From positions 3,325,991 to 3,389,990 of the forward strand of contig NZ_MSCH01000003.1 in the NCBI RefSeq assembly GCF_002954545.1: a DNA stretch of 64,000 nucleotides. The letters run 5' to 3'. The translations under genes were made by a program, and so were the position numbers. Source of the DNA: Psychrosphaera saromensis (GTDB lineage: Bacteria; Pseudomonadota; Gammaproteobacteria; Enterobacterales; Alteromonadaceae). Under the pieces are notes generated by a model, which was not told where the DNA came from, searched no databases, and saw only the letters and a program-made list of their open reading frames with translations. Below are positions 1 through 64,000 of the stretch, in pieces. The first letter of the stretch is position 1. Each line of letters starts with the position of its first letter.

Positions 1-50
1 ATCAGTTCTAGGAAGACATTAGGTTTACGCTGTGGATCGGTTTGGGTCAT
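1..50 (-). CDS. 5' fragment of an unidentified protein
   Basis: An ATG at 50-48 opens a frame that runs off the left edge of the window (about 16 codons, beginning MTQTDPQRKP). It is preceded on the minus strand by AGAGAG at a sensible Shine-Dalgarno distance. Too little is visible to assign a family. It would be transcribed leftward, downstream of the GGDEF gene and in the same direction. Confidence 0.35.
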   Translation of the reverse strand, partial: MTQTDPQRKPNVFLEL

Positions 51-173
51 ATTACTCTCTAATTATATTAATATGGCAACGGCAACCAATCGCCATAGTG
101 TTACCAGTCATTTTGCTTATTTACGTTAACTTAAAATAATGAAATCATTAACTGATCAATAAGGTTAATGAAT

Positions 174-1388
174 TTACTCTGCTAAACAGTTTCGCCCTGA
201 TTTTTTAGCACGATATAAAGCTTCGTCTGCTTGTTTCATTACTTCGTCAAACTCTTTTAACTCGCCTTCTCTTTCTGCCACACCAATGCTGACACTGACA
301 TGAACCGTTTTACTGCGGCTTTGAGCTTTAGAACGCTGTGCTTTACCGGTTTTACGATTGTCTGGACGGTCGTTATTATCACGTATTGTCATAGCGTAAC
401 TCGCAATCGCTTCACGAACTTGCTCTAGGTAAGGGATAGCGTAGTGAACAGACTTGTTCGGAAATACAATCGTAAACTCTTCACCGCCGTAACGATAAGC
501 TTTACCACCGCCTTTAACATCATCAATTTTACTTGCCACTAATCTCAACACTTGGTCGCCGACATCATGCCCGTACGTATCATTAAACTTTTTAAAATGA
601 TCTATATCTAGCATAGCAACAGTATATTTTTTACCTAACGAAAGAGACGATTGTAATAATGCTCGTCGTGCTGACAACCCGGTTAGTTCATCCGAGAATG
701 CCATTTGATAAGAGTCGGTTAATACACCTTGAATGAGTAACAAGCCAAATACGGAGAACGCCACTAAATGCGTAAGTACAGCAGCATCAATGAGTCGGAA
801 GTAAACAAGGAAAAAGGTAATAATCCAAATACTTAAAATGGATTTACTCGGACTAGAAATGTACTTTACCGCTAACATTAATAGAGCTAACACTGACAGG
901 ATCAATTCTATTTGTGTCATACCACCGAGCTTTAAGCCGGTAACTAATTCGGTATTTAATAATTCATGTAAGGTAATTGAATGATTGAAGCGGTAATTGG
1001 CCATAATGATGGCTAAGATAATCACGGCTCTGAAAAAGCCATGACGACCAAAAATGGTTTTATTTTGATCAAAACTAAAGCACACCAAAATCAACAACTG
1101 ACTTAAAAACCACAATGATGGGCTAAACTTCAAATACTTAAAATGTTCAATCTCAACAAATAGCGCCCAGCTTAATAACAAGAACAGTAATATATAAACA
1201 ACTCGACTTTGTTTGAATTTAAGCGCTACCACAATGGCACCGATGAATAAAAACATAGGCGCTTGTTTTAACAGCGCTTGCCAAGGTCTTAAATCCAACA
1301 TGCCATTTTGTATCACAAAAAACAGAGCGAATATTAAGATTACCGGTATATAAACCGCTTTAATAAAATTTGTGACTAAGTAATTCAA
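174..1388 (-). CDS. Membrane-bound GGDEF diguanylate cyclase
   Basis: A 404-residue protein predicted to make cyclic di-GMP from two GTP at the inner membrane. About the first 225 residues form a series of hydrophobic helices with no recognisable periplasmic sensor domain. The C-terminal half is a GGDEF domain with the signature GGEEF at residues 301-305 and the metal-binding D-x-D-H-F-K-x-x-N-D stretch upstream. The usual inhibitory RxxD motif five residues before the signature is absent (K-G-G-G there), so classical product inhibition is not expected. The start is TTG, overlapping the TGA stop of anmK by four bases, so the two genes are probably translationally coupled. An insertion rich in R, K and S (around residues 340-365) is unusual and may be a linker. 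No EAL domain is present. Confidence 0.88.
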   Translation of the reverse strand: MNYLVTNFIKAVYIPVILIFALFFVIQNGMLDLRPWQALLKQAPMFLFIGAIVVALKFKQSRVVYILLFLLLSWALFVEIEHFKYLKFSPSLWFLSQLLILVCFSFDQNKTIFGRHGFFRAVIILAIIMANYRFNHSITLHELLNTELVTGLKLGGMTQIELILSVLALLMLAVKYISSPSKSILSIWIITFFLVYFRLIDAAVLTHLVAFSVFGLLLIQGVLTDSYQMAFSDELTGLSARRALLQSSLSLGKKYTVAMLDIDHFKKFNDTYGHDVGDQVLRLVASKIDDVKGGGKAYRYGGEEFTIVFPNKSVHYAIPYLEQVREAIASYAMTIRDNNDRPDNRKTGKAQRSKAQSRSKTVHVSVSIGVAEREGELKEFDEVMKQADEALYRAKKSGRNCLAE

Positions 1389-2605
1389 TTATCAACCCTA
1401 TCTGTTTTAGCACTATACCAACTACCCATTACAATATTTTTTCGGGCACCAGTAACTGAGGGTGAGTTTGCACTAATTAAATTAATACGACAATAGGCTA
1501 ACCATGCAAAAGCCATTGCTTCCAGTGCATCACTGTTAATACCTAACTCATCAGTCGCTTGAATAGTATATAAAGGTAACTGTTTTTGTAGCTGTTCAAT
1601 CAAAAATTGGTTATGAACACCACCACCACAAATAAATAATCGTTTGCTGTGCGTAAATGTTTTGATTTGATCTGCAGCGCTTACGACCGTTAACTGTAGT
1701 AAGGTTCTTTGAATATCTTCGGCCAATAAATCTTGAGGTACAGGATTGTTACCCGTTATATCTGCAGCAACTTTAACTGCATATAGCTCAAGTTGTTTAC
1801 TTAGCCAAGCAAGGTTAAATAACTCTTTACCTGTGCTCTTAGGCCAAGGCAACGAAAAATAACGGTCTGCCAACATGATGTCTAACAAAGTTTGATTAAC
1901 AACACCTGATGCGGCCCACAAGCCTTGGCTGTCATATGATTTCCCAGTGTGTTTTTCACACCAAGTATCTAATAAAGTATTAGCAGGTCCAGTATCGTAA
2001 CCAATCACGTCTGCATTTGGGTTTAATACCGTTATATTAGCAATCCCACCTAAATTAAGCAGTATGCAAGCTTCACTTTCATCATCTAACGGTTGGTCTA
2101 TCTCTGTATTAGATTTTTGCGTAAAAAGAGCTTGATGAAATGCAGGAACTAAAGGAGCCCCTTGGCCACCAACAGCAACATCCATATTTCTAAAGTCACT
2201 AACCACATCAATACCGGTTAATTGAGCCAGTAAATTAGCATCCGTTATTTGCATACTGAAGGGAAATTCATCGTTCGGTTGATGACGTATAGTTAAACCG
2301 TGGCTACCAATGGCGACTATTTGTGACTTATCAATCTGTTGTTGGCTAATTAAGTCATTAACAGCATCTGCAAATAACTGAGCTAGCTGTATTCCAGTAT
2401 GCCCTAATATCTGCATATTAACGTTTTGTTCAAAGGACAAATGTATGAGATTAGATTTGATTAATTTGGGTAAGGAGACACTATGAAACGCTACGAGTGA
2501 GATTTTATCGTAAGAGTTAATTGACTGTATTTCAACAATAGCAACGTCGATAGCATCTAAGCTAGTTCCCGACATTAAACCGACAAAATAACTCTTACTA
2601 TTCAT
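1385..2605 (-). CDS. anmK: Anhydro-N-acetylmuramic acid kinase
   Basis: AnmK phosphorylates and opens 1,6-anhydro-MurNAc released during cell-wall turnover, giving MurNAc-6-phosphate for recycling. The 406-residue length is slightly above the usual 370-390. The N-terminal GLMSGTSLDAID motif (residues 9-20) is the family signature of the sugar-kinase/actin-like fold, and LNLGGIANIT and GYDTGPANTLLD further on are also typical. It lies 24 bp downstream of mepM on the same strand, matching the frequent mepM-anmK pairing, and overlaps the following GGDEF gene by four bases. The Asp-Thr-Gly-Pro motif supports activity. No oddities apart from the linked cyclase. Confidence 0.95.
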   Translation of the reverse strand: MNSKSYFVGLMSGTSLDAIDVAIVEIQSINSYDKISLVAFHSVSLPKLIKSNLIHLSFEQNVNMQILGHTGIQLAQLFADAVNDLISQQQIDKSQIVAIGSHGLTIRHQPNDEFPFSMQITDANLLAQLTGIDVVSDFRNMDVAVGGQGAPLVPAFHQALFTQKSNTEIDQPLDDESEACILLNLGGIANITVLNPNADVIGYDTGPANTLLDTWCEKHTGKSYDSQGLWAASGVVNQTLLDIMLADRYFSLPWPKSTGKELFNLAWLSKQLELYAVKVAADITGNNPVPQDLLAEDIQRTLLQLTVVSAADQIKTFTHSKRLFICGGGVHNQFLIEQLQKQLPLYTIQATDELGINSDALEAMAFAWLAYCRINLISANSPSVTGARKNIVMGSWYSAKTDRVDN

Positions 2606-2629
2606 CGAACTCCATCTATCAACTTTTAA

Positions 2630-3946
2630 TTAACGGATAGCTAGAAGTAGCTGTTTATTATGCTCTAACAAGCCTAAACGCTCTTCGGCAAAAGCAACAA
2701 ACTGTGTTTTGTTTTTACCTTTCAATGGATTTGCTTTAGGTAAAGATACCGTGCGAGGATTACGATGAACGCCATTTACCAAAAATTCATAATGTAAATG
2801 AGGGCCGGCAGCTAAGCCAGTTGAACCGACTAAACCGATCACTTGTCCTTGCTTAACTTTTTGACCACGACGTACTTTACGCTTTGAGAAATGGATATAT
2901 TTAGTTGTAATACCGCCGCCATGTTCGATAAACACATGATGACCGTTAAATCTGTCGTATCCTGCTTTTATAACTTTACCATCACCAGCCGCAAACACAG
3001 GAGTTCCCGTATTAGCTGCATAGTCCACACCTCTGTGCGCTTTCATTCTTTTTTGTACAGGGTGAAAACGTCTATTGCTAAAGTTAGAGCTTATATATTT
3101 AAAGTTTACTGGTGAGCGTAAAAAGGTTTTACGCATACTGTCACCATCTGGCGTGTAATAACGGCCATCGTCATAACGAACTGCGGTAAACTTTTCATCT
3201 TGATTAATAAATTCGGCAGCCACGATATCACCGTGACCAATAAATTCACCATCAATATAAATCTGTTCTACTAATGCAGAGAAGCTATCACCAGCTCTAA
3301 TATCTAAAGCAAAATCGACGTCCCAGGCAAAAATATTTGCTAGGTTCATGATCATATTATCGTTTAAGCCAGAAGCAACGCCTGCATTCCAGAAGTTACT
3401 ATCAATTTTACCTTCGTAGTAAACCGACTTTATCGTTCTAGACTTTTCTTCGAATGAAGATGAATATGATTTGTCTTCTGCTAATTTAGCAACAACGGTT
3501 GTTAATTGGTCTTGCTCATAACTTAATGAGACAACCTCTTTGTCTTTATTTAATTCAAATTCTAAAAACTTACCTGGGATCAAACGTGTAAAGGTTTTCG
3601 ATGCATCGCCTGAGCTTGCAATCGCTAACATGGTTTTTTGAGGTTGTTTTATTCGAGTAAAGATAGTTGCTAATGAATCACCGCTGCGTATTTTAACTTT
3701 AAACAAATCGGTGAATTCAACTTCTGTGTTTACTTCGCTGAAATCTAAAGGCACTGGATAGTCTTGACCAACAGAGAGTGCTGCATAATTAGCAACAATG
3801 GCATTAGAGACGGTAACTGGGTTGCTCGTCATTCTTGATGCTTTAGCAGATTCACTAGGTAATGCGATCAACAAAGCCAATACCATAGATGCTATTAGGG
3901 CTGTTACTCTGTGTTGTTTTGGAAAATTGTCTACTAAATTTTTCAT
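2630..3946 (-). CDS. mepM: M23-family murein DD-endopeptidase (MepM-like)
   Basis: A 438-residue inner-membrane-anchored peptidoglycan hydrolase. An N-terminal hydrophobic segment (about residues 16-33) is followed by an OapA/LysM-like region and a C-terminal peptidase M23 (LytM) domain. The zinc ligands expected for the family are present: H304 and D308 in HRGVD and H385 in HLHYE. Such enzymes cleave D-Ala-mDAP crosslinks to allow insertion of new strands. It is first in an apparent mepM-anmK-GGDEF operon, and anmK acts on muropeptide products further down the recycling route. Length and domain order match E. coli MepM (YebA). Confidence 0.92.
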   Translation of the reverse strand: MKNLVDNFPKQHRVTALIASMVLALLIALPSESAKASRMTSNPVTVSNAIVANYAALSVGQDYPVPLDFSEVNTEVEFTDLFKVKIRSGDSLATIFTRIKQPQKTMLAIASSGDASKTFTRLIPGKFLEFELNKDKEVVSLSYEQDQLTTVVAKLAEDKSYSSSFEEKSRTIKSVYYEGKIDSNFWNAGVASGLNDNMIMNLANIFAWDVDFALDIRAGDSFSALVEQIYIDGEFIGHGDIVAAEFINQDEKFTAVRYDDGRYYTPDGDSMRKTFLRSPVNFKYISSNFSNRRFHPVQKRMKAHRGVDYAANTGTPVFAAGDGKVIKAGYDRFNGHHVFIEHGGGITTKYIHFSKRKVRRGQKVKQGQVIGLVGSTGLAAGPHLHYEFLVNGVHRNPRTVSLPKANPLKGKNKTQFVAFAEERLGLLEHNKQLLLAIR

Positions 3947-4049
3947 ATCTCTTCTTGTAATAATTTATACAATTACTAAATCATTTGTATTCATTGAATA
4001 CTACTTCAACGAGATTAGCATTCTGACTTTATAAATCCAAGCAGGAAAA

Positions 4050-4074
4050 CCCCTAAACTACAGGAGTTTAGTAC
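4050..4074 (-). terminator. Possible weak terminator downstream of der
   Basis: CTAAACT at 4053-4059 and AGTTTAG at 4065-4071 form a 7-bp stem with a 5-nt loop. Read on the minus strand it is followed by GGGGTTTT, a poor U-tract. It lies between der and mepM, both on the minus strand. Confidence 0.4.
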
Positions 4075-4110
4075 AAAAAAGTGCCTTACTGTACAACTAT
4101 CCATCAAAAA

Positions 4111-5628
4111 CTAGCCTGGTCGTCTGTGTCTTTTAATAAATCCACCAGCTTGTCTTTGTTGAGACAAGGTCATATTTTTTGATTTATTGTCTTCAAATGG
4201 GTTAGCACCCTCTCTGAATTCTATCTTAATTGGCGTACCCATTACGTCTAATGCCTTACGGTAATAGTTCATCAAGTAACGCTTGTACGAGTCAGGTAAA
4301 TCTTTCACCTGATTACCATGGATTACAATTCTAGGAGGATTATAACCACCAGCATGAGCGTATTTTAATTTAACTCGACGACCACGGATCATAGGCGGTT
4401 GATGATCATCTTGTGCCATTTTCATGATACGTGTAACCATAGACGTTGAAATACGTTTGGTCGCTGAACGGTATGCTTCATCAATAGATTCAAACAAATG
4501 TCCTACGCCAGTACCATGTAAAGCCGAGATGAAATGTAAACGAGCAAAATCAATAAAGCCTAAACGTCTATCTAATTCACGCTTAACATCATTTTTAACA
4601 TCTTGGTCTAATCCATCCCACTTATTAACCGCTATAACAATTGAACGTCCGGCATTAAGGGCAAAACCTAATAAACTCAAATCTTGATCTGAAATACCTT
4701 CCGTAGCATCCAACATCAATAATACAACATTGGCATCTTCAATTGCTTGCAGAGTTTTAACTACCGAGAACTTTTCAACAGTTTGGCGAATTCGGCCACG
4801 ACGACGAACACCTGCAGTATCAATAATCACATAATCTTGATCATTACGAGACATAGGGATGTAGATTGAGTCTCGAGTGGTACCAGGCAAGTCATATACT
4901 ACAACACGTTCTTCACCTAACATTCTGTTAGTTAACGTTGACTTACCAACATTAGGACGGCCAATTAAAGCAAATTTAATTGGCACATCGGCAAATGGGA
5001 CATGCTCAGGTTCTTCAACCTCGATGATGTCACCATTTTCATCAAATTCTGGTTCTGCAATTTCGAAATCTATTTCAGCATCACCGTTTTCAATCGACAA
5101 CGCCGCCATTTCTAATTCAAACTGCTCTGACAACTGTTCAATAACTGGCATTAATGCTTGGTCTAACAATAATGAAACACCACGACCATGTGCAGCAGCT
5201 ATCTGATGAACTTCTCCCATTGCTAAATTGTAAAATTCAGCCGTTGTAGAGTCGCCATCTATACCGTCAACTTTATTTGCTACGATAAACGTGGTTTTAT
5301 TTAATTTTCTTAAATGTTCCGCAATAGCATAATCTGATGCAGTAAGACCTTCACGAGCATCAACTAAAAACAACACAATATCAGCTTCATCAATGGCTAA
5401 TAATGACTGTTCTGCCATTTCAACTTCAATGCCTTCTTCAGTACCATCGATACCACCAGTATCGACCACAATAAAATTGTGTTCGGCATGTGTTGCTTGT
5501 CCGTACTTTCTATCTCTAGTAAGTCCAGGAAAGTCCGCTACTAGCGCGTCTCTTGTACGTGTTAATCGATTAAAAAGAGTCGATTTGCCAACATTAGGAC
5601 GACCAACTAAAGCAACCACAGGAAGCAT
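4111..5628 (-). CDS. der: Double-Era-like ribosome-assembly GTPase Der
   Basis: Der (EngA) is an essential GTPase for 50S subunit maturation. The 505-residue protein has two tandem G domains, each with the P-loop GRPNVGKST (starting near residues 8 and 223), DxxG switch-II motifs (DTGG, DTAG) and NKxD motifs (NKVD, NKWD), then a C-terminal KH-like domain of about 110 residues. An acidic linker between the G domains is typical of gammaproteobacteria. It is the last of hisS-yfgM-bamB-der, the common gammaproteobacterial order, but a terminator-like hairpin separates it from bamB, so it may have its own promoter in the 179-bp gap. Confidence 0.97.
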
Positions 5629-5750
5629 GAATTCACCTCAAACATACACTCATATTTATAGAGTAATGTATTTAAATTTTACTAAAAGGCCTAAATATCA
5701 GATTTGATAGTTAGGTTGTTGCCACATCTTTCATATTGAAGCTGTGACAT

Positions 5751-5789
5751 AAAAAAGGCTTTGGGTCTTTTATCAAAGACACAAAGCCT
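5751..5789 (-). terminator. Terminator after bamB
   Basis: A long imperfect stem pairs AGGCTTTG (5756-5763) with CAAAGCCT (5782-5789), with inner TCTTT/AAAGA pairing. On the minus strand it ends in a run of six T. It lies between bamB and der. Confidence 0.75.
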
Positions 5790-5807
5790 AAACTAAAGGG
5801 CTAATGT

Positions 5808-7061
5808 TTACGGTAGACGTAAAGCGCTAACTTTTCCATCACGCGTTTGTATAATCAACATATCACCAGCAACAACTGGTTGAGCGTATGCGCCCTCTTC
5901 GTCAAAGTTGAACCAGTTAACAAACCACCAAAAAACAGAACGGTCATAATCTGCGAATTTAAAACGCGAAACAATTTGCCCCGTAGTTTTATCAAAAAAG
6001 TGGAAGTAACCTTCATAATCACCAACAACGATTGTATCTTTATATACAACAGGTTGTGTTAAACGACGATTATACAATTCAGATGAAGTCCACTTTTCAA
6101 TACCGCTAGCGGCATCAACCGCAATAACATTACCTTTTGCGTCAGTTAAGTATAGTACACCTGAATCCATAGCTAGATTGCGGTAAGACGAGTATTCACG
6201 TTTCCATAACACTCGACCAGACATCATATCTAAAGCAGCAAGGTTGCCATTATAAGCGATGCTATAAACAGTGGTGCCATTGATAACTGGCTTACTATCT
6301 GCGTCGATTAACTTCTCTAACTCTGTTGAACCTTGAACGGTACCAATAGCTTGTTCCCAAGCTGGAATACCACGTTCTAAAATTATAACTGATAATTTAC
6401 CAGTTGCAGTACCAACAAGAACACCACCTCCTGCGATGGTTGGTGATGAAGTACCGCGTAAAGATAGAGCTGGTACATCCGTCGCTATTTGCCAGCGTAT
6501 TTCACCAGTATCTGGGTGTAAAGCCGCAACATAACCTGCAGCTGTAGTAACTGCTATCCAGCCTTCACCAGCTGATGGGGCAGCAACAACTTCACCTTTA
6601 ACTTCGGTACGCCATAACACTTCACCCGTTTCTTGTGACAAAGCTAGTACATCGCCGTTTTCAGTGCCTATGTATAAATTTTTATAAGCCGCGGTAATAC
6701 CACCGCTTAATTTTTCAGGTTTTACCGTAGTAAAAGTTAATGCATCCCATAAAGTAGGAGGATTGACTCTTACATCAGTTGACCAAATTTCATCGCCACT
6801 GTTTTCGTCAAATGCAACAACTTCACCATCACGATTTGCAGCAAAAACAACGTTATCAATCGCCGCTGGCGTTAAATTTGAAAAGTAGTTATCAACACCA
6901 GCACCCGCAGTTTCACGCCAAACAAGTTCAACTTCTTTCGTTGAATTTAATGGTTTAATTTCTGCTATACGGAATTCTTCTTTTATTTCATTACTTTCAC
7001 ATCCGGCTAAACCGAATACTAATGCAAGTGTAATTGCCGTGAACTTAGCTTGTTTTAACAT
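5808..7061 (-). CDS. bamB: Outer-membrane assembly lipoprotein BamB
   Basis: BamB is the beta-propeller lipoprotein of the BAM complex that folds outer-membrane proteins. The 417-residue precursor begins with a lipoprotein signal ending in the lipobox LAGC (Cys near residue 21). The mature part contains repeated PQQ/WD-like blades (for example GEVLWRTEV, GEIRWQI, GRVLWKREY, GIEKWTS), consistent with the eight-bladed propeller. It follows yfgM after 16 bp, so the two are likely co-transcribed, and it has a terminator behind it. Length is slightly above E. coli BamB (392). Confidence 0.96.
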   Translation of the reverse strand: MLKQAKFTAITLALVFGLAGCESNEIKEEFRIAEIKPLNSTKEVELVWRETAGAGVDNYFSNLTPAAIDNVVFAANRDGEVVAFDENSGDEIWSTDVRVNPPTLWDALTFTTVKPEKLSGGITAAYKNLYIGTENGDVLALSQETGEVLWRTEVKGEVVAAPSAGEGWIAVTTAAGYVAALHPDTGEIRWQIATDVPALSLRGTSSPTIAGGGVLVGTATGKLSVIILERGIPAWEQAIGTVQGSTELEKLIDADSKPVINGTTVYSIAYNGNLAALDMMSGRVLWKREYSSYRNLAMDSGVLYLTDAKGNVIAVDAASGIEKWTSSELYNRRLTQPVVYKDTIVVGDYEGYFHFFDKTTGQIVSRFKFADYDRSVFWWFVNWFNFDEEGAYAQPVVAGDMLIIQTRDGKVSALRLP

Positions 7062-7077
7062 TCAACAGGGCCTTAAA

Positions 7078-7725
7078 TTAGCTAGTTGTTTTTGAAGATA
7101 AAGCTAAATCATCTAACTTCATTTTAAGTAGGTTATTGCCTTCTAAGCCGTCATTGTCTGCTGCTAACTGATAAGACATACGAGCTTTATCTTTATCACC
7201 TTGAGCTAAATGTACATCACCCACCAATTCAGCAACACGTGCCACATAACCATCGCTGTTAATCGTACCTAATGTTTGTAAGGCAACATCATATTGTTCC
7301 AATTGAATTTGGATACGAGCAAGACGCAAAGAAACTAATTCTTTTAAACTCACAGAGTCTGTCAATGTTAAAGCCGATGTTAAGTTATTTGCAGCAACAT
7401 CAAATTTGCCATCAGCAACCGCTTGTTTTGCAGCAAGCAACTGGACAAATACACCATAACCAGATTCACCATAGGTAGTGGTAAATGCTTTTAATTCTGT
7501 TTCTACCGACTCAGATGAAGCCGTATCAGCCTGGCTGACTTTTACAAACTCTTCGTACTGTACTGAAGCGGCTTCTTGTGTTGCAGCTTCTTTATCAACG
7601 TACCAATTCCAAGCGCCAAATCCGCCTAAACCTAGGACAACACCGACAACGATTTGACTACCGTTTTCTTTCCAAAAACTCTTTATTGCTTCAACTTGTT
7701 GTTCTTCAGTAGAATAAACTTCCAT
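7078..7725 (-). CDS. yfgM: YfgM family periplasmic chaperone-associated protein
   Basis: A 215-residue single-pass inner-membrane protein. The cytoplasmic N-terminus (MEVYSTEEQQVEAIKSFWKENG) leads into a membrane helix around residues 24-42, then a periplasmic TPR-like alpha-helical region. In E. coli YfgM associates with SecYEG and the chaperone PpiD. The N-terminal sequence and the hisS-yfgM-bamB position identify the family. There is a 57-bp gap to hisS and 16 bp to bamB. Confidence 0.92.
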   Translation of the reverse strand: MEVYSTEEQQVEAIKSFWKENGSQIVVGVVLGLGGFGAWNWYVDKEAATQEAASVQYEEFVKVSQADTASSESVETELKAFTTTYGESGYGVFVQLLAAKQAVADGKFDVAANNLTSALTLTDSVSLKELVSLRLARIQIQLEQYDVALQTLGTINSDGYVARVAELVGDVHLAQGDKDKARMSYQLAADNDGLEGNNLLKMKLDDLALSSKTTS

Positions 7726-7782
7726 TATAACCTCTATATCTGTACTGCATCAGTTGGGATTGATTACCCTACCGATATCTAT

Positions 7783-9060
7783 TTAAGCAAAGATCGTATT
7801 GATACGTTCTTCCAATTCTGACCAACTAACCACTTCTTGCTCTACATTTTCACGTAGGTATTTAAGTGTAATTTGCTGATTTGTAATTTCGTCGTCTCCC
7901 AAGATTAAGGCAATTGATGCTCCAACCTTGTCAGCTCTTTTCATTTGTTTCTTAAAGTTGCCACCACCACAGTGGTTAACAACTCTAACTTGCGGTGCAG
8001 CTTGTCTTAAAATTTCAGCTATTTCAACCGCTTTTATTTCTGCTTGTTCACCAGCTGCGACCATATAGACATCAGCCGTCGACGTTGGTTCCTTTAAAAT
8101 TTCTAAGGTTTGCAATAATAAGACTAATCTTTCGATGCCCATAGCAAAACCAACGGCAGGTGTAGGCTTACCACCAAGTTGTTCAACTAAGCCGTCGTAA
8201 CGACCACCCGCTAAAACGGTTCCTTGAGAACCTAAGCTAGTTGTAACCCATTCAAACACAGTTCTGTTGTAGTAATCTAATCCACGAACTAACCGTTCGT
8301 TTACTACATATTCAATCCCAGCAGCGTCTAAGCGTAAACGCAACTGTTTGAAATGCTCAACCGACTCATCATCTAAATAGTCAGACAATTTGGGCGCATT
8401 TTCTAATAAACTTTGCACATCTGGATTTTTACTATCTAAGATACGCAAAGGATTTGTTGTTAATCTACGTTTTGAATCTTCATCTAATTTGTCTTCATGT
8501 TGTGACAAATATTCAACTAATGCTGCACTGTAATCTGTACGCGACTCATTTGAACCTAATGAATTAATTTCTAAGGTTAAATGCTCAGAAATATTAAATG
8601 CTTTCCAAAGACGAGCTGATAATAAAATAACTTCCGCGTCCATATCTGGTCCTGCAAAGCCATAAGACTCAACACCAAACTGATGGAACTGACGATAACG
8701 ACCTTTTTGAGGACGTTCATGGCGGAACATAGGTCCGGTATACCATAGGCGTTGTTGTTGATTATATAACAAAGCCCCTTGATTTGCGGCTCTAACGCAA
8801 ACAGCTGTACCTTCAGGACGTAATGATAAAGAGTCACCATTACGGTCTTCAAATGTGTACATTTCTTTTTCAACAATGTCGGTTACTTCACCAACTGAAC
8901 GTTTAAACAGATCGGTAAATTCGACGATAGGAAAGCGAATTTCTGAATATCCATAACTGGCGACAGTTTGACGGATAACCGATTCAACTTGCTGCCACTG
9001 GGCAGTTTCCGCTGGTAAACAGTCATTCATTCCACGAATTGCTTGAATTGGCTTAGACAC
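7783..9060 (-). CDS. hisS: Histidyl-tRNA synthetase
   Basis: Class II aminoacyl-tRNA synthetase charging tRNA-His. The 425-residue length is normal. Motif 2 is seen as [16 protein letters not shown] (about residues 112-127), the histidine-binding loop as [11 protein letters not shown], and motif 3 as [11 protein letters not shown]-terminal anticodon-binding domain follows. It heads the hisS-yfgM-bamB-der block. A sigma-70-like promoter lies upstream at 9101-9129. ispG and rodZ, which often precede hisS, are not adjacent here. Confidence 0.98.
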
Positions 9061-9100
9061 TGATGATCCATTCTCTGGTTGAGTTAAAAATTAGCGGCGT

Positions 9101-9129
9101 ATTATAGAGCTAATCAGCCTCAAGGTAAA
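9101..9129 (-). promoter_or_regulatory. Predicted sigma-70 promoter of hisS
   Basis: On the minus strand, TTTACC (9129-9124) and a consensus TATAAT (9106-9101) are separated by 17 bp. The -10 lies about 40 bp upstream of the hisS start. Confidence 0.6.
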
Positions 9130-9362
9130 TTGATAACGCTAATTTGCTAAATAAAAATTTTAATGGTGTATGAATTTAGCGAGTAATTTACCGAAAACTA
9201 ATCAACAACTGACTTTTCTCCACTTTATTTTTATACGAAACACACATAACCCTTGCGGTATTTAGCATAATAAGTATAAATAAAGTTTACGCCACCTGCG
9301 TATGAACAGAATGACTATTCTCAAACTTTTTACTTTGTTGGATATAACCAACATTGCAGAAT
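9130..9362. other. Divergent intergenic region hisS / HD-GYP gene
   Basis: With the hisS promoter and leader, about 300 bp separate hisS from the plus-strand HD-GYP gene. Apart from the hisS promoter I see no hairpin, repeat or ORF. TAAAGTTT at 9281-9288 matches the -35 half of a sigma-28 promoter exactly, but no good -10 follows at the right spacing. Confidence 0.4.
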
Positions 9363-10556
9363 ATGAAAGGTAAACCGCTCCAAATGCCAACATTTGTAAA
9401 ATGCCCAATCACCCATCTAACAGTAGGCCAATATGTTGCTGACATATCTCAGCAAGTAGGCCGTATAAAAGTATCTACCGCTGGTTGGATATCCAATAAA
9501 TCAATCATTAGCGAGCTCGCGGCAAAAGGTGTGGTTGAAGTTATTGTTGATGTTGAAAAACAATTAAGTGACACCTTAAAGGCAACTCAACTGTCGGTTA
9601 AATCCGAGTTTCAAGATGTTCCGTTTGAAGATGAACTCCCTCGGGCTAAAAAAGTCGTCAATAAACTGTTAACCGACTTACAAAATGCGTTTAGCCAAAT
9701 AAGAGATAAAGATATTTTTGACCTAAGTCACTTACATTTGGCAACGATGGCCTTTATTGCATCGGCCTACCGTAATCCGTCTGCCATATTATGTATTGTA
9801 CGAGCCACTCAATTTGATGATTATCAATTAGGTCACGCGGTAAGAACTGCCGCCTATTATTGTAAGACCTTCAGGGTAATGCAGTGGCCTTCTGAGTCTA
9901 TACAAAACTGGGTAGTCGGTGCTTTTTTACATGACATTGGTAAGTTGCATATGAAACAAAGTATTCAACAACCCCATTTATTGGACATCAGTGAATCGAC
10001 AAGAGAAAAAGACAATTTTATAGTGCCTGCACACATAGAAGAAGGTGTGTCTATTGCCAAAGAAACGGGTGGCTTTGCAGAAGAAACCATTGAAGTGATT
10101 CAAATGCATCACGAACGGCTTGATGGCTCCGGCTATCCTACAGGCCAAGGCTTAACAGATATAAATGATGCCATGCGGATATTTACCATCATTGATGAAT
10201 TAGACCGCTTGATGCATGTACCAGTCAAAGGAAAGTATTTAAACGCAATTGCGGCTTATCAAAAATTACTAAAAATGGAAAAGGAATTTGATTTTGAGTT
10301 TATACAACAAATAATAAAATCAATCGGCATTTACCCTCCTGGTTCATTGGTTATCTTAAAAAGTCGCAGAGTTGGAATTGTATTAGGCAACCATGGCTCT
10401 ACGGTAAAACCAGATATTAAGCTTATTTATGACGACAGGCTCAGCCAACATATAAACGTCACAACCTTGTCATTAAGTAAAACGAAAGAAACCGACGAAA
10501 TTGCAGATTTTTATGACACTAGCATGTTCCCAGATTTAGCTGAACGCTATTTATAA
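9363..10556 (+). CDS. HD-GYP cyclic-di-GMP phosphodiesterase
   Basis: About 397 residues. The N-terminal part (roughly residues 10-130) resembles the DUF3391 region found before HD-GYP domains (PITHLTVGQYVADI). The C-terminal part is an HD-GYP domain with the HD pair in LHDIGKL (H190-D191) and HHERLDGSGYPTG, the GYP signature. Such enzymes hydrolyse cyclic di-GMP to pGpG or GMP, using a binuclear or trinuclear metal centre. No membrane segment or receiver domain is seen, so it is probably cytoplasmic. Start choice is unsure: a TTG lies at 9354, this ATG at 9363 and another ATG at 9384; none has a good Shine-Dalgarno, and family alignment would suit the third. Confidence 0.9.
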   Translation: MKGKPLQMPTFVKCPITHLTVGQYVADISQQVGRIKVSTAGWISNKSIISELAAKGVVEVIVDVEKQLSDTLKATQLSVKSEFQDVPFEDELPRAKKVVNKLLTDLQNAFSQIRDKDIFDLSHLHLATMAFIASAYRNPSAILCIVRATQFDDYQLGHAVRTAAYYCKTFRVMQWPSESIQNWVVGAFLHDIGKLHMKQSIQQPHLLDISESTREKDNFIVPAHIEEGVSIAKETGGFAEETIEVIQMHHERLDGSGYPTGQGLTDINDAMRIFTIIDELDRLMHVPVKGKYLNAIAAYQKLLKMEKEFDFEFIQQIIKSIGIYPPGSLVILKSRRVGIVLGNHGSTVKPDIKLIYDDRLSQHINVTTLSLSKTKETDEIADFYDTSMFPDLAERYL

Positions 10557-10587
10557 TGTGTAAAATTAATTTTTATCAAAACAATAT

Positions 10588-10615
10588 TTGATTGATTCAT
10601 ACCATTAGGTACAAT
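10588..10615 (+). promoter_or_regulatory. Promoter of the TetR gene with internal operator
   Basis: TTGATT (10588-10593), 16 bp, then TACAAT (10610-10615). The palindrome TACC-ATTA-GGTA (10600-10611) fills the spacer and overlaps the -10 box, so a bound regulator would block polymerase. The same architecture occurs upstream of the 11616 gene, which suggests autorepression. Confidence 0.7.
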
Positions 10616-10649
10616 AGGGGCTAATTATTATATTGTAAGCGAGAATTGT

Positions 10650-11276
10650 ATGGCTAGTGGCAGAAAAAAATCATTTAAAGAAAGTGAAGCGCTAGTGGCT
10701 GCAATGGAAGTATTTTGGGCTAAAGGTTATGTTGGCGCATCTTTGTCCGATTTAACTCATAGCATGGGGATTAATAAACCCAGCATGTATAGTACTTTTG
10801 GCAATAAAGAAGCCTTGTTTATTCAAACGACTCAACTGTATATAAAAAATAGTGAACAGAGACATTCAGCGTTTTTGTTCGAAGAAAACCTCCCGCTAGC
10901 TCAGCGGATTAAAAATCACATGGCTTCTATAGTATTAACTCAATGTGAGACAGGCCATCCAAAAGGATGTTACTTAGTACTTTGCCAATCAGAATTAGTG
11001 GGTGGTGGGATCCCTGAAGCTGCAAGCGAAGTTTTGAACAAGGCAAGAGTAGATAGCCAAAAGCAATTAACTGAGTTTTTTCAAACTGATCCTGAGTCTA
11101 TTAAATTAGGATTAAATAAATGTGCGGCACAAAGCGCGCTGTGTATTATTACCACGTTAAGAGGCACTGCGACTATGGCTCGTGCGGGCTCTAGTTATAC
11201 CGAGCTTGAGTTTGTTATTGATAATAGCTTACGAGGTATTGGCTTACTTCCAAACAATGACCAAAATATTCATTAA
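10650..11276 (+). CDS. TetR/AcrR-family transcriptional regulator
   Basis: A 208-residue one-component repressor. The N-terminal helix-turn-helix spans about residues 10-60 (ALVAAMEVFWAKGYVGASLS, then INKPSMYSTFGNKEALF, the usual recognition-helix pattern). The C-terminal ligand-binding half resembles the YP_ branch of the AcrR type with Cys-containing helices (GHPKGCYLV), but the ligand cannot be told. The next gene on the same strand, an AhpD-like protein, carries two copies of the same TACC-N4-GGTA palindrome found in this gene's own promoter, so the two probably form a small regulon. Confidence 0.92.
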   Translation: MASGRKKSFKESEALVAAMEVFWAKGYVGASLSDLTHSMGINKPSMYSTFGNKEALFIQTTQLYIKNSEQRHSAFLFEENLPLAQRIKNHMASIVLTQCETGHPKGCYLVLCQSELVGGGIPEAASEVLNKARVDSQKQLTEFFQTDPESIKLGLNKCAAQSALCIITTLRGTATMARAGSSYTELEFVIDNSLRGIGLLPNNDQNIH

Positions 11277-11545
11277 TGGCATTCATTTAAAAATAGATAG
11301 CTAAAATAGAGTAAAGAAAAGGACTTCATGGACACTTAGGCCCAGTGCAGATTATTTCAGTAGCCTTTATTTCATTGTCTTTATTTCAACATATCTCTTA
11401 TGTCGCTCCTTCTATTTCGACATCTTTTATATTTTACATCGCTTTTTTTTAAATAATTCAATCATCAAATTACATTAAAACAAGGCGTTGAAAATTAATT
11501 AAGCGTTAACTGCGACTCTATTTAAATTTTTATTGTCATTCAGTG
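11277..11545. other. Intergenic region between the TetR gene and its likely target
   Basis: About 270 bp of T-rich sequence on the plus strand, before the promoter at 11546. I see no ORF, no RNA structure and no clear terminator in it. Confidence 0.4.
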
Positions 11546-11573
11546 TTGACTTTTTATTACCGCTCGGTACAAT
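11546..11573 (+). promoter_or_regulatory. Promoter of the AhpD-like gene
   Basis: TTGACT (11546-11551), 16 bp, then TACAAT (11568-11573). The operator TACC-GCTC-GGTA (11558-11569) occupies the spacer, exactly as in the regulator's own promoter. Confidence 0.75.
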
Positions 11574-11597
11574 ATCGACAAATCATACCCATTGGTA
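11558..11597 (+). promoter_or_regulatory. Tandem TACC-N4-GGTA operators
   Basis: Two palindromes: TACC-GCTC-GGTA at 11558-11569 (between -35 and -10) and TACC-CATT-GGTA at 11586-11597 (just after the expected transcription start). Their centres are 28 bp apart. A third copy, TACC-ATTA-GGTA at 10600-10611, lies in the promoter of the TetR gene. Confidence 0.7.
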
Positions 11598-11615
11598 CAA
11601 AAAAGAGAGATATAA

Positions 11616-12173
11616 ATGACTACTTTAACAATCCATACAATTGAATCAGCTCCAGAAGCAAGCAAACCATTATTAGAGCAATCTCTAAAAACAAATGGCA
11701 TGTTACCAAACCTTCACGGTACGCTTGCTAGTTCACCAAATCTTTTTGAAGCATACCAAACACTACATAACTTATTTGCTAGCTCTTCATTCACAGCCGA
11801 AGAACTTACTGTTGTATGGCAAGGTATTAATGTTGAGCATGGTTGTACTTACTGTGTTCCAGCTCATACTGCAATTGCTCATTCGATGAAAGTTGATGCT
11901 GCGCTAATTGAAGCATTAAGAGATGAAAAGCCAATGCCTACGCCAAAATTACAAGCATTGTTAGATATGACATTAACGCTAGTACGTAATCGTGGCCATG
12001 TAACAGATGCTGAGCTAGAAAGCTTTTACGCTGCGGGTTACGGAGAACGTCAAGTGCTTGACATTATTCTTGGTATTTCACAAAAAGTGATCAGTAACTA
12101 CACAAATCATGTTGCTAATACACCTGTAGATGCACCATTCCAACCATTTGCTTGGACAAAAAAAGCTAAGTAA
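11616..12173 (+). CDS. AhpD-like carboxymuconolactone decarboxylase family protein
   Basis: A 185-residue protein of the AhpD/CMD fold. It has the redox signature E-x-x-C-x-x-C-x-x-x-H (E74, C77, C80, H84 within VEHGCTYCVPAH), which in AhpD supports peroxidase or disulphide-reducing activity. Family members act in oxidative-stress defence or aromatic catabolism; the substrate here is unknown. It has a strong promoter with two operator palindromes shared with the neighbouring TetR gene, a good GAGAG ribosome site and its own terminator, so it looks like a single-gene inducible unit. No signal peptide. Confidence 0.88.
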   Translation: MTTLTIHTIESAPEASKPLLEQSLKTNGMLPNLHGTLASSPNLFEAYQTLHNLFASSSFTAEELTVVWQGINVEHGCTYCVPAHTAIAHSMKVDAALIEALRDEKPMPTPKLQALLDMTLTLVRNRGHVTDAELESFYAAGYGERQVLDIILGISQKVISNYTNHVANTPVDAPFQPFAWTKKAK

Positions 12174-12187
12174 TAGCGGTTAAAAAC

Positions 12188-12221
12188 AAAAGACGATGTA
12201 CTTAGTACATCGTCTTTTTTT
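12188..12221 (+). terminator. Rho-independent terminator after the AhpD-like gene
   Basis: A perfect 11-bp stem, AGACGATGTAC (12191-12201) with GTACATCGTCT (12205-12215), a 3-nt loop and a run of T. Confidence 0.92.
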
Positions 12222-12275
12222 GTGCATAAATTTCATTAACCCGTTTTGCGCTAAAGCATTATCAATTAATTATAT

Positions 12276-13181
12276 TCACTGAACAAAATCAACTAAAGCT
12301 AGCTGCCCTACTTTCCTATTGTTAAAGCGCCAAACAATCATATCTTGCCTAATCTCCAATAAAGTTAAACCAGACTGCAACTCTTGACCTTCATATAATA
12401 CTTTATCGTTTATTTTTACCCAGCGTTCGCTAACATCAGAAGAAAAGATATGCATCTGATAAATAATATTCGGCAAAAGCGCGGTTTGATAAACCGTTAA
12501 ATCGTCGAGTAATAATACATCACTACTCGATGACAAGTTCATTTCAAAGTTATCTTCAAAGGCTTCTGGTATTTCTGTCGCCTTTATTGCTTCAGCAAAT
12601 GATGCTTTTAAAGTATTTGGTACGCCAGTTAAATCGACGTCATCAGTCACTTTCTGTGATGAAGCATCGGTTACTGCAGGTGTTTGTTTTGGAGTGTTAG
12701 TAACTTTTGAAACAACTTTACCTTCCGAGTTCACAGCCACTTCGATCGTTGGATCTGCTTTAGGCTGTTCTTCTTTTGTAATGACATCTAACTGATTAGC
12801 TTTTGGATTAGCTTTAGTATTAACCGCATCTTCTGTCAGCTTTGTAACAATAGGTGTTGGAGTATTAACCTCCGCATTATTCGACCACATAAAATTGCCA
12901 TAAATATACCCAACTAATAAGCCGACAATTAATAATAAACTGGCAATAAAAATCCAAATAAACCAAGGTAAATGACTTTGTCCGTGACTGTTTTGCCCGT
13001 AACCAGAATGAGACCCAGCAAATTGCTGAGACTGATACGAACCGGATGTCGCCACCGTAGGTTGGCTAGTTAATAAATCAGAGTGCTTGGCTGTATTCTG
13101 TTGTGCGATCTGATTTTTATTTTCACTAACAACAGGCTTGTTCTGATTGTTTTTTAATAAGGCTTGGTATAACAAACTCAT
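12276..13181 (-). CDS. gspB: GspB/ExeB-like type II secretion accessory protein
   Basis: A 301-residue single-pass membrane protein. It starts with MSLLYQALLKNN, a cytoplasmic segment rich in S, Q and H, then a membrane helix (about residues 76-97), a low-complexity T/P/K-rich periplasmic linker and a C-terminal T2SS-B-like domain (VYQTALLPNIIYQMHIFSSD to the end). With GspA-type ATPases these proteins help insert the secretin through peptidoglycan. It lies 65 bp after the gspA-like gene on the same strand. The rest of the type II machinery is not in this window. Confidence 0.8.
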   Translation of the reverse strand: MSLLYQALLKNNQNKPVVSENKNQIAQQNTAKHSDLLTSQPTVATSGSYQSQQFAGSHSGYGQNSHGQSHLPWFIWIFIASLLLIVGLLVGYIYGNFMWSNNAEVNTPTPIVTKLTEDAVNTKANPKANQLDVITKEEQPKADPTIEVAVNSEGKVVSKVTNTPKQTPAVTDASSQKVTDDVDLTGVPNTLKASFAEAIKATEIPEAFEDNFEMNLSSSSDVLLLDDLTVYQTALLPNIIYQMHIFSSDVSERWVKINDKVLYEGQELQSGLTLLEIRQDMIVWRFNNRKVGQLALVDFVQ

Positions 13182-13246
13182 TTAATTCATTCCATTTTGA
13201 TCGTTATCTAAAGCGGTTTTCTAAAGTGGTTAAGTAAAGCTAACGA

Positions 13247-14167
13247 CTAAAGAGAACCACTAAAAAAGTAACCCGCTAACATTAGGCTAAACGTCATGAC
13301 AACAAGTATGGCCGCAGCATAAATAGCTAACTTTTTATTCCTTTGAGGTCGAGCTTGCAATTGTCCTCCGAGTACTTCAGCTACGGCTTGTTTGGTGGTT
13401 TTATTATCCACAAAAAATTGACCTTTAGCATAAGCTCCCATTAACGCTCTATCCGCTAATAAGTTAATTAACCTAGGTGTGCCTTTCGCTTGCTGAAAAA
13501 TAATCGTCATCGATTTTTTATCAAATAACGGACGACTGCCACCAACCGCAATAACTCTATGATTTATATATGCAAACGTTTCATCTTTGGTTAACGGCAA
13601 TAAATGATACCTTGCGGTTATACGCTGCGCTAACTGTCTAAGTTCTCTAGTATTTAATTTTTCTTGTAACTCAGGTTGGCCAATTAAAATAATCTGCAGT
13701 AATTTTTTATCATTGGTTTCTAAGTTAGTAAATAAACGCAATTGTTCTAATGCTTGCGTGGATAAATGCTGCGCTTCATCAATCACCAGTAAACTCGACT
13801 TCCCTAGTTTGTCCTGTTCAATCAAGAAAAGTTGCAATGCATCTGATAAAACTTTGTGATCATCTTTATGCTCAACTGGGATTTCAAACGACTCACAAAC
13901 GGTTTGTAACAATTGAATATTATTTAACGTGGGATTTAAAATATACGCGACGTTAAACGTGTCGGGTAAATCACCAAGAACAGCGCGACTAACCATGGTC
14001 TTTCCCGTGCCAACCTCACCGGTCAACATCACAAAACCACCACTACCACGTAAACCATAACGTAAGTAACCAATCGCTTCTTTATGACGGCTGCTCGGAT
14101 ACATCAAGTTAGGATTCGGCGCTATATTAAACGGTTCTTGTTTTAACTGAAAATACTCTAAGTACAT
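13247..14167 (-). CDS. gspA: GspA/ExeA-like AAA ATPase
   Basis: A 306-residue ATPase beginning MYLEYFQLKQEPFNIAPNP, the signature opening of the ExeA/MshM group. Walker A is GEVGTGKT (residues 50-57), Walker B is LLVIDEAQ, and a transmembrane helix lies near the C-terminus (about residues 280-302). Aeromonas ExeA has in addition a long periplasmic peptidoglycan-binding domain; it is absent here, only a few residues follow the membrane helix. Pairing with the GspB-like gene makes the secretion role more likely than MSHA pilus biogenesis (MshM), which has a similar ATPase. Confidence 0.82.
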   Translation of the reverse strand: MYLEYFQLKQEPFNIAPNPNLMYPSSRHKEAIGYLRYGLRGSGGFVMLTGEVGTGKTMVSRAVLGDLPDTFNVAYILNPTLNNIQLLQTVCESFEIPVEHKDDHKVLSDALQLFLIEQDKLGKSSLLVIDEAQHLSTQALEQLRLFTNLETNDKKLLQIILIGQPELQEKLNTRELRQLAQRITARYHLLPLTKDETFAYINHRVIAVGGSRPLFDKKSMTIIFQQAKGTPRLINLLADRALMGAYAKGQFFVDNKTTKQAVAEVLGGQLQARPQRNKKLAIYAAAILVVMTFSLMLAGYFFSGSL

Positions 14168-14289
14168 TATGGTTACTTCAAATTAACAGGTTGTTGAATT
14201 ATATTTAAGGCGATTCGCAGTAGTAGCGACTTTCGAATAATAACAGAATATACTAACGGTATAAGTAAAAGTTAGTTTAAGGTTTTTGA

Positions 14290-15555
14290 GTGCAAATATA
14301 TCTAGTCGGTGGTGCAGTACGAGATTCGCTTTTGCAGTATCCCATAAAAGATAAAGACTACTTAGTGACGGGGGCCACAATCCAGCAAATGCTCGATTTA
14401 GGCTACCAACAAGTTGGCAGATCATTCCCTGTTTTTTTACATCCTGAGACTCATCAAGAATATGCGCTAGCACGCACCGAAAAAAAATCAGGTAGTGGTT
14501 ACACAGGCTTTGTTTGTGACTTTTCTACCGACATTACCGTCGAGCAAGATTTATTACGTCGTGACTTAACTATTAATGCCATGGCGATGATTGAAGACAG
14601 CTCGACGGCAAAAAAAACCATCATTGACCCTTATAACGGCCAACAAGACTTAAACGATAGAATTTTGCGCCATGTATCAGACGCATTTAGTGAAGATCCG
14701 TTACGTGTTTTAAGAGTCGCTCGTTTTGCCGCTAGGTATCATCACTTAGGCTTTACCATAGCCGACGAAACACTTGCCTTAATGACACGTATATCTGAGT
14801 CGGGTGAGCTGTTAGCTTTAACGCCAGAGCGTGTGTGGCAAGAAATGGAGTCGTCATTGGCTGAGCGATCTGCCCATGTATTTTTTGAAGTATTACGTTC
14901 CGTTGGCGCTTTGGCAGTATTATTACCTGAGCTAAATTCTCTTTGGGGCGTACCTAATCCTCCCAAATGGCATCCAGAGATAGATACTGGCTTGCATACT
15001 ATGATGGCGCTAAAACAAGCCTGTCTGTTAACTGATTCGGTGGAAATACGTTTTGCGGTTTTATGCCATGATTTTGGCAAAGGCTTAAGCCCTGTAGATA
15101 ATTTACCTCATCATCATGGTCATGAAAAATCTGGCGTAGAATTAGTAAAACAAGTTTGTCAGCGCTTTAAGATACCAAATAACTTTAAAGACTTAGCATC
15201 TATAACCTGTGAGTTTCATAGTCATATACATAGGGTATTTAATTTAACGGCCGAACCAATCTTAAGCTTGTTCGATAAGGCCGATGCATGGCGAAAACCA
15301 GAACGTTTTAATCAGCTTTTACTCGCATGCAAAGCGGATTTAAAAGGTAGAACGGGGTTTGAAGATAAAGAATACCCACAAGGCCAATTTGTGGTTAAAT
15401 TATTAGATACGGCAAATAAAGTTGCGGTGCAGGATGTTATTCAGTCTGGCTTTAATGGGCCTGATATTAGAGCCGAATTATCGCGAAGAAGAATTGAGAA
15501 AATACAAGAGTGTATTGATATATCTGTTGATATAAAACCAACAGAGCCTAATTAA
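14290..15555 (+). CDS. cca: CCA-adding tRNA nucleotidyltransferase with HD domain
   Basis: Adds or repairs the 3' CCA of tRNAs. The 421-residue protein starts at a GTG and opens with the class II polymerase-beta motif [10 protein letters not shown], followed by KDKDYLVTG (metal-binding D-x-D) and [10 protein letters not shown]. The C-terminal half has an HD phosphohydrolase domain (LCHDFGKG), which in gammaproteobacterial enzymes gives phosphatase and phosphodiesterase activities. Divergent from gspA. Its last codons are part of the terminator stem. Confidence 0.96.
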
Positions 15556-15574
15556 TGATCAGGCTCTGTTTTAA
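15540..15574 (+). terminator. Terminator overlapping the cca stop codon
   Basis: ACAGAGCCT (15541-15549) pairs with AGGCTCTGT (15561-15569), followed by TTTTAA. The TAA stop of cca lies in the loop. It may also help end uppP-direction transcripts from the other side, where the U-tract is poor. Confidence 0.8.
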
Positions 15575-15606
15575 TATGATACTGTAACTTATCTACTCTA
15601 TCTAGG

Positions 15607-16401
15607 TTAGATAAAGAAGGCTATCAAAATGCCACCAAGAGCTAAGCGGTAGATCACAAATGGCATCATGCCAATCTTCTCGACTAAGATCAGGAAGTAG
15701 TGAATACAAGCATAAGCACTAATAAAAGATAACAAGGTCCCCAGTCCAATTGCCGTCCAATCAACTGGAATGATTTGCTGACTTAGCTCTATCGTTTTAT
15801 ATCCACCGGCTGCAAATATTAGTGGTATTGACAATAAAAATGAAAAACGCGCTGCGGCTTTAGCGGTTAAGCCTAAAATTAATCCAGCCGTTATTGTTAT
15901 ACCGCTGCGTGACGTACCTGGGATTAATGCCAATACTTGCGCAAAACCAATAACTAATACTTCCTTCACTGTTATTTCATATTCACCTTTGGTTTGTTTG
16001 GCATTTTTATCTGCCCACCAAAGTAATAAACCAAATAAAATAGTCGTGATTGAAATAACCGTTACATTTCTTAAGTTGCCTTCAATAAAGTCATTAAAGA
16101 TTAAACCGGCTAATCCAGCAGGTATCGTCCCTAAGATAATCAACCAAGCCAGTTTACTTTCTGAGTCATGTTTACCAAATAACGAGGCAAACCAACTGAC
16201 CGCCATACGGCCTACTTCTTTACGAAAGTACAATACAACGGCGAATAAACTCCCCGCATGCACAGCAACATCAAATGCTAAACCTTGGTCTTGCCAACCA
16301 AAAACGTGTGATGGCAAAATTAAATGCGCCGAACTTGAAATTGGCAAAAACTCAGTCAATCCCTGTAATATTGCCAACACGATAATTTCAATTAATCCCA
16401 C
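15607..16401 (-). CDS. uppP: Undecaprenyl-diphosphatase
   Basis: UppP (BacA) dephosphorylates undecaprenyl pyrophosphate so the lipid carrier can be reused for peptidoglycan and other polymers. The 264-residue multispanning membrane protein begins MGLIEIIVLAILQGLTEFLPISSSAHL, which holds the Glu-rich first motif (LTEFLPISSSAH), and has the second motif PGTSRSGITI. Length is normal. It is 101 bp downstream of folB, and the two genes may share a transcript. Confidence 0.96.
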   Translation of the reverse strand: MGLIEIIVLAILQGLTEFLPISSSAHLILPSHVFGWQDQGLAFDVAVHAGSLFAVVLYFRKEVGRMAVSWFASLFGKHDSESKLAWLIILGTIPAGLAGLIFNDFIEGNLRNVTVISITTILFGLLLWWADKNAKQTKGEYEITVKEVLVIGFAQVLALIPGTSRSGITITAGLILGLTAKAAARFSFLLSIPLIFAAGGYKTIELSQQIIPVDWTAIGLGTLLSFISAYACIHYFLILVEKIGMMPFVIYRLALGGILIAFFI

Positions 16402-16502
16402 AACACTTCCTTATTTAATTTTTATAATTATTAAGTCTCGTTTTTTAACCGAGTTTTAATACCGTTTAATGTGTTTTATTAGTACTTTTATTAATTCTTT
16501 TA

Positions 16503-16868
16503 TTAATACAAAGGCTTAGTACGTTCGATAATGACACCAACACTTGCCGTGTTTGGAACCGCACCTAATTTACGTAGTGTGATCTTAACGCTACTTACTT
16601 GATAATCAGCAAGAATTAATTCAGCAACTTTTTCCGCAACCGTTTCTATTAATTCCGCTTGATTCTGCTTAGCTAGATTAACAACATCCTCTGCTACAAC
16701 CGAATAATCAACGGTTTTAGATAAGTCATCTATTTGAGCTGCGGCTTTAATGTCAGTGCGCATTTCAATATCAAACTGTAATGTTTGCTCAATCTTCTTT
16801 TCCCAATCGTATACACCTATGACTGTGTCTACTTTTAACGCTTCTATAAAAACAATATCGTGGATCAT
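16503..16868 (-). CDS. folB: Dihydroneopterin aldolase
   Basis: FolB converts dihydroneopterin to 6-hydroxymethyldihydropterin and glycolaldehyde in folate synthesis. The 121-residue length is standard. IGVYDWEKKIEQTLQFDIEM, DYSVVAEDV and the conserved ETVAEKVAELIL with a C-terminal KPGA-like LRKLGAVPNTASVGVIIER are family motifs. Divergent from plsY, as in many gammaproteobacteria (folB / ygiH / tsaD). Confidence 0.95.
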   Translation of the reverse strand: MIHDIVFIEALKVDTVIGVYDWEKKIEQTLQFDIEMRTDIKAAAQIDDLSKTVDYSVVAEDVVNLAKQNQAELIETVAEKVAELILADYQVSSVKITLRKLGAVPNTASVGVIIERTKPLY

Positions 16869-17035
16869 TTATTATTCCTGAGTAAGATAGAATTGAGTTA
16901 ACTATTCTGGTCGGATACCATTTAGCTCAGTAACTCGTTATAGTGATGCCTTAATTGAGGCGTAAATACCAAAAAGTATTTGGCACAATCACAAAGAACA
17001 CGAATTCTATCCCAAAAAACTAAATTGAGAAACTG

Positions 17036-17623
17036 ATGCCGGTAGACTTTTTGTTAGTATTAATTATTTCCTACGCAATAGGATCAATTAACTCTGCAAT
17101 TATTTTTAGTAAAATACGCCATTTACCCGACCCTAGAACTGTGGGTTCTAACAATCCGGGGGCGACTAACGTATACCGTACTGCTGGTAAAATGACAGCC
17201 GTAGCTGTGTTATTGTTTGATGTATTAAAAGGAATTGTCGCAACTTGGGGGAGTTATTATATTGGTTTAACACCAATAGAAATTGGTTTTGCTGGACTGT
17301 TCTGTTGTCTGGGCCATATGTACCCAATATTTTTTGGTTTTAAAGGCGGAAAAGCGGTTGCCACGGGTTTTGGTTGTTTATTACCAGTTGGGCTGTCTTT
17401 AGGCATTAGCGTATTAGTTGTTTGGTATTTAGTGTTTAGAAAAACGGGGTATTCTTCTATTGCGGCAATCGTATCAGTTTCATTGTCGCCATTTGTCACC
17501 TTCTATATTGATGATAAATACGTCATCCCAGTGACTATGATTGCTTGTCTCATTATTTTACGACATATCCCTAATGTAATGCGCCTCATTAATGGTACCG
17601 AACCAAAAACGAGACGTAGCTAA
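17036..17623 (+). CDS. plsY: Glycerol-3-phosphate acyltransferase PlsY
   Basis: Inner-membrane enzyme transferring the acyl group of acyl-phosphate to glycerol-3-phosphate, the first step of phospholipid synthesis. The 195-residue protein has about five membrane helices and the family motifs SNNPGATNVYRTAGK, FKGGKAVATGFG and LRHIPNVMRL. Located between folB and tsaD, the conserved ygiH position. Convergent with tsaD, with only 16 bp between the stops. Confidence 0.96.
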   Translation: MPVDFLLVLIISYAIGSINSAIIFSKIRHLPDPRTVGSNNPGATNVYRTAGKMTAVAVLLFDVLKGIVATWGSYYIGLTPIEIGFAGLFCCLGHMYPIFFGFKGGKAVATGFGCLLPVGLSLGISVLVVWYLVFRKTGYSSIAAIVSVSLSPFVTFYIDDKYVIPVTMIACLIILRHIPNVMRLINGTEPKTRRS

Positions 17624-17639
17624 CTCGACAAACCTAACG

Positions 17640-18701
17640 TTAAATAGCGGGTAACTCTTCAATTGACCATCTAGGTCGCGCTTTTATTAGTAAATCACGG
17701 TCACCATATTTTTGTAAACGTTGTGCGCCTGCATAGGCGATCATAGCGCCATTGTCGGTACAAAACTCATGACGAGGGTAATAAACTTGCCCTTTATGTT
17801 TCTCCATTAACTTAGCTAATTTATTACGTAACTCTGTATTTGCGCTCACACCACCGGCGATCACTAAGGTTTTAATACCGGTTTGTTCTACTGCTCTTCT
17901 GCATTTAATCGCAATCGTATCTACAACTGCTTCTTGGAATGCATAAGCGATGTCAGCTTTAATTTGTTCTACATTTTCTGGTGCATCTTCGTTTTGTGTA
18001 GACTTACTGCCCGCTAATATTATTCCTTCTGAACGAATAACATTGGCCGCCGCCGTTTTTAAACCACTAAAAGAAAAGTCCAATCCTGGTCTATCCGTCA
18101 TTGGACGAGGAAATTTATATACGCCTGGCGTACCAGATTCCGCTAATTTAGCTAACATAGGGCCACCTGGATAATCTAAACCAAGTAACTTAGCTGTTTT
18201 ATCAAAGGCTTCGCCTGCGGCATCGTCAATGGATTCACCCAGTATTTGATAATCACCAATGGCTTTTACTTCAACCAGCTGTGTATGCCCGCCTGACACT
18301 AATAAAGCGATAAATGGAAATGCTGGTGTGTCATCCTCTAACATAGGCGCTAATAGGTGCCCTTCCATGTGATGTACTGGTACTGCAGGAATATCCCAAG
18401 CAAATGCTAATGAACGGCCAATACAAGCACCAACCATTAACGCCCCCACTAAACCTGGGCCAGATGTATAAGCAATACCATCAATGTCATCTTTAGCTAT
18501 ATTAGCGTCAGCCATCACCTTTTTAATTAAAGGTATGGTTTTACGCACATGATCTCGAGATGCTAATTCAGGGACGACACCACCATAATCAGCGTGTACA
18601 TCAATTTGGCTATATAGCTCATGCGCTAATAAACCTTTGTTAGTATCAAACAGAGCAATACCTGTTTCATCACATGAAGATTCGATACCTAAAATTAACA
18701 T
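17640..18701 (-). CDS. tsaD: tRNA threonylcarbamoyladenosine transferase subunit TsaD
   Basis: TsaD (Gcp/YgjD) transfers threonylcarbamoyl to A37 of ANN-decoding tRNAs with TsaB and TsaE. The 353-residue protein has the N-terminal [10 protein letters not shown], the metal ligands H111 and H115 in HHMEGH, and the nucleotide motifs [10 protein letters not shown] and [13 protein letters not shown]. Length is slightly above E. coli (337). It is divergent from rpsU, the classic arrangement flanking the macromolecular-synthesis operon. Confidence 0.97.
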
Positions 18702-18954
18702 CTAGTGAAACCTTTCTATTAATTGTAAAATAACTGAAACCATTACTGGCCAGTTAACAGCCGACCATTTACTAACCAAGAAGTAACGTCAGAGCCTTTT
18801 AAGATGGCGGCATTCTACCCATTCTTTAATTATTCCTCCAGTATTTAAATTAGGACTTTACATTTAGTATTAGATGGCATTAAAATGCCGCACTATTTTT
18901 ATTAGTCTTGGTTAATATTTAACCATATATCCAAATACTGAGGTGAATTTTTAA

Positions 18955-19170
18955 ATGCCAGTAATTAAAGTTAAAGAGAACGAACCGTTTGATGTTGCTC
19001 TACGTCGTTTCAAGCGTTCATGTGAAAAAGCAGGTATCCTTTCAGAAGTGCGTCGTCGCGAACATTTCGAAAAACCAACTTGGGCACGTAAGCGTAAGAA
19101 AGCAGCAGCTGTTAAACGTCACTTGAAAAAAGTTTCACGTGAGAACGCTCGTCGCATCAAGCTTTACTAA
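18955..19170 (+). CDS. rpsU: 30S ribosomal protein S21
   Basis: A 71-residue basic protein, [27 protein letters not shown] onward, nearly identical to the well-known S21 sequence. It acts in the 30S platform near the anti-Shine-Dalgarno. GAGGTGA upstream is a good ribosome site. First gene of rpsU-yqeY-dnaG-rpoD. Confidence 0.98.
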
Positions 19171-19200
19171 TATTGGTTTACTTTCTCTAAAGGATTTTCC

Positions 19201-19647
19201 ATGAATTTGAAAGATCAGCTTAAAGAAGCTATGAAAGATGCAATGCGTGCTAAAGCTAAACTTAGCTTAACCACAATTCGCATGGTAATGGCTGCTATAA
19301 AGCAAAGAGAAGTTGACGAAAGAATTGAACTGGTCGATGAAGACGTGATTGCTATTTTAACCAAAATGGTTAAACAGCGCCGCGATTCTCAAGCACAATT
19401 TGAAAGTGCTGATCGACCAGAGTTAGCTGAAAAAGAAGCGGCTGAGATAGTGGTTATCGAAGCATTTTTACCTCAACCTCTTACCGAGGAAGAAGTAACG
19501 TCACTTGTAGCGCAAGCTATCACATCTTCTGGTGCCTCTGGCATGCAGGATATGGGTAAAGTGATGGCTGAGTTAAAACCAACTATTACCGGTCGTGCTG
19601 ACATGGGTAAAGTAAGTGGATTAGTAAGAGCTCAACTTAACAGTTAG
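19201..19647 (+). CDS. GatB/YqeY domain protein
   Basis: A 148-residue protein homologous to the tRNA-binding YqeY tail of GatB (LKDQLKEAMKDAMRAKAKLSLTTIRM, then QMGKVMAELKP-like MQDMGKVMAELKPTITGRADMGKV). Its exact function is not established in gammaproteobacteria; an amidotransferase-like tRNA role is the family suggestion. It sits between rpsU and dnaG, its usual place in this group, and is followed by a terminator that should attenuate read-through into dnaG. Confidence 0.92.
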   Translation: MNLKDQLKEAMKDAMRAKAKLSLTTIRMVMAAIKQREVDERIELVDEDVIAILTKMVKQRRDSQAQFESADRPELAEKEAAEIVVIEAFLPQPLTEEEVTSLVAQAITSSGASGMQDMGKVMAELKPTITGRADMGKVSGLVRAQLNS

Positions 19648-19682
19648 TTTTAATCTGCAACAGCCCGAGTAAAAGTTTGAAT

Positions 19683-19722
19683 CAAAACCGTGCATTTTCG
19701 AATGTGCGGTTTTGTTGTTTTT
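19683..19722 (+). terminator. Terminator between yqeY and dnaG
   Basis: CAAAACCG (19683-19690) pairs with CGGTTTTG (19707-19714), with further inner pairs and a TTCG loop (19697-19700), then a T-rich tail. Its position recalls the attenuating terminator before dnaG in the E. coli operon, which keeps primase low. Confidence 0.8.
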
Positions 19723-19810
19723 ACACTAGATATTATTTTCTATTGTTTCCAGAACGACGCTATTCTGCAATAATCCCCTATTCATTTTAAATTTTTATAT
19801 AAGAGGTTTT

Positions 19811-21562
19811 GTGTCCGGACGTATTCCAAAACAATTTATCGATGATTTAATTGAACGTACCGACGTTGTCGATTTAATTGATGCAAAAGTTCCTCTCAAA
19901 AAAGCAGGTAAAAATTACCAAGCTTGCTGCCCTTTTCATAATGAAAAATCGCCATCTTTTAGTGTAAGCCCAGATAAACAGTTTTATCATTGTTTTGGTT
20001 GTGGTGCCCATGGCAACGTTATTGGTTTCTTAATGGAATATGAACAACTTGAGTTTGTTGAAGCCATTGAAGAACTCGCCCGTTTACATGCTTTGGATAT
20101 TCCACGAGAAGATGTAAAAGGCAAAACTCAAAAATATGAATCCGTTAGTCGAGAGCAAAAACTCTCTGATTATGAGTTATTAGAGACCGCCAGTAAGTTT
20201 TTTCAACACCAGTTAAAACACGATGAAAACTCAAAGAAAGTTATTGAGTATTTAAAATCTCGTTCATTAAGTGGCGAAATAGCCCAGCAATATGGCATAG
20301 GTTACGCACCTGAGTCTTGGGATAAAGCGTTAAAGTCTTTATCCAAAACGCCAGAACAGCAGCAACAGTTAGTTGACTTAAAAGTTCTAACCCAGAATGA
20401 CAAAGGCAGAACCTACGACTTTTTCCGTAATCGCGTTATGTTTCCAATTCGAGATAAACGTGGCCGTGTAGTAGGCTTTGGTGGCCGAGTTATAGATGAC
20501 TCGATGCCGAAATACCTTAATTCACCAGAAACTCGCGTGTTTCATAAAGGTCGAGAGTTATATGGTTTTTATCAGGCAAAAGTTGCAAATCCAAAACTAG
20601 AAAAAGTATTAATTGTTGAAGGTTATATGGATGTTGTTTCCTTAGCCCAACAAGGTATTAATTATGCCGTTGCATCACTCGGTACTGCTACAACCGCCGA
20701 TCATATGCAAATGTTGTTCAGAGCAACACGCCAAGTTATTTGTTGCTATGACGGCGACCGAGCAGGTCGTGACGCAGCTTGGCGTGCATTAGAAAATGCA
20801 TTGCCACATTTGAAAGATGGCATTGATCTCAGATTCTCATTTTTACCAGACGGTGAAGATCCAGATACTATGGTGCAAAAAGAGGGCAAAGACGCTTTTG
20901 AACAACGCCTTAGTCAATCAACACCTCTGCTTAGTTATTTTTACGAACATTTTCTAGTGGATTTAGACATTACTACTGACGCTGGTAAGTCAGCTTTAGT
21001 CGCTGCGGCCAAGCCATTAATTGAAATGGTTCCGAGTGATTATTATAAAGAAGCACTAATGGCCAAACTCGCCGATTTAATTGGCAAGTCAGTTGATAAA
21101 TTAGTTGGCTTTAATCGCTCTCCAATCGCTCAAATCAGGCAAAAACAAACCGAGTTACAAGTAACTCCTATGCGCCGTGCCATTGCATTATTGTTACAGC
21201 ATCCCCATTTAGCTAAGGTAGTACCTTTTATTCCAGCATTAAGCCAAGCTGACTTACCTGGTTTTAACGTACTAATTAACATTCAAAAAACAATTTTGGA
21301 ACAGCCTGAGATTAAATCTCATATTTTGCTAGAACGTTTTAGGGAAAGTAAAGAGTACTCATTTTTGTCGCGTTTATTTGCTTGGGAACACCATATTACC
21401 GAAGAAAATTTAGCGCCAGAGTTTTCCACTACCTTTAAGTTTTTACAGGATAACTACCTAAAGAAACGCTTAGAGCAATTGGAAATAAAAGGCAAAACCA
21501 ATCAGCTAAACAAAGAAGAATGGAAAGAATACAGTGCGCTATTAATGGCACTAAAAGGTTAA
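19811..21562 (+). CDS. dnaG: DNA primase
   Basis: Makes RNA primers at the replication fork together with DnaB. The 583-residue protein starts at GTG after AAGAGG. The zinc-binding domain has C40, H43, C61 and C64 (CCPFHNEKSP and HCFGCGAHG). The central RNA-polymerase domain has the TOPRIM motif VEGYMDVV and acidic CYDGDRAGRDAA. The C-terminal helicase-binding domain is present. GTG plus the preceding terminator fit the low expression typical of dnaG. Confidence 0.98.
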   Translation: MSGRIPKQFIDDLIERTDVVDLIDAKVPLKKAGKNYQACCPFHNEKSPSFSVSPDKQFYHCFGCGAHGNVIGFLMEYEQLEFVEAIEELARLHALDIPREDVKGKTQKYESVSREQKLSDYELLETASKFFQHQLKHDENSKKVIEYLKSRSLSGEIAQQYGIGYAPESWDKALKSLSKTPEQQQQLVDLKVLTQNDKGRTYDFFRNRVMFPIRDKRGRVVGFGGRVIDDSMPKYLNSPETRVFHKGRELYGFYQAKVANPKLEKVLIVEGYMDVVSLAQQGINYAVASLGTATTADHMQMLFRATRQVICCYDGDRAGRDAAWRALENALPHLKDGIDLRFSFLPDGEDPDTMVQKEGKDAFEQRLSQSTPLLSYFYEHFLVDLDITTDAGKSALVAAAKPLIEMVPSDYYKEALMAKLADLIGKSVDKLVGFNRSPIAQIRQKQTELQVTPMRRAIALLLQHPHLAKVVPFIPALSQADLPGFNVLINIQKTILEQPEIKSHILLERFRESKEYSFLSRLFAWEHHITEENLAPEFSTTFKFLQDNYLKKRLEQLEIKGKTNQLNKEEWKEYSALLMALKG

Positions 21563-21759
21563 TTACGGCTATCGTTTTACAGGTCTTTTTTGAACTTAAT
21601 TCAAATTGGGCTTACTAAATAATAACCAGTAATTTATAGCCAGAATTTAATTCTAATGTTATAATCGCAAGTTCGCTTTTTTAGCCATAACTCTTAATGA
21701 GTATGGGAAAATAAGCAATACGATTTTGATGTTCAATAACTAGGTGGAAGATAATCTGT

Positions 21760-23592
21760 ATGGAGCAAACTCCTCAGTCTCAATTAAAACTTCTTATTCT
21801 TAAAGGTCGCGAGCAAGGGTACTTAACCTTTGCTGAAGTAAACGATCACCTTCCACAGGATATGATCGATGCGGAGCAAGTCGAAGACATAATTCAAATG
21901 ATCAACGACATGGGCATAAAAGTGTGTGAAACACCGCCTGATGCTGATGAATTATTAATGCAAGAGCAAACCAGTGACGACGAAGTTGTTGAAGCTGCAG
22001 CTGCTGCGCTTGCTACTGTTGAAAAAGAAATAGGCCGAACAACTGATCCAGTGCGTATGTATATGCGTGAAATGGGTACGGTTGAATTACTGACTCGTGA
22101 AGGCGAGATTGTAATTGCAAAAAGAATTGAAGAAGGTATTTATACCGTTCAAAAATCGGTTGCTGAATATCCTCAAGCTATCAGCTATTTATTGGACCAA
22201 TGGGACCAATTTGAAGCTGAAGAAATTCGTTTAAGTGACATCATTGTTGGCTTCTTAGATCCAAACGAACAAGACGTAGCTCCGGCTGCCACTCACGTTG
22301 GTTCAGAACTTAGCAAAGAACAGTTATCTGAAGACGAAGAAAGCGATTCAGATGATGAAGACGAAGAAGAAATTGATACTGGTCCAGATCCAGAAGAAGC
22401 TCGTGAACATTTTGAAGAATTACGTCGTTTGTACGAAGAGTCAACTTTATCAATTGAAAAGTTAGGCCGCGCACATCCTGATACTCAAGAAAAAATTAAA
22501 GCACTTAGCGAACATTTCAGATTATTTAAGTTAATCCCTAAACAATTTGATCGTCTAGTTCGTAATATGCGTGAAATGATGGACCGCGTTCGTGTTCAAG
22601 AACGTTTAATCATGAAACATTGTTGTGGTTACGCTAAATTACCTAAGAAAGATTTCATTAAAATCTTCCCTGGTAACGAAACGAAAACATCATGGTTTGA
22701 TTTACTACAAGCCGGTGGTGATTTAACAGCGAGTCGCTTAAAAGATGTAAATACTGAAGTTCGTCGTAGCATCCAAAAGTTAAAAGAAATTGAAATTGAC
22801 ACTCGATTAAATATTGAATCGATAAAAGATATCAATCGTCGTATGTCAATTGGTGAAGCTAAAGCTCGACGTGCTAAAAAAGAAATGGTTGAAGCCAACT
22901 TACGTTTGGTAATTTCAATTGCTAAAAAATACACAAACCGTGGTTTACAATTCTTAGATTTAATCCAAGAAGGTAACATTGGTTTGATGAAGGCTGTTGA
23001 TAAGTTTGAATATCGCCGTGGTTATAAGTTCTCAACTTATGCAACTTGGTGGATACGTCAGGCAATTACACGTTCTATCGCCGACCAAGCGCGTACAATC
23101 CGTATTCCGGTACACATGATTGAGACGATTAATAAGTTAAATCGTATTTCTCGTCAAATGTTACAAGAAATGGGTCGTGAGCCAACTCCAGAAGAGTTAG
23201 CTGAACGTATGATCATGCCAGAAGATAAGATCCGCAAAGTGCTTAAAATTGCGAAAGAGCCTATCTCGATGGAAACGCCAATTGGTGATGATGAAGACTC
23301 TCACTTAGGTGACTTCATTGAAGATACAACTATCTCATCTCCGGTTGACACAACGACAGCTGAAGGCTTACAAGACGCCACTCGTGACGTACTGTCTGGT
23401 TTAACAGCTCGTGAAGCTAAAGTTCTACGTATGCGTTTTGGTATCGATATGAATACTGACCACACGTTAGAAGAAGTTGGTAAACAGTTTGATGTAACAC
23501 GTGAACGTATTCGTCAGATTGAAGCTAAAGCGTTACGTAAATTACGTCACCCTTCTCGCTCAGAACCACTTAAAACATTCTTAGATGATTAA
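21760..23592 (+). CDS. rpoD: RNA polymerase sigma-70 factor RpoD
   Basis: Principal housekeeping sigma factor. The 610 residues include region 1.1, an acidic non-conserved region (around residues 170-215, including [21 protein letters not shown]), region 2 ([36 protein letters not shown] and [12 protein letters not shown]), region 3, and the 4.2 helix-turn-helix ([27 protein letters not shown]). Last gene of the macromolecular-synthesis cluster and closed by a terminator. It has a 197-bp upstream gap which may hold its own promoter. Confidence 0.99.
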
Positions 23593-23606
23593 TATTTAAG
23601 AATAAG

Positions 23607-23634
23607 AAAAAACCCACTTAATGTGGGTTTTTTT
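23607..23634 (+). terminator. Terminator after rpoD
   Basis: AACCCAC (23611-23617) pairs with GTGGGTT (23623-23629), followed by a run of T. Confidence 0.9.
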
Positions 23635-23757
23635 ATGCCTATAATCCTCTTACCAAGCTCCCGACATTAATTAGCTCACCTACGCATAGATTGGTTAACT
23701 CGTGCCATTAGAATGAGCCTCACCTCCTTAGCTGTAAGGTATAAAAGCATCAGATAC

Positions 23758-23786
23758 AAAAATGCCGCTAAAGATAGCGGCATTTT
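23758..23786 (-). terminator. Terminator after the SulP gene
   Basis: AAAATGCCGCTA (23759-23770) pairs with TAGCGGCATTTT (23775-23786), loop AAGA. T-rich on both sides, so it may work in both directions at this convergent junction. Confidence 0.85.
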
Positions 23787-23807
23787 ACTTTTAAACATCT
23801 GAGCTAA

Positions 23808-25373
23808 TTAAGCAAGTTTGTCTGCGACCACATGGTAACGAGGATCTTCGTTAATGTTCATCTCGACGTACTTCTGAGCTTTAACTAACAACTCTCGACA
23901 CTCTGGGCTAATATGACGAATATGAAGTTTTTTACCTATCGCTTCATACTTATCAGCCAGTCCATCAATCGCATCGATACCTGAGCTATCCCAGATACGT
24001 GAGTTTTTAAATTCAATCACTACGTCTTGTGGATCATTTTCTAAGTCAAATAACTCTTTAAAATTACCTACAGAGCCAAAGAACAAAGGGCCTTCTAGTT
24101 CGTAAACCTTCCAGTTCTCTTCATCTATATGAGTGCGTGCAAAAATATTTGAAGCATGTTTCCAGGCGAATACCAAGGCAGACACAATCACACCAACAAT
24201 AACGGCAATGGCTAAATCGGCAGCTACCGTTACACCCGTTACGAGTAGTAAAACAAATGCATCTTCTTTATTTGCACCTCTAAGTATTTTGAATGAAGCC
24301 CATTCAAATGTACCTAGAACCACCATAAACATAACACCAACAAGTGCCGCTAATGGGATCATTTCAATCCATTGAGCGAAGAATAAGATAAAGGCTAACA
24401 AGACAACGGCAGCGGTAATACCAGATAAACGACCACGTCCACCAGAGTTAATGTTAATCATAGATTGACCTATCATGGCACAACCACCCATACCACCAAA
24501 GAAGCCAGTTACTGTGTTTGCAACACCTTGACCAACACATTCTTTGTTACTGCGTCCGCGTGTATTGGTTAGTTCATCAATTAGGGTAAGTGTTAGTAAC
24601 GATTCAATTAGACCAATCAAGGCAATAATAACAGCCGTTGGTAATATGATGTATAGAGTCTCTAGAGTGAACGGGATCATTGGAATATTAAACGATGGTA
24701 ATTCACCAGCTAACGTAGCAGTTGCTTTTTCAGCTTCAGGCAACATATCACGTACAAAGTCGATAACAGTACGCGCTTCTAAATCTAGACCGTGTACCGC
24801 GAATGTAACCGCCAATATCGCAACTAACGAAGACGGAACCGCAGTTGTTAATTTAGGTAAAAAATGAATGATGGACATAGTGAGTAAAACAAGTCCGAGC
24901 ATTACATACATCTGACTACCTGTCATCCAATGCGCAATTCCTAATGTATCAAATACTTTAAACTGTCCCATTTGAGCAAGGAAGATCACGATAGCTAAAC
25001 CATTTACAAAACCTAACATAACTGGGTAAGGGACAAGTCTAATAAACTTCCCTAATTTGAACACGCCAAAGAGTATTTGTATTAATCCGGCTAAAATCAC
25101 AGCGGCAAATAGATATTGCACACCATACTGGGCAACCAAGGCAACCATAACAACGGCTGTAGCTCCTGTCGCACCTGAAATCATTCCAGGACGGCCACCA
25201 ATTGCCGATGTAATAAGCCCCATCATAAATGCAGCATAAAGTCCGATCATAGGATCTACACCTGCAACGAAGGCAAACGCTACGGCTTCTGGCACTAATG
25301 CTAGTGCAACAGTAATACCGGATAACACGTCATTTTTTACATTTGAATCACTTTTAGTGATCAGATTAAACAT
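23808..25373 (-). CDS. SulP-family anion transporter with STAS domain
   Basis: A 521-residue inner-membrane protein with about 10-12 membrane helices and a cytoplasmic C-terminal STAS domain (approximately residues 415-515, with DVVIEFKNSRIWDSSGIDAIDGL). Family members move sulfate, bicarbonate or other anions, often coupled to sodium or protons; the substrate is not decidable from sequence. VPEAVAFAFVAGVDPMIGLYAAF is the conserved first motif and GGRPGMISGATGA the next. It stands alone between rpoD and flgE on the minus strand, bounded by terminators on both sides. Confidence 0.92.
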   Translation of the reverse strand: MFNLITKSDSNVKNDVLSGITVALALVPEAVAFAFVAGVDPMIGLYAAFMMGLITSAIGGRPGMISGATGATAVVMVALVAQYGVQYLFAAVILAGLIQILFGVFKLGKFIRLVPYPVMLGFVNGLAIVIFLAQMGQFKVFDTLGIAHWMTGSQMYVMLGLVLLTMSIIHFLPKLTTAVPSSLVAILAVTFAVHGLDLEARTVIDFVRDMLPEAEKATATLAGELPSFNIPMIPFTLETLYIILPTAVIIALIGLIESLLTLTLIDELTNTRGRSNKECVGQGVANTVTGFFGGMGGCAMIGQSMININSGGRGRLSGITAAVVLLAFILFFAQWIEMIPLAALVGVMFMVVLGTFEWASFKILRGANKEDAFVLLLVTGVTVAADLAIAVIVGVIVSALVFAWKHASNIFARTHIDEENWKVYELEGPLFFGSVGNFKELFDLENDPQDVVIEFKNSRIWDSSGIDAIDGLADKYEAIGKKLHIRHISPECRELLVKAQKYVEMNINEDPRYHVVADKLA

Positions 25374-25534
25374 GACAACTCCAAATTATTTAGCTGGAAA
25401 TTTAAATTGGTAAACTGGATATATTTTATCCAGTCGGAAAGGTCGGCGATAATAGCAAATTAAACACTCAAATTCACTACATTAAGTATTTCAGCTTAGT
25501 GAAATTATTTCATGACAGGTTAAATATTTAACAT

Positions 25535-25563
25535 AAAAAAAGCCAGTCTATGACTGGCTTTTC
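25535..25563 (-). terminator. Terminator after flgE
   Basis: AGCCAGTC (25541-25548) pairs with GACTGGCT (25552-25559) with T-runs on both strands. It closes the flgBCDE transcript before the SulP gene. Confidence 0.85.
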
Positions 25564-25587
25564 TTTGTTACTCTAACTTAACACTAA

Positions 25588-27072
25588 CTATCTAATTTGT
25601 AAGATTGTTTGAGTAATGGTTGAGTTAACCTCTAACGCACGTGAACTAGCCTGATAGTTACGCTGTGCAGTGATTAAGTCAACTAACTCATTAGTTAAGT
25701 TGGTATTAGATTGCTCTAACGTCCCTGAACTAATTTGACCAAATGTTCCGGTATCAGCTTCACCAGCTAATGCTTGACCAGATGTTTGGCTTTCTTCCCA
25801 ACTCGTATTGCCGATTTGAGTCAAACCTTGTTCATTGGCAAAACGCGCTAACATGATTTTAGCAATAGGAACTGAATCACCATTTGAATACTTGCCTTCA
25901 ATTAAGCCTTCATCATCAATAGTAACTCCGCTTAGTCGACCCACCGTTGAACCATCTTGATCTAATGCGTAAAGTTCATAACTTCCTGAGTACTGAGTTA
26001 ATTCAGACATCATTATAGTAATGACTTGATCTGGGTCACCACCATTAGTTACCGCACCTGCACCTAAATATGGTGCAACAGGAGCTGGTACAATATTCGT
26101 TGGATCTGTCGTTGCACCTAAACGTTCACCGACAGGTACTGGAAACGTATCGGTTACTGCAGCACCAGCTGAGTCAAACTGTAATAACATACCACGTTGA
26201 CCGAGCGAACTTTCAAACACAACACCTGTACCACCAAGAATTGGGTCGTCCTGTAAGTCAACAACTTGAGGGTTACCATCGTCATCCGTTACCGTAGTAT
26301 ACATAATCCAACTACTCGAGTTACCTTGCTCTGCAGCAGGGACTGCAGCTATACCACCAACAAAACCATCTGTTGGTGAGACAGCTGAGGCCGCAGATGC
26401 AGCTTCAAGTGACGTAGGGTCTGTTGTTTTAACAAAATACATTTCTTGAATACGGCTGTTACCCAATGAATCATAGATAACCGTTGAAGTTGAATAGTTA
26501 TACGTATCCGTATCCGCTGGGTCGAAAGCTAGAGGGTCTAAATTATCATCGCTACTGTTTAAATTAAATTCTATATTAATTTCAGAGGTTCGTGTTGGAG
26601 CTCCAGCAGTATCTGGAATTTGAATCGACTCAACTGCACTCAAACTTACTGAGCTTGCAGTACCATCATCATTAACAGGATAGCCTTGCAAATAACCGCC
26701 ATTTGAGTTTACTACATAGCCGTCAGAATCTAATTTAAATGCACCAGCTCGTGTATATGAAAGGTCGGTAGTACTTACGTCATTCACGTCGTTCACTATA
26801 CCAAAGAAGCCACCGCCTGAAATAGCCAAGTCAAGTGAGTTTTCAGTGAATAACAAACTACCTTGAGTAAATTGTTGCGCAACGTCATTAACTAAAACAC
26901 CGTCACCATTTGCTGTTTTTGCATTTGTAAAAATTGATGATGAATATACATCGGCAAATTCTGCACGCGACTCTTTAAAGCCGTACGTATTTACGTTAGC
27001 TATATTATTCGCCGTTACGTCCAGATCTTTCTGAGCTGCTTTCAGACCAGTTAACGCTATATTAAAAGACAT
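25588..27072 (-). CDS. flgE: Flagellar hook protein FlgE
   Basis: Structural subunit of the flagellar hook, exported by the flagellar type III apparatus. The 494-residue protein opens with MSFNIALTGLKAAQKDLDVTANNIANVNTYGFKESRAEF and ends with the conserved coiled segment NELVDLITAQRNYQASSRALEVN, both axial-protein signatures. Variable middle domain. It is the last gene of flgB-flgC-flgD-flgE; the expected flgF does not follow. Confidence 0.97.
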   Translation of the reverse strand: MSFNIALTGLKAAQKDLDVTANNIANVNTYGFKESRAEFADVYSSSIFTNAKTANGDGVLVNDVAQQFTQGSLLFTENSLDLAISGGGFFGIVNDVNDVSTTDLSYTRAGAFKLDSDGYVVNSNGGYLQGYPVNDDGTASSVSLSAVESIQIPDTAGAPTRTSEINIEFNLNSSDDNLDPLAFDPADTDTYNYSTSTVIYDSLGNSRIQEMYFVKTTDPTSLEAASAASAVSPTDGFVGGIAAVPAAEQGNSSSWIMYTTVTDDDGNPQVVDLQDDPILGGTGVVFESSLGQRGMLLQFDSAGAAVTDTFPVPVGERLGATTDPTNIVPAPVAPYLGAGAVTNGGDPDQVITIMMSELTQYSGSYELYALDQDGSTVGRLSGVTIDDEGLIEGKYSNGDSVPIAKIMLARFANEQGLTQIGNTSWEESQTSGQALAGEADTGTFGQISSGTLEQSNTNLTNELVDLITAQRNYQASSRALEVNSTITQTILQIR

Positions 27073-27146
27073 AGAAATTTCCTATACATTGCGGCTACTT
27101 GAAGTCGCGTTCAAAATAATTATCAAAGATTAAACAGTTTTACTGG

Positions 27147-27830
27147 TTAATCTCCAACGGCCAATACATCTGTTAATGTGATTGAGCCTAATCCTTGTAA
27201 GTTCAATTCAAGTCCCGTGCCATTTACACCAAGAGTTACTGAACTTACATTTCCGTACGTTAATACCGTTAAACTTTCTGACTGACCAGAAACAAGACCA
27301 GTGAATTCGACTGAATATTGCCCTGCTGGCAAAGGATTGCCGTCATCATCAGTGCCATCCCATTCAAAATCCATCATACCGGCACTTTTATCGCCTAACG
27401 ATTCAGTCTTAATTAAATTACCAGACTCATCCATTATTCGCATATTGACAGTTTGAGCCGCAGAAGGTATCGCCACTTGTCCACTAACACCAGTACCGTC
27501 AGAATATGACAATGAGCTATTAACCAGAACATTACGCCCGACTAATGAAGACGCTTCAAGAGCTTGATTCGATGTCATAGATACAGAAAATGCATCAAAC
27601 TTATCGCCTAAGTCACTGATCCCTTCTGACATAGTGAACTGTGTCATTTGTGAGATCATATCTTCATTGGTTGTTGGGTTTAGAGGGTCTTGCATTGACA
27701 ACTGTGTTGTTAACAATGCAAAAAAATCAGCTTGCCCCATTTGACCATTGACTTCATTAGTACCAATTTCTTCGTCTTGCCATGTAATGGCATCTATAGC
27801 TGCATTGGATACATTATTTGTTATCGCCAT
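27147..27830 (-). CDS. flgD: Flagellar hook-capping (scaffold) protein FlgD
   Basis: FlgD caps the growing hook and directs FlgE assembly. The 227-residue protein has the N-terminal export and cap region (QADFFALLTTQLSMQDPLNPTTNEDMISQMTQFTMSEGI) and a FlgD Ig-like domain with FEWDGTDDDGNPLPAGQYSVEFTG. Length matches the family. Located 74 bp before flgE and 11 bp after flgC. Confidence 0.96.
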   Translation of the reverse strand: MAITNNVSNAAIDAITWQDEEIGTNEVNGQMGQADFFALLTTQLSMQDPLNPTTNEDMISQMTQFTMSEGISDLGDKFDAFSVSMTSNQALEASSLVGRNVLVNSSLSYSDGTGVSGQVAIPSAAQTVNMRIMDESGNLIKTESLGDKSAGMMDFEWDGTDDDGNPLPAGQYSVEFTGLVSGQSESLTVLTYGNVSSVTLGVNGTGLELNLQGLGSITLTDVLAVGD

Positions 27831-27841
27831 AACTATTTACC

Positions 27842-28255
27842 TTATCTTTGGCCCATTGTAAGTGTCTTACTTAGCATTGTTTTTGCAGCATCGGCAATCT
27901 GCACATTAGTTTGGTATGCACGAGATGCCGAAATCATATTTGCCATTTCTTCAACAACATTTACATTAGGCTTGTAGATATAACCGTCTTTATCAGCCAT
28001 TGGATGATTAGGGTTATGTTCCATCGTTAAAGGAGCATCACTCTCAACAATACCCAATACACTTACACCGGTAGCTTGAGATGACATTGCTTTAGTCATT
28101 TCTGCCGCAAATACTGGATGTCGAGCTCGATAAGTTTCATCTACGCTGCTAGATACTGAGGTAGCATTAGCGATATTACTTGCCGTGGTATTTAAACGTA
28201 TTGACTGGGCACTCATCCCTGTTCCTGATACGTCAAAAACATTATATAAACTCAT
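27842..28255 (-). CDS. flgC: Flagellar basal-body rod protein FlgC
   Basis: Proximal rod component of 137 residues. It carries the rod-protein N-terminal motif SAQSIRLNTTASNIANATS and the C-terminal helix NVVEEMANMISASRAYQTNVQIADAAKTM. Two bases separate it from flgB, so the two are co-transcribed and probably translationally coupled. Confidence 0.97.
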   Translation of the reverse strand: MSLYNVFDVSGTGMSAQSIRLNTTASNIANATSVSSSVDETYRARHPVFAAEMTKAMSSQATGVSVLGIVESDAPLTMEHNPNHPMADKDGYIYKPNVNVVEEMANMISASRAYQTNVQIADAAKTMLSKTLTMGQR

Positions 28256-28257
28256 TA

Positions 28258-28656
28258 TTAATTACCTCCGGTAAGTGCTTTATTCATAGATTTAATTTTT
28301 CCATTTAGAAATTCCAAACTAGTTTGATATTCCATCGAGTTTTGCATAAATATATTACGCTCAACTTGAACATCAACAGTATTGCCATCACCAGTATCTG
28401 GTTGATTTGGATTTCTATATTTTTGACTTGTGTCAATTTCAACGGATAAATCAAAATGCTTGTCGTGGGTTTTGGACATACGATAGGTATTATTTTTTTG
28501 TGCATTAGCTAATGCACTAGCAAAATCCATATCCTTCGCTTTATATCCAGGAGTATCGGCATTAGCAATGTTGCTGGACAGAAGCTCTGCTCGGTCTGAG
28601 CGAACTAATAATGCATTCTGATGTATGCCAAACACCTTATCTAAACTAATTGCCAT
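28258..28656 (-). CDS. flgB: Flagellar basal-body rod protein FlgB
   Basis: Proximal rod component. The frame is open further upstream (to 28695) but the start chosen is the ATG at 28656, because GGAGG lies directly before it and the resulting [22 protein letters not shown] is the usual FlgB beginning; this gives 132 residues. The motif [24 protein letters not shown] is diagnostic. A sigma-54 promoter ends about 35 bp upstream of the start. Confidence 0.97.
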
Positions 28657-28690
28657 AATTCCTCCACGACTTATTGTTGTGAATTCAAAA

Positions 28691-28706
28691 TGCAATATAA
28701 AGGCCA
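28691..28706 (-). promoter_or_regulatory. Sigma-54 promoter of flgBCDE
   Basis: Read on the minus strand the site is TGGCCTTTATATTGCA, with GG and GC elements at the exact -24/-12 spacing. The start would lie around 28680, giving a leader of roughly 24 nt before the flgB ATG. Flagellar class II or III promoters of polar-flagellated gammaproteobacteria are commonly RpoN-dependent under FleQ/FlrA or FlrC. Confidence 0.78.
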
Positions 28707-28885
28707 GAAATATATTATTGGGGAATATTTTAATTATTATGATGTTTTTTAGGGGGATAACTTAGATAAAGTAAAGTGTGTAGCCTTTCGCTATACACCT
28801 TACTTTTTTATGACTTCAATTTTTAACGTGTTAATACTTGTATGACGGCAACAAACGTTTGCCGTTAGCCGCACCGCTTTCCATA

Positions 28886-29713
28886 CTATTTTTTCTGGTA
28901 AACAATACCAGGATTACATCTGATCATATTAAAAGCATCACTTAAGCCAGACATAGACTCAGAAGCTCCTAATACTAGGTAACCATTGGGATTTAACTGC
29001 TCTGCAAATTTATTAATAATTTGAGACTTAATATCGGCTGAAAAGTAAATAAGCACATTACGACAGAAAATAATGTCGAACTTGCCTAACAAGTGATAAT
29101 TATCCAGTAAATTTAAATGTCTAAAATTAACCATTCGTTTCACATCAGCATTAATTTGCATCATGCCATGGCCAGAGTCGGCAAAAAATTTACTTTTACG
29201 GTCTGCTGACAAACCTCTAGATAATGCTAACGCATCATATTCACCATTTTTACAGATATCTAACATAGTATTAGAAATATCCGTGCCGACAATTGAGAAC
29301 ATACTGCGGCTATTTACACTGACTTGATTTTTATATTCTTGAATAGTCATGGCAATAGAATAAGGTTCTTGGCCAGAAGAGCTCGCGGCTGACCATATTT
29401 TTAATGGTTTCCCCTTATCTAACTCAGGTAATAATTTATTTTTAAGTAACTCATACGGGTATACATCACGAAACCATAAGGTTTCATTTGTGGTCATCGC
29501 ATCAATAACCGCGGCACGTAATTGACGTTCCGACTGACGCATTGTTTTGTTAACTAAGTCCGTTATTGTCTCGATTTCAAACCGAGCCATTAACGGAGAT
29601 AAGCGACTTTTAACTAAATACTGTTTATTGGTCCCTAAAACTATACCGCACTGCTGCTCCAAAAAATCACAAAAAACACCATAATCATTATCACTTAAGG
29701 TTTTATTACTCAC
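28886..29713 (-). CDS. cheR: Chemotaxis protein methyltransferase CheR
   Basis: Transfers methyl groups from SAM to glutamates of chemoreceptors. The 275-residue protein has the N-terminal CheR helical domain and the SAM-binding domain (LKIWSAASSSGQEPYSIAMTI, with GTDISNTMLDICKNGEY and FDIIFCRNVLIYFS). Located after cheV (32 bp) and before flgBCDE, as in other polar-flagellated gammaproteobacteria. Confidence 0.96.
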   Translation of the reverse strand: MSNKTLSDNDYGVFCDFLEQQCGIVLGTNKQYLVKSRLSPLMARFEIETITDLVNKTMRQSERQLRAAVIDAMTTNETLWFRDVYPYELLKNKLLPELDKGKPLKIWSAASSSGQEPYSIAMTIQEYKNQVSVNSRSMFSIVGTDISNTMLDICKNGEYDALALSRGLSADRKSKFFADSGHGMMQINADVKRMVNFRHLNLLDNYHLLGKFDIIFCRNVLIYFSADIKSQIINKFAEQLNPNGYLVLGASESMSGLSDAFNMIRCNPGIVYQKK

Positions 29714-29745
29714 TATATATTCTCTTTACCTGTCAATATACGTTA

Positions 29746-30672
29746 TTACTCATGAAGCCATTTTTGAACAGCGCCTGCTAATTCATCGGGATTAAATTTA
29801 GCAATAAAATCGTCAGCACCCACTTTTTCAACCATGGCATGATTAAATACACCACTTAATGAAGTATGCAGAATAACATGTAATCCAGCTAACTTCGGTC
29901 TTGATTTCACTTCAGCGGTTAATGTATATCCATCCATTACTGGCATTTCCACATCAGAAACCATTAAACCAATTTTTTCGGTAATAGAATGCTCGCACTG
30001 CTCTCCAATCTCTACTAGATAGTCTAGCCCTTCTTTACCATTTTTCTTCGCTACTATTGGAAGACCTACGCCCTCCAAGGCTCTTTTTACTTGATTACGA
30101 GCAACAGAAGAGTCATCCACAATTAATATAATACGGTCACCAAGATCTTGAATAATTTCGTCATCAGAAATAACCCCTTTCGACACTCTCGTATCTGAAG
30201 GTGCAATTTCCTCTAGAATTTTTTCAACATCCAAAATCTCAACAAGTTCTTTATCAATTTCAGTAACAGCTGTTAAGTAATTAGCTCGACCTGAACCGCT
30301 TGGCGGCGGCATAACATCTCCCCAATTCAAATTCACGATACGTTCCACTGAATCGACCAAGAAACCTTGAATTGTACGGTTATATTCAGTAATGATAATA
30401 AAACCATCTTCTACGTTTTTGATTGGTCTGCCACCTGTAGCAAGGCCCATATCAATAACAGAGATGGTTTGGCCCCGAATATGAGCAATCCCTTTAACGA
30501 AAGAGTTTAATTTAGGCATCGACGTTAATGGTGGGCATTGTAAAACTTCACGAACTTTAAATACATTGATCCCATATCGCTGACGACCATTTAACTTGAA
30601 CAACAACAACTCTAATCTATTCTGACCGACTAACTGGGTTCTCTGATTCACCGAGTCTAAAATACCCGCCAT
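29746..30672 (-). CDS. cheV: Chemotaxis coupling protein CheV
   Basis: A 308-residue fusion of an N-terminal CheW-like coupling domain (about residues 15-160) and a C-terminal receiver domain (about 178-305). The phospho-acceptor lies in MVSDVEMPVMDG. It links chemoreceptors to CheA and its receiver may adapt or act as a phosphate sink. Divergent from flgA, with cheR following. Confidence 0.96.
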   Translation of the reverse strand: MAGILDSVNQRTQLVGQNRLELLLFKLNGRQRYGINVFKVREVLQCPPLTSMPKLNSFVKGIAHIRGQTISVIDMGLATGGRPIKNVEDGFIIITEYNRTIQGFLVDSVERIVNLNWGDVMPPPSGSGRANYLTAVTEIDKELVEILDVEKILEEIAPSDTRVSKGVISDDEIIQDLGDRIILIVDDSSVARNQVKRALEGVGLPIVAKKNGKEGLDYLVEIGEQCEHSITEKIGLMVSDVEMPVMDGYTLTAEVKSRPKLAGLHVILHTSLSGVFNHAMVEKVGADDFIAKFNPDELAGAVQKWLHE

Positions 30673-30834
30673 AAACCTTCTCCATTAAACTAGGAATGAT
30701 ATTTGCTACCATCAATATATCGATGATAACTGTCTAATAAAATCTGACGATTCGCCAGTATTTTGACATTGCTAAGCTTCAAAGCATAGCGCGAACTTAA
30801 CTATATGATAAAGCATAGTAAAAAGGTGACAAAT

Positions 30835-31545
30835 ATGTGGAAAAATATCACAATAATTTACATTATACTCTTTACCACATTAATACTATCAGTTGATGTA
30901 TCGGCTAGAGGCTATAATTCTTTAGCACATGACGAATTACTAAAAGATGTTATTTCTTACGTAGAACAAGAGTTTAATCCCAATAATGATAAGAATTTAA
31001 GAGTGGTAGCTCATCCATTAGACAGCAGAATAGTGGTAAAAAAATGCGAACAACCTTTATCCTTTAGCGTTGCAAGTACACGATCTTTTTCGCGACAATT
31101 TCCAGTTAAGGTAATGTGTAATAGAGAAAAAAATCCATGGAAGCTATTTGTGCAAGTTTCAACTTCAGAAATGATTGAAGCTTTAGTTATAAATCAGACT
31201 ATAGCAAAAGGCACTGTTGTCGATATAGACATGATAGAAATGAAACTGGTAGAAATAAACCGAGTCAGAGATAAAAGCTCTACAGATTTAACCTCTATTC
31301 TTGGAGGAAGAGCGTTAAGAAATTTACAACGAGGACATCAAGTTGCTCAAACTGATGTATGTCTGGTTTGTAAAGGTGACGACGTTTCTATCATAGCGAA
31401 AAACAGCACCATGATGATTAAAACCTCAGGTACCGCAATTGAAAGTGGTTCAAAAGGTGAGTCAATTAAAGTCAAAAACAACTCATCTAGTAGGATTGTT
31501 AAAGGTGTTATTGGTGATTTAAGAGAAATATACGTAAACTTGTAA
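30835..31545 (+). CDS. flgA: Flagellar basal-body P-ring chaperone FlgA
   Basis: Periplasmic chaperone for P-ring assembly by FlgI. The frame opens at 30805, but the ATG at 30835 is preferred because AAGGTG lies upstream at proper spacing and the protein then begins with a normal signal peptide (MWKNITIIYIILFTTLILS, cleaved around VSARG). About 236 residues. The C-terminal SAF-type region (VVDIDMIEMKLVEINRVRD, ILGGRALRNLQRGHQV) is typical. Divergent from cheV, next to flgM. Confidence 0.94.
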   Translation: MWKNITIIYIILFTTLILSVDVSARGYNSLAHDELLKDVISYVEQEFNPNNDKNLRVVAHPLDSRIVVKKCEQPLSFSVASTRSFSRQFPVKVMCNREKNPWKLFVQVSTSEMIEALVINQTIAKGTVVDIDMIEMKLVEINRVRDKSSTDLTSILGGRALRNLQRGHQVAQTDVCLVCKGDDVSIIAKNSTMMIKTSGTAIESGSKGESIKVKNNSSSRIVKGVIGDLREIYVNL

Positions 31546-31554
31546 ATAAAATGC

Positions 31555-31581
31555 TAAAGTTTACGTAACCAGAGCCGATAT
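31555..31581 (+). promoter_or_regulatory. Sigma-28 (FliA) promoter of flgMN
   Basis: TAAAGTTT (31555-31562), 11 bp, then GCCGATAT (31574-31581), against the consensus TAAAGTTT-N11-GCCGATAA: one mismatch. The start should fall near 31588. This gives FliA-dependent feedback control of its own anti-sigma factor. Confidence 0.88.
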
Positions 31582-31616
31582 ATCTGGTGAGATAAAATAA
31601 AACTATGGGTGTAGTT

Positions 31617-31940
31617 ATGGTAAACAATATAAAAAACAATGGTTTTAATAGCGCTAACAGTGCTGTGTACCAACAAAAAGATCAGCAACTTGAGCAAACT
31701 AAGTTAGAGTCTGCTAAACAATCTAGTCAAACTGATTCAATGAAATCTGTTAATAAAGACTCTGTGGCATTAACACCACAGGCTAATCAACTTAAAGAGT
31801 TGCAAAAGCGCATTGGCGATACTGATGCATTTGACAGCAAAAAAGTTAATGATATTAAACAGGCTCTTTCAGATGGCCAGTATTCTATTAATTATGATCG
31901 TCTAGCATCAAAACTAGCGGCGTTTGAATTCGAGTTATAA
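31617..31940 (+). CDS. flgM: Anti-sigma-28 factor FlgM
   Basis: FlgM holds FliA inactive until the hook-basal body is complete, then is exported. The frame also has an ATG at 31605, but the one at 31617 is chosen because GGGTG precedes it and the only other Shine-Dalgarno candidate would lie before the predicted transcription start. It gives 107 residues beginning MVNNIKNNG. The C-terminal part (VNDIKQALSDGQYSINYDRLASKLAAFE) matches the FliA-binding region. It is followed after 2 bp by flgN. Confidence 0.93.
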   Translation: MVNNIKNNGFNSANSAVYQQKDQQLEQTKLESAKQSSQTDSMKSVNKDSVALTPQANQLKELQKRIGDTDAFDSKKVNDIKQALSDGQYSINYDRLASKLAAFEFEL

Positions 31941-31942
31941 AA

Positions 31943-32386
31943 ATGACTGAACAAAATGATTTGTTGACCCAAGTCACTAAACAATTTAACACTCAAAAAT
32001 TGCGTTTGGAACAAATGCAAAATATATTGGATGAAGAATTGGAAGCGGTGAAAAATAGAGACGGCAACCTCATTTTAGAGATTTCAAAAAAGAAAGAACT
32101 TCATTTGGAAGCGATAACCAATGCTGACAAATTATTGAATAATGAAAAATACGTAGAAATTATTAATACTACACCGGAGTTTTTTTCTACGCTTAAAAAT
32201 GAAATAAATGATTTATTATTGAAATGTAAGCATACAAATGAAGTTATCTATCTAACAGCAACACAGAATCAAATAACCCTATCGAAGGTAAAACAATTAC
32301 TTATCGGTGGTTCTAAAAACCCTACGTACAATGCTTATGGCCAGAAAAATACAAACTCTTCTATTGGTCCTAGCCTCAAAGCCTAA
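31943..32386 (+). CDS. flgN: Flagellar export chaperone FlgN
   Basis: A 147-residue largely helical protein, the chaperone for hook-associated proteins FlgK and FlgL. The sequence is weakly conserved; the assignment rests on position directly after flgM, size, and a FlgN-like helical pattern (LTQVTKQFNTQKLRLEQMQNILDEELEAVKNRDGNLILEISKKKELHLEAI). It is the last gene of flgA-flgM-flgN. Flanked by a hairpin that overlaps its stop. Confidence 0.87.
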   Translation: MTEQNDLLTQVTKQFNTQKLRLEQMQNILDEELEAVKNRDGNLILEISKKKELHLEAITNADKLLNNEKYVEIINTTPEFFSTLKNEINDLLLKCKHTNEVIYLTATQNQITLSKVKQLLIGGSKNPTYNAYGQKNTNSSIGPSLKA

Positions 32387-32404
32387 TTGTTAATATTAGG
32401 CTTT
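32378..32404 (+). terminator. Hairpin terminator at the flgN / zipA junction
   Basis: AAAGCCTAAT (32378-32387) pairs perfectly with ATTAGGCTTT (32395-32404). The flgN stop is inside the 5' arm. T-rich tail is short on the plus strand, so efficiency is uncertain; it may serve both convergent genes. Confidence 0.65.
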
Positions 32405-32481
32405 CAGTTATAACAAAACTTAATCATCATAAATCTAGTTTTTCTAGAGACTAATCCCACACATGAAAGTTAAATTACAGC

Positions 32482-33567
32482 TCAGAATCTTCTGATACGC
32501 TCTACGTAACTTCTCACAATCGCCACATCTAATGGACGCCTTTGATCATCTAAAACTTTAGCTGAGAATTCATCCGCTATTTTTTTAGCCGCATTATGCA
32601 TCATATTGAAGGTAGGAAGAGGCTCAGCGCTATTAGGCAAGGTCATAAATATAGTTAGCCCTCTTGTCGTTACTTGTTCCATATTATCAATATCGAAGGT
32701 TCCAGGGTTGTACATATTAGCTAAGCTAAATAAAATATCACCACGGCCGGTATTATCTTGGTGACGATGGAATAAATCCATTTCGCCATATTTAAATCCT
32801 AACGTTACCAACAGAGGTAATAATTTAGCTCCGTCAATTGGCATGCCCTCAGATTTATCGATGAATAACATAAAGACTTCTTGTTTTATGTCTTCCTGTA
32901 CTTTTTCTTCGACTTTTTCAACTTCAGCTTTTTTAGCTTCAACTCGGCTCGGTTGAGTATCCATATTCTGTTGCTGAGGCTCATCAGTATATTTTTTAAC
33001 TTCAGGCGCTTCTTTTAGCGTTTCAGGCGTATCAACTAAAATTGATGCAGGTCTGTGTTCAAAGCGTGGCTGTTGTTGCGTCTCTTCTTCATCAAACATA
33101 TCTGTTGAGATAATAGACGGACCATAATCCTCACTAGCGTCATCTGCTTCATATTTATTGGTGAATGAGTCTTCTGTATCCACACTACTAATATCAATCA
33201 TCTGTTGCTGCTGCGGCGTATTTTCCAAATCCATTTCATGTTCTTCTACATCTTCAGCAAAGCTTGGCTTTTGCTCATTATGATAGATGGAGTCTAAATT
33301 CATTTTTTTAACTGGAATACTGTCAGAAGCTTGTTCATTTTTACGTAACTGCAATTCGCTAAAATTCATTTCCATTTGTTTTAGTTTTAACTTTTGCATT
33401 TCTTGTTCTTCAAGTGCAATTACAGGTTCCGCTTCTTCAGCTTCAATTTTTGCATTTTTACGTTCTTCACTGACCGTTCGACGAACAGTCCAGATCCCAT
33501 GTAAAATCACACTTCCTATTGCTAGCGTACCCAATAAAATCAGCGCTAATCTTAGTTCTTCAGCCAT
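32482..33567 (-). CDS. zipA: Cell-division protein ZipA
   Basis: Bitopic inner-membrane protein tethering FtsZ in the early divisome. The 361-residue protein has an N-terminal membrane helix (residues 4-24), a charged region, a low-complexity linker rich in Q, E and P, and a C-terminal ZipA FtsZ-binding domain (about residues 225-355, with FKYGEMDLFHRHQDNTGRGDILFSLANM). It follows smc by 51 bp on the same strand, as in other SMC-bearing gammaproteobacteria. Confidence 0.93.
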   Translation of the reverse strand: MAEELRLALILLGTLAIGSVILHGIWTVRRTVSEERKNAKIEAEEAEPVIALEEQEMQKLKLKQMEMNFSELQLRKNEQASDSIPVKKMNLDSIYHNEQKPSFAEDVEEHEMDLENTPQQQQMIDISSVDTEDSFTNKYEADDASEDYGPSIISTDMFDEEETQQQPRFEHRPASILVDTPETLKEAPEVKKYTDEPQQQNMDTQPSRVEAKKAEVEKVEEKVQEDIKQEVFMLFIDKSEGMPIDGAKLLPLLVTLGFKYGEMDLFHRHQDNTGRGDILFSLANMYNPGTFDIDNMEQVTTRGLTIFMTLPNSAEPLPTFNMMHNAAKKIADEFSAKVLDDQRRPLDVAIVRSYVERIRRF

Positions 33568-33618
33568 TGCTATTACTTACCTTTGTAATTACTTTACCGT
33601 TGCTCTTACATACTATCA

Positions 33619-36600
33619 TTATAAGGCATCTGCCATTTTAACAGCGTCTTGAATATCCACCGCAACTAAACGAGAAACACCAGGTTCTTGCATAGTCACA
33701 CCTGTTAAATGCGTCGCCATTTCCATCGCTACTTTATTATGACTAATAAAAATAAACTGTACTGTGTCTGACATTTCTTTAACTAATTTACAGAAACGCC
33801 CGACATTTGCATCATCCAATGGTGCATCCACTTCATCTAACATACAAAATGGTGCTGGATTTAGTCTAAATATGGAAAATACCAATGATAAAGCGGTTAG
33901 CGCTTTTTCTCCACCACTTAACAGGTGAATTGTTGAATTTTTCTTACCTGGAGGTCTAGCCATAATAGTGACACCTGCCTCAAGCATATCATCGGCAGTT
34001 AGCGCTAAATAAGCCGAACCGCCGCCAAATACCTTTGGAAATAGATATTGTAGTCCTTCATTTACTTTATCGTAAGTTTCTTTGAATCTCGCTCTTGATT
34101 CTCTATCTATTTTTCGAATAGCATTTTCTAAAGTATCTAACGCATTAAATAAGTCATTATGTTGCTCATCTAAGTACCCTTTCCTTTCAGCCTGAACGTC
34201 ATACTCTTCAATTGCCGCTAAGTTAATAGCTCCCAAACGAGAAATAGCGAGTGTGGTCTTTTCTAGTTCAGCTTGCCATTCCTCTTCATTGGCTTCAGCA
34301 GGCATTGATTCCAAAATAGGTTTTAGAGGTTGTTCAATATCTTTTAACGTCTCTAGCATATTTTGTGCTCGTATCCGTGCGCCTTCGCTGTCTAACTTAA
34401 TTGATTCAATTTCAGATCGCATCGAATCTAATTTTTTATGAATGCCAGACTGACCTTGTTCTAACTGAGAAATTTTCTCGGCAACCAATGCCAATTCATT
34501 CTGCTTGTCTAACAAACGCTCTTCGCTTTCCAATCTAAGCAGCAAATACTCTTCAAGCTCTGCTTTTAAGTCTTCAACTGGATTACTACTTGAGTCCAGA
34601 GACTCGGTAATTTGTTGCAGCTTAGTTTTCACTTGTTTCTGATGTTGCGTCGCTCTATTAATATTTTGTTGCACTGACTCGTATTGTGAGTCTAACGTTT
34701 GTGCTTTCAATGCATATTGATGAGACTGATTTTTTAACACATCTAGCGATTGTTTGGCATTATTTAGCTGATTAACTTTATGCTGTTTTTCCTGCTCTAA
34801 CTGGTCAAGTTGCGACTGAAGCTCCAACTCTTGATCTTGTTGTACTTCCAATTGCAGCTCTAGTTCTAATATCTTCTCTTGCTCAAGCTCTATCTGCAGA
34901 GTCTGTTGCTCGGCATCTTGCGTTAGCTTATCCAGAGAGGTTTGAGCTTGTTGAAATTGTTGTTTAAGTAACCTAGCTTCAGTCTCTAGATTAAGCAGTG
35001 CCGATTTAGCATCAGTCACTTGCTGTTTAAATTGGTTCAAGGTCGCTAAGGTTTGCTTCTTCACAGCTAAAGCATCTTCAACTTGCTGAGACATTTGCAG
35101 TTTCAATTGTTCAGATTCATCTAACTGAGATTGTAATTGGTTTATTTCATCCAAACGCTGTAAGACATTCACATCACCGCTATTGTTAATCGAGCCAGCA
35201 CTTTGCCAATTAAGGCCACACCAAACACCTGACTTAGTGATCACACTACTCCAACGTTTAGTTTGCAGTAATACTTTTGCATCCGCTTCCGTCTCTGCGA
35301 TCGCAACTTGATTCAACCAATCCGGATATACACCCGACTTAATAACTGCAGCGGCAGAATCTACCGGCGCTTTTTCGGTTGACTGAGAAACAAAATGCCC
35401 AGACGTGCCTATAGGTAGCTTATTGGTAACATTACTTTGCCCGTGATGGCTCAACAACGTCTCAATAGCAAATTGCCACTGAGGTTGCACATTCAATTGT
35501 GTTAACAAATCACCAACTAATTCAATACCTTGACTATTTAAGTCAGCATCATCAACTTGTCCGGCATTCGACTCATACTCTTGTTGCCACTGGCGTAAGC
35601 TCTGTAATTTAATCGATAAGTTATTGCTGGTTTGCGTGATCTCTTGCTGTTGATCACTAACTTGTAAAAAGTCATTTTCTGCTTGCTGATAAATACCATT
35701 TTGTTCAGCTTCTTTTTGCTCAAGTTGAGCTAAATCAGTTTGGCTGATGGTTATTTTTTGGCTGTTTTGCTCCAACAGTTTTTCAAGTTCAAGCACATCC
35801 ATTGACTGGATTTCTGCACTGATGTTTAACAATCGCTGTTTAAAACCAGAGATATTTTGCTCTATTGCTTGCAACTTAGTTTGAATTACCTGGCTTGATT
35901 GACTGGAATTAGCCGCACGACGCTGCTGAGCTTGCCAGCCTGCTTGCCATTTTTCGTACTCTTCTTCACTTTGCAGTAACGTTTCTGTTGCTTGTTCAAT
36001 TTGCTCAGCCACCAACTCAACCTCTGGAGCAAAGGTTTCTTTTTGCTCTAAAAGCTCTTCAAGTCGTTCTTGTTCAAATCCTGAATGGGTTTCAGATTGT
36101 TCTAAGTTATCTTGTAGTTGTTGTAATTCATCTTGCTGAGAAAGTAATTTCTCTTGAGTGAAAACAATTTGTTGTTCTACTCGAGTAATTTGATTACCAA
36201 CTTGATACATAGACTGTTGATTAGCTTGTACCTGATCTGATAGCTCTTGATGTTGCTCTTTCAGCTGCAACATTCCTAACTCACCGCCTCGTTGCTCAGC
36301 GATAAAAGCTTCTAGTTCTGTTTCTTTTTCTAATCTATCTTTTTCAAACCGGTTTAATTGTTCATTATATTTATGCCATTTAAGCGCATATAACTCACCT
36401 TTGTACTGTCTTTCTTTGGCTTTTAATTGTTTAAAACGTTTTGCTGTAGCGGCCTGGCGCTGCAACTTGTCAATCTGTACCGACAGCTCTTGCCTAACAT
36501 CTTCTAAGCGTAATAAGTTTTCTCTGGTATGTTTTATCCGAGTTTCTGTCTCTCGACGACGTTCTTTGTACTTTGAAATACCTGCAGCTTCTTCAATAAA

Positions 36601-37086
36601 AATACGAAGCTCTTGTGGCTTAGACTCTATCAGTCTGGAGATCATACCTTGTTCTATAATGGCATAACTTCTAGGACCAAGACCTGTCCCTAAGAAAATA
36701 TCTGTAATATCACGTCTGCGACATTTAGTGCCATTTAAAAAGTAACTCGACTGCGCGTCTTTAGTAACCTGACGTTTTATTGAAATTTCATTACGACTGG
36801 CAAAATTGCCTTGTAATTTGCCATCCGAGTTATCAAATACCAATTCTACACTGGCCAAAGAAACGGGTTTCCGATTGGTAGACCCATTAAAAATGACATC
36901 CGTCATTGAGTCACCACGTAAGTTTTTGGCTGAGCTTTCACCCAACACCCATCTTACCGCGTCAATTACGTTTGATTTGCCACAACCATTTGGCCCGACA
37001 ATAGCCGTCATTTGATCTGGAAATGGCACCGTAGTGACATCCACAAATGATTTAAAGCCAGCAAGTTTTATTAGTTTTAGGCGCAT
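33619..37086 (-). CDS. smc: Chromosome segregation protein SMC
   Basis: SMC ATPase of the condensin complex with ScpAB. At 1155 residues it is of usual size. Walker A is GPNGCGKSN (about residues 32-40), two long coiled coils flank a hinge domain around residues 505-640, and the C-terminal head has the signature LLSGGEKALTALSL and the Walker B FCMLDEVDAPLDDANV. Glutamine-rich coiled coils are typical of the Alteromonadales protein. Having SMC and not MukB here helps exclude enterobacteria and vibrios. Confidence 0.98.
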   Translation of the reverse strand: MRLKLIKLAGFKSFVDVTTVPFPDQMTAIVGPNGCGKSNVIDAVRWVLGESSAKNLRGDSMTDVIFNGSTNRKPVSLASVELVFDNSDGKLQGNFASRNEISIKRQVTKDAQSSYFLNGTKCRRRDITDIFLGTGLGPRSYAIIEQGMISRLIESKPQELRIFIEEAAGISKYKERRRETETRIKHTRENLLRLEDVRQELSVQIDKLQRQAATAKRFKQLKAKERQYKGELYALKWHKYNEQLNRFEKDRLEKETELEAFIAEQRGGELGMLQLKEQHQELSDQVQANQQSMYQVGNQITRVEQQIVFTQEKLLSQQDELQQLQDNLEQSETHSGFEQERLEELLEQKETFAPEVELVAEQIEQATETLLQSEEEYEKWQAGWQAQQRRAANSSQSSQVIQTKLQAIEQNISGFKQRLLNISAEIQSMDVLELEKLLEQNSQKITISQTDLAQLEQKEAEQNGIYQQAENDFLQVSDQQQEITQTSNNLSIKLQSLRQWQQEYESNAGQVDDADLNSQGIELVGDLLTQLNVQPQWQFAIETLLSHHGQSNVTNKLPIGTSGHFVSQSTEKAPVDSAAAVIKSGVYPDWLNQVAIAETEADAKVLLQTKRWSSVITKSGVWCGLNWQSAGSINNSGDVNVLQRLDEINQLQSQLDESEQLKLQMSQQVEDALAVKKQTLATLNQFKQQVTDAKSALLNLETEARLLKQQFQQAQTSLDKLTQDAEQQTLQIELEQEKILELELQLEVQQDQELELQSQLDQLEQEKQHKVNQLNNAKQSLDVLKNQSHQYALKAQTLDSQYESVQQNINRATQHQKQVKTKLQQITESLDSSSNPVEDLKAELEEYLLLRLESEERLLDKQNELALVAEKISQLEQGQSGIHKKLDSMRSEIESIKLDSEGARIRAQNMLETLKDIEQPLKPILESMPAEANEEEWQAELEKTTLAISRLGAINLAAIEEYDVQAERKGYLDEQHNDLFNALDTLENAIRKIDRESRARFKETYDKVNEGLQYLFPKVFGGGSAYLALTADDMLEAGVTIMARPPGKKNSTIHLLSGGEKALTALSLVFSIFRLNPAPFCMLDEVDAPLDDANVGRFCKLVKEMSDTVQFIFISHNKVAMEMATHLTGVTMQEPGVSRLVAVDIQDAVKMADAL

Positions 37087-37120
37087 GAGAAAAATATAGA
37101 AATATGAATGAGTTATTATT

Positions 37121-37153
37121 GTTAATTACATTTTAAATAACGATGTAATTAAC
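37121..37153. repeat. 11-bp inverted repeat in the smc / cysZ promoter region
   Basis: GTTAATTACAT (37121-37131) and ATGTAATTAAC (37143-37153) are exact inverse copies around an 11-bp spacer, in the divergent region. It could be an operator or a hairpin in a 5' leader of smc. Confidence 0.6.
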
Positions 37154-37265
37154 CCAATTTAGTTGTGCAGACTGTAACAGATAATGTTGTAATTTGTAAC
37201 ATTCTAATTATTGCATCGACGTATACCTGCCTTATACTACAACAAATTCACTTGGATACATCATC

Positions 37266-38003
37266 ATGACATTTACTGACGGCGTTAAGTTTTTTCTATC
37301 AGGCTTCAGTCTGATCCAAACTAAAGGATTAAAACGTTTTGTTTTAGTGCCTTTGATTGTTAACTTTATTCTTTTTAGTTTCGCTATAGGTTACTTATTA
37401 TCTGAACTAGGTTTGCATATTGATGAGATGATCAGCTACTTACCAAATTGGTTGAGTTGGTTAGGCACACTTATTTATCCTGTTGCTTTGTTTATATTAT
37501 TATTTCTTTTTAGTTTCTTTTTTACCACAGCCGCAAACTGGTTAGCCGCGCCATTTAATGGTGTATTGGCAGAAAGAGTCGAACAACATCTCAGTGGACA
37601 AAAGCCAGACAGCGATAACTTTGTTGCCATTGTTAAAGCGATTCCGCACACGCTGTCACGTGAATGGCAGAAATTGATTTATTTTATCCCTCGTTTTATT
37701 GGTTATTTTCTAGTGGGGTTAATCCTGCCTGGGATAGGTCAAATAATTTGGTTTCTGTTTATAGCCTGGGTATTAGCCATTCAATACTGTGACTATGCAT
37801 TTGATAATAATAAATACAGCTTTGAATATATGCGTCATGTATTACGTCAAAATAAGGCCGCATGCTTTGGCTTTGGCTCTATGATCTCGCTCTTTACTAT
37901 GGTGCCTATTTTAAATTTACTGGTAATGCCAGTGGCAATTTGCGGAGCAACCGCCATGTGGGTTGAACATTTAAAACAACAAGTGGAACAAAAAAATGGA
38001 TAA
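37266..38003 (+). CDS. cysZ: Sulfate transporter CysZ
   Basis: CysZ is a high-affinity proton-coupled sulfate uptake protein of the inner membrane. The 245-residue protein has about four long hydrophobic segments and the family motifs GVKFFLSGFSLIQTKGLKRFVLVPL, WLAAPFNGVLAERVE and RLRQNKAACFGFGSMISLFTMVPILNLLVMPVAICGATAMWVE. It lies divergent from smc-zipA. cysK, often adjacent, is absent. Confidence 0.95.
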   Translation: MTFTDGVKFFLSGFSLIQTKGLKRFVLVPLIVNFILFSFAIGYLLSELGLHIDEMISYLPNWLSWLGTLIYPVALFILLFLFSFFFTTAANWLAAPFNGVLAERVEQHLSGQKPDSDNFVAIVKAIPHTLSREWQKLIYFIPRFIGYFLVGLILPGIGQIIWFLFIAWVLAIQYCDYAFDNNKYSFEYMRHVLRQNKAACFGFGSMISLFTMVPILNLLVMPVAICGATAMWVEHLKQQVEQKNG

Positions 38004-38111
38004 ACTTGTTATTTATAATATATTTATATTAATGAGGGCTTTACATTAGTTAGCTATAAGATTTATGTTAAACACTATAAAGCTTGTTACGTCTTACTAT
38101 TAAGGTGTCAA

Positions 38112-39761
38112 TTGCAAAATTCTGAATATAAATTCAATGACAAACAACTCACTCTAATCATTACTCTAACTAAAGACTCAGAGGCATTGGAAGAGTCCGT
38201 TATTGTTAAACAAATACAACACTCTGAGTATTCATCTTTAAGCATATTGCATGAGCATATAAAAAGCTTTGTGCAAACAGCTAATACAAAGCTCGCTGGC
38301 ATAAAAAAAGATAAGCTAGCTGACACCAAAGTCAATGCGGTAGTGGCCAAGGCAATTGATGCAAAAATAAACATATTACTCGCTGAAGATAAAATGTCTG
38401 TTACCGCCCACGTGGTAACTGGAGTTGGTGGCAAATTGTTAGATTTAGAAACCATTAAACAGTCTTGCCTCGACGCCGGTGTCCGATACGGTTTGAAATC
38501 CTCTTTAATTGATGAATTACTCTTACAGTGTAAAAATTCAGTACCTGGTTCATCCATCGAATATACCATTGTTAAAGGCATGCCCGTCGTTCATGGCCAA
38601 GACGCTTATTTAAAACCTAGAGTTGAATTATTCTCAGAAGCTTGTCGTACTCCCAAAGTAGACTCTGAGGGGCGAGCTGACTTAAAAGACTTAGGTAATA
38701 TAGAAACCGTTGCGGTGAATCAAGCCGTGTTAGAAAAAGTACCACTAACAACGGGTAAAGAAGGCATTGATATTTATGGTGACAAAATTCCAGCCACATC
38801 TGGTAACGATGTCAAATTCTCTATTAATGACAGTGTAAGAATTAGTCCCAAGAACCCCAATATTTTACTTGCCACCAAAAGTGGCTTAGTGCGCTTTGAC
38901 GGTAAAGATTTGATTATTGATGATGTTTTCACCCTACCTGAACTTAACCCTAAAAAAGGTCATATTAAATTTAAAGGTAGTGTGATCATTCAAGGCGATG
39001 TGTCACCGGACATGCACCTGACTGCCACTGGCGATGTATTTATTGGTGGGTTTGTAGAGTCTGCAGTTATTAAGTGTGGTGGTGAATTAACTATAATATC
39101 TGGTGCATCAGGTCGACTTATTGAAGGTTCAAAGAATGAACATCACTATACTTGTGTTCTACAATCTGGCGGACAAATTAATTTAACGTTTGCCAATCAA
39201 TGTGAAATTACAGCAAAAACGATTGTTAGTGTAAAAAAACAATTAAGCCACTGTAACGTTGAAGCAAATAGTGTTGTGGTTGGTCAAGGTGATAGACCGA
39301 GTGGATTGATCACGGGCTGTAGATTCTTCCTGTGTAAAACATTAGAAGCGGGTGTTATAGGCACGGAATCTGATGTGCACACCGACATTAGTATGAATCG
39401 TACTTATGATATTTTTATTAATAAAGAAATCGAACTTGCCGATTGGATCCACGAGATGATTTCTCGCTTAGAAGGTGTAGAAAATGATTACAACAATACA
39501 CTCGATCCCGATAAAAAGCATAAACTAGAAAACGCATTAACCAAACTACAGTCAAAAGTAGAAAAGTATACTGGATACCGTAACGCTTTAATTGGCAAAC
39601 GCCGTGAATATATGGAGATGGTATCGGTAACTGCTAACTCTAAACTTTATCCAAAAGTCTCTGTTGTTATTGCCGAACACTCCCTTATTACTAAAGTAGA
39701 AAAAGGGCCATCCGTGATCAAAATAGAAGATCATGAATTTAAAGTGCAACCTAAAACCTAG
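38112..39761 (+). CDS. FapA (DUF342) family protein
   Basis: A 549-residue protein of the flagellar-assembly protein A family. The central half is rich in G, I and V and looks like a right-handed parallel beta-helix (GHIKFKGSVIIQGDVSPDMHLTATGDVFIGGFVESAVIKCGG), followed by a C-terminal helical segment with coiled-coil character (about residues 438-500). Start is TTG with AAGGTG four bases upstream. Vibrio FapA acts in polar flagellar assembly and chemosensory localisation. The gene is alone, about 6 kb from the flg block, so the flagellar role here is inferred from the family only. Confidence 0.8.
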   Translation: MQNSEYKFNDKQLTLIITLTKDSEALEESVIVKQIQHSEYSSLSILHEHIKSFVQTANTKLAGIKKDKLADTKVNAVVAKAIDAKINILLAEDKMSVTAHVVTGVGGKLLDLETIKQSCLDAGVRYGLKSSLIDELLLQCKNSVPGSSIEYTIVKGMPVVHGQDAYLKPRVELFSEACRTPKVDSEGRADLKDLGNIETVAVNQAVLEKVPLTTGKEGIDIYGDKIPATSGNDVKFSINDSVRISPKNPNILLATKSGLVRFDGKDLIIDDVFTLPELNPKKGHIKFKGSVIIQGDVSPDMHLTATGDVFIGGFVESAVIKCGGELTIISGASGRLIEGSKNEHHYTCVLQSGGQINLTFANQCEITAKTIVSVKKQLSHCNVEANSVVVGQGDRPSGLITGCRFFLCKTLEAGVIGTESDVHTDISMNRTYDIFINKEIELADWIHEMISRLEGVENDYNNTLDPDKKHKLENALTKLQSKVEKYTGYRNALIGKRREYMEMVSVTANSKLYPKVSVVIAEHSLITKVEKGPSVIKIEDHEFKVQPKT

Positions 39762-39794
39762 TTTTAAAAACTTAAAATTAAAAGCCCCAAATAA

Positions 39795-39828
39795 AAAAAC
39801 GTAAGCCACTTATGTAGCTTACGTTTTT
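39795..39828. terminator. Bidirectional terminator between fapA-like gene and lipoxygenase gene
   Basis: AAAAACGTAAGC (39795-39806) and GCTTACGTTTTT (39817-39828) form a 12-bp stem with a 10-nt loop. A- and T-rich ends suit both strands at this convergent junction. Confidence 0.85.
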
Positions 39829-39866
39829 GACTTATATGCCCACAAATCTATATAACGATAGACCGA

Positions 39867-41996
39867 TTAAATACTAATGCTATTTGGTATTTGTGATGGT
39901 AACTGGAATGGATATTCCATCGGCCTACTTCTATTTCTACGAGTGATCGTCACTTCAATTTCAGCTAATTCTTCTTGAAACTTACTTAAGGCAAACGTTA
40001 ATCGTCGGTCTTTAAAATAAGGAATTTTAGGATCTTCAGAATAATGACCGAACGTATCGTATTGAACCCCACTTAAAAGATACTCAAACAAGAAGGTATA
40101 CATAGAGACGTCTAACGGCGGGTACCAAGCTAAACAATCCTGCTCAGACGCTAAAGCCGTATTCTTACCTGGAGCCGGTTGATAAATAGTTCCGGCAACA
40201 CTTGGCATATAAGACATCAGTGGATATTGGGCATAGTTAACAGATGCATGTTGTGGTCCAGCAATATAAATGATTTGCGCGATGATCTTAACCAAATAAT
40301 CTTTGTCGTCAATTACATAAGGTTGCTTTGGATTGCCGGTTGCTTTTAATCCTCGCATCCCTGTTACCTTGGCATAATTTGGCGAAACTAATTCATTAAC
40401 CCATGCCTGTAATTCGTTATCTTGTAACATATCGTCTTGGCTTGGATAATAAAGAGAAATATAACTTTCAACCCATTTATTAACGGTTTGCCAAAGAAGC
40501 TTTGTATCGTCTCTAAAAGGAAAGTTTGGAATATCCGCCACTCCACGGATATCAAATATACAGTCTGGATTATTGTCATCAAACTGCCAAGCCAAATGTG
40601 CTTGGCGAACCAACTCCCAAGTATCTTCTATTTTAGGACCAACATTGGTTGCCACCACCCCACCAGGAATGATCAAACTGTGCAAAGCACTGTTGTTGAT
40701 ATTAATGGTAAATCTAAAATGAGGCTTAAGTAAGATCATAAGTGGATGATTGTCAGAAAGCTTTCGATTAGTCGCAACAACCATAGGGTCTAACGTTAAA
40801 TGGCAATCGCCTAAATGAGCTACAGATTCATGCTGAATTGCACAAGATACATTGACAAAATACTTAGCGATACGCCATTTATAGTGATGTTGATCATCGG
40901 CATTAGCTGAGTCGGTTGGTGTAAATATTGGAGCGGTAACTTCATCAAATTTTTGTTGTAACTGAATAGCAACCGGTTGCATTACACCGTGGTCTTCTGC
41001 CGGAGGATAACCCGCAGGCGAATCATTATTTAAGTAAAACAATGCAATTGGTGCTGACAAATAACGTTCTTCACCATGTACTGGTGTGGTTTCGGTACCA
41101 TCTAACATAGCGTAATCCACAACAAATAACCGCTTTTGCTCAGCAGCTTGCTGCAAGGTTACATTAGCGATTCCAGTTTCTTGTTGTAAAATGGCGTCAG
41201 TTACTGGCATTTTTGCCAATAAACTAGATAATTCTACAATTTCAGTACCTGCAGGTTTGGTTAACTGAACACCACGTAAGTTGGTTGTATTAAATCCTGC
41301 GATTTGTAAGTAACCAAAAAACCAATCTTGCATACAAGGTTTTTCATCTCCGACCATCCAGTCTTGCTGAGGTATCGTTAGCATCTCAGGCAACGAAAGT
41401 GTTTCAAATAAGTCTTCATAATCTTGTATAGATTGCGCTTGCAAATAATCTCGGCCGCTTTCAGTACTCAACACGTTAAATAGTGTGTTTTTTAATATTT
41501 CAGTCGGGCCTTTTTCTATTGCATCTTCGGCTAAGTCTTTTAATCCATTTAATGCTTTCTCTAAATCTTGAGGTAAATGACTAAGGCTTTTAAATGCCTC
41601 AGGTAAGTCGCCAAGAACACTAAATATAGATTTAATTGCTTTTATATCTTCACCTATATGGCGAATATCAATACCGTCACTAAGCTCATCAATAGCTTGT
41701 TTCAATTCATCCATGCGCTTAGTGGATATGTCGTCTGTTATTTGTTTTCTAAATAAACGCTCAGTCACCACAATTAAATTTTCTACCATGTTTTTAAACA
41801 CTGGGAGTAATTTAATTGCATAAGCTGTACTAAATTTTTCCTGCTCTGGTAAGTCGGCAGAAATTGGAACACCTTCCATATACGAGGTCATATAGTTATA
41901 AGTTGTATGCGCCATTGAGAGTTGGAACTCTCTTTTTGTTCTTTGCTCTGCATCATCATGCTGCGGTAAGCTTGGTATTGTAGACTTGGTGCTCAT
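39867..41996 (-). CDS. Bacterial lipoxygenase (non-haem iron)
   Basis: A 709-residue protein with the catalytic core of plant/animal-type lipoxygenases, which add O2 to polyunsaturated fatty acids. The signature H-x4-H-x4-H-x17-H-x8-H is exact, and all expected iron ligands are present: H389 and H394 in HESVAH, H583 and N587 in QHASVN, and the C-terminal isoleucine (the protein ends PNSISI). No PLAT domain is evident in the first 200 residues, which are helical and of unknown function. No signal peptide is visible, unlike Pseudomonas LoxA. Start: the ATG at 41996 has AAGGA at good spacing, whereas the ATG at 42002 is too close. Alone on its strand; substrate unknown. Confidence 0.93.
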   Translation of the reverse strand: MSTKSTIPSLPQHDDAEQRTKREFQLSMAHTTYNYMTSYMEGVPISADLPEQEKFSTAYAIKLLPVFKNMVENLIVVTERLFRKQITDDISTKRMDELKQAIDELSDGIDIRHIGEDIKAIKSIFSVLGDLPEAFKSLSHLPQDLEKALNGLKDLAEDAIEKGPTEILKNTLFNVLSTESGRDYLQAQSIQDYEDLFETLSLPEMLTIPQQDWMVGDEKPCMQDWFFGYLQIAGFNTTNLRGVQLTKPAGTEIVELSSLLAKMPVTDAILQQETGIANVTLQQAAEQKRLFVVDYAMLDGTETTPVHGEERYLSAPIALFYLNNDSPAGYPPAEDHGVMQPVAIQLQQKFDEVTAPIFTPTDSANADDQHHYKWRIAKYFVNVSCAIQHESVAHLGDCHLTLDPMVVATNRKLSDNHPLMILLKPHFRFTININNSALHSLIIPGGVVATNVGPKIEDTWELVRQAHLAWQFDDNNPDCIFDIRGVADIPNFPFRDDTKLLWQTVNKWVESYISLYYPSQDDMLQDNELQAWVNELVSPNYAKVTGMRGLKATGNPKQPYVIDDKDYLVKIIAQIIYIAGPQHASVNYAQYPLMSYMPSVAGTIYQPAPGKNTALASEQDCLAWYPPLDVSMYTFLFEYLLSGVQYDTFGHYSEDPKIPYFKDRRLTFALSKFQEELAEIEVTITRRNRSRPMEYPFQLPSQIPNSISI

Positions 41997-42296
41997 TAAC
42001 ATTTCCTTATAGGTGAGTGCTCAAAAGTGAGAATTTAAAACTGTGCATACTATTTAGTTTTTGCTAAATGCTAATTACCAACATTAAATCAATAAGATGA
42101 ATAAATAATGTACTGAACGTGTGCATATTACAATCACTATGTTTGGTTTTAATGACATCCTCAATATTCATATCGTGTACCAATAAAGCAGATTGGGATA
42201 TGATGAAATTTCAGCAAGTAAAATTAAACTAAGTAAAGCCCAATAATAATTACAATCCGTTACTTAAAACCGTATTTAAACCTAAAAGGGAACACC
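41997..42296. other. Divergent intergenic region lipoxygenase / moeA
   Basis: About 300 bp of AT-rich DNA. It must hold promoters for both genes, but I find no strong consensus boxes, hairpin, repeat or ORF. Confidence 0.4.
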
Positions 42297-43589
42297 ATGA
42301 ACGACTGTTACAATGTACCTAACTTGATGCCTTTTGAATTAGCAAAAAGTACATTATTAACTAACGTAAATATGATCACAGAAACTGAGTTTATTGCTAT
42401 TCAAGATGCCGACCAGCGTATCCTTGCTAAGCCAGTTACTTCCCCAATCCAAGTCCCAGCCCACAATAATTCAGCAATGGACGGTTATGCGATAAGAGAT
42501 GACTCTTTGCAGGCAGGTTTAACAGGAAACTCAACACCATTAAAGCAATTCAAACTTGTCGGTATATCTATGGCTGGCAGCCCTTACAAAAGTAAATTAG
42601 GTGGTACTGAATTAAATAACGGTGAATGCATTCGAATTATGACAGGCGCTGTCGTGCCAAATTCTGCTAATGCGGTCATTATGCAGGAGAATGTTAGCAG
42701 TCAAATCAATCCCGAAACTAAAGATAAACAAATCACCCTACTGCACCCAACAAAATACCAAGCTCATATACGTTTTGCTGGGGAAGATATTCAACAAGGA
42801 CATGTATTATTTGATACGGGATATTGTCTTAAAGCGGTTGATATCGGTTTATTATCTTCATTAGGATTAAGTCAAATTGAAGTATTTAGGAAATTAAAAG
42901 TTGCGGTGTTATCTACAGGCGACGAACTTAAAATGCCAGGCCAACCTTTACAAGAAGGTGATATTTACGAAAGCAACAGTCAAATATTAATTGCCATGTT
43001 ACAACGCCTAAATATGTCAGTTATTCCTCTTGGTATTATAAAAGACGACAAAACAGCCATAACCAATGCGTTTATCAAAGCAGACCAAGAAGCTGATGTC
43101 GTTATTAGTTCAGGTGGAGTCTCGGTTGGTGATGCAGATTATACCAAAGAAGTGTTAAGTGAAATTGGTACTGTCGACTTTTGGAAAGTTGCGATTAAAC
43201 CTGGAAAACCATTTGCCTTTGGCAAACTAGATAACAGTGTATTTTTTGGCTTACCAGGTAACCCAGTATCAGCGGCGGTTACCTTCCACCAGCTTGCGGT
43301 TCCTGCATTAAGATATATGGCGGGGGCTAATGCGACAGCAAACACTCAGTTAAATGCCACCACAACCAGTAAAATCAATAAAAAAGCTGGAAGGATGGAT
43401 TTCCAACGAGGCGTAATGTCGGTTAGCGAACAAGGTAATTTACAGGTAACGCCTTTACCCGCACAAGGTTCAGGTATTTTATCGTCTATAAGTCGGGCTA
43501 ATTGTTACATTATACTTGCGCAAGAAAACCAAGGACATCAAGCTGGAGATACAGTCACTATAGAGTTGTTTGATTCTATTATTGGCTAA
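42297..43589 (+). CDS. moeA: Molybdopterin molybdenumtransferase MoeA
   Basis: MoeA inserts molybdate into adenylylated molybdopterin in the last step of cofactor synthesis. At 430 residues it is slightly longer than E. coli (411). PAHNNSAMDGYAI (near residue 60) and the nucleotide-binding VVISSGGVSVGDADYTKE with GLPGNPVSAAVTF are clear family motifs. moeB or mog, often nearby, is not in this window. Good AAGGGA ribosome site. Confidence 0.96.
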   Translation: MNDCYNVPNLMPFELAKSTLLTNVNMITETEFIAIQDADQRILAKPVTSPIQVPAHNNSAMDGYAIRDDSLQAGLTGNSTPLKQFKLVGISMAGSPYKSKLGGTELNNGECIRIMTGAVVPNSANAVIMQENVSSQINPETKDKQITLLHPTKYQAHIRFAGEDIQQGHVLFDTGYCLKAVDIGLLSSLGLSQIEVFRKLKVAVLSTGDELKMPGQPLQEGDIYESNSQILIAMLQRLNMSVIPLGIIKDDKTAITNAFIKADQEADVVISSGGVSVGDADYTKEVLSEIGTVDFWKVAIKPGKPFAFGKLDNSVFFGLPGNPVSAAVTFHQLAVPALRYMAGANATANTQLNATTTSKINKKAGRMDFQRGVMSVSEQGNLQVTPLPAQGSGILSSISRANCYIILAQENQGHQAGDTVTIELFDSIIG

Positions 43590-43612
43590 TTGTGGGGCAT
43601 AGTTTATTGGAG

Positions 43613-43654
43613 CTTAATCTATTAGCCTTAATCTATTAGCCTTTATCTATTAGC
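43613..43654. repeat. Three tandem copies of a 14-bp unit
   Basis: The unit CTTAATCTATTAGC occurs at 43613-43626 and 43627-43640 exactly, and once more with one change (CTTTATCTATTAGC) at 43641-43654. No homologous array elsewhere in the window. Just downstream of moeA; function unknown. Confidence 0.85.
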
Positions 43655-43689
43655 CATAGTTTATTAAAACCAAATGAATTAAATAATAA

Positions 43690-43761
43690 GGCCGTATGTT
43701 AATCATTCTATTTTTTTGAATATTAACTTCACCTCTTTCAAATAGCTTTAACATCACGGCC
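43690..43761. repeat. Long inverted repeat between moeA and the patatin gene
   Basis: GGCCGTATGTTAA (43690-43702) is complementary to TTAACAT-C-ACGGCC (43748-43761), interrupted by one unpaired base, around a 45-nt loop. AT-rich flanks add weaker pairing. No ORF in the loop. It could be a degenerate miniature element or a leader structure for the downstream gene. Confidence 0.6.
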
Positions 43762-43841
43762 ATATTATTATCTTTGTGCCGTAATTAATCGGCATTATTC
43801 ATACATTATTATTCATACATCAATAAGCGTTACGAGATTTC

Positions 43842-44729
43842 ATGAAATTAGTACAGGACATACAGCTTAATCACACAACCCCCATCCATGGACTAGGTTT
43901 AGTTGCTGAAGGTGGTGGACAACGTGGCGCTTTTACAGCCGGTATTTTAGATTACTTACAGATAGCTAACTTTAACCCATTTGAAATTCTTATTGGAACC
44001 TCAGCGGGGGCACAAAATGTAGCAAGCTTTGTGAGTAAACAAAAAGGTTATGCTTACAGTTTAATCCATGATTTAACCCGTAATGATAACTTCTTTAACC
44101 CATGGCGTTTTTTCAGTAATAACAACATCATGGATCTCGACTGGTATTTTAAGCAAATTGAAAAGAAAAGTTATCAATTTGATTCAGCCCAAGCGAATAA
44201 CAATGCACAAAACCGCAAAGTGCGTTTTACCGCAGCTCGCTCATCCAGACTAACCACTAAGTTAATAAACCCGGTAGAAGATGGCTGGTTAAATTCATTA
44301 AAATATTCAAGCTCAATACCTTACTTGTATGACGGAGGCAGTTTTTTAGATGGTGGCGTAAGCGCTCCAATCCCAGTCAATGAAGCCTACAAACTTGGTG
44401 CTAAAAAAATACTGGTGATCAGAACTACAGATGGCTCTGAAGATGTTATTCCAAAACAGATCAAGCAATTTAAGCCTTTACTGTGTACCAATAATCGGTG
44501 CCCAAGGTTTATCAAAATATTATATAAGTACGAAAGCGCTTATCAACGAGCTGAGCGGTTTATTAAAACACCTCCTAGCGACGTTGAAATAATAACGCTA
44601 AGACCGCTTAGACCATTGGCAACCAAAGTATTAGGTAGCACAGAACAAGACATAGTTAATGATTACAAATATGGATTGGAAATAGGTAAAGCGTTTATCG
44701 AAAACCAAGCCAATAGCTTGGTGCTATAA
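43842..44729 (+). CDS. Patatin-like phospholipase
   Basis: A 295-residue serine acyl-hydrolase of the patatin/RssA type. The oxyanion-hole glycine motif is GGGQRGAFTAG (about residues 27-37), the nucleophile S54 lies in GTSAG, and the catalytic aspartate D170 lies in DGGVSAP. No signal peptide or autotransporter domain is present, so it is probably cytoplasmic or peripheral at the membrane. Physiological substrate unknown; related proteins release fatty acids from phospholipids. It lies near a lipoxygenase gene (39867-41996), separated by moeA, a spatial link of unknown meaning. Confidence 0.9.
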   Translation: MKLVQDIQLNHTTPIHGLGLVAEGGGQRGAFTAGILDYLQIANFNPFEILIGTSAGAQNVASFVSKQKGYAYSLIHDLTRNDNFFNPWRFFSNNNIMDLDWYFKQIEKKSYQFDSAQANNNAQNRKVRFTAARSSRLTTKLINPVEDGWLNSLKYSSSIPYLYDGGSFLDGGVSAPIPVNEAYKLGAKKILVIRTTDGSEDVIPKQIKQFKPLLCTNNRCPRFIKILYKYESAYQRAERFIKTPPSDVEIITLRPLRPLATKVLGSTEQDIVNDYKYGLEIGKAFIENQANSLVL

Positions 44730-44756
44730 ACGGCATTCACGGTTAAATGTAAACAA

Positions 44757-44785
44757 AAAAGCCGTGAAGTTATTCACGGCTTTAT
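44757..44785. terminator. Terminator at patatin / pntB junction
   Basis: GCCGTGAA (44761-44768) pairs with TTCACGGC (44773-44780), loop GTTA. A- and T-rich flanks, so likely bidirectional for the convergent genes. Confidence 0.88.
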
Positions 44786-44835
44786 CAAATGCTATTTTTA
44801 AACGTTTTCTTTTATAAGCTTGTTTTTATAAAAGT

Positions 44836-46236
44836 TTAAAGAGCGGCAACAACCGCACTCAATGTGTCTTTAGCGTCACCAAATAACATTTGTGTATTGT
44901 CTTTAAAAAACAAAGGGTTTTGCACGCCTGCGTAACCAGTTGCCATACTGCGTTTTAATACTATCGATGTTTTACCATTCCAACATTCAAGTACTGGCAT
45001 CCCAGCTATTGGGCTGTTTGGCTCATCAAGTGCGGATGGATTTACAATATCGTTAGCGCCAATGATCAAGGAAACATCAACGTTATCAAAGTCATCGTTA
45101 ACTTCATCCATTTCAAAAACAATATCGTAAGGTACCTTGGCTTCTGCCAGCAACACATTCATTTGGCCAGGCATTCGTCCTGCAACTGGGTGTATTGCAA
45201 AACGAACATTAATACCTTTATCACGTAATTTCCCAGTGAGCTCGGACACAACTTGCTGCGCTTTAGCCACAGCCATTCCGTAACCTGGAATGATCATTAC
45301 TTGTTTCGCATTATTAAGTAGATCAGCGGTTTCAATTGCCGTAGTTGTTATTACTTCACCTTGCTCTTGCTCTCCTGCTGACGATGCTTTTGTGCTCGCG
45401 CCAGCACCAAAACCACCAGCAATAACAGATAAGAAGTTCCTATTCATTGCTTTACACATAATGTAACTCAAAATAGCACCGCTTGAGCCAACAAGCGCAC
45501 CAATAACGATTAACAGATCATTGTTCAACATAAAGCCTGTAGCGGCTGCAGCCCAACCTGAATAACTATTTAACATAGAGATAACCACTGGCATATCAGC
45601 ACCGCCAATCGCCATAACCATATGAATACCAAAAACTAGCGCAATAGCTATCATAATGATCAGAGGTAACAGACCACCACCAACTGCAGACTCAGCCACA
45701 AATTGTTGACCAAACCAAACCACGGCAACCAATAATGCGAGGTTAAATATATGACGTCCTGGTAAAGTTAATGGCTTGCTACCTATACGGCCGGAAAGCT
45801 TACCGTAAGCAGTGACTGAGCCTGAAAAGGTAACAGCACCTATGAGTACACCAACATACGTTTCTATGTCATGAATGGTTAAATCAATTCCAGTAAAACT
45901 AGATGAGGCATCGGCAAAGTTAGCATAACCCACCATAATAGCGGCCAACCCAATTAAACTGTGCAAAATAGCAATCAGCTCTGGAATTTCGGTCATTTGT
46001 ACGCGCCTAGCTACTAACATTCCGATGCTACCGCCAATTAACAATGCCACGAACAACTCAATATAGTTATGGCTAACCACGCCCAAAACGGTAGCTAAGA
46101 GCGCTATAACCATTCCAGAAATGCCATACCAATTGCCCTTACGAGCAGTTTCCTGATTAGATAACCCGCTTAAAGCGAGAATAAAAAGAACCATCGCAGC
46201 AATATACGCCACGGTTACAATACCTGTACTAATCAT
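44836..46236 (-). CDS. pntB: NAD(P) transhydrogenase subunit beta
   Basis: PntB is the beta subunit of the proton-translocating transhydrogenase, which transfers hydride between NADH and NADP+ using the proton-motive force. The 466-residue protein has about eight membrane helices (dII) and a C-terminal NADP(H)-binding dIII ([15 protein letters not shown], then [25 protein letters not shown]). Seven bases after pntA. Confidence 0.97.
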
Positions 46237-46243
46237 GACAACC

Positions 46244-47779
46244 TCACTTACGGAACATTTTGAGTATGCGGTGTGTTACAGCAAACCCACCAACAATATT
46301 AATGCTGGCAATCAACACAGTAAAAACGGCAAACCACTTAATTGTCTCGTCCGTCGAACTTATCTGAATCAAGGCACCAATAACTATAATGCTTGAGATA
46401 GCATTAGTTACGCTCATTAAGGGCGTATGTAATGCCGGAGAAACACTCCAAATCACCATATATCCCACAAAACAAGCAAGTACAAAAACCGTAAAATGCG
46501 ACATAAAACTAGCTGGAGCAACGGCTCCAAGTCCAAGTAATGCTAAAGCACCAACCGTCGCACCAATAATAGGGCCCAATATTGATTTCTTTTTCTCAAC
46601 AACAACCGGCGTTACTGTTTTTGTGGTTGGTTTTTTGGGCGCAACAGAGAGTGTAGGCGCTGGTGGCGGCCACGTTGTTTTTCCTTCAAGACAAATGGTT
46701 GCACCTAACACGACATCATTTGTCATGTCGATAACCAGGTTTCCATCTTTGTCAGGTGTCATCTCAGCTAACAAGTTGTGTAAGTTGTTGCTATAAAGTT
46801 GGCTAGACTGTGCCGCTAAACGACTAGGCAAGTCGGTATACCCAATGATAGAAACACCCTCTACTACCGCTACTTCGCCTGGTACGGTTAACTCACAGTT
46901 TCCGCCCTGCTCAGCCGCAAGATCAACAATTACGCTGCCGTGTTTCATCGAGGCAACCATGTCGCTGGTGATCAGTTTAGGTGCTGGTTTTCCAGGAATG
47001 AGAGCCGTAGTTACAATAATATCAACGTCTTTAGCTTGTGCTGCAAACAATGCCATTTCCGCTTTAGTGAATTCATCACTCATTACTTTGGCATAACCGC
47101 CTTCACCAGAGCCATCTTCGTCTTTAAAGTCGAGCATTAGAAACTCGGCGTCCATACTTTCAATTTGCTCTTTAACTTCCGCTCGGCTATCAAATGAGCG
47201 AACGATTGCGCCCATACTTTTTGCCGCACCAATAGCGGCTAAGCCAGCAACACCAGCGCCAATAACCAAAACTTTAGCTGGGGCTACTTTTCCTGCCGCT
47301 GTTATTTGCCCGGTAAAAAAGCGCCCAAAGTGTTGTGCAGCTTCTACTATTGCTCGATAGCCAGATATATTAGCCATGGAACTACGTGCATCCATTTTTT
47401 GTGCACGAGATATACGAGGGATGCTATCAATCGCGATTGCTGTTACACCACGTTCGGTTAATTCTTTTAACATTTTTGGATTTTGTGCAGGCCATAAAAA
47501 ACAGATCAAGGTTTGTCCGCTTTTTAATAAAGCACTTTCTTCCGCTTCTGGCGCTTGTACTTTGAGTACAATATCAGACTGCTGCCATAACGCTTTTGCT
47601 GAGTTCACTATTTCACAGCCAGCATCAATATATGCATCATCTGTGTAATTAGCGGCTTCTCCTGCACAGGTTTCAATGGCAACATCAAAACCGAGTTTTG
47701 TTAATTTTTTCACCACATCTGGAGTGGTAGCAACTCGTCGTTCACCTTTGAGAATTTCTTTTGGAACACCGATTTTCAT
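46244..47779 (-). CDS. pntA: NAD(P) transhydrogenase subunit alpha
   Basis: PntA carries the NAD(H)-binding domain dI (about residues 1-370, with [18 protein letters not shown]) and about four C-terminal membrane helices. The 511-residue length is that of the fused E. coli-type alpha subunit. Opens with [20 protein letters not shown], the family signature. It starts the pntAB pair and follows the alcohol dehydrogenase gene, with 148 bp between. Confidence 0.97.
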
Positions 47780-47853
47780 TTAATAGCCTCCGATTTTAAC
47801 GACTGGGGGGATCTAGAGATTTTTGCTGGTTTTATACTAAAAAAAGGAATGAA

Positions 47854-47919
47854 AGATACGATGGCATTGTTTCTATAAGCTTATAAGCCGCTTAATAAAA
47901 TCAAATATCCATCGTATCT
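47854..47919. repeat. 11-bp inverted repeat upstream of pntA
   Basis: AGATACGATGG (47854-47864) and CCATCGTATCT (47909-47919) are perfect inverse copies separated by 44 nt, and the loop contains a nested palindrome TATAAGCTTATA. On the minus strand the second arm is followed, after a short gap, by a T run, so it may be a weak terminator for the preceding adh gene or a leader structure for pntAB. Confidence 0.6.
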
Positions 47920-47927
47920 ATTACAAA

Positions 47928-48959
47928 TTAAAGCGTGAAATCAATAACAACACGAGACGGCACTTTACCATTCTCAAGTCTTTCAAAAATGTCATTGATA
48001 GCGGTTAGAGGTTGTAACTCAACATCAGCTTTAACTTTACCTTGCGCAGCAAAATCAAGAGCTTCAGCCATATCTTTACGGTTACCAACAAACGAACCTT
48101 TAATAGTGATGCAATTTGCTACTACATCAAACAATGGTGTAGGGAATTCACCAGGAGGCAAACCGACTAAAGCACAAGTTCCGTGTTTGCGGGTCATATT
48201 AACGCCTTGCTCAAATGCTGGTAACGAAGGCGCTGTAATAAGTACACCATGTGCGCCACCGCCAGTTATTTCTTTAACGGCTTCAGCTGCATTTTGTGTT
48301 TTAGCGTTAACCACCGCATCTGCGCCAACTTCTGTCGCATGCTTAAGTTTGCCTTCATCAATATCAACCGCGCAGACTTTAAGTCCCATCGCTTTAGCAT
48401 ATTGAATAGCTAAGTGACCAAGACCACCACAGCCTGAAATAGCAATCCATTGACCTGGTTTAGCTTCAGTTTCTTTAATGCCTTTGTACGTTGTAATACC
48501 AGCACAAATAATTGGTGCCGCTTGTATTGCTGATAAACCAGCAGGCACATGCGCAACATAATTTGGATCTGCAATAATATATTCAGCAAAACCACCGTCT
48601 TTAGTGTAACCACCAAATTCAGCATCAGGACATACTGGCTCATAAGCACTTAAACAAAACTCACAATGACCGCATGCTGAATAAAGCCAAGGAACACCTA
48701 CTCTATCGCCAACTTTTACACTGGTAACACCTTCACCAATTTCAGTCACAAGTCCAATACCTTCATGACCTGGAGTAAATGGTGGTGTTGGTTTTAATGG
48801 CCAATCACCATTTGCAGCGTGTAGGTCGGTGTGGCATACACCACAAGCTTCTGTTTTAACTAATATTTGTCCAGCACCTGGTGATGGAATATCTAATTCA
48901 CGTATTTCTAAAGGTTTGCCAAATTCTACGACAACAGCGGCTTTCATCTTCTTAGTCAT
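47928..48959 (-). CDS. adhP: Zinc-dependent alcohol dehydrogenase (AdhP type)
   Basis: A 343-residue medium-chain dehydrogenase that interconverts primary alcohols and aldehydes with NAD. Catalytic-zinc Cys in CGVCHTDLHAANGDWP and GHEGIG, structural-zinc cysteines in CGHCEFCLSAYEPVC, and Rossmann GCGGLGHLAIQYAK. Closest in look to AdhP. Start: the ATG at 48959 is chosen over 48965 because AGGA is spaced properly only for it. Follows the aldehyde dehydrogenase gene by 120 bp on the same strand. Confidence 0.94.
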   Translation of the reverse strand: MTKKMKAAVVVEFGKPLEIRELDIPSPGAGQILVKTEACGVCHTDLHAANGDWPLKPTPPFTPGHEGIGLVTEIGEGVTSVKVGDRVGVPWLYSACGHCEFCLSAYEPVCPDAEFGGYTKDGGFAEYIIADPNYVAHVPAGLSAIQAAPIICAGITTYKGIKETEAKPGQWIAISGCGGLGHLAIQYAKAMGLKVCAVDIDEGKLKHATEVGADAVVNAKTQNAAEAVKEITGGGAHGVLITAPSLPAFEQGVNMTRKHGTCALVGLPPGEFPTPLFDVVANCITIKGSFVGNRKDMAEALDFAAQGKVKADVELQPLTAINDIFERLENGKVPSRVVIDFTL

Positions 48960-49039
48960 AATCATTCCTATAATATTTTCAATTGTCTGTTATTTAATAG
49001 CAGTGCTTTTAATCGCGACGTTTAATAACTCGATTTGAT

Positions 49040-49066
49040 GGGCTGCGAATTAATAAACTGCAGCCC
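49040..49066 (-). other. Hairpin between aldehyde and alcohol dehydrogenase genes
   Basis: GGGCTGC (49040-49046) pairs with GCAGCCC (49060-49066) around a 13-nt loop, just after the aldehyde dehydrogenase stop. No U-tract follows, so it may be an RNA-stability or attenuation element and not a terminator. Confidence 0.5.
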
Positions 49067-49079
49067 AAAGTACGGTTAG

Positions 49080-50471
49080 TTAAAATGGCGCATCAATATC
49101 AACAACGTCAATTAATTTATGGTTAACAAACTCTTTAATACCTAACCCGATTAGCTCTCGTCCATAACCAGAGTGACGAACACCACCAAATGGTAAATCG
49201 GCTTTCACCATAGTTGGGTGATTTACAAATACCATTCCAGTCGATATTTGTTTAGCAACCTCTAAGCCATGCTTCGGATTTGAGGTAAACACTGAGCCAC
49301 CTAAACCAAATGGAGAGTCATTGGCAATTCTAATCGCGTCAGCTTCATCTTTAGCACGAAATAGCATAGATACAGGGCCAAAAAACTCCCAATTGCGAGC
49401 CGGATTTTCTTCACTAATATTAGTTAAGATTGTTGGTTGTACAAAAGCTCCTTGGCTAGGAACTTTAGGGCCAACTTCAGTTGCCGTTGCACCAAGCTTA
49501 ATCGCTTCTTTAATTTTAACTTTTAGTTCATCTGCTGCACTTTGTGATGACAATGGCGCTAATGTAGTTGCTGGATCAAACGGGTCGCCCGCTTGTAACT
49601 TAGCGACTCCAGCTGTGTACTGCTCAACAAAGTCATCATAAACTTCATCAGCGATAATCATACGTTTAGACGATACACATACTTGGCCACCATTCCAGTG
49701 ACGTCCGAACACAGCCCAATTAACGGTTTTTTCCATATCGGCATCAGCAAGCACAACAAATGCATCTGCTCCGCCAAGTTCCAATGTGGATTTTTTAAGT
49801 GCTTTACCTGCAGCGGCCGCAACGATGGCACCAGCCCCTTCAGAGCCAGTAAGTGCAACACCACGAACTAACGGATGACTAATGATCATTTCTGTTTGAG
49901 AGTGAGCGGCATAAAGGTTTTGGAAAACCCCTTTTGGCAAACCTGCGTCTAACATCAATTTTTCAAATGCAGCTGCGCTTTGCGGAACAATACCAGCATG
50001 TTTAAGTAACATAGTGTTACCCGCTGATAACTGTGGAGCAATAATACGAGCTACCTGGTAATACGGGAAGTTCCAAGGCTCAACAGCAAGCAAAACACCG
50101 AGAGGTTCATGAACAACGACGGCTTCACCTTCAGCAGGGTCGGCAACTGGCAACTTTTGCGATGCAAGTAAAGCTTCGGCATTGTTAGCGTAATACTCTA
50201 AAATAGCAGCTGACAATTCAACTTCAGCTTTTGCTTCTGATGTTATCTTGCCCATTTCTAGGGTTAATAATTTGGCATAACCCGCTAAGTCATTTCGTAA
50301 TAAATCAGCCGCTTTTTGCATTACTTTAGCTCGAGAAGCAAAAGAGGTTTCTTTCCAAGATGAAAATGCTTTGTTTGCATCTTCTATTGCTTGAACAATT
50401 TCAGCATCTGTAGCATCTGGAAAAGTTTTTACTACTTCTCCTGTATATGGATTGGTTGTTGCGTAGCCCAT
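49080..50471 (-). CDS. NAD(P)-dependent aldehyde dehydrogenase (Sad/succinate-semialdehyde dehydrogenase-like)
   Basis: A 463-residue aldehyde dehydrogenase. The frame opens at 50552, but the ATG at 50471 is chosen because GAGGA stands seven bases before it and the protein then begins MGYATTNPYTGEVVKTF, normal for this group. Cofactor-binding EPWNFPYYQ, LELGGADAFVV (general-base Glu) and the catalytic Cys near residue 265 in GQVCVSSKR are all present. Closest resemblance is to the Sad/YneI succinate-semialdehyde group. With the downstream alcohol dehydrogenase it would oxidise alcohol to acid. Divergent from a two-component system. Confidence 0.92.
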   Translation of the reverse strand: MGYATTNPYTGEVVKTFPDATDAEIVQAIEDANKAFSSWKETSFASRAKVMQKAADLLRNDLAGYAKLLTLEMGKITSEAKAEVELSAAILEYYANNAEALLASQKLPVADPAEGEAVVVHEPLGVLLAVEPWNFPYYQVARIIAPQLSAGNTMLLKHAGIVPQSAAAFEKLMLDAGLPKGVFQNLYAAHSQTEMIISHPLVRGVALTGSEGAGAIVAAAAGKALKKSTLELGGADAFVVLADADMEKTVNWAVFGRHWNGGQVCVSSKRMIIADEVYDDFVEQYTAGVAKLQAGDPFDPATTLAPLSSQSAADELKVKIKEAIKLGATATEVGPKVPSQGAFVQPTILTNISEENPARNWEFFGPVSMLFRAKDEADAIRIANDSPFGLGGSVFTSNPKHGLEVAKQISTGMVFVNHPTMVKADLPFGGVRHSGYGRELIGLGIKEFVNHKLIDVVDIDAPF

Positions 50472-50636
50472 GATAATTTCCTCAGTTAACGAATTAAGAC
50501 TGTTAAAGCTCTCAATATTAAAATAAATAACGCTTAGAAGTGCGTGTGTCATTATCCTAGATCAGCTACTGAATCGAGACTATTCGTGATGTCACGTAAG
50601 TACATGTGGAAACCCACAACTTGAAATGATAAGTGA

Positions 50637-50650
50637 TTGATTTAAATCAA
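50637..50650. promoter_or_regulatory. FNR/ANR-type binding site
   Basis: TTGATTTAAATCAA is a perfect match to TTGAT-N4-ATCAA, palindromic in all 14 positions. It lies about 166 bp upstream of the aldehyde dehydrogenase start and about 430 bp upstream of the kinase gene. No -10 box is spaced for a standard class II site. Confidence 0.55.
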
Positions 50651-50867
50651 ATTTAACCACTTTAAAATATGCATTAAAATATGAATTAATGAGTAATTTA
50701 AACCAAATATTAGTTATTCCTGATAATCGTGTTAGTAAGACTTAAATTCCCCCTCATTAAGCCATTAACTTAAATCTTTAATTAATGTTTTTAATTAACA
50801 GCCAAATACCTCAGTTAGGCCTTGACGCAGGCATGATAGATAGAAGATAGTAACCCATTAAATAAAA

Positions 50868-50889
50868 CGATAAATCCATGTATTTATCG
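50868..50889. repeat. 8-bp inverted repeat in the intergenic region
   Basis: CGATAAAT (50868-50875) and ATTTATCG (50882-50889), six bases apart. Possible operator or small hairpin; no other copy seen. Confidence 0.5.
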
Positions 50890-51083
50890 CTCTGTATTAA
50901 GACGCTAAACTCGATAGTTAAACTTAACTAAAACATAATGTTAGGTTATATTCTCATATTAACTTTCATGTTAATTGTTATATAAATAAGTAAGATAATT
51001 CATCTAGCCATAAAACGCCTACGGCTAAGTTTAAACAGAGCGTAATCGTTAATTAACTACACAGGTGCTAGCTTTAACCCAAT

Positions 51084-53483
51084 ATGACTTTTAGTGATAA
51101 AAAAACAAAACTCTCTTTTTCATCCCCGCTCGCTATCTTATGGTACGCAATAACAGCTGGATTATTGGCCTCCAGCTTCATGGCGTTCATAGTATTTAAT
51201 ATCGACTCTGAAGAACGTCTGCACATTGAACGCGTGACACAAAGTACAGCCGACACCATTAAAGTGTTACTTGAAGACGACTTAAAAAAACGAATAATAT
51301 TTCTTGCAGAATTATCTAAGCTGCCACCGGCGTCCAGTCACTTGCCAAGTGAGAACTGGGGAACTATTAGTAAAACGTTATATGACTCACAATACGGTTA
51401 TCAAGCGATTGGCTGGATTGATAACTCGTTCCACATCCGAAAAATAATTCCCGAGGAAGGCAACGAGATAGCCATTGGCTTTGACTTAGCACAACAACCA
51501 GAAGCATTATCAGCGGCCAAAAAAGCGCAAAAAACACAACGAGTGATAATTACGTCCCCTCTCCAGTCTATTCATGGCAGTGAAGGATTAGGAATATACT
51601 CGCCAGTCTTTACGGGAATTAAAAATAAAAAACAACTGCATGGTTTTATCGCAGGCATACTTCTTTTTGATCCATACATTAAATCTGTAATACCGGCAGC
51701 CTTACTGAAGGAGCATAACTTCAGTTTATTAATTGATGGGCACCTTGTTTATTCAAATCAAAACGACCCATTAACTATTGAAAATTCGTGGAATAAAAAG
51801 GCCTCGTACAAATTGCAAGCTCACCAGTGGCAAATTAATATTTCGCCTAATAATGAATTTTTATATGTTGTTCATTACAAGGTAATGGGTGTAATAATCA
51901 CACTAGGTATTTTTATTGCCATTTTAATTGTGTTGGCGGCTTATACCTATTTAATCGCTCGTAATAAAAGCGTAGAAATAAAAGATGGTCTTAATAAAGT
52001 TGAACATTTGCTAAAAAATCTTCCAGGCATGGCCTACCAGTCTTTTGATACCCAAAGCTGGCCGATGATGCGAGTGAGTGATGGTTGTGAAACCTTAACG
52101 GGTTACTCCAGGGAAGAATTTAAAAATAACCGAATGCTTTGGCAAGATGTAATACATTCAGATGATTACCAAGGTGTAAAAGAAGCAATAAACACAGCGA
52201 TTAAAAACCGCAGCAGCTTTGAAGTTGAATATAGAATTAAAACCAAAAACAACGGTATTAAGCTAGTTTGGGAAAAAGGCGGAGCGGTGGACTCCATTTA
52301 TAATGATGATGTTGTCATTGAAGGCTTTGTTTATGACATTACGTCTATTAAGAAGGCCGAAGCCGACCTTATTAGCAGTTATGCTTTTTCTGATGCTGTG
52401 GTCAACGCCATGATTGACGCGGTTATTACCATAGATCAATATGGCCTTATAAAAAGCTTTAACCGCGCAGCACAAACCATATTTGGATACACGGACGATG
52501 AAGTACTAGACAAAAATATATCCATTTTAATGCCTGCACCATTTAGTGATCATCATGATCAGTATTTAGCTCAATACTTAACAAGCAAACAACCTCATAT
52601 TATTGGCATTGGACGAGAGCTTGTGGCTAAACACAAAGATGGCACCACATTCCCTATTCATTTATCCGTCAGTGAAATTGATAACCCTGAAAATAAAATG
52701 TTTGTCGGTTTAATTAGAAATATCACTCAGCAAAGAGCATTAGAAGATCAAGCGAAATTGCATACCGAACAATTAGCTCATACAGAAAGAGTTAATGCCC
52801 TTGGCGAAATGGCGGCAGGTATTGCACATGAAATTAATCAGCCACTAACGGCAATCTCACTTTTCTCCCAAACCGCTAAAAACTTTTGCGAAAGTGGTAA
52901 GTTTGACAGACTTCCAGCCTTATTTGAAAAGCTAAGTCTGCATTCTCTACGAGCAAGCGCGGTTATTGCTCGGATGCAAAAAATGACCAAAAAAGGCAAT
53001 AGAACCAAAGAAGTTGTAGATTGTGACCTGATGATCACTGAAGCTTGTAAACTGGCAGAGTCTGAAGCTCGTCTACATAAAATAGCCATTAATATTATTA
53101 CCAGTAAACAATCTCTTAATGTGTATGTTGATCGAGTCCAAATACAACAAGTTGTGCTTAATTTACTGCGTAATGGAATGGAAGCCATGCAGTCAATTGA
53201 GAACGACCGAGCAATAGAGGTCAAAATACAATTAAATATGGATAACTACGTTGAGATATCAGTAACAGATACGGGCGCTGGCTTACCTGAGAAGATGAGA
53301 GATACATTATTTAAACCGTTTTCCTCAACCAAGCAAAATGGCACAGGCATAGGCTTGTCTATTTCAAAAAGCATAGTGGAAGAGCATGGTGGGCATATTC
53401 ACTTTCATGACAATACACCAACAGGAGCCGTTTTTATGTTTACCTTACCAATACATGATAGAGGAACCGTTTATGACAAATAA
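51084..53483 (+). CDS. FixL-like CHASE-PAS-PAS sensor histidine kinase
   Basis: A 799-residue inner-membrane kinase. Domains in order: membrane helix (about 14-36), periplasmic CHASE domain (about 45-265), second helix (270-295), PAS1 (310-425), PAS2 (430-548), HisKA with phospho-acceptor H582 in AHEINQPL, and HATPase with DTGAGLP and GTGIGLSIS. PAS2 matches the rhizobial FixL haem pocket: H491 at the proximal histidine position, H505 in PHIIGIGR and R511 at the distal arginine position, so oxygen or other gas sensing is plausible. The response-regulator gene overlaps its 3' end by 11 bp. Confidence 0.9.
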   Translation: MTFSDKKTKLSFSSPLAILWYAITAGLLASSFMAFIVFNIDSEERLHIERVTQSTADTIKVLLEDDLKKRIIFLAELSKLPPASSHLPSENWGTISKTLYDSQYGYQAIGWIDNSFHIRKIIPEEGNEIAIGFDLAQQPEALSAAKKAQKTQRVIITSPLQSIHGSEGLGIYSPVFTGIKNKKQLHGFIAGILLFDPYIKSVIPAALLKEHNFSLLIDGHLVYSNQNDPLTIENSWNKKASYKLQAHQWQINISPNNEFLYVVHYKVMGVIITLGIFIAILIVLAAYTYLIARNKSVEIKDGLNKVEHLLKNLPGMAYQSFDTQSWPMMRVSDGCETLTGYSREEFKNNRMLWQDVIHSDDYQGVKEAINTAIKNRSSFEVEYRIKTKNNGIKLVWEKGGAVDSIYNDDVVIEGFVYDITSIKKAEADLISSYAFSDAVVNAMIDAVITIDQYGLIKSFNRAAQTIFGYTDDEVLDKNISILMPAPFSDHHDQYLAQYLTSKQPHIIGIGRELVAKHKDGTTFPIHLSVSEIDNPENKMFVGLIRNITQQRALEDQAKLHTEQLAHTERVNALGEMAAGIAHEINQPLTAISLFSQTAKNFCESGKFDRLPALFEKLSLHSLRASAVIARMQKMTKKGNRTKEVVDCDLMITEACKLAESEARLHKIAINIITSKQSLNVYVDRVQIQQVVLNLLRNGMEAMQSIENDRAIEVKIQLNMDNYVEISVTDTGAGLPEKMRDTLFKPFSSTKQNGTGIGLSISKSIVEEHGGHIHFHDNTPTGAVFMFTLPIHDRGTVYDK

Positions 53484-54087
53484 ACAAACCGTTTTTATAA
53501 TTGATGACGATGAAGGTATTCGTGAAGGATTAGAGCTGCTGTTTGAATCTATCAATCTAAATGCTCAGAGCTTTAGCTCAGGCGCTGATTTTTTAACGGT
53601 ATATCATCAAGATATGACAGGCTGCTTAGTATTAGACATACGCATGCCGAAAATGAGCGGCCTAGAGCTTCAGCAAAAACTCAACGACCTACATTGCCTA
53701 TTGCCTATCATATTCATTACCGGCCACGGCGATATTCCAATGGCGGTAGAAGCGATGCGTCTAGGTGCAATTGATTTCATAAAGAAACCATTTAATGAAC
53801 AGCACTTAATAGACCGTATTAATGAAGCACTTATCCTTGATGATAAACAGCATAAACAACATATTAATAAACATAAAATCAAAACCGAGATTGAGTCGCT
53901 ATCAAGCCGAGAGCTTGAAGTATTTGAAAGAGTGACCGATGGCATGATGAACAAAGTTATCGCTTCAGATCTTAATATCAGCGAGCGCACAGTGGAAGTA
54001 CACCGCTCCCACGTAATGATGAAACTAGGGGCAAAAACACTGGCGCAGTTAGTCCGCAGTAAAATTATGTATGAGCAATTGAATTAA
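53473..54087 (+). CDS. FixJ-like response regulator with LuxR-type HTH
   Basis: A 204-residue two-domain transcription factor. The receiver domain has acidic pocket residues in FIIDDDEGIREG, the phospho-acceptor D55 in LDIRMP, and conserved Thr/Lys in FITGHGDIPMAVEAM and FIKKPF. The LuxR-type HTH is LSSRELEVFERVTDGMMNKVIASDLNISERTVEVHRSHVMMKLGAKTLAQLVR, as in FixJ and TtrR. The start at 53473 is chosen because a longer frame begins inside the kinase gene and GAGGAAC precedes this ATG. Likely partner of the upstream kinase. No target gene is proved. Confidence 0.93.
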   Translation: MTNKQTVFIIDDDEGIREGLELLFESINLNAQSFSSGADFLTVYHQDMTGCLVLDIRMPKMSGLELQQKLNDLHCLLPIIFITGHGDIPMAVEAMRLGAIDFIKKPFNEQHLIDRINEALILDDKQHKQHINKHKIKTEIESLSSRELEVFERVTDGMMNKVIASDLNISERTVEVHRSHVMMKLGAKTLAQLVRSKIMYEQLN

Positions 54088-54136
54088 ACGACTAGATCTT
54101 AGATTAAGATCTTTATGATTATTGATAGCCAAAATG

Positions 54137-54165
54137 CAAAAAACCAGTCTAAAGACTGGTTTTTC
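54137..54165. terminator. Bidirectional terminator between response regulator and tRNA-Ser
   Basis: AAAAACCAGTCT (54139-54150) pairs with AGACTGGTTTTT (54153-54164). Tight loop, A- and T-runs on both sides. It ends the two-component operon and the tRNA-Ser transcript. Confidence 0.88.
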
Positions 54166-54173
54166 TAATTTAA

Positions 54174-54263
54174 TGGCGGAGAGAGAGGGATTCGAACCCT
54201 CGTTAGGTTTGACCCTAAACACACTTTCCAGGCGTGCGCCTTCAGCCACTCAGCCACCTCTCC
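54174..54263 (-). tRNA. tRNA-Ser (anticodon GGA)
   Basis: A 90-nt class II tRNA with a long variable arm. Acceptor GGAGAGG pairs with TCTCTCC, the T-arm has GGTTCGAATCC, the anticodon loop is CTGGAAA with GGA, and the CCA end is encoded (54174-54176). Promoter upstream at 54299-54327. Confidence 0.97.
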
Positions 54264-54298
54264 GCAATGCTTATTAATAGGATTTAACAAGCGGCGCC

Positions 54299-54327
54299 AT
54301 AATATTGAATTACGACGCCAATAACAA
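54299..54327 (-). promoter_or_regulatory. Promoter of tRNA-Ser with GC-rich discriminator
   Basis: On the minus strand TTGTTA (54327-54322), 17 bp, TATTAT (54304-54299), then GGCGCCGC. A GC-rich stretch just after the -10 is typical for stable RNA promoters under stringent control. Confidence 0.75.
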
Positions 54328-54435
54328 GAAGAAATCCAACCAGCCTAAACAACTGGTTATATTTCACGCTAACTGAACTGTATCGTCGTAGCTCATTACT
54401 CGACACTACATACTCGCAGCTCGTAGCTTTATACC

Positions 54436-55491
54436 TTACGCATTACCTTTTACTTTCACTTTAGCGTCAGCCGCAAAGTTAAGCATTTTCGTTAATGGTT
54501 TCATAGCCTGCTCAGCTAATGCTTCATCAACAAAGACTTCGTGCCCTGTTGCGTCCATTAAAGCCTCTTCTATCGCTTTTAAGCCGTTCATTGCCATCCA
54601 AGGACAATGAGCACAACTTTTACATGTTGCACCGTTACCTGCCGTTGGAGCTTCAATAAAGGTTTTGCCTGGATTAGCTTGTTGCATCTTATAAAAGATG
54701 CCTCGGTCCGTAGCGACAATAAAAGTATCGTTGTCCATAGTTGTGGCTGCTGAGATCAATTGTGACGTCGAACCAACGGCATCGGCTAAATCAACTACGG
54801 AAGCTGGAGATTCAGGATGAACTAGAATAGCTGCGTTTGGATAAACGTTTTTAAGGTCTTTTAACGCTTTGGCTGAGAATTCATCATGAACGATACATTC
54901 ACCGTTCCATAACAACATATCTGCGCCAGTTTGTTTATTGATGTAACCACCTAAGTGACGGTCAGGACCCCAAATGATTTTTTTACCTTCAGCATCAATG
55001 TGATCAATAACGTCTAATGCAATGCTTGACGTAACCACCCAATCAGCACGAGCTTTAACGGCCGCTGAGGTGTTCGCGTAAACAACAACCGTATGGTCAG
55101 GGTGTTGGTCACAAAATGCAGAGAACGCATCTACAGGGCAACCTAAGTCTAAAGAGCAAGTTGCTTCAAGCGTTGGCATTAAAACTGTTTTTTGTGGTGT
55201 TAATATTTTCGCGGTTTCACCCATGAATTTAACACCAGCAACTATTAAGGTATCTGCATCGTGCTGATTGCCAAAACGAGCCATCTCTAATGAGTCGGCC
55301 ACACAACCGCCAGTTTCTTCGGCTAATGCTTGAATTTCAGGGTCAGTATAATAATGCGCGACTAACACAGCATTTTTTTCTTTTAGCAAAGATTTAATAC
55401 GCTGCTTGTACTCTTGTTTTTCAACATCAGTGAGCGCGATTGGTTTAGCTGGAAAAGGATATTCTTGTTGCACAATTTCTATAGGATTCAT
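54436..55491 (-). CDS. nadA: Quinolinate synthase NadA
   Basis: Condenses iminoaspartate (from NadB) with dihydroxyacetone phosphate to give quinolinate for NAD synthesis. The 351-residue protein has the [4Fe-4S] cysteine motifs of the family ([11 protein letters not shown] and [10 protein letters not shown]), plus [19 protein letters not shown]. It follows tRNA-Lys genes after the Tol-Pal operon exactly as in E. coli. Own promoter at 55521-55549. Confidence 0.97.
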
Positions 55492-55520
55492 GGCGTGTAA
55501 ATGCTTATGGATTTTGCGGG

Positions 55521-55549
55521 ATTATACCGAGTATTTAATGATATGTCAC
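55521..55549 (-). promoter_or_regulatory. Promoter of nadA
   Basis: On the minus strand GTGACA (55549-55544), 17 bp, and a consensus TATAAT (55526-55521). The -10 lies about 30 bp upstream of the ATG. Confidence 0.7.
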
Positions 55550-55613
55550 ACGTGATTATAAACTTGATGATTTGAGTTATAACTAATTGGAATGTACTGA
55601 GGGATAACATTAA

Positions 55614-55689
55614 TGGTGGGTCATGATGGATTCGAACCATCGACCAATTGATTAAAAGTCAACTGCTCTACCAACTGAGCTAATGACCC
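55614..55689 (-). tRNA. tRNA-Lys (anticodon TTT), copy 3 of 3 in transcription order
   Basis: 76 nt with encoded CCA. Acceptor GGGTCAT, anticodon loop ACTTTTAA, T-arm GGTTCGAATCC. Sequence identical to the other two copies. Confidence 0.98.
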
Positions 55690-55727
55690 ACTTTAATGTT
55701 TTGTTACTTGTTACTCTTTCTGTCTGA

Positions 55728-55803
55728 TGGTGGGTCATGATGGATTCGAACCATCGACCAATTGATTAAAAGTCAACTGCTCTACCAACTGAGCTAATGA
55801 CCC
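55728..55803 (-). tRNA. tRNA-Lys (anticodon TTT), copy 2 of 3
   Basis: 76 nt with encoded CCA, identical to copies at 55614 and 55820. A 38-nt spacer separates it from copy 3. Confidence 0.98.
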
Positions 55804-55819
55804 ATATCAGGACAAAGAG

Positions 55820-55895
55820 TGGTGGGTCATGATGGATTCGAACCATCGACCAATTGATTAAAAGTCAACTGCTCTACCAACTGAGCTAATGACCC
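55820..55895 (-). tRNA. tRNA-Lys (anticodon TTT), copy 1 of 3
   Basis: 76 nt with encoded CCA, identical to the other two. Nearest to the shared promoter; a 16-nt spacer follows. Confidence 0.98.
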
Positions 55896-55937
55896 ACTCT
55901 ATCCGCTACAATTTAGAAGACGAATCTTCCTGTTGCT

Positions 55938-55975
55938 GCGGGCGCATATAATACTTATTTTAATTTTCTGTGCAA
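55938..55975 (-). promoter_or_regulatory. Promoter of the tRNA-Lys cluster with GC-rich discriminator
   Basis: On the minus strand TTGCAC (55975-55970), 16 bp, TATTAT (55953-55948), then after two bases GCGCCCGC (55945-55938). This should transcribe all three tRNA-Lys genes as one precursor; the discriminator resembles those of stringently regulated stable RNA promoters. Confidence 0.78.
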
Positions 55976-56055
55976 GCTATTTTAGCAAATATTTTAATTA
56001 TCGGCCTTTTAGCCTTATTTTTAAACAAACTGCTTAAAAAATACAATTATCTATT

Positions 56056-56787
56056 TTATAAAGCGCTTAATCTAGATTTTGCTAATGATGCTGATGTTGA
56101 ATCAGGATATTCACTTATTACTTGTTCAAAAAGTGCTTTAGCTGCATTTTTGTCACCTAACTTTTGCATAACAGTTGCCTGCTTAAGCATTGAATCACTA
56201 CGTTTAGTCGATTCTGGGTGATTGCGAATAACTTGATCAAAGTGAGTCTTAGCATCTGCGAACAATGATTTATTGAACAGCAATTGTCCTAACCAATAAT
56301 GCGCGTTAGCAATGTAGACTGATTTTGGAAAACTTTTGATAAAGTTTTTAAACTCTGGAATAGCTTCATCATAACGACGATCTTTTAAAATTAAGTTTAC
56401 AGCTTGGTCATAAGCTTCACTTTCGCTTAATGATGTACTGTAAGTCGTTTCAGAAGAAGGTGCTGTAGTTGCTACTGGAGTTTGAGTTGGGGCTTGTATA
56501 TTGGTTAAGCGACGTTCAATCTCAATATATAGGTCTCTTTGTCGTTCGACAATTTGATCTAATTTATGAGCTTGGTTCTCTGACTCACCTTTTAACTCGC
56601 GAAGTTCATCTTGCACTTCAACTAATTGCTGTTGCAAATTAATTTGAGCAGCGCCACGAGCTTGCATTAAACGTTTTAATTGGTTTAATTGCTCAGCTAT
56701 AGCTGCAGATGAAGAAGCGTTATCGATTGGTGCAGCGGAATACGCTGCACCACTCACTACAAGTAAAGAAATTAAAGAGAATTTCAT
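56056..56787 (-). CDS. cpoB: Cell division coordinator CpoB (YbgF)
   Basis: Periplasmic protein that couples peptidoglycan synthesis to outer-membrane constriction and trimerises. The 243-residue precursor has a signal peptide (about residues 1-18, cut after AYSAA), an N-terminal coiled coil (QLNQLKRLMQARGAAQINLQQQLVEVQDELRELKGE) and C-terminal TPR repeats (SEAYDQAVNLILKDRRYDEAIPEFKNFIKSFPKS). Last gene of the Tol-Pal operon. Confidence 0.96.
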   Translation of the reverse strand: MKFSLISLLVVSGAAYSAAPIDNASSSAAIAEQLNQLKRLMQARGAAQINLQQQLVEVQDELRELKGESENQAHKLDQIVERQRDLYIEIERRLTNIQAPTQTPVATTAPSSETTYSTSLSESEAYDQAVNLILKDRRYDEAIPEFKNFIKSFPKSVYIANAHYWLGQLLFNKSLFADAKTHFDQVIRNHPESTKRSDSMLKQATVMQKLGDKNAAKALFEQVISEYPDSTSASLAKSRLSAL

Positions 56788-56806
56788 ATTGTGTAGTTTT
56801 AACCTA

Positions 56807-57373
56807 TTAATATACTAAAACAGCGCGACGATTCTTAGAGAAACCTTCTTCTGTACGAGACAAATCAACAGGTTTTTCTTCACCGTAAGATACAGTAGTC
56901 ATTTGGTCAGCTGTAACACCTAAGCTTTGTAGGTATTGAACGATTGCTTTAGCACGACGCTCACCTAACGCGATGTTGTACTCAGGAGTACCACGTTCGT
57001 CAGAATGACCTTCAACCATTACTTTACCAGCAGGGTTTTTAATTAAGTAGTCAGCATGCGCTTCTAATAATTCTGCAAACTCGCTGCTTACTGTTGATTT
57101 ATCATAATCAAAGTAAATAGTTTGTTGTTGACGTAATTCGTCATACTTTTCTTGCATAATTTCTTCAGCTGTTTTAGCAACTTCTACTGCTTCAGCTTCA
57201 ACAGCTTCAATAGTATCAGTTTGAACATCCATAGCTTCAGTTTGAGCTTGCTCAACTGCAGTGTTAGTTGTTTTTGACTCGCCTTCTGATGAATCAGATG
57301 TAGCGCCACAGGCTGTTAGTAATAAAGCCGGAATAGCGATTAATAAACCTTTAGTGATTGCATTTACTTGCAT
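56807..57373 (-). CDS. pal: Peptidoglycan-associated lipoprotein Pal
   Basis: Outer-membrane lipoprotein that binds peptidoglycan and TolB. The lipobox is LLTAC (Cys near residue 22), followed by an acidic low-complexity linker and a C-terminal OmpA-like domain (TIYFDYDKSTVSSEFAELLEAHADYL, VEGHSDERGTPEYNIALGERRAKAI). The DERGT and NIALGERRA stretches are those of mDAP binding. At 188 residues slightly longer than E. coli (173). Confidence 0.98.
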   Translation of the reverse strand: MQVNAITKGLLIAIPALLLTACGATSDSSEGESKTTNTAVEQAQTEAMDVQTDTIEAVEAEAVEVAKTAEEIMQEKYDELRQQQTIYFDYDKSTVSSEFAELLEAHADYLIKNPAGKVMVEGHSDERGTPEYNIALGERRAKAIVQYLQSLGVTADQMTTVSYGEEKPVDLSRTEEGFSKNRRAVLVY

Positions 57374-57398
57374 TGTATATACCCTTATAGAAACAATG

Positions 57399-58751
57399 TT
57401 AATTTAAAAATGGTGACCAAGCAGGCGATTTAACTTGCCCTTTTGAAGCCGGTAATCTTGCTTTAAAGCGACCGTCTAATGAAACTAATGCTAATACTTG
57501 ACCGCTACCGTGCATAGTACTGTATATAATCATTGATCCATTTGGCGCTATACTAGGACTTTCATCAAGCCTAGTTGTGGTCAGTACTTGGAAGTTTCCT
57601 GACTCTAATTCTTTTTTGGCAATATGGTACTTGCCACGAGTTCTGTTAACCATTACCAGATGTTTACCATCCGGTGTGATTGAGCCGCCTAAATTCATAT
57701 CTCCATCATAAGTCAGGCGTTTTACTCGCTTACTTGCTAAATCTACGCTATAAAGTTGCGCTTTACCACCCCGTTCTGAACTGAAAATAACAAAACTTCC
57801 ATCAGGTGACCAACTTGGTTCGGTATCTATAGCACGATGATTCGTCAATCTTGTCAATCTTTTATTGCTAAGTTCCAGTAAATATAGGTCTGGATTACCA
57901 TCTTTTGATAAAACAAGAGCTAGTCTTTTACCATCAGGACTCCACTGAGGAGCCCCGTTAATACCTTTATAAGAAGTAACTAATTCTCTTTTACCGGTAT
58001 AAATATCTTGGGTGTAAACTTGAGAACGATTATTTTCAAAAGTGACATACGCCAATTTTTTACCATCAGGTGACCATGACGGAGACATTAATGGCTCTGG
58101 CGATTTAACTAATTCTATTTCATTAGCGCCATCGTAATCAGCAACAACTAGTTTATATGGGTAAACATCTTCATATTCAATAGTTATATAGGCTACTTTT
58201 GTTAAAAAAGCACCACGTTCGCCAGTTAATTGTTCATAAACAATATCGCTGATCCTGTGACTGTAGTATCTAAACTGAGTCGAGGCGATTATTGCCTTAC
58301 GTTCAAACATAATATGATCTTTAGTTTCAACCAAACGACCATCTTTTAATGTTTGTACTGTACCGCCGGTAATTTGGCCTCGTAAAACATCAATTAATTC
58401 AAAACTTACCGTAAATTTACCTGGTTCATTATCTTCTATCGTGCCCACAAGTATTGCTTCAACACCTGTAGAAACCCAAGATGAATAATCAACATCTTTA
58501 TCTGTCTGTGGTTGTTGTGGCATGTCCGTCAATTTTATTGGACTAAACTTGCCACTTCGCATTAAATCCGCAGCAATAATTTCTGACAAATTAAATGGTA
58601 ATTTTGCAGTGCCATTGTATTTAAAAGGCACAATTGCAATCGGGCGGGCAGTATTTACCCCTTCCGTGATCACGATTTCTAATTTTGCTAATGATGGTTG
58701 AGACCATATTAAACAGATAATTGATACAAACATTAAACCGATACGATTCAT
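57399..58751 (-). CDS. tolB: Tol-Pal system beta-propeller protein TolB
   Basis: Periplasmic beta-propeller protein that interacts with Pal. The 450-residue precursor has a signal peptide (residues 1-22) and several WSPDGK(K/R) blade repeats ([62 protein letters not shown]). One base separates it from tolA. Confidence 0.97.
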
Positions 58752-58752
58752 A

Positions 58753-59769
58753 TTAAAACTTTGGCTCCACTTTAAGACTGATGTCTTTTAATTCTTGATA
58801 TACGTCTGACTCTTTCGATACAGGTAATGTTTCTGCTTTTAAAACAGCACGTTCTGCCGCCTTACAAACTTTATTATCACCAGAAATTATCGTCACATTA
58901 GTCACTAAACCACTAAATGCAAGTTTTATGTTTAAACTACATGACTGGCCTTTCATAGAATCATCAACAATTAAGTATTGTTGAATACGTCCCATAATCA
59001 GCGCAGTGTACTTTTCTATTTCAGTTAATACATATTTTTGACGAATTTTATTACGTGCAGTTTGCTCTTGTGCCAACTGCTCTTGGATCATTTTTTCTCT
59101 AATGGCTTGCTCAGCTGCTTCTCTAGCTTCACGTTCTTGTTTCACTTTAGCCGCTTTAATTTCACGTTCTTTCTGTTCCTTAGCTTCTTGCTCTTGCTTG
59201 ATGCGTTTATCTTCAGCTTCTTTAAACGCTTTTTGCTCAGCTTCTTTTTTCTTTTTAGCATCTTCTGCTGCTTTTTCTTCAGCTTCTTTCTTTTTCTTCG
59301 CCTCTAATGCATCTTTTTTTGCTTTCGCTGCTTCTTCTTCACGTTTAATACGTTCTTTTTTAGCATCATCCGCTTTTTTCTTTTCAGCTAGCGCTTTTTC
59401 TTTTTCTTCTAGAGCCTTTTTCTTTTCAACTATGGCTTTCTTTTTAGCATCTTCAGCGGCTCGTTCACTTTTTGATTTTTGTGACTCTAGAGATTTTAAA
59501 TTGTTTTTAGCATTTCTAGCTCTGTCTTCTAAATCTTTCACCCGCTTTTCTTCGGCGGCTTTAACATCTGCTTTTTTCTGCTTTATCTTTTCAATTTGTT
59601 TATCTAAAGATTTTTGGTCGATTACCACAGCATCTAACGCTGTAATTTCAGGCTGGACTTTGTCTTTCTCAGGTGTTGTAAAGTTAAAACTTAATACAAA
59701 TAAAACCGCAAAGAAAATATGAACACCAAATGATTTGATTATATGAATAAAACCGTCCGCTTTTTCCAT
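58753..59769 (-). CDS. tolA: Cell envelope integrity protein TolA
   Basis: Bitopic protein spanning the periplasm between TolQR and the outer membrane. The 338-residue protein has an N-terminal helix (about residues 12-30, [19 protein letters not shown]), a long K/A/E-rich alpha-helical domain II (about 60-230) and a C-terminal domain III with two cysteines ([24 protein letters not shown]). Its first base overlaps the end of tolR. Confidence 0.96.
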
Positions 59770-60194
59770 TATTGTTTTGGCTCCGTCATTAAGCCTACAG
59801 AAGGTGCACCTGCTCGTTGTAACAATGTCATTAATTCAATTACATAATTATACTCAATCGAACGGTCAGCTTTAACAATAACAGGCGTATCAGGATCAAG
59901 TTGTAAGCGAGCAGCAACGACGGTTGCAAGGTCGGTTACAGACATTGGGTCACCATTTTCACTTCCGGTGGCAAGGAAATATTCACCCTTAGCATTTATA
60001 GAAGCAATAATAGGTGGCTTAGAGTCTTGATCTAACGGCTCAGCACTTGCCTGTGGCAAGTCAACTTTAACGCCTTGGGTAACTAATGGTGCTGTGACCA
60101 TAAATATGATCAAAAGCACCAACATGACATCTATGTATGGCACAACGTTAATTTCGGCCACAGGTTTACGTTTAACTCGATTAATTTGCATCAT
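59769..60194 (-). CDS. tolR: Tol-Pal system proton-channel protein TolR
   Basis: ExbD/TolR family, 141 residues. One N-terminal membrane helix with the essential Asp region (INVVPYIDVMLVLLIIFMV), and a periplasmic domain. Energises TolA with TolQ. Its stop overlaps the tolA start by one base. Confidence 0.97.
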   Translation of the reverse strand: MMQINRVKRKPVAEINVVPYIDVMLVLLIIFMVTAPLVTQGVKVDLPQASAEPLDQDSKPPIIASINAKGEYFLATGSENGDPMSVTDLATVVAARLQLDPDTPVIVKADRSIEYNYVIELMTLLQRAGAPSVGLMTEPKQ

Positions 60195-60199
60195 ATATT

Positions 60200-60883
60200 T
60201 TATACCGGAACGCTTGCGGTAACTTCTCTATGTAACAGATTTGAAAATTCTTCGATAAAGTTAATATAACTTGTTTCTAGCATTTCAACTCGACGGGCAA
60301 AGCTGTTGTAGGCTAATACTGATGGGATAGCTGCAAATAATCCCATTGCCGTTGCAATTAGGGCTTCTGCAATACCTGGTGCAACCATGCTTAACGTTGC
60401 TTGCTGAACTTGACCAAGAGCTAGGAATGCATTCATGATCCCCCAAACGGTTCCAAACAAACCAATATATGGACTAATTGAACCAACTGTCGCCAAAAAG
60501 CTTAAGTTACTTTCTAATTCTTCAGTTTCTTTAGATAGACGAACACGCATTGCTCTGTGTGTGCCTTCCATATAAACCTGAACGCCACCAACACTGTTTT
60601 TCTTTAATCTGGCAAACTCTTTGAAGCCATCTTTAAATAAGGCTTCTAATCCTTCTGTGCTTAGCTTAGCGGTTATTTCTGTATATAAATGACCTAAGTC
60701 AACGCCAGACCAAAAACGTTGTTCAAACGCTTTTGTTTCTTTCTCTGCTTTTATTAATATACTTCTGCGTTGAAAAATAATTGCCCAAGATGCGATAGAC
60801 AAACCTAACAAGGTCAACATAACCAGTTTTACAATAAAACTAGCTTCCCAAAATAACCCAAAAAAACTTATATCAGCTTGCAC
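60200..60883 (-). CDS. tolQ: Tol-Pal system proton-channel protein TolQ
   Basis: MotA/TolQ/ExbB family channel subunit of 227 residues with three membrane helices (about 15-36, 135-155, 170-190). The motif ATVGSISPYIGLFGTVWGIMNAF and APGIAEALIATAMGLFAAIPSVLAYN are diagnostic. It overlaps ybgC by 11 bp. Confidence 0.98.
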   Translation of the reverse strand: MQADISFFGLFWEASFIVKLVMLTLLGLSIASWAIIFQRRSILIKAEKETKAFEQRFWSGVDLGHLYTEITAKLSTEGLEALFKDGFKEFARLKKNSVGGVQVYMEGTHRAMRVRLSKETEELESNLSFLATVGSISPYIGLFGTVWGIMNAFLALGQVQQATLSMVAPGIAEALIATAMGLFAAIPSVLAYNSFARRVEMLETSYINFIEEFSNLLHREVTASVPV

Positions 60884-61274
60884 TTTGTAAAACCTCTAAA
60901 ATATCTTTCGGTATGGCCTGCGGCTTCATTTCCGAAGAATTAATACATGCGACTTGTACTTTTGCAGTAAACACAAGTTGCTCATTTTCATTAACTATTT
61001 TCTGTAAAAACTCAACACTAACACGTTTTACACGAACTATGCTTGTCTCTACTGTGATCATGTCATTAAATCTTGCAGCGTAACAAAAGTCAATTTCCAT
61101 CGACTTAACAACAAAGGCTATATTTTGCTTAAGATAGCCGTCTTGTTCAATACCTAAATGTCTTAAATATTCTGTACGTGCCCTTTCGCAAAAATTTAAG
61201 TAGTTAGCATGATACACAATACCGCCCGCGTCGGTATCTTCATAATACACTCTTATGGGAAATTTAAAGCTCAA
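60873..61274 (-). CDS. ybgC: Acyl-CoA thioesterase YbgC
   Basis: Hotdog-fold thioesterase of 133 residues with the active-site region RVYYEDTDAGGIVYHANYLNFCERARTEYL (catalytic Asp in EDTDAGG). It hydrolyses short-chain or malonyl-CoA-type thioesters and is tied to the Tol-Pal operon in many bacteria. Start is TTG at 61274, with AGGAGG four bases upstream, so the gene is translated from a strong site in spite of the rare start. First gene of the operon. Confidence 0.96.
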   Translation of the reverse strand: MSFKFPIRVYYEDTDAGGIVYHANYLNFCERARTEYLRHLGIEQDGYLKQNIAFVVKSMEIDFCYAARFNDMITVETSIVRVKRVSVEFLQKIVNENEQLVFTAKVQVACINSSEMKPQAIPKDILEVLQSAS

Positions 61275-61539
61275 GATACCTCCTACTTAGTGATATTTAT
61301 TGAATACTTATTCAGTTACAAACCATTCCACTGAATAACCATTCAATACAGTCACAAAAAACCACAAAACAAAAACATCATTAATTAGTATTACTAACGC
61401 GTTCAATTATTAACCACAAAGGCAAAGGCACCGTAAATAGTAACTCATAGGTGATTATTATTCCTATATAACGTAAATAACAACGGTAAAATAAAATCAT
61501 TCATTAGTTTTTGTAATGCTAAAAAACAATTATTCTAGT
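61275..61539. other. Intergenic region upstream of ybgC
   Basis: The promoter of the Tol-Pal operon should lie here. AT-rich, with no clear box or hairpin and no ORF. The small-RNA candidate follows to its right, on the other strand. Confidence 0.4.
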
Positions 61540-61567
61540 TTGAAGTATTTACTCTAGTCCCTATAAT
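61540..61567 (+). promoter_or_regulatory. Sigma-70 promoter of the small-RNA candidate
   Basis: TTGAAG (61540-61545), 16 bp, and consensus TATAAT (61562-61567), pointing rightward into a gene-free region. Confidence 0.75.
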
Positions 61568-61571
61568 GCTC

Positions 61572-61701
61572 GCATCTTCTGAGGGGCCTAGCCACTCAGA
61601 ATTGAAGTAACTAATTTATGTAATTAATTTAACTACTTCTCCTATTCATGTTCCCTGGAATTTATTCCTTTTGGCCCATTCGTTTGAATGGGTTTTTTTT
61701 T
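61572..61701 (+). ncRNA. Predicted small RNA between ybgC and ruvB
   Basis: A transcript of about 128 nt from the promoter at 61540-61567 to a terminator. Hairpin 1: TTCTGAG (61577-61583) with CTCAGAA (61595-61601). Hairpin 2: GAAGTA (61604-61609) with TACTTC (61634-61639). Hairpin 3: GGAAT (61657-61661) with ATTCC (61664-61668). Terminator: CCCATTC (61675-61681) with GAATGGG (61686-61692) and nine T. No ORF with a ribosome site. Not 6S, 4.5S, tmRNA or Spot 42 by sequence; the family is not recognised. Confidence 0.7.
61675..61701 (+). terminator. Terminator of the small-RNA candidate
   Basis: A 7-bp stem, CCCATTC with GAATGGG, loop GTTT, followed by nine T on the plus strand. On the minus strand the equivalent tail is not T-rich, so it does not serve ruvB. 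Confidence 0.88.
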
Positions 61702-61747
61702 GCCAAAATATTAACGAGTATCAACAAGTTAATATTTTAGCTAATGA

Positions 61748-62767
61748 TTATTTATCATTTTCTCTATCTGGTAAATCAAAACCAAGATGTGTATACGCTC
61801 TTGGTGATGCAATTCTGCCTCTTGGTGTTCTTTGCAAATAACCTTGCTGTATCAAATAAGGTTCAATGACATCTTCAATGGTGTCACGTTCTTCACCGAT
61901 AGCTGCTGCAATATTGTCTAAGCCAACTGGGCCGCCATCAAATTTTTCTATCATGGTTTGCAATAGTTTTTTATCCATGTAATCAAAACCTTGGCTATCT
62001 ACATTTACCATTTCAAGTGCGTTTTTGGCAATTTCAACCGACACGACACCTTCATTTTTTACATCGGCAAAGTCCCTAACACGCCTTAGTAGACGGTTTG
62101 CAATACGAGGAGTTCCCCTGGCACGCATGGCAATTTCTAATGCCGATACTTCACACATTTCCATGTTAAGTACTTTGGCAGAACGCATTATGATATTGGC
62201 TAAGTCTTCAACCTTATAAAACTCAAGACGCTGAACAATACCAAAACGGTCTCTAAGCGGTGATGTTAGTGCTCCTGCACGTGTTGTAGCACCTATAAGT
62301 GTAAAAGGAGGGAGATCTAATTTAATGGAACGAGCTGCAGGGCCTTCACCTATCATGATGTCGAGTTGATAGTCTTCCATCGCTGGATATAAAATTTCTT
62401 CAACGACTGGACTTAATCGGTGTATTTCGTCGATAAACAAAACATCGTTTTCATCTAAGTTAGTTAATAGCGCAGCTAAATCCCCTGCTTTTTCTAAAAC
62501 AGGGCCAGAGGTAGTTTTAATACTGACACCAAGTTCATTGGCAACAATATTCGCTAGTGTCGTTTTACCTAAACCCGGAGGGCCAAAAATTAGCAGGTGA
62601 TCAAGGGCTTCACCACGTTTTGTTGCAGCTTCAATGAATATAGACATTTGATCTTTAACATGAGGTTGGCCTTGATAGTCCTCTAATAATTTAGGGCGTA
62701 TGGCTCTGTCGATAACCTCATCTTCGCGGACTTCTCCAGCACTAACTAATCTATCTGCATCAATCAT
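61748..62767 (-). CDS. ruvB: Holliday junction branch-migration ATPase RuvB
   Basis: AAA+ motor of the RuvABC resolvasome. The 339-residue protein has Walker [10 protein letters not shown], Walker [10 protein letters not shown], sensor I GATTRAG and the C-terminal winged helix with [13 protein letters not shown]. It follows ruvA after 27 bp. ruvC is not adjacent. Confidence 0.98.
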
Positions 62768-62794
62768 TAAAAACCTTTACTTCAATTAAATGGA

Positions 62795-63403
62795 TCACAA
62801 CATATTCTTAAGCGCTTTACGGATTAACATTTCACTGTCTTCACCTTCAACATAAACAGATTTTACCGCTTTATGAGCTTGTTGCGAACTATACCCTAAT
62901 GAGCTTAGAGCAGAAACAGCATCTTCAAATTCTGAGTGATTTGTTTTCAGTAATGAAGACTCCATCGACATTTTAGGCATAAACTCAGGAGAAACATCTA
63001 ACGCTTTAATACGGTCACGCATTTCAATTAATAAACGTTCTGCGGTTTTTTTACCAACCCCAGGCAATTTTACTAATGTGGTGACATCATCATGCTCAAC
63101 ACAAGTCACAAACTGCTCTGCGCTTAGCCCTGACAAAATGGTAAGACCTAATTTAGGACCAACGCCGTTGGCTTTAATAAGTAATCTAAATAGGCTACGT
63201 TCCTGCTTTGATGCGAAGCCATACAATAGTTGTGCGTCTTCTCGTACAACAAAATGGGTATATATCGTTGCTTGTTGACCTTTTTCCGGAAGTTCATAAA
63301 AGCTAGTTAAAGGCATTTGCACTTCATAGCCCACACCATTCACATCTATTAAAAGATCTGGTGCTTGTTTTTCAGCAACTTCGCCAGTTAATCGTCCAAT
63401 CAT
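62795..63403 (-). CDS. ruvA: Holliday junction DNA-binding protein RuvA
   Basis: Tetrameric protein that binds four-way junctions and loads RuvB. The 202-residue protein has the N-terminal OB domain ([32 protein letters not shown]), two helix-hairpin-helix motifs ([19 protein letters not shown] and [22 protein letters not shown]) and the flexible-linked C-terminal domain III that touches RuvB. Start matches the family. LexA box upstream. Confidence 0.97.
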
Positions 63404-63431
63404 AGGTTTAATTCTTTATTTATTTTAATTA

Positions 63432-63447
63432 CTGTAAATATACACAG
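63432..63447. promoter_or_regulatory. LexA (SOS) box upstream of ruvAB
   Basis: CTGT-AAATATAC-ACAG matches the gammaproteobacterial CTGT-N8-ACAG consensus, with TA-rich flanks. It lies 29 bp upstream of the ruvA start and overlaps a possible -10 box (TATATT on the minus strand), so ruvAB should be LexA-repressed. Confidence 0.85.
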
Positions 63448-63627
63448 TCATGGATTAAGTTGAAAGTGTAAATTTAGGCTTATATCTTACTCGTCATTAT
63501 TTAGTTGCGTCGTAATGTCATTTCTGTTTTAAATTTGTTACAAATTCACTGTTCTTATTGTGCGTTTTATAAGTACAATGACTTTTAATGTTAAACCGTA
63601 ATATAGATTATATATTCGTTGGTATTC

Positions 63628-64000
63628 ATGTCAGAACTTTCGTATAAAAATCAATTTGGTAGTATAAAGATGACGATTCACGAGAATATTTTAATCTCTG
63701 AATTTGAAGGTGCGGTATCCGTTAGTATTGTTGAATTCTTTATTAAGGCAGCTAAAACGCTAATAAAAAAAATAAACGCTGAAAAATGGGGTTATATTAG
63801 TTGTTCCAAGCAAGCTGAAGCTGCGACACCTGACGCTGAAAAGTTATTGATTCAATCAGCACACCTATTTTACGACATGGGCTGTGTACAATCAGCTTAT
63901 GTACTAACTTCACCAATTGCTATTTCCCAGGTACAAAAGTTAAGAGCATCTATTGGCATTGATGAACCATTAAAAAATATTTTATTTGATGACCTACAGC
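63628..64000 (+). CDS. Unidentified protein, 3' end beyond the window
   Basis: An ATG at 63628 opens a frame that stays open for 124 codons to the right edge. The sequence (beginning MSELSYKNQFGSIKMTIHEN) has the alternating strand-helix look of a STAS/SpoIIAA-like single-domain protein (ILISEFEGAVSVSIVEFFIKAAKTLI, then EKWGYISC). I recognise no exact family, and the lack of a clear Shine-Dalgarno leaves the start open. It is divergent from ruvAB. No signal peptide or membrane segment is visible. Confidence 0.55.
   Translation, partial: MSELSYKNQFGSIKMTIHENILISEFEGAVSVSIVEFFIKAAKTLIKKINAEKWGYISCSKQAEAATPDAEKLLIQSAHLFYDMGCVQSAYVLTSPIAISQVQKLRASIGIDEPLKNILFDDLQ

Follow-up and report, generated by a model that had tools for sequence, protein, structure and literature searches.

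What does a lipoxygenase do in Psychrosphaera saromensis, and does it act alone or with a signalling partner? The question is raised by a single minus-strand gene in the window, by which we mean the whole 64,000-nucleotide stretch that was analysed (contig NZ_MSCH01000003.1, positions 3,325,991 to 3,389,990). Our main reading, to which we give a probability of about one half, is that the gene encodes a soluble, probably cytosolic lipoxygenase, and that elsewhere such enzymes would form part of a lipoxygenase-to-c-di-GMP or phosphorelay module whose partner the window lineage lacks. The features of the locus are listed here; G and L numbers below denote genomes and loci.

39867..41996, minus strand: lipoxygenase gene, 709 aa from the preferred ATG (711 aa if the start is at 42002)
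42004..42008, minus strand: AAGGA, probable ribosome-binding site, 7 nt before the ATG at 41996
41757..41987, minus strand: N-terminal segment, residues ~6-82, common with the cyanobacterial lipoxygenase 5MED (clade profile, E=6.7e-6)
41433..41756, minus strand: clade-specific insert, residues ~83-190, probably helical (no PDB lipoxygenase match, no Pfam family)
39924..41420, minus strand: lipoxygenase catalytic domain, residues 195-693 (best PF00305 stretch)
40719..40832, minus strand: His motif from H391 to H428 with the presumed ligands H396 and H401 (from alignment)
40236..40250, minus strand: H585 and N589 of QHASVN, presumed ligands (from alignment)
39870..39872, minus strand: C-terminal I711, presumed carboxylate ligand (from alignment)
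38112..39761, plus strand: FapA-type gene (PF03961, PF20250), convergent flank, not thought a partner
42297..43589, plus strand: moeA (NF007960, E=2.2e-158), divergent flank, not thought a partner

The open reading frame spans 39867-42002 and has 711 codons counted from the first ATG. An AAGGA lies 1 nt from this ATG and 7 nt from the one at the third codon (41996), and several relatives start with 'MS'; for these two reasons the start at 41996 is preferred, and a product of 709 residues is likelier than one of 711. Residue numbers are given here for the 711-residue form and equal those of the initial annotation plus 2. PF00305 matches positions 163-655 of its 673 with E=4e-57 and 194.6 bits (cut-off 23.6) and is the one Pfam family over cut-off, an HSBP1 match (E=0.033) falling under it; the top solved relative is the Cyanothece lipoxygenase 5MED (E=4.6e-65). 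The protein has the exact motif H391-x4-H396-x4-H401-x17-H419-x8-H428, its QHASVN contributes H585 and N589, and PNSIS precedes the terminal I711. None of these eight residues varies among the 16 aligned members of its clade (see below). The initial annotation, which had called a lipoxygenase with a full ligand set, is borne out by the profile match and by the presence of every residue it named. Its equation of motif residues with ligands needs one correction: the motif is exact, and by soybean LOX-1 chemistry we take five of the eight residues (H396, H401, H585, N589 and I711) to bind iron, the conserved H391, H419 and H428 presumably not being ligands. A further residue, A439, aligns with the Ala in the INELAR stretch of 5MED and is invariant across the clade; S-type hydroperoxides are predicted on the assumption that the alanine rule applies to it. 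As a predicted enzyme, then, the product is a genuine iron lipoxygenase of known family. AlphaFold2, run on three sequences only (the window protein and two relatives), gave a mean pLDDT of 35.8 and a pTM of 0.24, a model too poor to use for either helix assignment or ligand geometry.

Neither a PLAT domain (16 clade members scanned) nor an SRPBCC or other known N-terminal domain (window protein and the clade members scanned) was matched in Pfam, and no signal peptide is visible by eye in the translation; on both PLAT and the signal peptide the initial annotation had said the same. The catalytic domain matches that of Pseudomonas aeruginosa LoxA (4G32, 5IR5; E=5.7e-60), which also lacks PLAT but is described as periplasmic with a signal peptide (PMC11011848), and the single LoxA-type locus viewed had no signalling neighbour. 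Shewanella violacea SvLOX is likewise a marine bacterial lipoxygenase without PLAT, but SvLOX and the red-algal PhLOX are reported to carry an N-terminal SRPBCC domain (PMC11507377), a comparison made by description and not by sequence. Among solved structures the closest likeness is to the Cyanothece enzyme (5MED, 5MEE, 5MEF, 5MEG), which shares the N-terminal segment, the catalytic domain, the ligands and the PNS-x-SI end; at 569 aa, it has a much shorter stretch between N-terminal segment and catalytic domain. About 200 N-terminal residues had been said to match nothing. This proved too wide, since positions 6-82 of a profile built from 13 clade N-termini match 5MED residues 3-78 (E=6.7e-6). 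The match to LoxA was marginal (E about 0.6), and the remaining matches were to helical and designed proteins. The claim does hold for the roughly 100 residues that follow: because the PDB lipoxygenase match stops at ~82, residues ~83-190 are taken to be a clade-specific insert, probably helical, which is conserved in the 13 aligned N-termini and closes with a conserved G-x-T-x-x-L-K. The window enzyme belongs to a distinct clade and is probably a soluble non-haem iron lipoxygenase of the cytosol.

That clade was defined in a tree of 27 rows from 32 loci (L002, L003, L019, L020 and L029, duplicates or fragments, were omitted, and the window protein replaced L001), in which 16 rows including the window protein group with support of 91/98. 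Among the 11 rows outside it are four (L016 from G003, L025 from G271, L028 from G295 and L030 from G388) that miss at least one canonical ligand residue in the alignment; to judge from these substitutions they are perhaps non-catalytic. L016 lies 25 bp from a chemotaxis-receptor frame (L050).

What lies beside the clade lipoxygenases? Neighbours were clustered from open frames of at least 80 aa around 24 loci including the window, with 3 to 20 frames each. A signalling gene is found within three genes of the lipoxygenase at 12 of the 16 clade loci (GGDEF at ten, histidine kinase at two); of the other four, two (G040, G073) are cut by contig ends and two, the window and its nearest relative G036, have no signalling gene. 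Nine clade lipoxygenases adjoin a protein of 1.6-2.0 kilo-residues. In the six of these that were scanned, Pfam finds Pkinase, AAA_16 and GAF, followed by GGDEF (L037, L039, L040, L047) or HisKA/HATPase (L036, which also has a receiver and Hpt, and L034, which is cut by a contig end); local profiles find AAA_16 and GGDEF in the partners at L038, L041 and L042. Gene order varies. The large partner and the lipoxygenase converge in five genomes (G191, G078, G038, G221, G524) and diverge in one (G190). In three more they share a strand: in G029 an epimerase-type gene and a small frame intervene, and in G075 and G033 the partner is upstream and a TonB receptor separates the two. G073 has, on another contig, a partner that shares 93% identity with the G029 one, which fits the G029 gene order but does not show it. 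In G589, G346 and G251 a different protein, 7TMR-DISM-GGDEF, is encoded by the next gene, which lies 16-48 bp downstream of the lipoxygenase in the same orientation. GGEEF is intact in all ten linked clade cyclases, each with an R-x-x-D stretch before it. Active kinases have HRD; at this place the kinase-like domain reads HRN in the partners from G190 and G029, and in those from G075 and G033 no HRD-type motif turned up in a simple motif search. On these grounds the domain may be inactive in all four.

The order of kinase-like domain, ATPase, TPR and GAF in the large partner recalls fungal Chk1/Mak2-type hybrid kinases, and L036, L037 and L039 have a TPR_CHK1 Pfam match; the fungal proteins, however, end in a histidine kinase, whereas the large partners mostly end in GGDEF. 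Mak2/Mak3 of S. pombe are described as relaying peroxide signals (PMC3644883). We regard the likeness as an analogy.

The window itself has no such arrangement. No GGDEF or histidine-kinase gene lies in the 20 kb around the lipoxygenase, and the kinase-ATPase-GAF core of the partner (1041 aa, searched at E 1e-20) has no match in the own genome (G000) or in G036. Among the places listed, the protein P0002 has matches in the own genome only in the histidine-kinase part. The genome has 32 GGDEF domains; one frame with GGEEF, probably a diguanylate cyclase, lies in the window at 174-1388 (minus strand), at a distance of about 38 kb. A patatin-like phospholipase with DUF6363 (43842-44729, plus strand) is encoded two genes away from the lipoxygenase. 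We considered it as a partner that frees fatty acids and rejected it, its family occurring only in the window and at L033 (G036) among the 24 loci. Nor did a congener without a lipoxygenase (G154) yield a clean empty site: there the FapA-type gene and moeA flank a 2258-aa frame (L111:7734-14510), by eye a cadherin/VCBS-like surface protein, and the interval is a variable spot.

Is the linkage elsewhere more than chance? In the 15 genomes counted, each has between 11 and 86 GGDEF domains, about 0.4-1.2% of genes if one gene per kb is assumed, which makes a chance GGDEF neighbour unlikely; loci within one genus or family are, however, not independent. The partner core occurs in 57 of 246 family genomes, once in 54 of those. 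Nine of the 14 lipoxygenase carriers have it, against 48 of the 232 genomes that lack a lipoxygenase (Fisher p=8e-4, a guide only, the genomes being related). In genus g58 (19 of 20 genomes, G952 being omitted as 55% complete), a 7TMR-DISM-GGDEF gene was found at E 1e-50 in three genomes, and these are the three with a full-length lipoxygenase (Fisher p=0.001); none was found at this threshold in G295, a g58 genome with only a ligand-deviant lipoxygenase.

A tree was built from 32 partner cores selected among the places matched; it groups the lipoxygenase-linked cores of G190, G029, G524, G191, G078, G038 and G221 with that of G073 and with those of G206 and G135, which have no lipoxygenase (96/94). 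The cores of G075 and G033 fall on another branch, beside that of G106, again without a lipoxygenase. Since the linked cores split in this way, the lipoxygenase is tied to two branches of the partner family, and besides both of these it is linked separately to 7TMR-DISM proteins. The partner, for its part, can on present gene content work alone: G135, G206, G106 and 48 of the 232 family genomes without a lipoxygenase carry it or a relative. In G135 (L078) and G206 (L079) the locus matches that of G221 (L042) in partner and neighbours but has no lipoxygenase, which offers a natural contrast for studies of phenotype. In G106 (L084) the partner and the TonB receptor are present and the lipoxygenase absent. 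A TonB-dependent receptor is paired with the kinase-ATPase-GAF-GGDEF gene at L037 (G075), L038 (G033) and L084 alike, and is a possible import partner.

A test set was searched after the hypothesis had been formed, the GGDEF neighbour of G932 (L054) being already known at that time. In the order of G932, 23 of 396 genomes have a lipoxygenase, all in family f63. We take f63 to lie outside the window's class because it is labelled as being of the same phylum only, and its lipoxygenases fall on a different branch from the window clade in the lipoxygenase tree. Of 21 new f63 loci 20 were taken (G1225, in two pieces, was omitted), and at 18 of the 20 a divergent GGDEF frame lies on the opposite strand within 300 bp. 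The exceptions are L153 and L155, where no GGDEF neighbour was found; with G932 and G802 included the count is 20 of 22. An open-frame overlap filter reduced the 18 of 20 to 8 of 20, antisense frames having hidden five lipoxygenases and many cyclases. At L138 (G1066) one in-frame TAG, from pseudogene formation or a sequencing error, interrupts the lipoxygenase frame, and the adjoining GGDEF frame is open. Of 198 cross-genus pairs among the 22 loci, 149 have no flanking protein in common within 6 kb, which indicates that the pair outlasts its surroundings; the linkage in f63 possibly reflects one ancestral event. The nine f63 cyclases scanned, out of 20, match GGDEF-type families only. The roughly 200 hydrophobic residues before their GGDEF match no Pfam family and can be aligned across the 20 (L054, L055, L137-L152, L154, L156), and possibly represent a new membrane sensor domain.

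The linkage does not extend to all bacterial lipoxygenases. Six further gammaproteobacterial loci were viewed: at three of them a signalling gene or pair (MCP, two-component pair, hybrid kinase) lies no more than 3 kb away, and at the other three there is no such neighbour. Seven plasmid records match an f63 lipoxygenase, and none of the five plasmid loci inspected has an annotated signalling-enzyme neighbour in the PLSDB gene tables, which are incomplete; at a Rhodococcus plasmid locus a LysR regulator lies two genes from the lipoxygenase. A universal link between lipoxygenase and signalling was rejected on the strength of these five loci.

Where a partner is linked, how might the two proteins divide the work? 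H-NOX is a haem gas sensor whose fold is unrelated to that of lipoxygenases. Its gene, like those of the window enzyme's relatives and unlike the window copy, usually adjoins a histidine-kinase or a cyclase/phosphodiesterase gene, and H-NOX is reported to bind these partners (PMC8738867). By analogy this habit supports the logic of a cue passed to a partner, and it also supports a reading in which the lipoxygenase itself is the sensor. PUFA or hydroperoxide would then bind at its iron site, and the lipoxygenase would bind and switch the cyclase or kinase linked to it, perhaps by way of the conserved N-terminal insert, for which no fold is known, much as H-NOX acts on its partners in response to nitric oxide. 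We think that improbable: a pure sensor could dispense with the full catalytic ligand set present in 16 of 16 members, the window enzyme is conserved with no linked partner, and the f63 lipoxygenases are linked too, though they belong to another branch.

The substrate is most readily sought outside the cell. The initial annotation had supposed that the organism might make its own polyunsaturated fatty acids, and this was not upheld: no match to the PfaA model (TIGR02813) exceeds its cut-off in the own genome, nor in G036 and G190, the two other lipoxygenase carriers of the genus, and the best matches in the own genome are short stretches that we read as typical of ordinary fatty-acid-synthesis proteins. 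The associated proposal, that the enzyme oxidises PUFA in the organism's own membrane supplied by its own PUFA synthase, accordingly seems very unlikely here, even though PfaA is over cut-off in five of the family's 14 lipoxygenase carriers (G221, G040, G191, G038, G078), for which self-made PUFA may be the source. As no PfaA-type PUFA synthase scores over cut-off there, the organism probably acquires its substrate; given also that Psychrosphaera algicola is described from a brown-algal phycosphere (PMC11324256), algal PUFA is the likely source.

Lipoxygenases had been called rare in bacteria, and so they are in a phylum-wide draw, where 4 of 398 genomes have one; the family draw gave 14 of 246 and the order draw 12 of 394 (the draws overlap, and each counts the own genome). 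Among the genomes listed, three of eight in the same genus carry the gene. PF00305 finds no second lipoxygenase in the 3.64-Mb own genome. The nearest database record is an uncultured Psychrosphaera sp. (isolate 2-982; 97% identical), followed by the MAG Gammaproteobacteria bacterium HF-Dia12 (79%). A scan of viral contigs gave no further relative, and phage records had no match at E 1e-5; G+C and third-position G+C of the gene match those of its flanks. Compared with its orthologue in G036 the gene has dN 0.015 and dS 0.516, a dN/dS of about 0.03 against 0.07 for moeA and 0.10 for the FapA-type gene (dS against G190 is saturated). The window lipoxygenase is under strong purifying selection.

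That this lineage keeps the gene under such selection with no linked partner is what would be expected of an outward-acting or catabolic enzyme, one that turns algal PUFA into oxylipins or short aldehydes directed at algae or competitors, or that detoxifies PUFA, the signalling genes beside its relatives merely co-responding. The algal habitat described for P. algicola (PMC11324256) would suit such a role, as would the hydroperoxides and 2,4-decadienal reported as in vitro products of the Shewanella violacea enzyme (PMC11507377). It leaves unexplained, however, the repeated linkage to GGDEF proteins of unlike architectures, and GGDEF enzymes, not being transcription factors, do not by themselves control a neighbouring gene. 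We consider this role unlikely, while giving it more weight than any other alternative.

Under the module reading, PUFA, most likely from algae or other organisms, would be converted by the lipoxygenase to hydroperoxides. By this activity the enzyme would make or remove an oxidised-lipid cue that the linked protein reads, and the cue would set c-di-GMP, the usual output, or a phosphorelay, for example to move cells between an attached and a free-living state near algae. In the window lineage, where the gene sits amid housekeeping genes, the enzyme would act alone or through an unlinked receptor. A stronger version is that lipoxygenase-cyclase pairs are a dedicated oxylipin-to-c-di-GMP system, assembled several times with unlike proteins (kinase-ATPase-GAF-GGDEF, 7TMR-DISM-GGDEF and membrane-GGDEF), kept in distant families, and including the window enzyme by way of an unlinked receptor; this we hold tentatively, a little below even odds.

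A search by title and start of abstract, with few subscription papers and no bioRxiv preprints covered, found no published lipoxygenase-diguanylate cyclase gene pair. Other oxylipins, the products of a diol synthase rather than a lipoxygenase, are reported to promote biofilm in Pseudomonas aeruginosa (PMC5155153). A review describes bacterial lipoxygenases as linked bioinformatically to multicellularity and presents an oxylipin role in multicellular structures as a hypothesis lacking definitive confirmation (PMC11011848). The present locus is of interest because its relatives are repeatedly linked to c-di-GMP and phosphorelay proteins, the window gene itself having no such link. The use that bacteria make of lipoxygenases is unsettled, and a tie to c-di-GMP synthases at the level of genes would give the multicellularity hypothesis a concrete circuit. 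If this is true, oxidised lipids would join nitric oxide and oxygen as inputs to c-di-GMP.
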